Origin: Porticoccaceae bacterium
GTDB taxonomy: Bacteria > Pseudomonadota > Gammaproteobacteria > Pseudomonadales > Porticoccaceae
DNA length: 11,187 nucleotides
Reading direction: 5' to 3'
NCBI GenBank assembly: GCA_003448675.1
Contig: DLXZ01000192.1
Location: 11,660-22,846 of the forward strand
Part shown: piece by piece, positions 1-11,187 of the stretch
How positions within the stretch are numbered: the first letter of the stretch is position 1
Layout of the letters: each line of letters begins with the position of its first letter
Made by a program: the position numbers and the translations under genes
Notes under the pieces: model-generated
Told to the model about the DNA's origin: nothing
The model's input: the letters and a program-made list of their open reading frames with translations, nothing else
The model's database searches: none

Positions 1-2
1 TA

Positions 3-62
3 TTTACGGAACCTGTAAAGGTGCCAACAATCGAAGCTATTAATGATTCGGAGAAACTGTAG
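3..62 (+). CDS. Possible 3' end of an upstream gene (partial)
   Basis: Reading from base 3, nineteen codons stay open to a TAG at 60-62, giving a tail that ends INDSEKL. The stop lies two bases before the msrA ATG, a spacing typical of co-translated genes, and the presumed msrA ribosome binding site (GGAG, 50-53) would sit inside it. No start is visible, and a run this short can be open by chance. A second frame (from base 2) also stays open, to a TAA at 41-43. The product is not recognised. Confidence 0.3.
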   Translation, partial: FTEPVKVPTIEAINDSEKL

Positions 63-64
63 TC

Positions 65-703
65 ATGTCTGATGCCCCTCTACCAAAAGTAGCAAGCACC
101 CTGAAGCACGGCTTGCTGTCCCTGTCCTGTATCCTGGCGCTTTTGACCTTCTCGGTCGGCAGCCATGGCGCGGAGCCACAAAAGGCTGTATTCGCCGGCG
201 GTTGTTTCTGGTGTATGGAACCACCTTTTGACGCGCTGGACGGCGTGCTCAATACCGTTTCCGGCTATACCGGCGGGCATGTGCCAAACCCTGACTACAA
301 AGAAGTATCCAGCGGCAAAACCGGCCACACCGAAGCCCTGGAAGTCACCTATGACCCGGACAAGGTCAGCTATGAAAAACTTCTGGAAGTATTCTGGCGC
401 AACATCGATCCACTGGATGACGGCGGCCAGTTTTGCGACCGGGGCAACCAGTACCGCAGTGAGATTTTCTATCTGACCCCCCAGCAAAAAGCTGCGGCGG
501 AAAAGAGCAAGCAGCAGCTGATCGACGATAAAAAACTGCCCATCACCGACGCCGGTATTGCGACCAGGATTACTCAGGCGGCCGTATTCTATCCGGCGGA
601 GGATTATCACCAAAATTACTACCAGACCAACCCCAAACGATTTAAGTTCTATAAATGGAACTGCGGGCGTCAAAAACGCCTGGATGAATTATGGGGTGAG
701 TGA
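65..703 (+). CDS. msrA: Peptide-methionine (S)-S-oxide reductase MsrA, exported form
   Basis: MsrA reduces the S-epimer of methionine sulfoxide in proteins and so repairs oxidised polypeptides. The family signature GCFWC is at residues 46-50, with Cys47 as the catalytic cysteine. The conserved GYTGG, GHTEALEVTYDP and QFCDRGNQYRS blocks follow in order. Cys124 and Cys200 (the latter in the C-terminal KWNCG) are candidate resolving or recycling cysteines. Length, 212 aa, is usual for the family plus a leader. The N-terminus has a Lys/His-flanked hydrophobic stretch at about residues 17-32, ending at Ser-His-Gly-Ala. This looks like a signal peptide with cleavage near residue 35-36, so the enzyme probably works in the periplasm. 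The ATG at 65 is preceded by GGAG at 50-53, a slightly long spacing. It converges with the uspE-like gene across 30 bases without a clear terminator. Confidence 0.95.
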   Translation: MSDAPLPKVASTLKHGLLSLSCILALLTFSVGSHGAEPQKAVFAGGCFWCMEPPFDALDGVLNTVSGYTGGHVPNPDYKEVSSGKTGHTEALEVTYDPDKVSYEKLLEVFWRNIDPLDDGGQFCDRGNQYRSEIFYLTPQQKAAAEKSKQQLIDDKKLPITDAGIATRITQAAVFYPAEDYHQNYYQTNPKRFKFYKWNCGRQKRLDELWGE

Positions 704-733
704 TTTACGACACTAAACAGACAGAAAAAATGG

Positions 734-1612
734 TCAGTTAACCACCAGCATATCGGATTGCATATGCTGGAGTATGCGCTCGGCGGTGTTGCCAATCAGG
801 AAACCTTTTACACCTTTGTTGGCGGCGCTACCAATGACCAGCAAACCACCAGCTTCACCTTCGCTGGTCACCACGTCCTCTACCCTGCCCGCCTTTACTT
901 CTACACGCTCGGCTTTAACCCCCAGGCGCTCCAGCAGTTCGTGTAGATTTTCCCGCGCCTTATCCATAGTCTCTTCCAGGAAATTACCACTCATCGGCGC
1001 ATTAACCAGGCCGGCATACATCAAGGCCGGATCCGGCACCACACAAAGCACACTCAAAGGCACACTTTCTACCTTCGCCAGTGCTCGGGCGCGATCAATA
1101 ACCCGCGCCGACAGCTTCCGGTGGGCCTCACTGGGGTCAAGAGCGTCAATGGCAGCCACGACCTCACTCACAGGCTTGCGTTGCTTGACCATTGACAATA
1201 CCGGGCAGGACGCATCCCGAAACAAGTGCCAATCATCCGGTGTGTGGACCAGTGTCGACAACAGAGAATGATGACTGGCCATCATCACAATAAGGCCCGC
1301 CCCGTAACTCTCAGCCTTGTCGACTATAGCCTCATGAACACGTTCACACCATTCCACGTGTCCCGTAACGGGCCTGCCAGACGAGGAATCCGCACAGAGC
1401 ATATTCACACGTTTCTGCTCCTCCCCCATTATCGAATCGCGCAGGTTGGAAACTTCGCCAAAACCCACGTATTTATTCAACTCCGATAAGGGAGAGTGCA
1501 CTGGCCTCAAAACCTCTACGCTGGTATGAAATTGCCGCGCCAGATGCACGGCACGTGTCATTACAGCCTGAGCGTCATTCCAATCCGTGATTACCGCCAG
1601 AATATTTTCCAC
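734..1612 (-). CDS. uspE: Tandem-domain universal stress protein, UspE type
   Basis: A 292-aa protein made of two Usp (PF00582-type) domains, roughly residues 1-145 and 150-292. The first domain ends with a segment containing TPDDWHLFRDASCPVLSMVK, which matches the end of the UspE first domain (TPxDWHLLR...PV). The second ends in IGNTAERILQHMQSDMLVVN. The nucleotide-binding pattern GxxGx9G(S/T) is altered: the second Gly is Ala and the final pair is Gly-Asn. Such changes are seen in UspE relatives thought not to bind ATP in the canonical way. The start is GTG at 1612, preceded by GGGG (1618-1621), and the MENILAVITDW beginning fits the family N-terminus. uspE is adjacent to fnr in E. coli. 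Here it is divergent from a HemN-like gene and fnr, so the association is kept with one gene inserted. Role: stress and growth-arrest cytoplasmic protein; the molecular activity is not deducible. Confidence 0.88.
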   Translation of the reverse strand: MENILAVITDWNDAQAVMTRAVHLARQFHTSVEVLRPVHSPLSELNKYVGFGEVSNLRDSIMGEEQKRVNMLCADSSSGRPVTGHVEWCERVHEAIVDKAESYGAGLIVMMASHHSLLSTLVHTPDDWHLFRDASCPVLSMVKQRKPVSEVVAAIDALDPSEAHRKLSARVIDRARALAKVESVPLSVLCVVPDPALMYAGLVNAPMSGNFLEETMDKARENLHELLERLGVKAERVEVKAGRVEDVVTSEGEAGGLLVIGSAANKGVKGFLIGNTAERILQHMQSDMLVVN

Positions 1613-1728
1613 GCTTACCCCTTTTTTTAATTAGTGTGATCGGCCTCTATGACGGTGGAACTATCAACGACCGGGCGCCGCGCACTGACTTTACCGTGCA
1701 AGTCTGCCAGCGCCCGACCCAAAGCCCC

Positions 1729-1742
1729 TTGACCCAAGTCAT
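1729..1742. promoter_or_regulatory. Candidate FNR/Anr box in the uspE / HemN-like divergent region
   Basis: TTGACCCAAGTCAT resembles the FNR/Anr consensus TTGAT-N4-ATCAA (7 of 10 positions; left half TTGAC, right half GTCAT). Its centre is at 1735.5. On the plus strand, a hexamer TAGCAT at 1765-1770 (4/6 to TATAAT, including the conserved first, second and last bases) lies where a -10 should be if the box is at -41.5, giving a predicted start near 1777. On the minus strand the equivalent -10 position is poor (CAGACT). The site therefore more likely serves the HemN-like/fnr unit, possibly as autoregulation. The match is imperfect. Confidence 0.4.
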
Positions 1743-1841
1743 TTTAGATCATGGGCGCTCCGCTTAGCATGGCCTTACATCGCTCTGGAGCCTCACCAAG
1801 CTCACTCCGAGCAGCTGAAATGGCATAAGAACCATAAACCA

Positions 1842-3074
1842 ATGGGCAACATTAGCAAATTCTCTCGTTCCTGCGAACTTAGCGCCAACTTCGACGCAGT
1901 GCTGCTGCCCCTGTTTGATGCCCAAGCGGCAGTACGCGGGCCGACCGCGCAACGTCCGGCGGCTTCCGACGCGATCAACAACATCAGTCGACTCGGGCTG
2001 AATATATATTCACCCGCGGAACAAGTGCCATCCTACGAAAACGTGTTGTGCAGGGAAATAGCGCGCAGGGAAAACGACTATGGCGCTCATCAGTCCGTGT
2101 CTTCGTTCTGGTTTTCGGGACACCCCCTTAAGCAATTGAGTCCCGAAGCTATCACTGAACTATGCTTTCGATTTTCCAATCATTTTTCACGGGGCACCGC
2201 GCCTAAAGCCGTGCGTGGCATTTGCGCCACCACGTCGGAACTCGACAAACCGACGCTGGCGTTGCTCGCCGGCCTACAATTTAATTGCATAGAATTAACG
2301 CTGGATGCATCCATTGCCGGCAATGACCGCAGCCTGGACAAATTGAAAGCACTGGCGGAGCAGACAGCGGATTACAGTCAGATAAAACTCAAATTCAGGA
2401 TTCGTATCGGAGATCACACTCATCCGGATTTCCTGTCACGCCTGCTGGTTCAGGTAACGAACACCTCCTCTCAACAGGTTGAACTTGTCTGCTCTGGAAC
2501 ATCTACACGACCACGGCAGGAAGGGCTAAATTCCACCCGGGAATTACTGCGGAGAACCTTGCGATTCTTCAAATCACATGATTGGTGTAGCTGCGGAAAC
2601 AATTATTTTTTTTCCAAGGAGCATGCGCTGTCCGCGCTACGTGAACAACGGAAGCTAATGTTTACACCCTGGGGCTACCAAAGCTGGGATACCCAAACTC
2701 TGCTTGGGCTTGGTGTCAACGCAGTGAGCATGATAGATGGCGAGTATCAGCGCAACTGCGCCAATCCACATACTTACAATCGCTGTATCAGCGAAAACAC
2801 CGCAATACCGATAACCCGTTATAAGGTGGGCCACCAGGATACGGATTTATACCAAAACCTGCAGAACCTTCTTTGCTACCACCTGGCTCCGAAACCCGAA
2901 CAAGATACAAACTGGGCATTTGCACGGCTAATTAATAAGGGGTGGCTAACAAATCAGGGCACGAACCTGAGTTTATCCGAGGAGGGGCTGGTCAATCTGA
3001 ACCCGCTATGCAAATCGCTCTATTCCAGAAAAACAAATAACAGCTATAATGCAGCCTTGATGCCCGATCACTAA
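1842..3074 (+). CDS. HemN-like protein lacking the radical-SAM cluster motif (probable pseudoenzyme)
   Basis: The 410-aa product aligns by eye to oxygen-independent coproporphyrinogen III dehydrogenase HemN. Residues 51-60 (LGLNIYSPAE) match the HemN strand LSLYVHIPFC, 88-100 (SFWFSGHPLKQLS) match HWGGGTPTYLN, 287-305 (TLLGLGVNAVSMIDGEYQRN) match DLLGMGVSAISMIG..Y.QN, and 321-390 cover the C-terminal domain. The CxxxCxxC iron-sulfur motif is absent: about 15 residues appear deleted right after IYSPAE. The SAM-binding GGGTP is degraded to FSGHP. HemN is about 450-460 aa. The frame is otherwise uninterrupted, so this looks like a maintained protein without HemN chemistry rather than fresh decay. 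It has 12 cysteines, including CSC at 249-251. The ATG at 1842 has only a weak upstream purine run, and no other ATG/GTG/TTG in frame was found in the roughly 100 bases before it. fnr begins 37 nt downstream, so co-transcription is likely. Function is unknown; haem or metal sensing is speculation. Confidence 0.82.
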   Translation: MGNISKFSRSCELSANFDAVLLPLFDAQAAVRGPTAQRPAASDAINNISRLGLNIYSPAEQVPSYENVLCREIARRENDYGAHQSVSSFWFSGHPLKQLSPEAITELCFRFSNHFSRGTAPKAVRGICATTSELDKPTLALLAGLQFNCIELTLDASIAGNDRSLDKLKALAEQTADYSQIKLKFRIRIGDHTHPDFLSRLLVQVTNTSSQQVELVCSGTSTRPRQEGLNSTRELLRRTLRFFKSHDWCSCGNNYFFSKEHALSALREQRKLMFTPWGYQSWDTQTLLGLGVNAVSMIDGEYQRNCANPHTYNRCISENTAIPITRYKVGHQDTDLYQNLQNLLCYHLAPKPEQDTNWAFARLINKGWLTNQGTNLSLSEEGLVNLNPLCKSLYSRKTNNSYNAALMPDH

Positions 3075-3111
3075 AGATGGTATCGCTGCGGCAAACAAAC
3101 AGGAACTCTCC

Positions 3112-3828
3112 ATGGCTGTTACTTGTCCACACAACCCTGAAGTCAATTGCACCGACTGCAGAATGAACTCACTATGTCTGCCCATCGCGCTGGAGCTGGA
3201 CGAGGTTGAGCGGCTTAACCAAATCGTACAAAGGGGCCGTCCCTTACAAAAAGACAGCCATGTCTACAATGTCGCTGACGAATTCAGCGCAATTTACGCG
3301 GTCCGCAGTGGCTCCATCAAAACCTACAATGTTAGCGACCAGGGAGCAATTCAGGTTACCGGTTTCTTCCTGCCTGGTGAAATTTTTGGTATCGACGGAA
3401 TCGCTCACACCCATTATGTTAGCGCCGCGGTGGCTATGGAAACATCGGCCATTTGCGAGATCCCCTTTAGCCGACTGGAGGAACTCAGCATGACCATGCC
3501 CTCCTTGCAGCGGCACTTTTTTAAGCTGATGAGCAAGGAAATCACCAACGACCAGCAACTGATCACCCTGTTGAGCAAAAACAGCGCCGAGGAACGCGTA
3601 GCCACACTGTTATTAAGCATTTCTTCCCGCAACGCAAAACGCAATTTATCCAGCTTACGTTTTCGCCTGCCCATGTCGCGGGCCGATATCGGCAACTACC
3701 TTGGGCTTACCGTGGAAACTGTCAGCCGCGTTTTCAGCCGCTTCCAGAAACAGGGGCTACTAGAAGTCGATAAAAAGGAAATTGAAATAAAGGACATCGA
3801 TGCGCTACAAGAGCTGTCTAATATCTAA
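3112..3828 (+). CDS. fnr: FNR/Anr-family oxygen-sensing transcriptional regulator
   Basis: A 238-aa CRP/FNR-superfamily regulator. N-terminal Cys13, Cys16 and Cys22 have the FNR spacing C-x2-C-x5-C, and Cys115 supplies the fourth ligand, so the oxygen-labile [4Fe-4S] cluster should form. Cys5 is extra. The effector/beta-roll domain runs to about residue 125, followed by the long dimerisation helix. The helix-turn-helix is near residues 187-213; its recognition helix LTVETVSR carries Glu202, Ser205 and Arg206, as in E. coli FNR, which predicts binding to TTGAT-N4-ATCAA. The ATG at 3112 follows AGGAA. The gene is 37 nt behind the HemN-like ORF and probably shares its transcript. Candidate target sites lie at 1729-1742 and 4821-4834. 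It could equally be named anr. Confidence 0.96.
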   Translation: MAVTCPHNPEVNCTDCRMNSLCLPIALELDEVERLNQIVQRGRPLQKDSHVYNVADEFSAIYAVRSGSIKTYNVSDQGAIQVTGFFLPGEIFGIDGIAHTHYVSAAVAMETSAICEIPFSRLEELSMTMPSLQRHFFKLMSKEITNDQQLITLLSKNSAEERVATLLLSISSRNAKRNLSSLRFRLPMSRADIGNYLGLTVETVSRVFSRFQKQGLLEVDKKEIEIKDIDALQELSNI

Positions 3829-3970
3829 CGGCTCTTATCCCTGCACGTCTGGTACTAAACCCGCACTTAGCACCCATAAAACAACGCGCCACAAAAACCC
3901 TTTTCCAACCAATGCGGCCAGCTGGATTTATCCAAACCCTGCCTACTATCTGATACCAACACCCTCAAAT

Positions 3971-3990
3971 AAAAAAGGGGCAGGTGTCCC
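3971..3990 (-). terminator. Candidate intrinsic terminator downstream of ompW
   Basis: On the minus strand, GGGACACCTGCCCC (3990-3977) can fold into a short GC-rich hairpin with one A-C mismatch and a four-base loop, followed directly by six T (3976-3971). It lies about 80 nt past the ompW stop and has the right polarity for ompW, not for fnr. The stem is short, so its efficiency is uncertain. The rest of 3829-4072 shows no supported gene and no clear fnr terminator. Confidence 0.45.
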
Positions 3991-4072
3991 GGGCGCGACC
4001 TTCCTTCGCCGCCCCCGATGACCAAACCCTGTTTCCTGCGCTTTCCTTAACGGTAAAAGATGCAGTCAGTGA

Positions 4073-4759
4073 TTAAAACTTATAGCCGACACCCACCATA
4101 TAAACCCAGGGGTCGATATCGACATCGGCTTCAACGCGATCACCGCTATCAAACTTGAACTCAGCTTCGGTATCAATGTCCAGATACCATACAGAGGCAT
4201 TTAGCACCCAGTTGTCATCCAGCGCATAGTCAACGCCTATCTGGGCAGCAAGGCCAAAAGAGTCATCCAGGTCTAGATCACCATCACTTCCTAAAACTCC
4301 TTCAAGATCGCTATCAACACCTTCGGAAAAGAAGACCGTGTAATTAATACCAATACCCACATAGGGTTGCAGCGCAGAGCTGGGATCCATCGGGAAATAC
4401 TGCAGGGTTACTGTGGGTGGCAGGTGCTTGGTATCACCGGCGTCCACGCCAAGGCCATTGGCCTTTATATCATGCTCAAAAGGCGTTGCGGCCAGCACGC
4501 CAAGACCCAGGTTTGGACTCAGCATATAGGTCAACGTAAGGCCCAGAGCCTCTGAATTGTCGACACCGACACCGGTACCAGATAAGTTGACACCGTTAAG
4601 CTCCAGGTTGGAACTGTCTTCGTCTGGCTGGACCGAAGCGACACCAGCTCGCACAATCAAATCACCCGTGTCATAGGCCATAGCGCCCGTAGCGCCACCC
4701 AGCAATCCCGTAGCCAGGATGCCCCCAGCGATAACTGAAGCTGATTTGTGATTTCCCAT
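4073..4759 (-). CDS. ompW: OmpW-family outer membrane protein
   Basis: OmpW proteins are small eight-stranded beta-barrels of the outer membrane with a hydrophobic channel, linked to stress, iron and oxygen responses. The 228-aa precursor has a typical signal peptide: Lys5, a Gly/Ala/Leu-rich core, and cleavage predicted after AMA at residue 28. The mature start, YDTGDLIVRAGVASVQPDEDSS, is the OmpW family opening. The middle has the family block LPPTVTLQYFP followed by LQPYVGIGINYTVFF. The protein ends ...YMVGVGYKF, with the C-terminal Phe used for barrel assembly. It is rich in Asp, consistent with a salt-adapted host. The start at 4759 has GAGAGGGG just upstream. ompW is under FNR control in E. 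coli, and a matching box is seen at its promoter here. Confidence 0.93.
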   Translation of the reverse strand: MGNHKSASVIAGGILATGLLGGATGAMAYDTGDLIVRAGVASVQPDEDSSNLELNGVNLSGTGVGVDNSEALGLTLTYMLSPNLGLGVLAATPFEHDIKANGLGVDAGDTKHLPPTVTLQYFPMDPSSALQPYVGIGINYTVFFSEGVDSDLEGVLGSDGDLDLDDSFGLAAQIGVDYALDDNWVLNASVWYLDIDTEAEFKFDSGDRVEADVDIDPWVYMVGVGYKF

Positions 4760-4785
4760 AGCGAATTCCCCTCTCTTAATTAATG

Positions 4786-4834
4786 CCCGATCATTACATC
4801 AGTTTCGGTAAAAACCGACCTTGATCCAGGTTAA
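4786..4834 (-). promoter_or_regulatory. Candidate class II FNR-dependent promoter of ompW
   Basis: Read on the minus strand, TTAACCTGGATCAA (4834-4821) matches the FNR consensus at 8 of 10 half-site bases, with a perfect ATCAA half. Its centre is 4827.5. Downstream, an extended -10 TGATGTAAT (TG plus TGTAAT, hexamer 4798-4793, 5/6 to TATAAT) gives a predicted start at 4786. The box centre is then exactly at -41.5, the position of FNR at class II activated promoters. The leader would be 26 nt with a purine-rich ribosome site. The geometry was computed from coordinates; binding is inferred. Confidence 0.6.
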
Positions 4835-4882
4835 CTGAAGAGAAGCAAAACGCGCCGTAGCAGACACCGACGTCTGGGTAAA

Positions 4883-5188
4883 TCAGGCTTTACCGTGGCA
4901 GGGAGGAGACTCTGGCGAGTGTTCTTTATCCGACCACTCATCCGGGGTATAAGCGTGAATCGCCAGAGCATGAACACCGGCCCTTAGCTCGTCAGCCAGG
5001 GTTTTATAGACTTGCTGATGCCGCGACACAGGTCGTTGATTCGCAAATGCACTGCTAACAATGATCAGTTTGAAATGGGTTTCCGCATCAGGTGGCACGT
5101 TATGCATATGGCTTTCGTTCTCCACCTGAAGCAGCGCCGGAGACAAAGCCGCCGTCAACTTACTTTCTATCTGCTGCTGTACGGACAT
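4883..5188 (-). CDS. bolA: BolA-family protein
   Basis: A 101-aa protein of the BolA/IbaG family. These proteins pair with monothiol glutaredoxins through a shared [2Fe-2S] cluster and can act as transcriptional or iron-sulfur trafficking factors. Family marks are NESHMHNVP at about 24-32, THFKLIIVSSAF at 37-48, RHQQVYKTL with invariant Arg56-His57, and HALAIHAYTPDEW near 73-85, with His78 a candidate metal ligand. The extra C-terminal tail (HSPESPPCHGKA) includes a Cys-His pair. The start at 5188 is 15 nt downstream of the oadB stop, so it is probably translated from the oad transcript. No independent promoter is obvious in the gap, and the ribosome site is weak. Confidence 0.93.
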   Translation of the reverse strand: MSVQQQIESKLTAALSPALLQVENESHMHNVPPDAETHFKLIIVSSAFANQRPVSRHQQVYKTLADELRAGVHALAIHAYTPDEWSDKEHSPESPPCHGKA

Positions 5189-5203
5189 GAAGCAGTCCCG
5201 TAA

Positions 5204-6376
5204 TTAAAGTCCAGACACCAGGGAAATCATCACCCCGGCGGCGATCGCCGAGCCGATAACACCAGCCACATTGGGGCCCATGGCATGCATCAGGAGGAAG
5301 TTATGGGGGTTTGCTTCGAGGCCAATCTTATTGGAAACCCGCGCCGCCATCGGCACGGCGGAGACACCGGCAGAGCCGATGAGCGGATTAACCGGCGTCT
5401 TACTGAAGGCATTCATCAGCTTGGCCATCAGAATGCCTGCGGCAGTGCCTATACAAAAAGCCAGCATACCCAGCGCCAGAATACCCAGGGTTTCCCAGTT
5501 GAGAAACTTTTCGGCGCTCATTTTCGAGCCCACGCCCAAGCCGAGAAATATGGTGACAATATTGATCAGTGCATTCTGCGCGGTATCGGAGAGCCGGTTC
5601 ACCACACCACATTCACGCATCAAATTACCGAAGCAGAACATCCCCAGCAGCGGTGCCGCACTAGGTAAAAACATACCCACCAGTAGCAATAGCATCAGCG
5701 GAAAGACAATTTTTTCCTGGGTGGAAACAGGTCGCAGCTGCTCCATTTTGATGGCCCGCTCCTGCTCGGTTGTGAGCGCGCGCATGATCGGTGGCTGGAT
5801 GATGGGTACCAACGCCATATAGGAATAGGCGGCGACGGCAACAGCGCCCAGCAATTCCGGGGAGAGCTTACTGGTAACAAAGATAGCCGTGGGTCCATCG
5901 GCGCCGCCAATAATACCAATGGATGCAGCATCCCGAATGGAAAAATCCAGAATGCCGAAACTGCTCAGAGCCACGGCTCCCAGTACCGTGGCAAAAATAC
6001 CCACCTGCGCGGCGGCACCCAGCAACAAGGTCTTGGGATTAGCCAGCAGAGGGCCAAAATCTGTCATGGCCCCCACGCCCATAAAAATAATCAACGGAAA
6101 CATGCCCGAGGCAATACCTGCGTTGTATATGTAATAGAGCAGGCCACCCGGACTTTCAAGATTGCCTACGGCATCATAGACCGGTGCAGCGTCAAAGCCG
6201 GCTACTGGAACATTGATAAGGATGGTGCCCATACCAATAGGCACCAGTAAAAGCGGTTCAAAGCCCTTGCGAATCGCCAGAAACAGCAAGCCCAGGCCCA
6301 CGGCCATCATAACGACATTGCCGGGTTCGATATTGGCAACACCCGAGCTCTGCCACAATTGCGTGAATTGATCCAT
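5204..6376 (-). CDS. oadB: Oxaloacetate decarboxylase sodium pump, beta subunit
   Basis: OadB is the integral membrane subunit. It decarboxylates carboxybiotin carried by OadA and couples this to sodium export. The 390-aa sequence is a run of hydrophobic helices with the family motifs [18 protein letters not shown] (from residue 153; Asp160 is probably the sodium/proton-handling Asp of the GGADGPT loop) and [18 protein letters not shown] (330-347). The closing segment [21 protein letters not shown] is also conserved. N-terminal helices begin at about residue 22. The start at 6376 lies 68 nt after the oadA stop. The closely related methylmalonyl-CoA decarboxylase and glutaconyl-CoA decarboxylase beta subunits share this fold, but the adjacent OadA and OadG favour oxaloacetate. 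Confidence 0.96.
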
Positions 6377-6444
6377 AAATTATCCGAGTTAAGCCTGCCT
6401 CAGCAGCGTCCTGTACCGATCAAAATTTTTGCCAGCATCGCGAG

Positions 6445-8235
6445 TCAGACGATGGTAACCAGGGTATCGCCTACCGCGACACTGTTGCCTTCCTGGACGC
6501 ACACCTCGCCTATCGTACCGCCACGAGAGGCGCTAACCGCAGTTTCCATCTTCATGGCTTCCAGGATAATCACGTTCTCTCCCTCGGCCACCTGCTGGCC
6601 TGGCTGCACCAGGACCTTGAAGATATTACCCGCCAGCGGCGCGGCCACCGGCTCGCCACCCGCCACGGGTGCCGGCGCCGCAACAACATCTCCGGCATCT
6701 ACGCCAGCGCCGCCGACGGGCACGATGGCACTGATATCACCGCCATCGGAGACCACAACAGTATAAGTTTTCCCTTCCACCTCAACGGTATAGATCGCTT
6801 CACCACTGTCTGTGGTAACCGTTGACACGGCCCCGGTGGGTACTGGTTCAAAGGCGTCGGGATTGTTACGGTTTTCGAGAAACTTCAGTCCCACCTGAGG
6901 GAACAGAGCGTAAATCAACACGTCGTCGATCCGTTGTTCACCATCATGGAGGGAAAGATTCTTCTCCTCCGCTACCTGTTCCAGATCGGCGATCAACGTG
7001 TCCAGCTCGTCCTCAAGCAGATCAGCCGGACGCACGGTAATCACCTCGGCGCCTTCCAGCACGCGAGTCTGCAATTCGGCATTAACCGGTGCCGGGGTTG
7101 CGCCGTATTCACCTTTGAGTACCCCGGCTGTTTCCTTCGAGATACTTTTATAGCGCTCGCCGGTTAACACATTAAGCACCGCCTGGGTGCCAACAATCTG
7201 CGATGTAGGTGTCACCAATGGGATAACGCCCAGATCCTCTCGCACCCGAGGAATTTCCGCCAACACCTCATCCAGACGATCAACAGCGCCCTGCTCACGC
7301 AGTTGGTTTTCCATATTGGTCAGCATGCCGCCCGGCACCTGAGCCACGAGGATGCGGGAATCCACACCTTTCAGTGAACCTTCGAACTGAGCATACTTCT
7401 TGCGTACTTCGCGAAAATAGGCGGCGATCTGTTCGAGCACCTTAATATCCAGGCCCGTATCACGCTCCGTTCCCTCGAGAATGGCCACCAGCGACTCCGT
7501 CGGCGAATGACCATAGGTCATGGACATTGAGGAGATGGCGGTATCGACATTGTCGATGCCCGCCTCGATACATTTCAGATAGGTGGCGGTCGACATACCG
7601 GTGGTCGCGTGGCACTGCATGTGCACGGGAATATCAATGGCCTGCTTGAGGCGCGAAACCAGCTCGTAACCGGTGTAAGGGGTCAACAAACCCGCCATGT
7701 CCTTGATGCATACCGAGTCGGCGCCCATATCTTCAAGATGCCTGGACAAATCGACCCACAGGTCGATGGTGTGTACCGGGCTGACGGTGTAGGAAATGGT
7801 GCCCTGTGCATGTTTGCCGACATTTTTCACTGCCTTGAGGGCGGTTTCCAGGTTACGCATGTCATTCATGGCGTCAAACACCCGGAATACGTCAACGCCA
7901 TTGATGGCCGCCCTTTCAACAAACCGAGTCACCACGTCGTCGGCATAGTGGCGATAACCCAGAATATTCTGGCCCCGAAACAGCATCTGCTGGGGCGTAT
8001 TAGGCATCGCTTTTTTCAGTTCGCGGATACGGTCCCAGGGGTCTTCACCCAGATAGCGGATACAGGCATCAAAAGTGGCGCCGCCCCAGCTCTCCAGCGA
8101 CCAGAAGCCAACGCTGTCAAGCAGGGAAGCAATCGGCAACATGTCATCTATACGCAACCGGGTGGCCAACAGAGACTGATGCGCATCGCGCAGTACCACA
8201 TCGGTCAAGCCCAGGGCTTTTTTATTCTCTACCAT
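6445..8235 (-). CDS. oadA: Oxaloacetate decarboxylase, alpha subunit (biotin-dependent carboxyltransferase)
   Basis: OadA transfers the carboxyl group of oxaloacetate to biotin, releasing pyruvate. The 596 aa comprise an N-terminal carboxyltransferase TIM barrel opening with [16 protein letters not shown] (Asp17 is the metal ligand). CIKDMAG holds Lys178, the expected carbamylated lysine. The metal motif reads [10 protein letters not shown] at 205-214, with His209. After the conserved [12 protein letters not shown] block and the C-terminal carboxylase domain comes an Ala/Pro/Gly-rich linker at about 505-530, then a biotinyl domain with EAMKMET and biotin on Lys562, 34 residues from the end. 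One oddity: position 207, His in related enzymes, is Gln here. The ATG at 8235 follows GAGGA. Between oadG and oadB, it belongs to one operon. Confidence 0.96.
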
Positions 8236-8330
8236 GGATCCTCACTGTAACGCCCTTGTCTGGGCTGATCGCTTTTAGTTCTTGGGAAAATTCATCGACA
8301 GCGGTGGCCTGTTTCATGCGAACGTGTAAT

Positions 8331-8582
8331 TTAGCGCTTCCGGTGTTGGTCGATCGCCGCCTTAATAATTTTTGCGGTGAGGGGATCAACGCCGCTACCG
8401 CCTCCGCCCTCGGGGATGGCAACAGCGCTTTCGGGCTCCGGCGCATACTTCGCCAGCACACGAGACATGACCGCTATAGCCAGCACCAGCACCAGCAGAA
8501 ATGAAAACACGGTGCCCATCCCATAAAGCATCATATCAACGCCCTGCGCCATCAGCGTGCTTGGCTGGGTAACGTCGGACAT
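8331..8582 (-). CDS. oadG: Oxaloacetate decarboxylase, gamma subunit
   Basis: OadG is the small membrane subunit that holds the alpha and beta subunits together and speeds decarboxylation. The 83-aa product beginning MSDVTQ has a single hydrophobic helix at about residues 18-40, then a flexible Pro/Gly/Glu stretch (PEPESAVAIPEGGGGSG) and a basic C-terminal helix ending DQHRKR. This is the usual gamma-subunit plan and length. The ATG at 8582 is chosen because GAGGAG (8595-8590) sits seven bases upstream. A longer reading from a TTG at 8597 would overlap that ribosome site. It is the first gene of oadGAB, with 95 nt between its stop and oadA. Confidence 0.9.
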   Translation of the reverse strand: MSDVTQPSTLMAQGVDMMLYGMGTVFSFLLVLVLAIAVMSRVLAKYAPEPESAVAIPEGGGGSGVDPLTAKIIKAAIDQHRKR

Positions 8583-8652
8583 CGCTATACTCCTCAACGG
8601 TTTTTGCAGGAACTAATCTCGCGGGGCTAGAAGATATCGCAGCCCAATTTCG

Positions 8653-8690
8653 ACCGGCAATTATACACACACCGCACCGCGTCACTACAA
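8653..8690 (-). promoter_or_regulatory. Candidate promoter of the oadGAB-bolA operon
   Basis: On the minus strand there is a perfect TATAAT at 8665-8660, preceded by a weak -35-like TTGTAG (8690-8685) at a long spacing of 19. The predicted start near 8653 leaves a leader of about 70 nt before oadG. No FNR box sits at the -41.5 position. The -10 is the main evidence. Confidence 0.45.
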
Positions 8691-8746
8691 TCCAGGCTCT
8701 TGGCAATCATCGCCGTCCCCTAAGAATTTCACTGGAACACTGGCGG

Positions 8747-8774
8747 TTGCAATCAGATATTGTCAAACTACAAT
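8747..8774 (+). promoter_or_regulatory. Candidate argS promoter
   Basis: TTGCAA (8747-8752, 4/6) and TACAAT (8769-8774, 5/6) are separated by 16 bases. The predicted start near 8781 gives a leader of about 55 nt. It lies back to back with the oadG promoter, so the two transcripts would diverge from about 130 bases of shared DNA. Confidence 0.45.
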
Positions 8775-8835
8775 TCGCCGCTTTTCTCCCGCTACCCCGA
8801 GCCGGCCAGAAGCCCTCACTGCCGTAATAAACACT

Positions 8836-10599
8836 ATGAACATCCCTGACATTGTTGAACAAAAATTGCTGCAAGCCATGGTTCAGGCGGGCATCCCCGA
8901 ACACCTGCCCGCCCGCGTCGTCGCCAGTAGCAAACCGGAATTCGGGGATTTTCAAGCCAATGGCATCATGGCCGCGGGCAAACAGTTGGGCCAAAACCCA
9001 CGGGAGCTGGCCAATGCCGTTATCTCTTACCTTGATCTCACCGGCATCGCCGAGCAGGTGGAGGTTGCCGGCCCCGGTTTTATCAACATTCACTTGGCAG
9101 ATGCCTTCCTGTCCCATACTGCCAACCAGCTTTACACCCAGGATCGAACCTCTGGCGGGCGCAGCCCGGACACGCTCGACTCTTTGCAAACCATCGTCGT
9201 GGACTATTCCTCGCCCAATCTGGCAAAGGAAATGCATGTGGGCCACTTGCGCAGCACCATTATCGGTGACGCCATGGCGCGAATTCTAGAATACCTCGGA
9301 CACAAGGTTATCCGCCAGAATCATATGGGCGACTGGGGCACCCAGTTCGGCATGCTGATCGCCGAGCTTGAGGAACAAGTAGGCGAAGGCGAACAGCCGG
9401 AGCTGGCACTCAAGGACCTGGAAAGCTTCTATCAAAAGGCTAAAAGTCATTTCGATCAGGATGCTGACTTTGCCGACAAAGCCCGTAACTATGTGGTGCG
9501 GCTCCAGTCCGGCGACGCCCACTGCCTGGCTCTGTGGCAGCGCTTTATCGACATTTCCATCGCCCATAGCGAAGCTATTTATCAACAGCTGGGCGTGACA
9601 TTGCAAGCGGGAGACATTCATCCCGAAAGCGCCTACAACGACGACCTGGAAACTATCGTCTCCAAACTCGATGATCAGGGCCTGGCGACCGAGGACCAGG
9701 GCGCGGTGGTAGTTTTTCTGGAGGAACTGGCGGACAAAAAAGGCAAGCCCAGCCCGGTGATTGTCCGAAAGTCCGACGGCGGCTATCTGTATGCAACCAC
9801 CGATCTCGCCGCCCTCGCCTACCGCAGTCGTGAACTGAAGGCGGATCGTATCATTTACTTTATCGACGCCCGCCAGAGCCTGCACATGAAGCAGGTTTTT
9901 ACCCTGGCCCGCAAAGCCGGCCTGGTTGCCGACACCATCAGTCTGGAACATATGGCCTTTGGGACCATGATGGGCGCCGATGGCAAACCCTTTAAAACCC
10001 GTTCCGGCGGCACCGTCAAGCTGGAGGATCTACTCACCGAGGCAGTGGAACGAGCCGGCGCGCTGATTAAAGAGAAAAACCCGGAACTGAAACCTGGGGA
10101 GAGAGTGGAAGTCGCCAGAAAAGTCGGTATCGGCGCGGTCAAATACGCGGACCTGAGCAAGACACGCACCAACGACTATCAATTCGACTGGGACAGTATG
10201 CTCAGTTTCGACGGCAATACCGCGCCCTACCTGCAATATGCCTACACTCGAATTCGCAGCATCTTCCGTCGGGCAGAGGCCACGGGATTCATCAGTCCCG
10301 ATATTGGTAAAGCGGCTATCAGTATCAGCGAAGCCAGTGAGAAAAACCTGCTGATGCTTCTACTCAAATTTGATCAAACCGTTATACAAGTTGCGGAGGA
10401 TGGCTTTACCCACAGTCTTTGCGCCTATTTGTACGACCTGGCCAGCGCCTTTATGACATTCTACGAGCACTGCCCGATACTTAAGGACGAGGTTGATGCA
10501 GCAACGCGCACCAGCCGCCTGCAACTCTGTGAACTCAGCGCCGATACCTTGAAAAAAGGCCTGGAATTACTGGGTATTGAAACCATGGAGCAGATGTAA
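8836..10599 (+). CDS. argS: Arginyl-tRNA synthetase
   Basis: ArgS charges tRNA-Arg with arginine (class I synthetase). The 587-aa length is normal. The N-terminal tRNA-recognition domain covers about residues 1-95 and contains the FGDFQANG and GPGFINIHL blocks. The catalytic Rossmann domain has the [21 protein letters not shown] signature with the HIGH variant HVGH at 134-137, then [12 protein letters not shown]. The KMSK-like loop is represented by [10 protein letters not shown] near 383-392. [18 protein letters not shown] and the DALR anticodon-binding domain complete the protein, which ends METMEQM. The ATG at 8836 is the family start, although the Shine-Dalgarno sequence is poor (TAATAAACACT precedes it). 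It diverges from oadG and converges with gdhA. Confidence 0.97.
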
Positions 10600-10613
10600 A
10601 AGCTTGCTTTTTT
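10598..10613 (+). terminator. Weak terminator-like hairpin at the argS stop
   Basis: AAAAGC and GCTTTT (10598-10603 and 10606-10611) are inverted repeats beginning at the argS stop codon and running into a T tract that ends at 10613. The loop is only two bases, or four if the inner pair opens, and the stem is AT-rich. Terminator function is doubtful, although its place between convergent genes fits. Confidence 0.25.
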
Positions 10614-10637
10614 ACTCCCTGCCCAAACAAACCAGGG

Positions 10638-11187
10638 TCAGGGCCAGATACCCCGCTGGGCGGTGACCCGAGCCAGATTCTCCAGACCAATGGATAAGGC
10701 TGCGGTACGCAGATCCAGCGGGTAGCTTTCAAGCTCATCCCCCATTTCATCTGCCAGGTGGGCACAATTCCCCTCCACCGCGCAACGCTGTAGCGCCTGC
10801 CATTTATTGATCACGGCATCGGTACTTTTACGCATGCGCTGATGCAGGCGGCTGTTAATCTCATCCAGTTCCCACTGGCGGTTTTCCTGATTCTGCAACC
10901 ATTCGTAGTAACTCACGGTAACGCCACCGGCATTAGCGAGAATATCCGGCAACACCCAAATGCCCCGCTCACACAAAATTCGATCAGCCTTGGGCGTGGT
11001 AGGTCCATTGGCCGCCTCCACCACCAGTCGCGCCTTGACCCGTTGGGCATTGCCCGCGTGGATTTGCTTATCCAGGGCGGCGGGTATCAAAATATCGCAG
11101 CCCAGTTCCAGTAGAGCTTCGTTAGTAACACTGAGGGTATCGGGCAAACCAACCAGTGTGCCATGTGTCTGCTTATGCGCTACGGCA
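10638..11187 (-). CDS. gdhA: Glutamate dehydrogenase, C-terminal part (cut by window end)
   Basis: The frame is open from the window end to a TGA at 10638, giving about 182 C-terminal residues. It begins AVAHKQTHGTLVGLPDTL, then GCDILIPAALDKQIHAGNA and ARLVVEAANGPTTPKAD, followed by WVLPDILANAGGVTVSYYEWLQN. These are hallmark blocks of the Glu/Leu/Phe/Val dehydrogenase NAD(P)-binding domain, and the last two are typical of hexameric glutamate dehydrogenase, which interconverts glutamate and 2-oxoglutarate plus ammonia. The tail RTAALSIGLENLARVTAQRGIWP ends the domain normally. The catalytic N-terminal half lies outside the window, so cofactor preference and true length cannot be judged. It converges with argS, 38 bases separating the stops. 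Confidence 0.9.
   Translation of the reverse strand, partial: AVAHKQTHGTLVGLPDTLSVTNEALLELGCDILIPAALDKQIHAGNAQRVKARLVVEAANGPTTPKADRILCERGIWVLPDILANAGGVTVSYYEWLQNQENRQWELDEINSRLHQRMRKSTDAVINKWQALQRCAVEGNCAHLADEMGDELESYPLDLRTAALSIGLENLARVTAQRGIWP

Follow-up and report, generated by a model that had tools for sequence, protein, structure and literature searches.

The DNA analysed here, referred to as the window, is an 11,187-nucleotide stretch from a member of the Porticoccaceae. It carries a gene whose product has the fold of HemN, the oxygen-independent coproporphyrinogen III dehydrogenase, and lies directly ahead of fnr, the gene for the textbook oxygen sensor FNR. The features concerned are listed below.

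1729..1742, + strand: predicted FNR-type box TTGACCCAAGTCAT, 99 bp before the start codon; alone not significant
1842..3074, + strand: gene for a probably HemN-derived pseudoenzyme of 410 aa, without CxxxCxxC, GGGTP, RYTSYP and RNFQGY
2112..2126, + strand: FSGHP codons (residues 91-95), by alignment the site of HemN GGGTP
2259..2282, + strand: ALLAGLQF codons (residues 140-147), the family signature AL..GL.F
3112..3828, + strand: fnr, the next gene in the same direction, encoding a regulator with CxxCx5C cysteines

In the 37-bp gap between the pseudoenzyme gene and fnr there is no terminator-like site on the + strand, and Rfam at its gathering score gives 0 matches to known RNA elements in the window. 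Beyond fnr, on the - strand, lie a gene for an OmpW-family porin (4073-4759), found near fnr in many other loci of the family too, and a gene set (5204-8597) resembling what we take to be a sodium-pumping oxaloacetate decarboxylase.

A preliminary description had read the open reading frame as a relative of HemN along its length, with 410 intact codons, CxxxCxxC lost and GGGTP turned into FSGHP, and this stands on every point. The HemN fold is kept along the whole 410-aa chain, which matches PDB 1olt over 361 residues, while the HemN profile TIGR00538 recognises the protein at 33.4 bits, under its curated cut-off of 324.95 for membership. The two motif changes are visible in the alignment to HemN and are not peculiar to the window: in the 57 pseudoenzymes that we read, all of them with an open frame, CxxxCxxC, GGGTP, RYTSYP and RNFQGY each occur 0 times. 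RYTSYP is present in 91 and RNFQGY in 92 of 95 true HemN, a set picked by having CxxxCxxC and GGGTP, so that these last two motifs are universal there by definition. The GGGTP strand is a SAM contact in HemN. The motifs GPRYTSYPTA and RNFQGYTT are called required for HemN activity in the available text of PMC10320005. From the missing cluster motif we infer that coproporphyrinogen dehydrogenase activity is ruled out.

Most of what the family has kept is in the first barrel half (E72, T105 and the AL..GL.F helix); G252, G291, N305 and Y312 follow further on. The signature AL..GL.F occurs in 57/57 pseudoenzymes and in 4/95 true HemN. In alignment A3 the invariant residues are M1, E72, A140, L141, G144, L145, F147 and Y312, most of them hydrophobic or at helix positions. 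Among the 57, no Cys or His is common to the whole family; C345 is present in 24 of the 26 A3 rows reaching that position, where HemN also has a Cys. A new Fe-S or haem motif of simple pattern was sought and rejected (CxxC 3/57, the HemW motif HNxxYW 0/57, and the cysteines and histidines as above).

Apart from the window protein itself, a protein search returned 21 homologues of 35-69% identity, to which searches with alignments A1 and A2 added none and three, respectively. Within the window's family the gene is matched in 31 of 112 genomes, spread over 7 of 14 genera, and each of the 31 copies was read. A search of 144 genomes from another family in this order (f16) shows that it carries the pseudoenzyme as well: 26 of the 28 loci read lack the HemN motifs and two are true HemN, the 26 being a lower bound drawn from part of the matches. 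These 26 comprise 13 long and 13 short forms, the latter of 264-320 aa (counted from the first ATG), without the C-terminal domain and yet still ahead of fnr. A model of a short form (pLDDT 83.7) has 1olt as its best Foldseek match still, at E 1.9e-9. Seven further loci (L003-L009) look like those of G300, G301 and five genomes of genus g126 in layout, lengths and sequence starts and were not counted again. The window's own assembly is 76% complete, and G301, of the same genus at 98%, is the better evidence. Among carriers of the window's family, the G374 protein is 70% identical to one from Candidatus Reddybacter, and that of G107 is 99% identical to one from Porticoccus sp. W117, so that work in a named genus is possible.

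Across the class, 220 of 369 genomes have a match, and of 29 loci read among the 219 matching genomes other than the window's, 28 hold both HemN motifs. The remaining one (L159, G750) has CDTVCQCG and SGGTIA in their place with RSFQGY nearly kept, and the stretch read there contains no fnr. Family f6 (L039, G205) has a further HemN relative whose motifs are damaged (CNQACQYQ, GGCTA, GLLGYAP) and which does not adjoin fnr within the stretch read; it is probably a separate loss of HemN chemistry. Viral contigs scanned with the window protein, a search that reaches close relatives only, gave no match. In the literature searched, which held few subscription journals, no title or abstract opening reports an fnr-linked HemN without its motifs.

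A search for orthologues beside fnr, which the preliminary description had proposed, finds fnr as the next gene downstream, in the same direction, for all 57 motif-less members (31/31 and 26/26 in the two families); the gap has a median of 94 bp and runs from -8 to 259. A catalytic HemN occupies that place in other families of the order, with fnr downstream on the same strand in 17 of 25 loci read, a share that is biased upwards because these loci were the best profile matches after the window's family, and one of the 17 is a motif-less f16 member. The closeness of true hemN to anr in Pseudomonas, also noted at the outset, agrees with the available text of PMC6588701, in which the two genes lie side by side or have a single gene between them, with Anr-box-like sequences ahead of hemN in every species analysed there.

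Descent of the pseudoenzyme in place, from an fnr-linked hemN, is likely on the trees and profiles but not proven. One 100/100 branch of a 66-row tree has the 18 pseudoenzymes all to the same side; a branch at 98/87 unites them with eight fnr-linked HemN alone, another at 96/92 with fifteen fnr-linked HemN alone, and a 100/99 branch separates them from all 15 true HemN of the two carrier families in the set. A 52-row tree with only the four least diverged pseudoenzymes groups them with six fnr-linked HemN at 91/92 and parts them from all true HemN of the carrier families at 99/99, several branches between being weak. An order-wide profile points the same way, with matches at E 1e-53 or better for 13 of 16 fnr-linked HemN and for none of 8 unlinked ones (L015-L039). 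Among the matches listed, the four best HemN (L231-L234) all adjoin fnr; the best scores 241 bits, the true HemN of the carriers G107 and G181 about 157. However, an AU test did not reject a single clade of the four pseudoenzymes, the true HemN of the carrier families and three others (p 0.177, with long branches in play).

Loss of motifs, together with the absence of the gene from some genomes, could be taken as the mark of a decaying pseudogene or an assembly artefact. This is extremely improbable, as all 57 frames are open, the gene is present in single-contig genomes (e.g., G181, G242, G377 and G209), and dN/dS lies far below 1, on which grounds the pseudogene was rejected. In the window's family, 32 pairs above 55% identity were compared, two of them saturated and many others with dS above 1; of the 30 measurable pairs, 28 give 0.059-0.166 and two from genus g123 give 0.31-0.39, with fnr at 0.00-0.13 in the same pairs. 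In f16, seven unsaturated pairs of 32 give 0.02-0.23. Neutral evolution and orthologues bearing CxxxCxxC, which would have spoken against an old hemN retained for another role after losing catalysis, were not found, and that proposal is well supported by the lost motifs, the purifying selection and the hemN place ahead of fnr. The particular roles first suggested for it, namely porphyrin binding, partnership with FNR or control of haem supply, are tentative.

If the gene no longer makes a coproporphyrinogen dehydrogenase, do its carriers have one elsewhere? The second, intact hemN that was to be looked for is present in part: a true HemN over the cut-off is encoded by 41 of 57 carriers (19/31 in the window's family, 22/26 in f16) and lacking in 16. 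The pseudoenzyme is thus kept with and without HemN. The 16 comprise all 12 carriers of genera g1, g123 and g126, three of g115 (97-99% complete) and G805 (68%), and 13 of them are at least 90% complete. HemF, which needs O2, was found in 15 of 16 genomes searched, including 14 of 15 HemN-less carriers tested (G350 being the exception and G805 outside the test); among these carriers, the window's assembly has it in two pieces. The sixteenth genome, G298, is without the pseudoenzyme and has HemF. A catalytically dead companion that stabilises or adjusts the true HemN or HemF would fit the presence of one or the other in most carriers. We regard such a partnership as rather improbable: the pseudoenzyme is retained in the HemN-less genomes, in g126 pairs among them at a dN/dS of 0.08-0.17, and in 27 of 27 loci of the window's family there is no fnr closer than about 1.5 kb to the true HemN.

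Another possibility is that haem, a porphyrin or coproporphyrinogen still binds in the barrel, and that the protein serves as its buffer, carrier or sensor while oxygen is too scarce for HemF. The HemN fold along the whole 410-aa form, the FNR-type box and the HemF of the HemN-less carriers all suit this, and a haem-binding HemN relative exists in CgdH2 of Campylobacter jejuni, described as a haem chaperone in the accessible part of PMC10320005. RYTSYP and RNFQGY, however, are gone from 57/57 members, though remnants of the latter such as RNLRGY (G249) are visible; HNxxYW is likewise absent, no Cys or His is family-wide, and 13 forms dispense with the C-terminal domain. We therefore lean against HemN-style porphyrin binding as a common function, given the lost substrate and SAM motifs and the short forms, and consider a haem- or porphyrin-binding protein of any kind unlikely. 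Barrels of the HemN type often change activity, and a new, non-radical reaction would accord with the PWG pattern that replaces NFQG in 26/31 proteins of the window's family. The same pattern is found in 0/26 f16 members, and invariant residues are few throughout and of the kind described above, leaving a different enzyme with only a slim chance.

Like the pseudoenzyme, the HemN of sister families stands upstream of fnr with an FNR-type box, but HemN has the four motifs and mostly lacks AL..GL.F. HemW, the haem chaperone, is a precedent for a HemN-type fold in binding rather than in the coproporphyrinogen reaction, but it keeps CxxxCxxC, GGGTP and HNxxYW, none of which the pseudoenzyme family has; the window genome encodes its own HemW (L001) with HNLNYW. 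CgdH2 had its Fe-S cluster reconstituted and was placed with MenK, as far as the available portion of PMC10320005 relates, whereas the pseudoenzymes lack the cluster motif and group with fnr-linked HemN.

The promoter may offer a further link to FNR. The window box is three mismatches from the strict consensus TTGATN4ATCAA and is missed by a scan of the window at up to two mismatches, which gives 6 matches against 4.4 by chance. Across the family, the looser pattern TTGA[TC]N4[AG]TCA[TA], written after the sites were seen, occurs within 400 bp upstream at 54/57 loci against 802/11400 random 400-bp stretches of the same loci. With the strict consensus, scanned over 400 bp ahead of the start and 60 bp past it and with 21 of the 26 f16 loci included, a box at up to one mismatch precedes 25 of 52 members (0.72 in shuffles, which preserved single-base composition only) and 13 of 20 true fnr-linked hemN (0.34); at up to two mismatches it precedes 49 of 52 members against 9.5. 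Random real stretches of 29 loci of the window's family give 1.0 and 11.1 of 29 at these two thresholds. Control of the pseudoenzyme gene by FNR is thus well supported by these motif counts, though not proven. The box can also serve fnr alone, since in genus g5 a box at up to one mismatch lies ahead of fnr in 6 of 7 genomes read, the pseudoenzyme gene being absent.

Genomes without the gene speak both for and against a tie to FNR. The gene is dispensable, being absent with fnr kept in G298 and G375 and matched in none of the g5 genomes, where fnr is common, and this counts against FNR as the partner. In G375 (L125, about 4602-4934) a remnant of the upstream region remains, with a decayed FNR-type box TTTATACAAATGAA. 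G371 has a second fnr copy without a pseudoenzyme gene beside it (G371:C72:160820-161527, L126), which is changing faster than the linked copy. Each of six gene-less lineages shows more unique changes in FNR than a gene-bearing relative does, a comparison made after looking at the FNR tree: 28/19, 31/14 and 30/18 for G298 (28/19, against G000, not being significant; p 0.19), 12/4 and 14/6 for G375, 20/4 for the second copy of G371 (16/6 with another outgroup), 38/9 and 33/10 for G352, 42/14 for G378, and near equal counts of 18/15 and 19/17 for G296. Control genes were compared in two of these lineages: they are near equal in G375 (Usp and MsrA; 20/19, 19/19) and mixed in G298 (Usp, MsrA lying outside the stretch; 31/26, 29/21, 20/29). 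Figures for G298 with G301 as outgroup (40/10 and 40/3 in FNR, 127/96 and 107/48 in other genes) were set aside because G298 lies outside G000, G300 and G301 in the FNR tree. The faster change of FNR is only suggestive of a coupling to the pseudoenzyme, and it may instead come from a relaxed FNR regulon or low-oxygen life style.

Since the catalytic machinery is lost and yet the gene is conserved ahead of fnr in many relatives, the pseudoenzyme probably has a new job in the low-oxygen response. In an ancestor shared by the two families, an fnr-linked hemN would have been stripped of its substrate and [4Fe-4S]/SAM motifs, stayed the first gene ahead of fnr with an FNR-type promoter box, and thereafter been preserved under purifying selection as a protein without catalysis, which is most likely produced together with FNR when FNR is active at low oxygen. 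It would then use the first half of its barrel, the conserved one, to bind a partner. Protein binding is favoured over HemN-like ligand binding because that half is kept, the cluster, SAM and substrate motifs are gone and 13 members do without the C-terminal domain; linkage, box and FNR rates make FNR or its response the most economical partner, and we lean towards an FNR-related role on the same three grounds. That the former hemN product, made alongside FNR, binds a partner and so modulates FNR or the FNR response is our tentative reading, put at a little short of an even chance. A narrower version, in which the dead HemN is a dedicated partner that attaches to FNR, or to its complex with RNA polymerase, and adjusts the response from an operon that FNR itself induces, is possible though somewhat doubtful; if true, a pseudoenzyme would have been built from an enzyme gene once under FNR control.

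Catalytic HemN, the 410-aa pseudoenzymes and the remnants of 264-320 aa form a natural series and thereby show which part of a radical-SAM fold can persist once its chemistry is gone. To our knowledge, FNR is usually described as acting without a dedicated protein partner. A conserved and apparently FNR-controlled dead HemN, tied to fnr in two families, would add a new piece to the FNR circuit.
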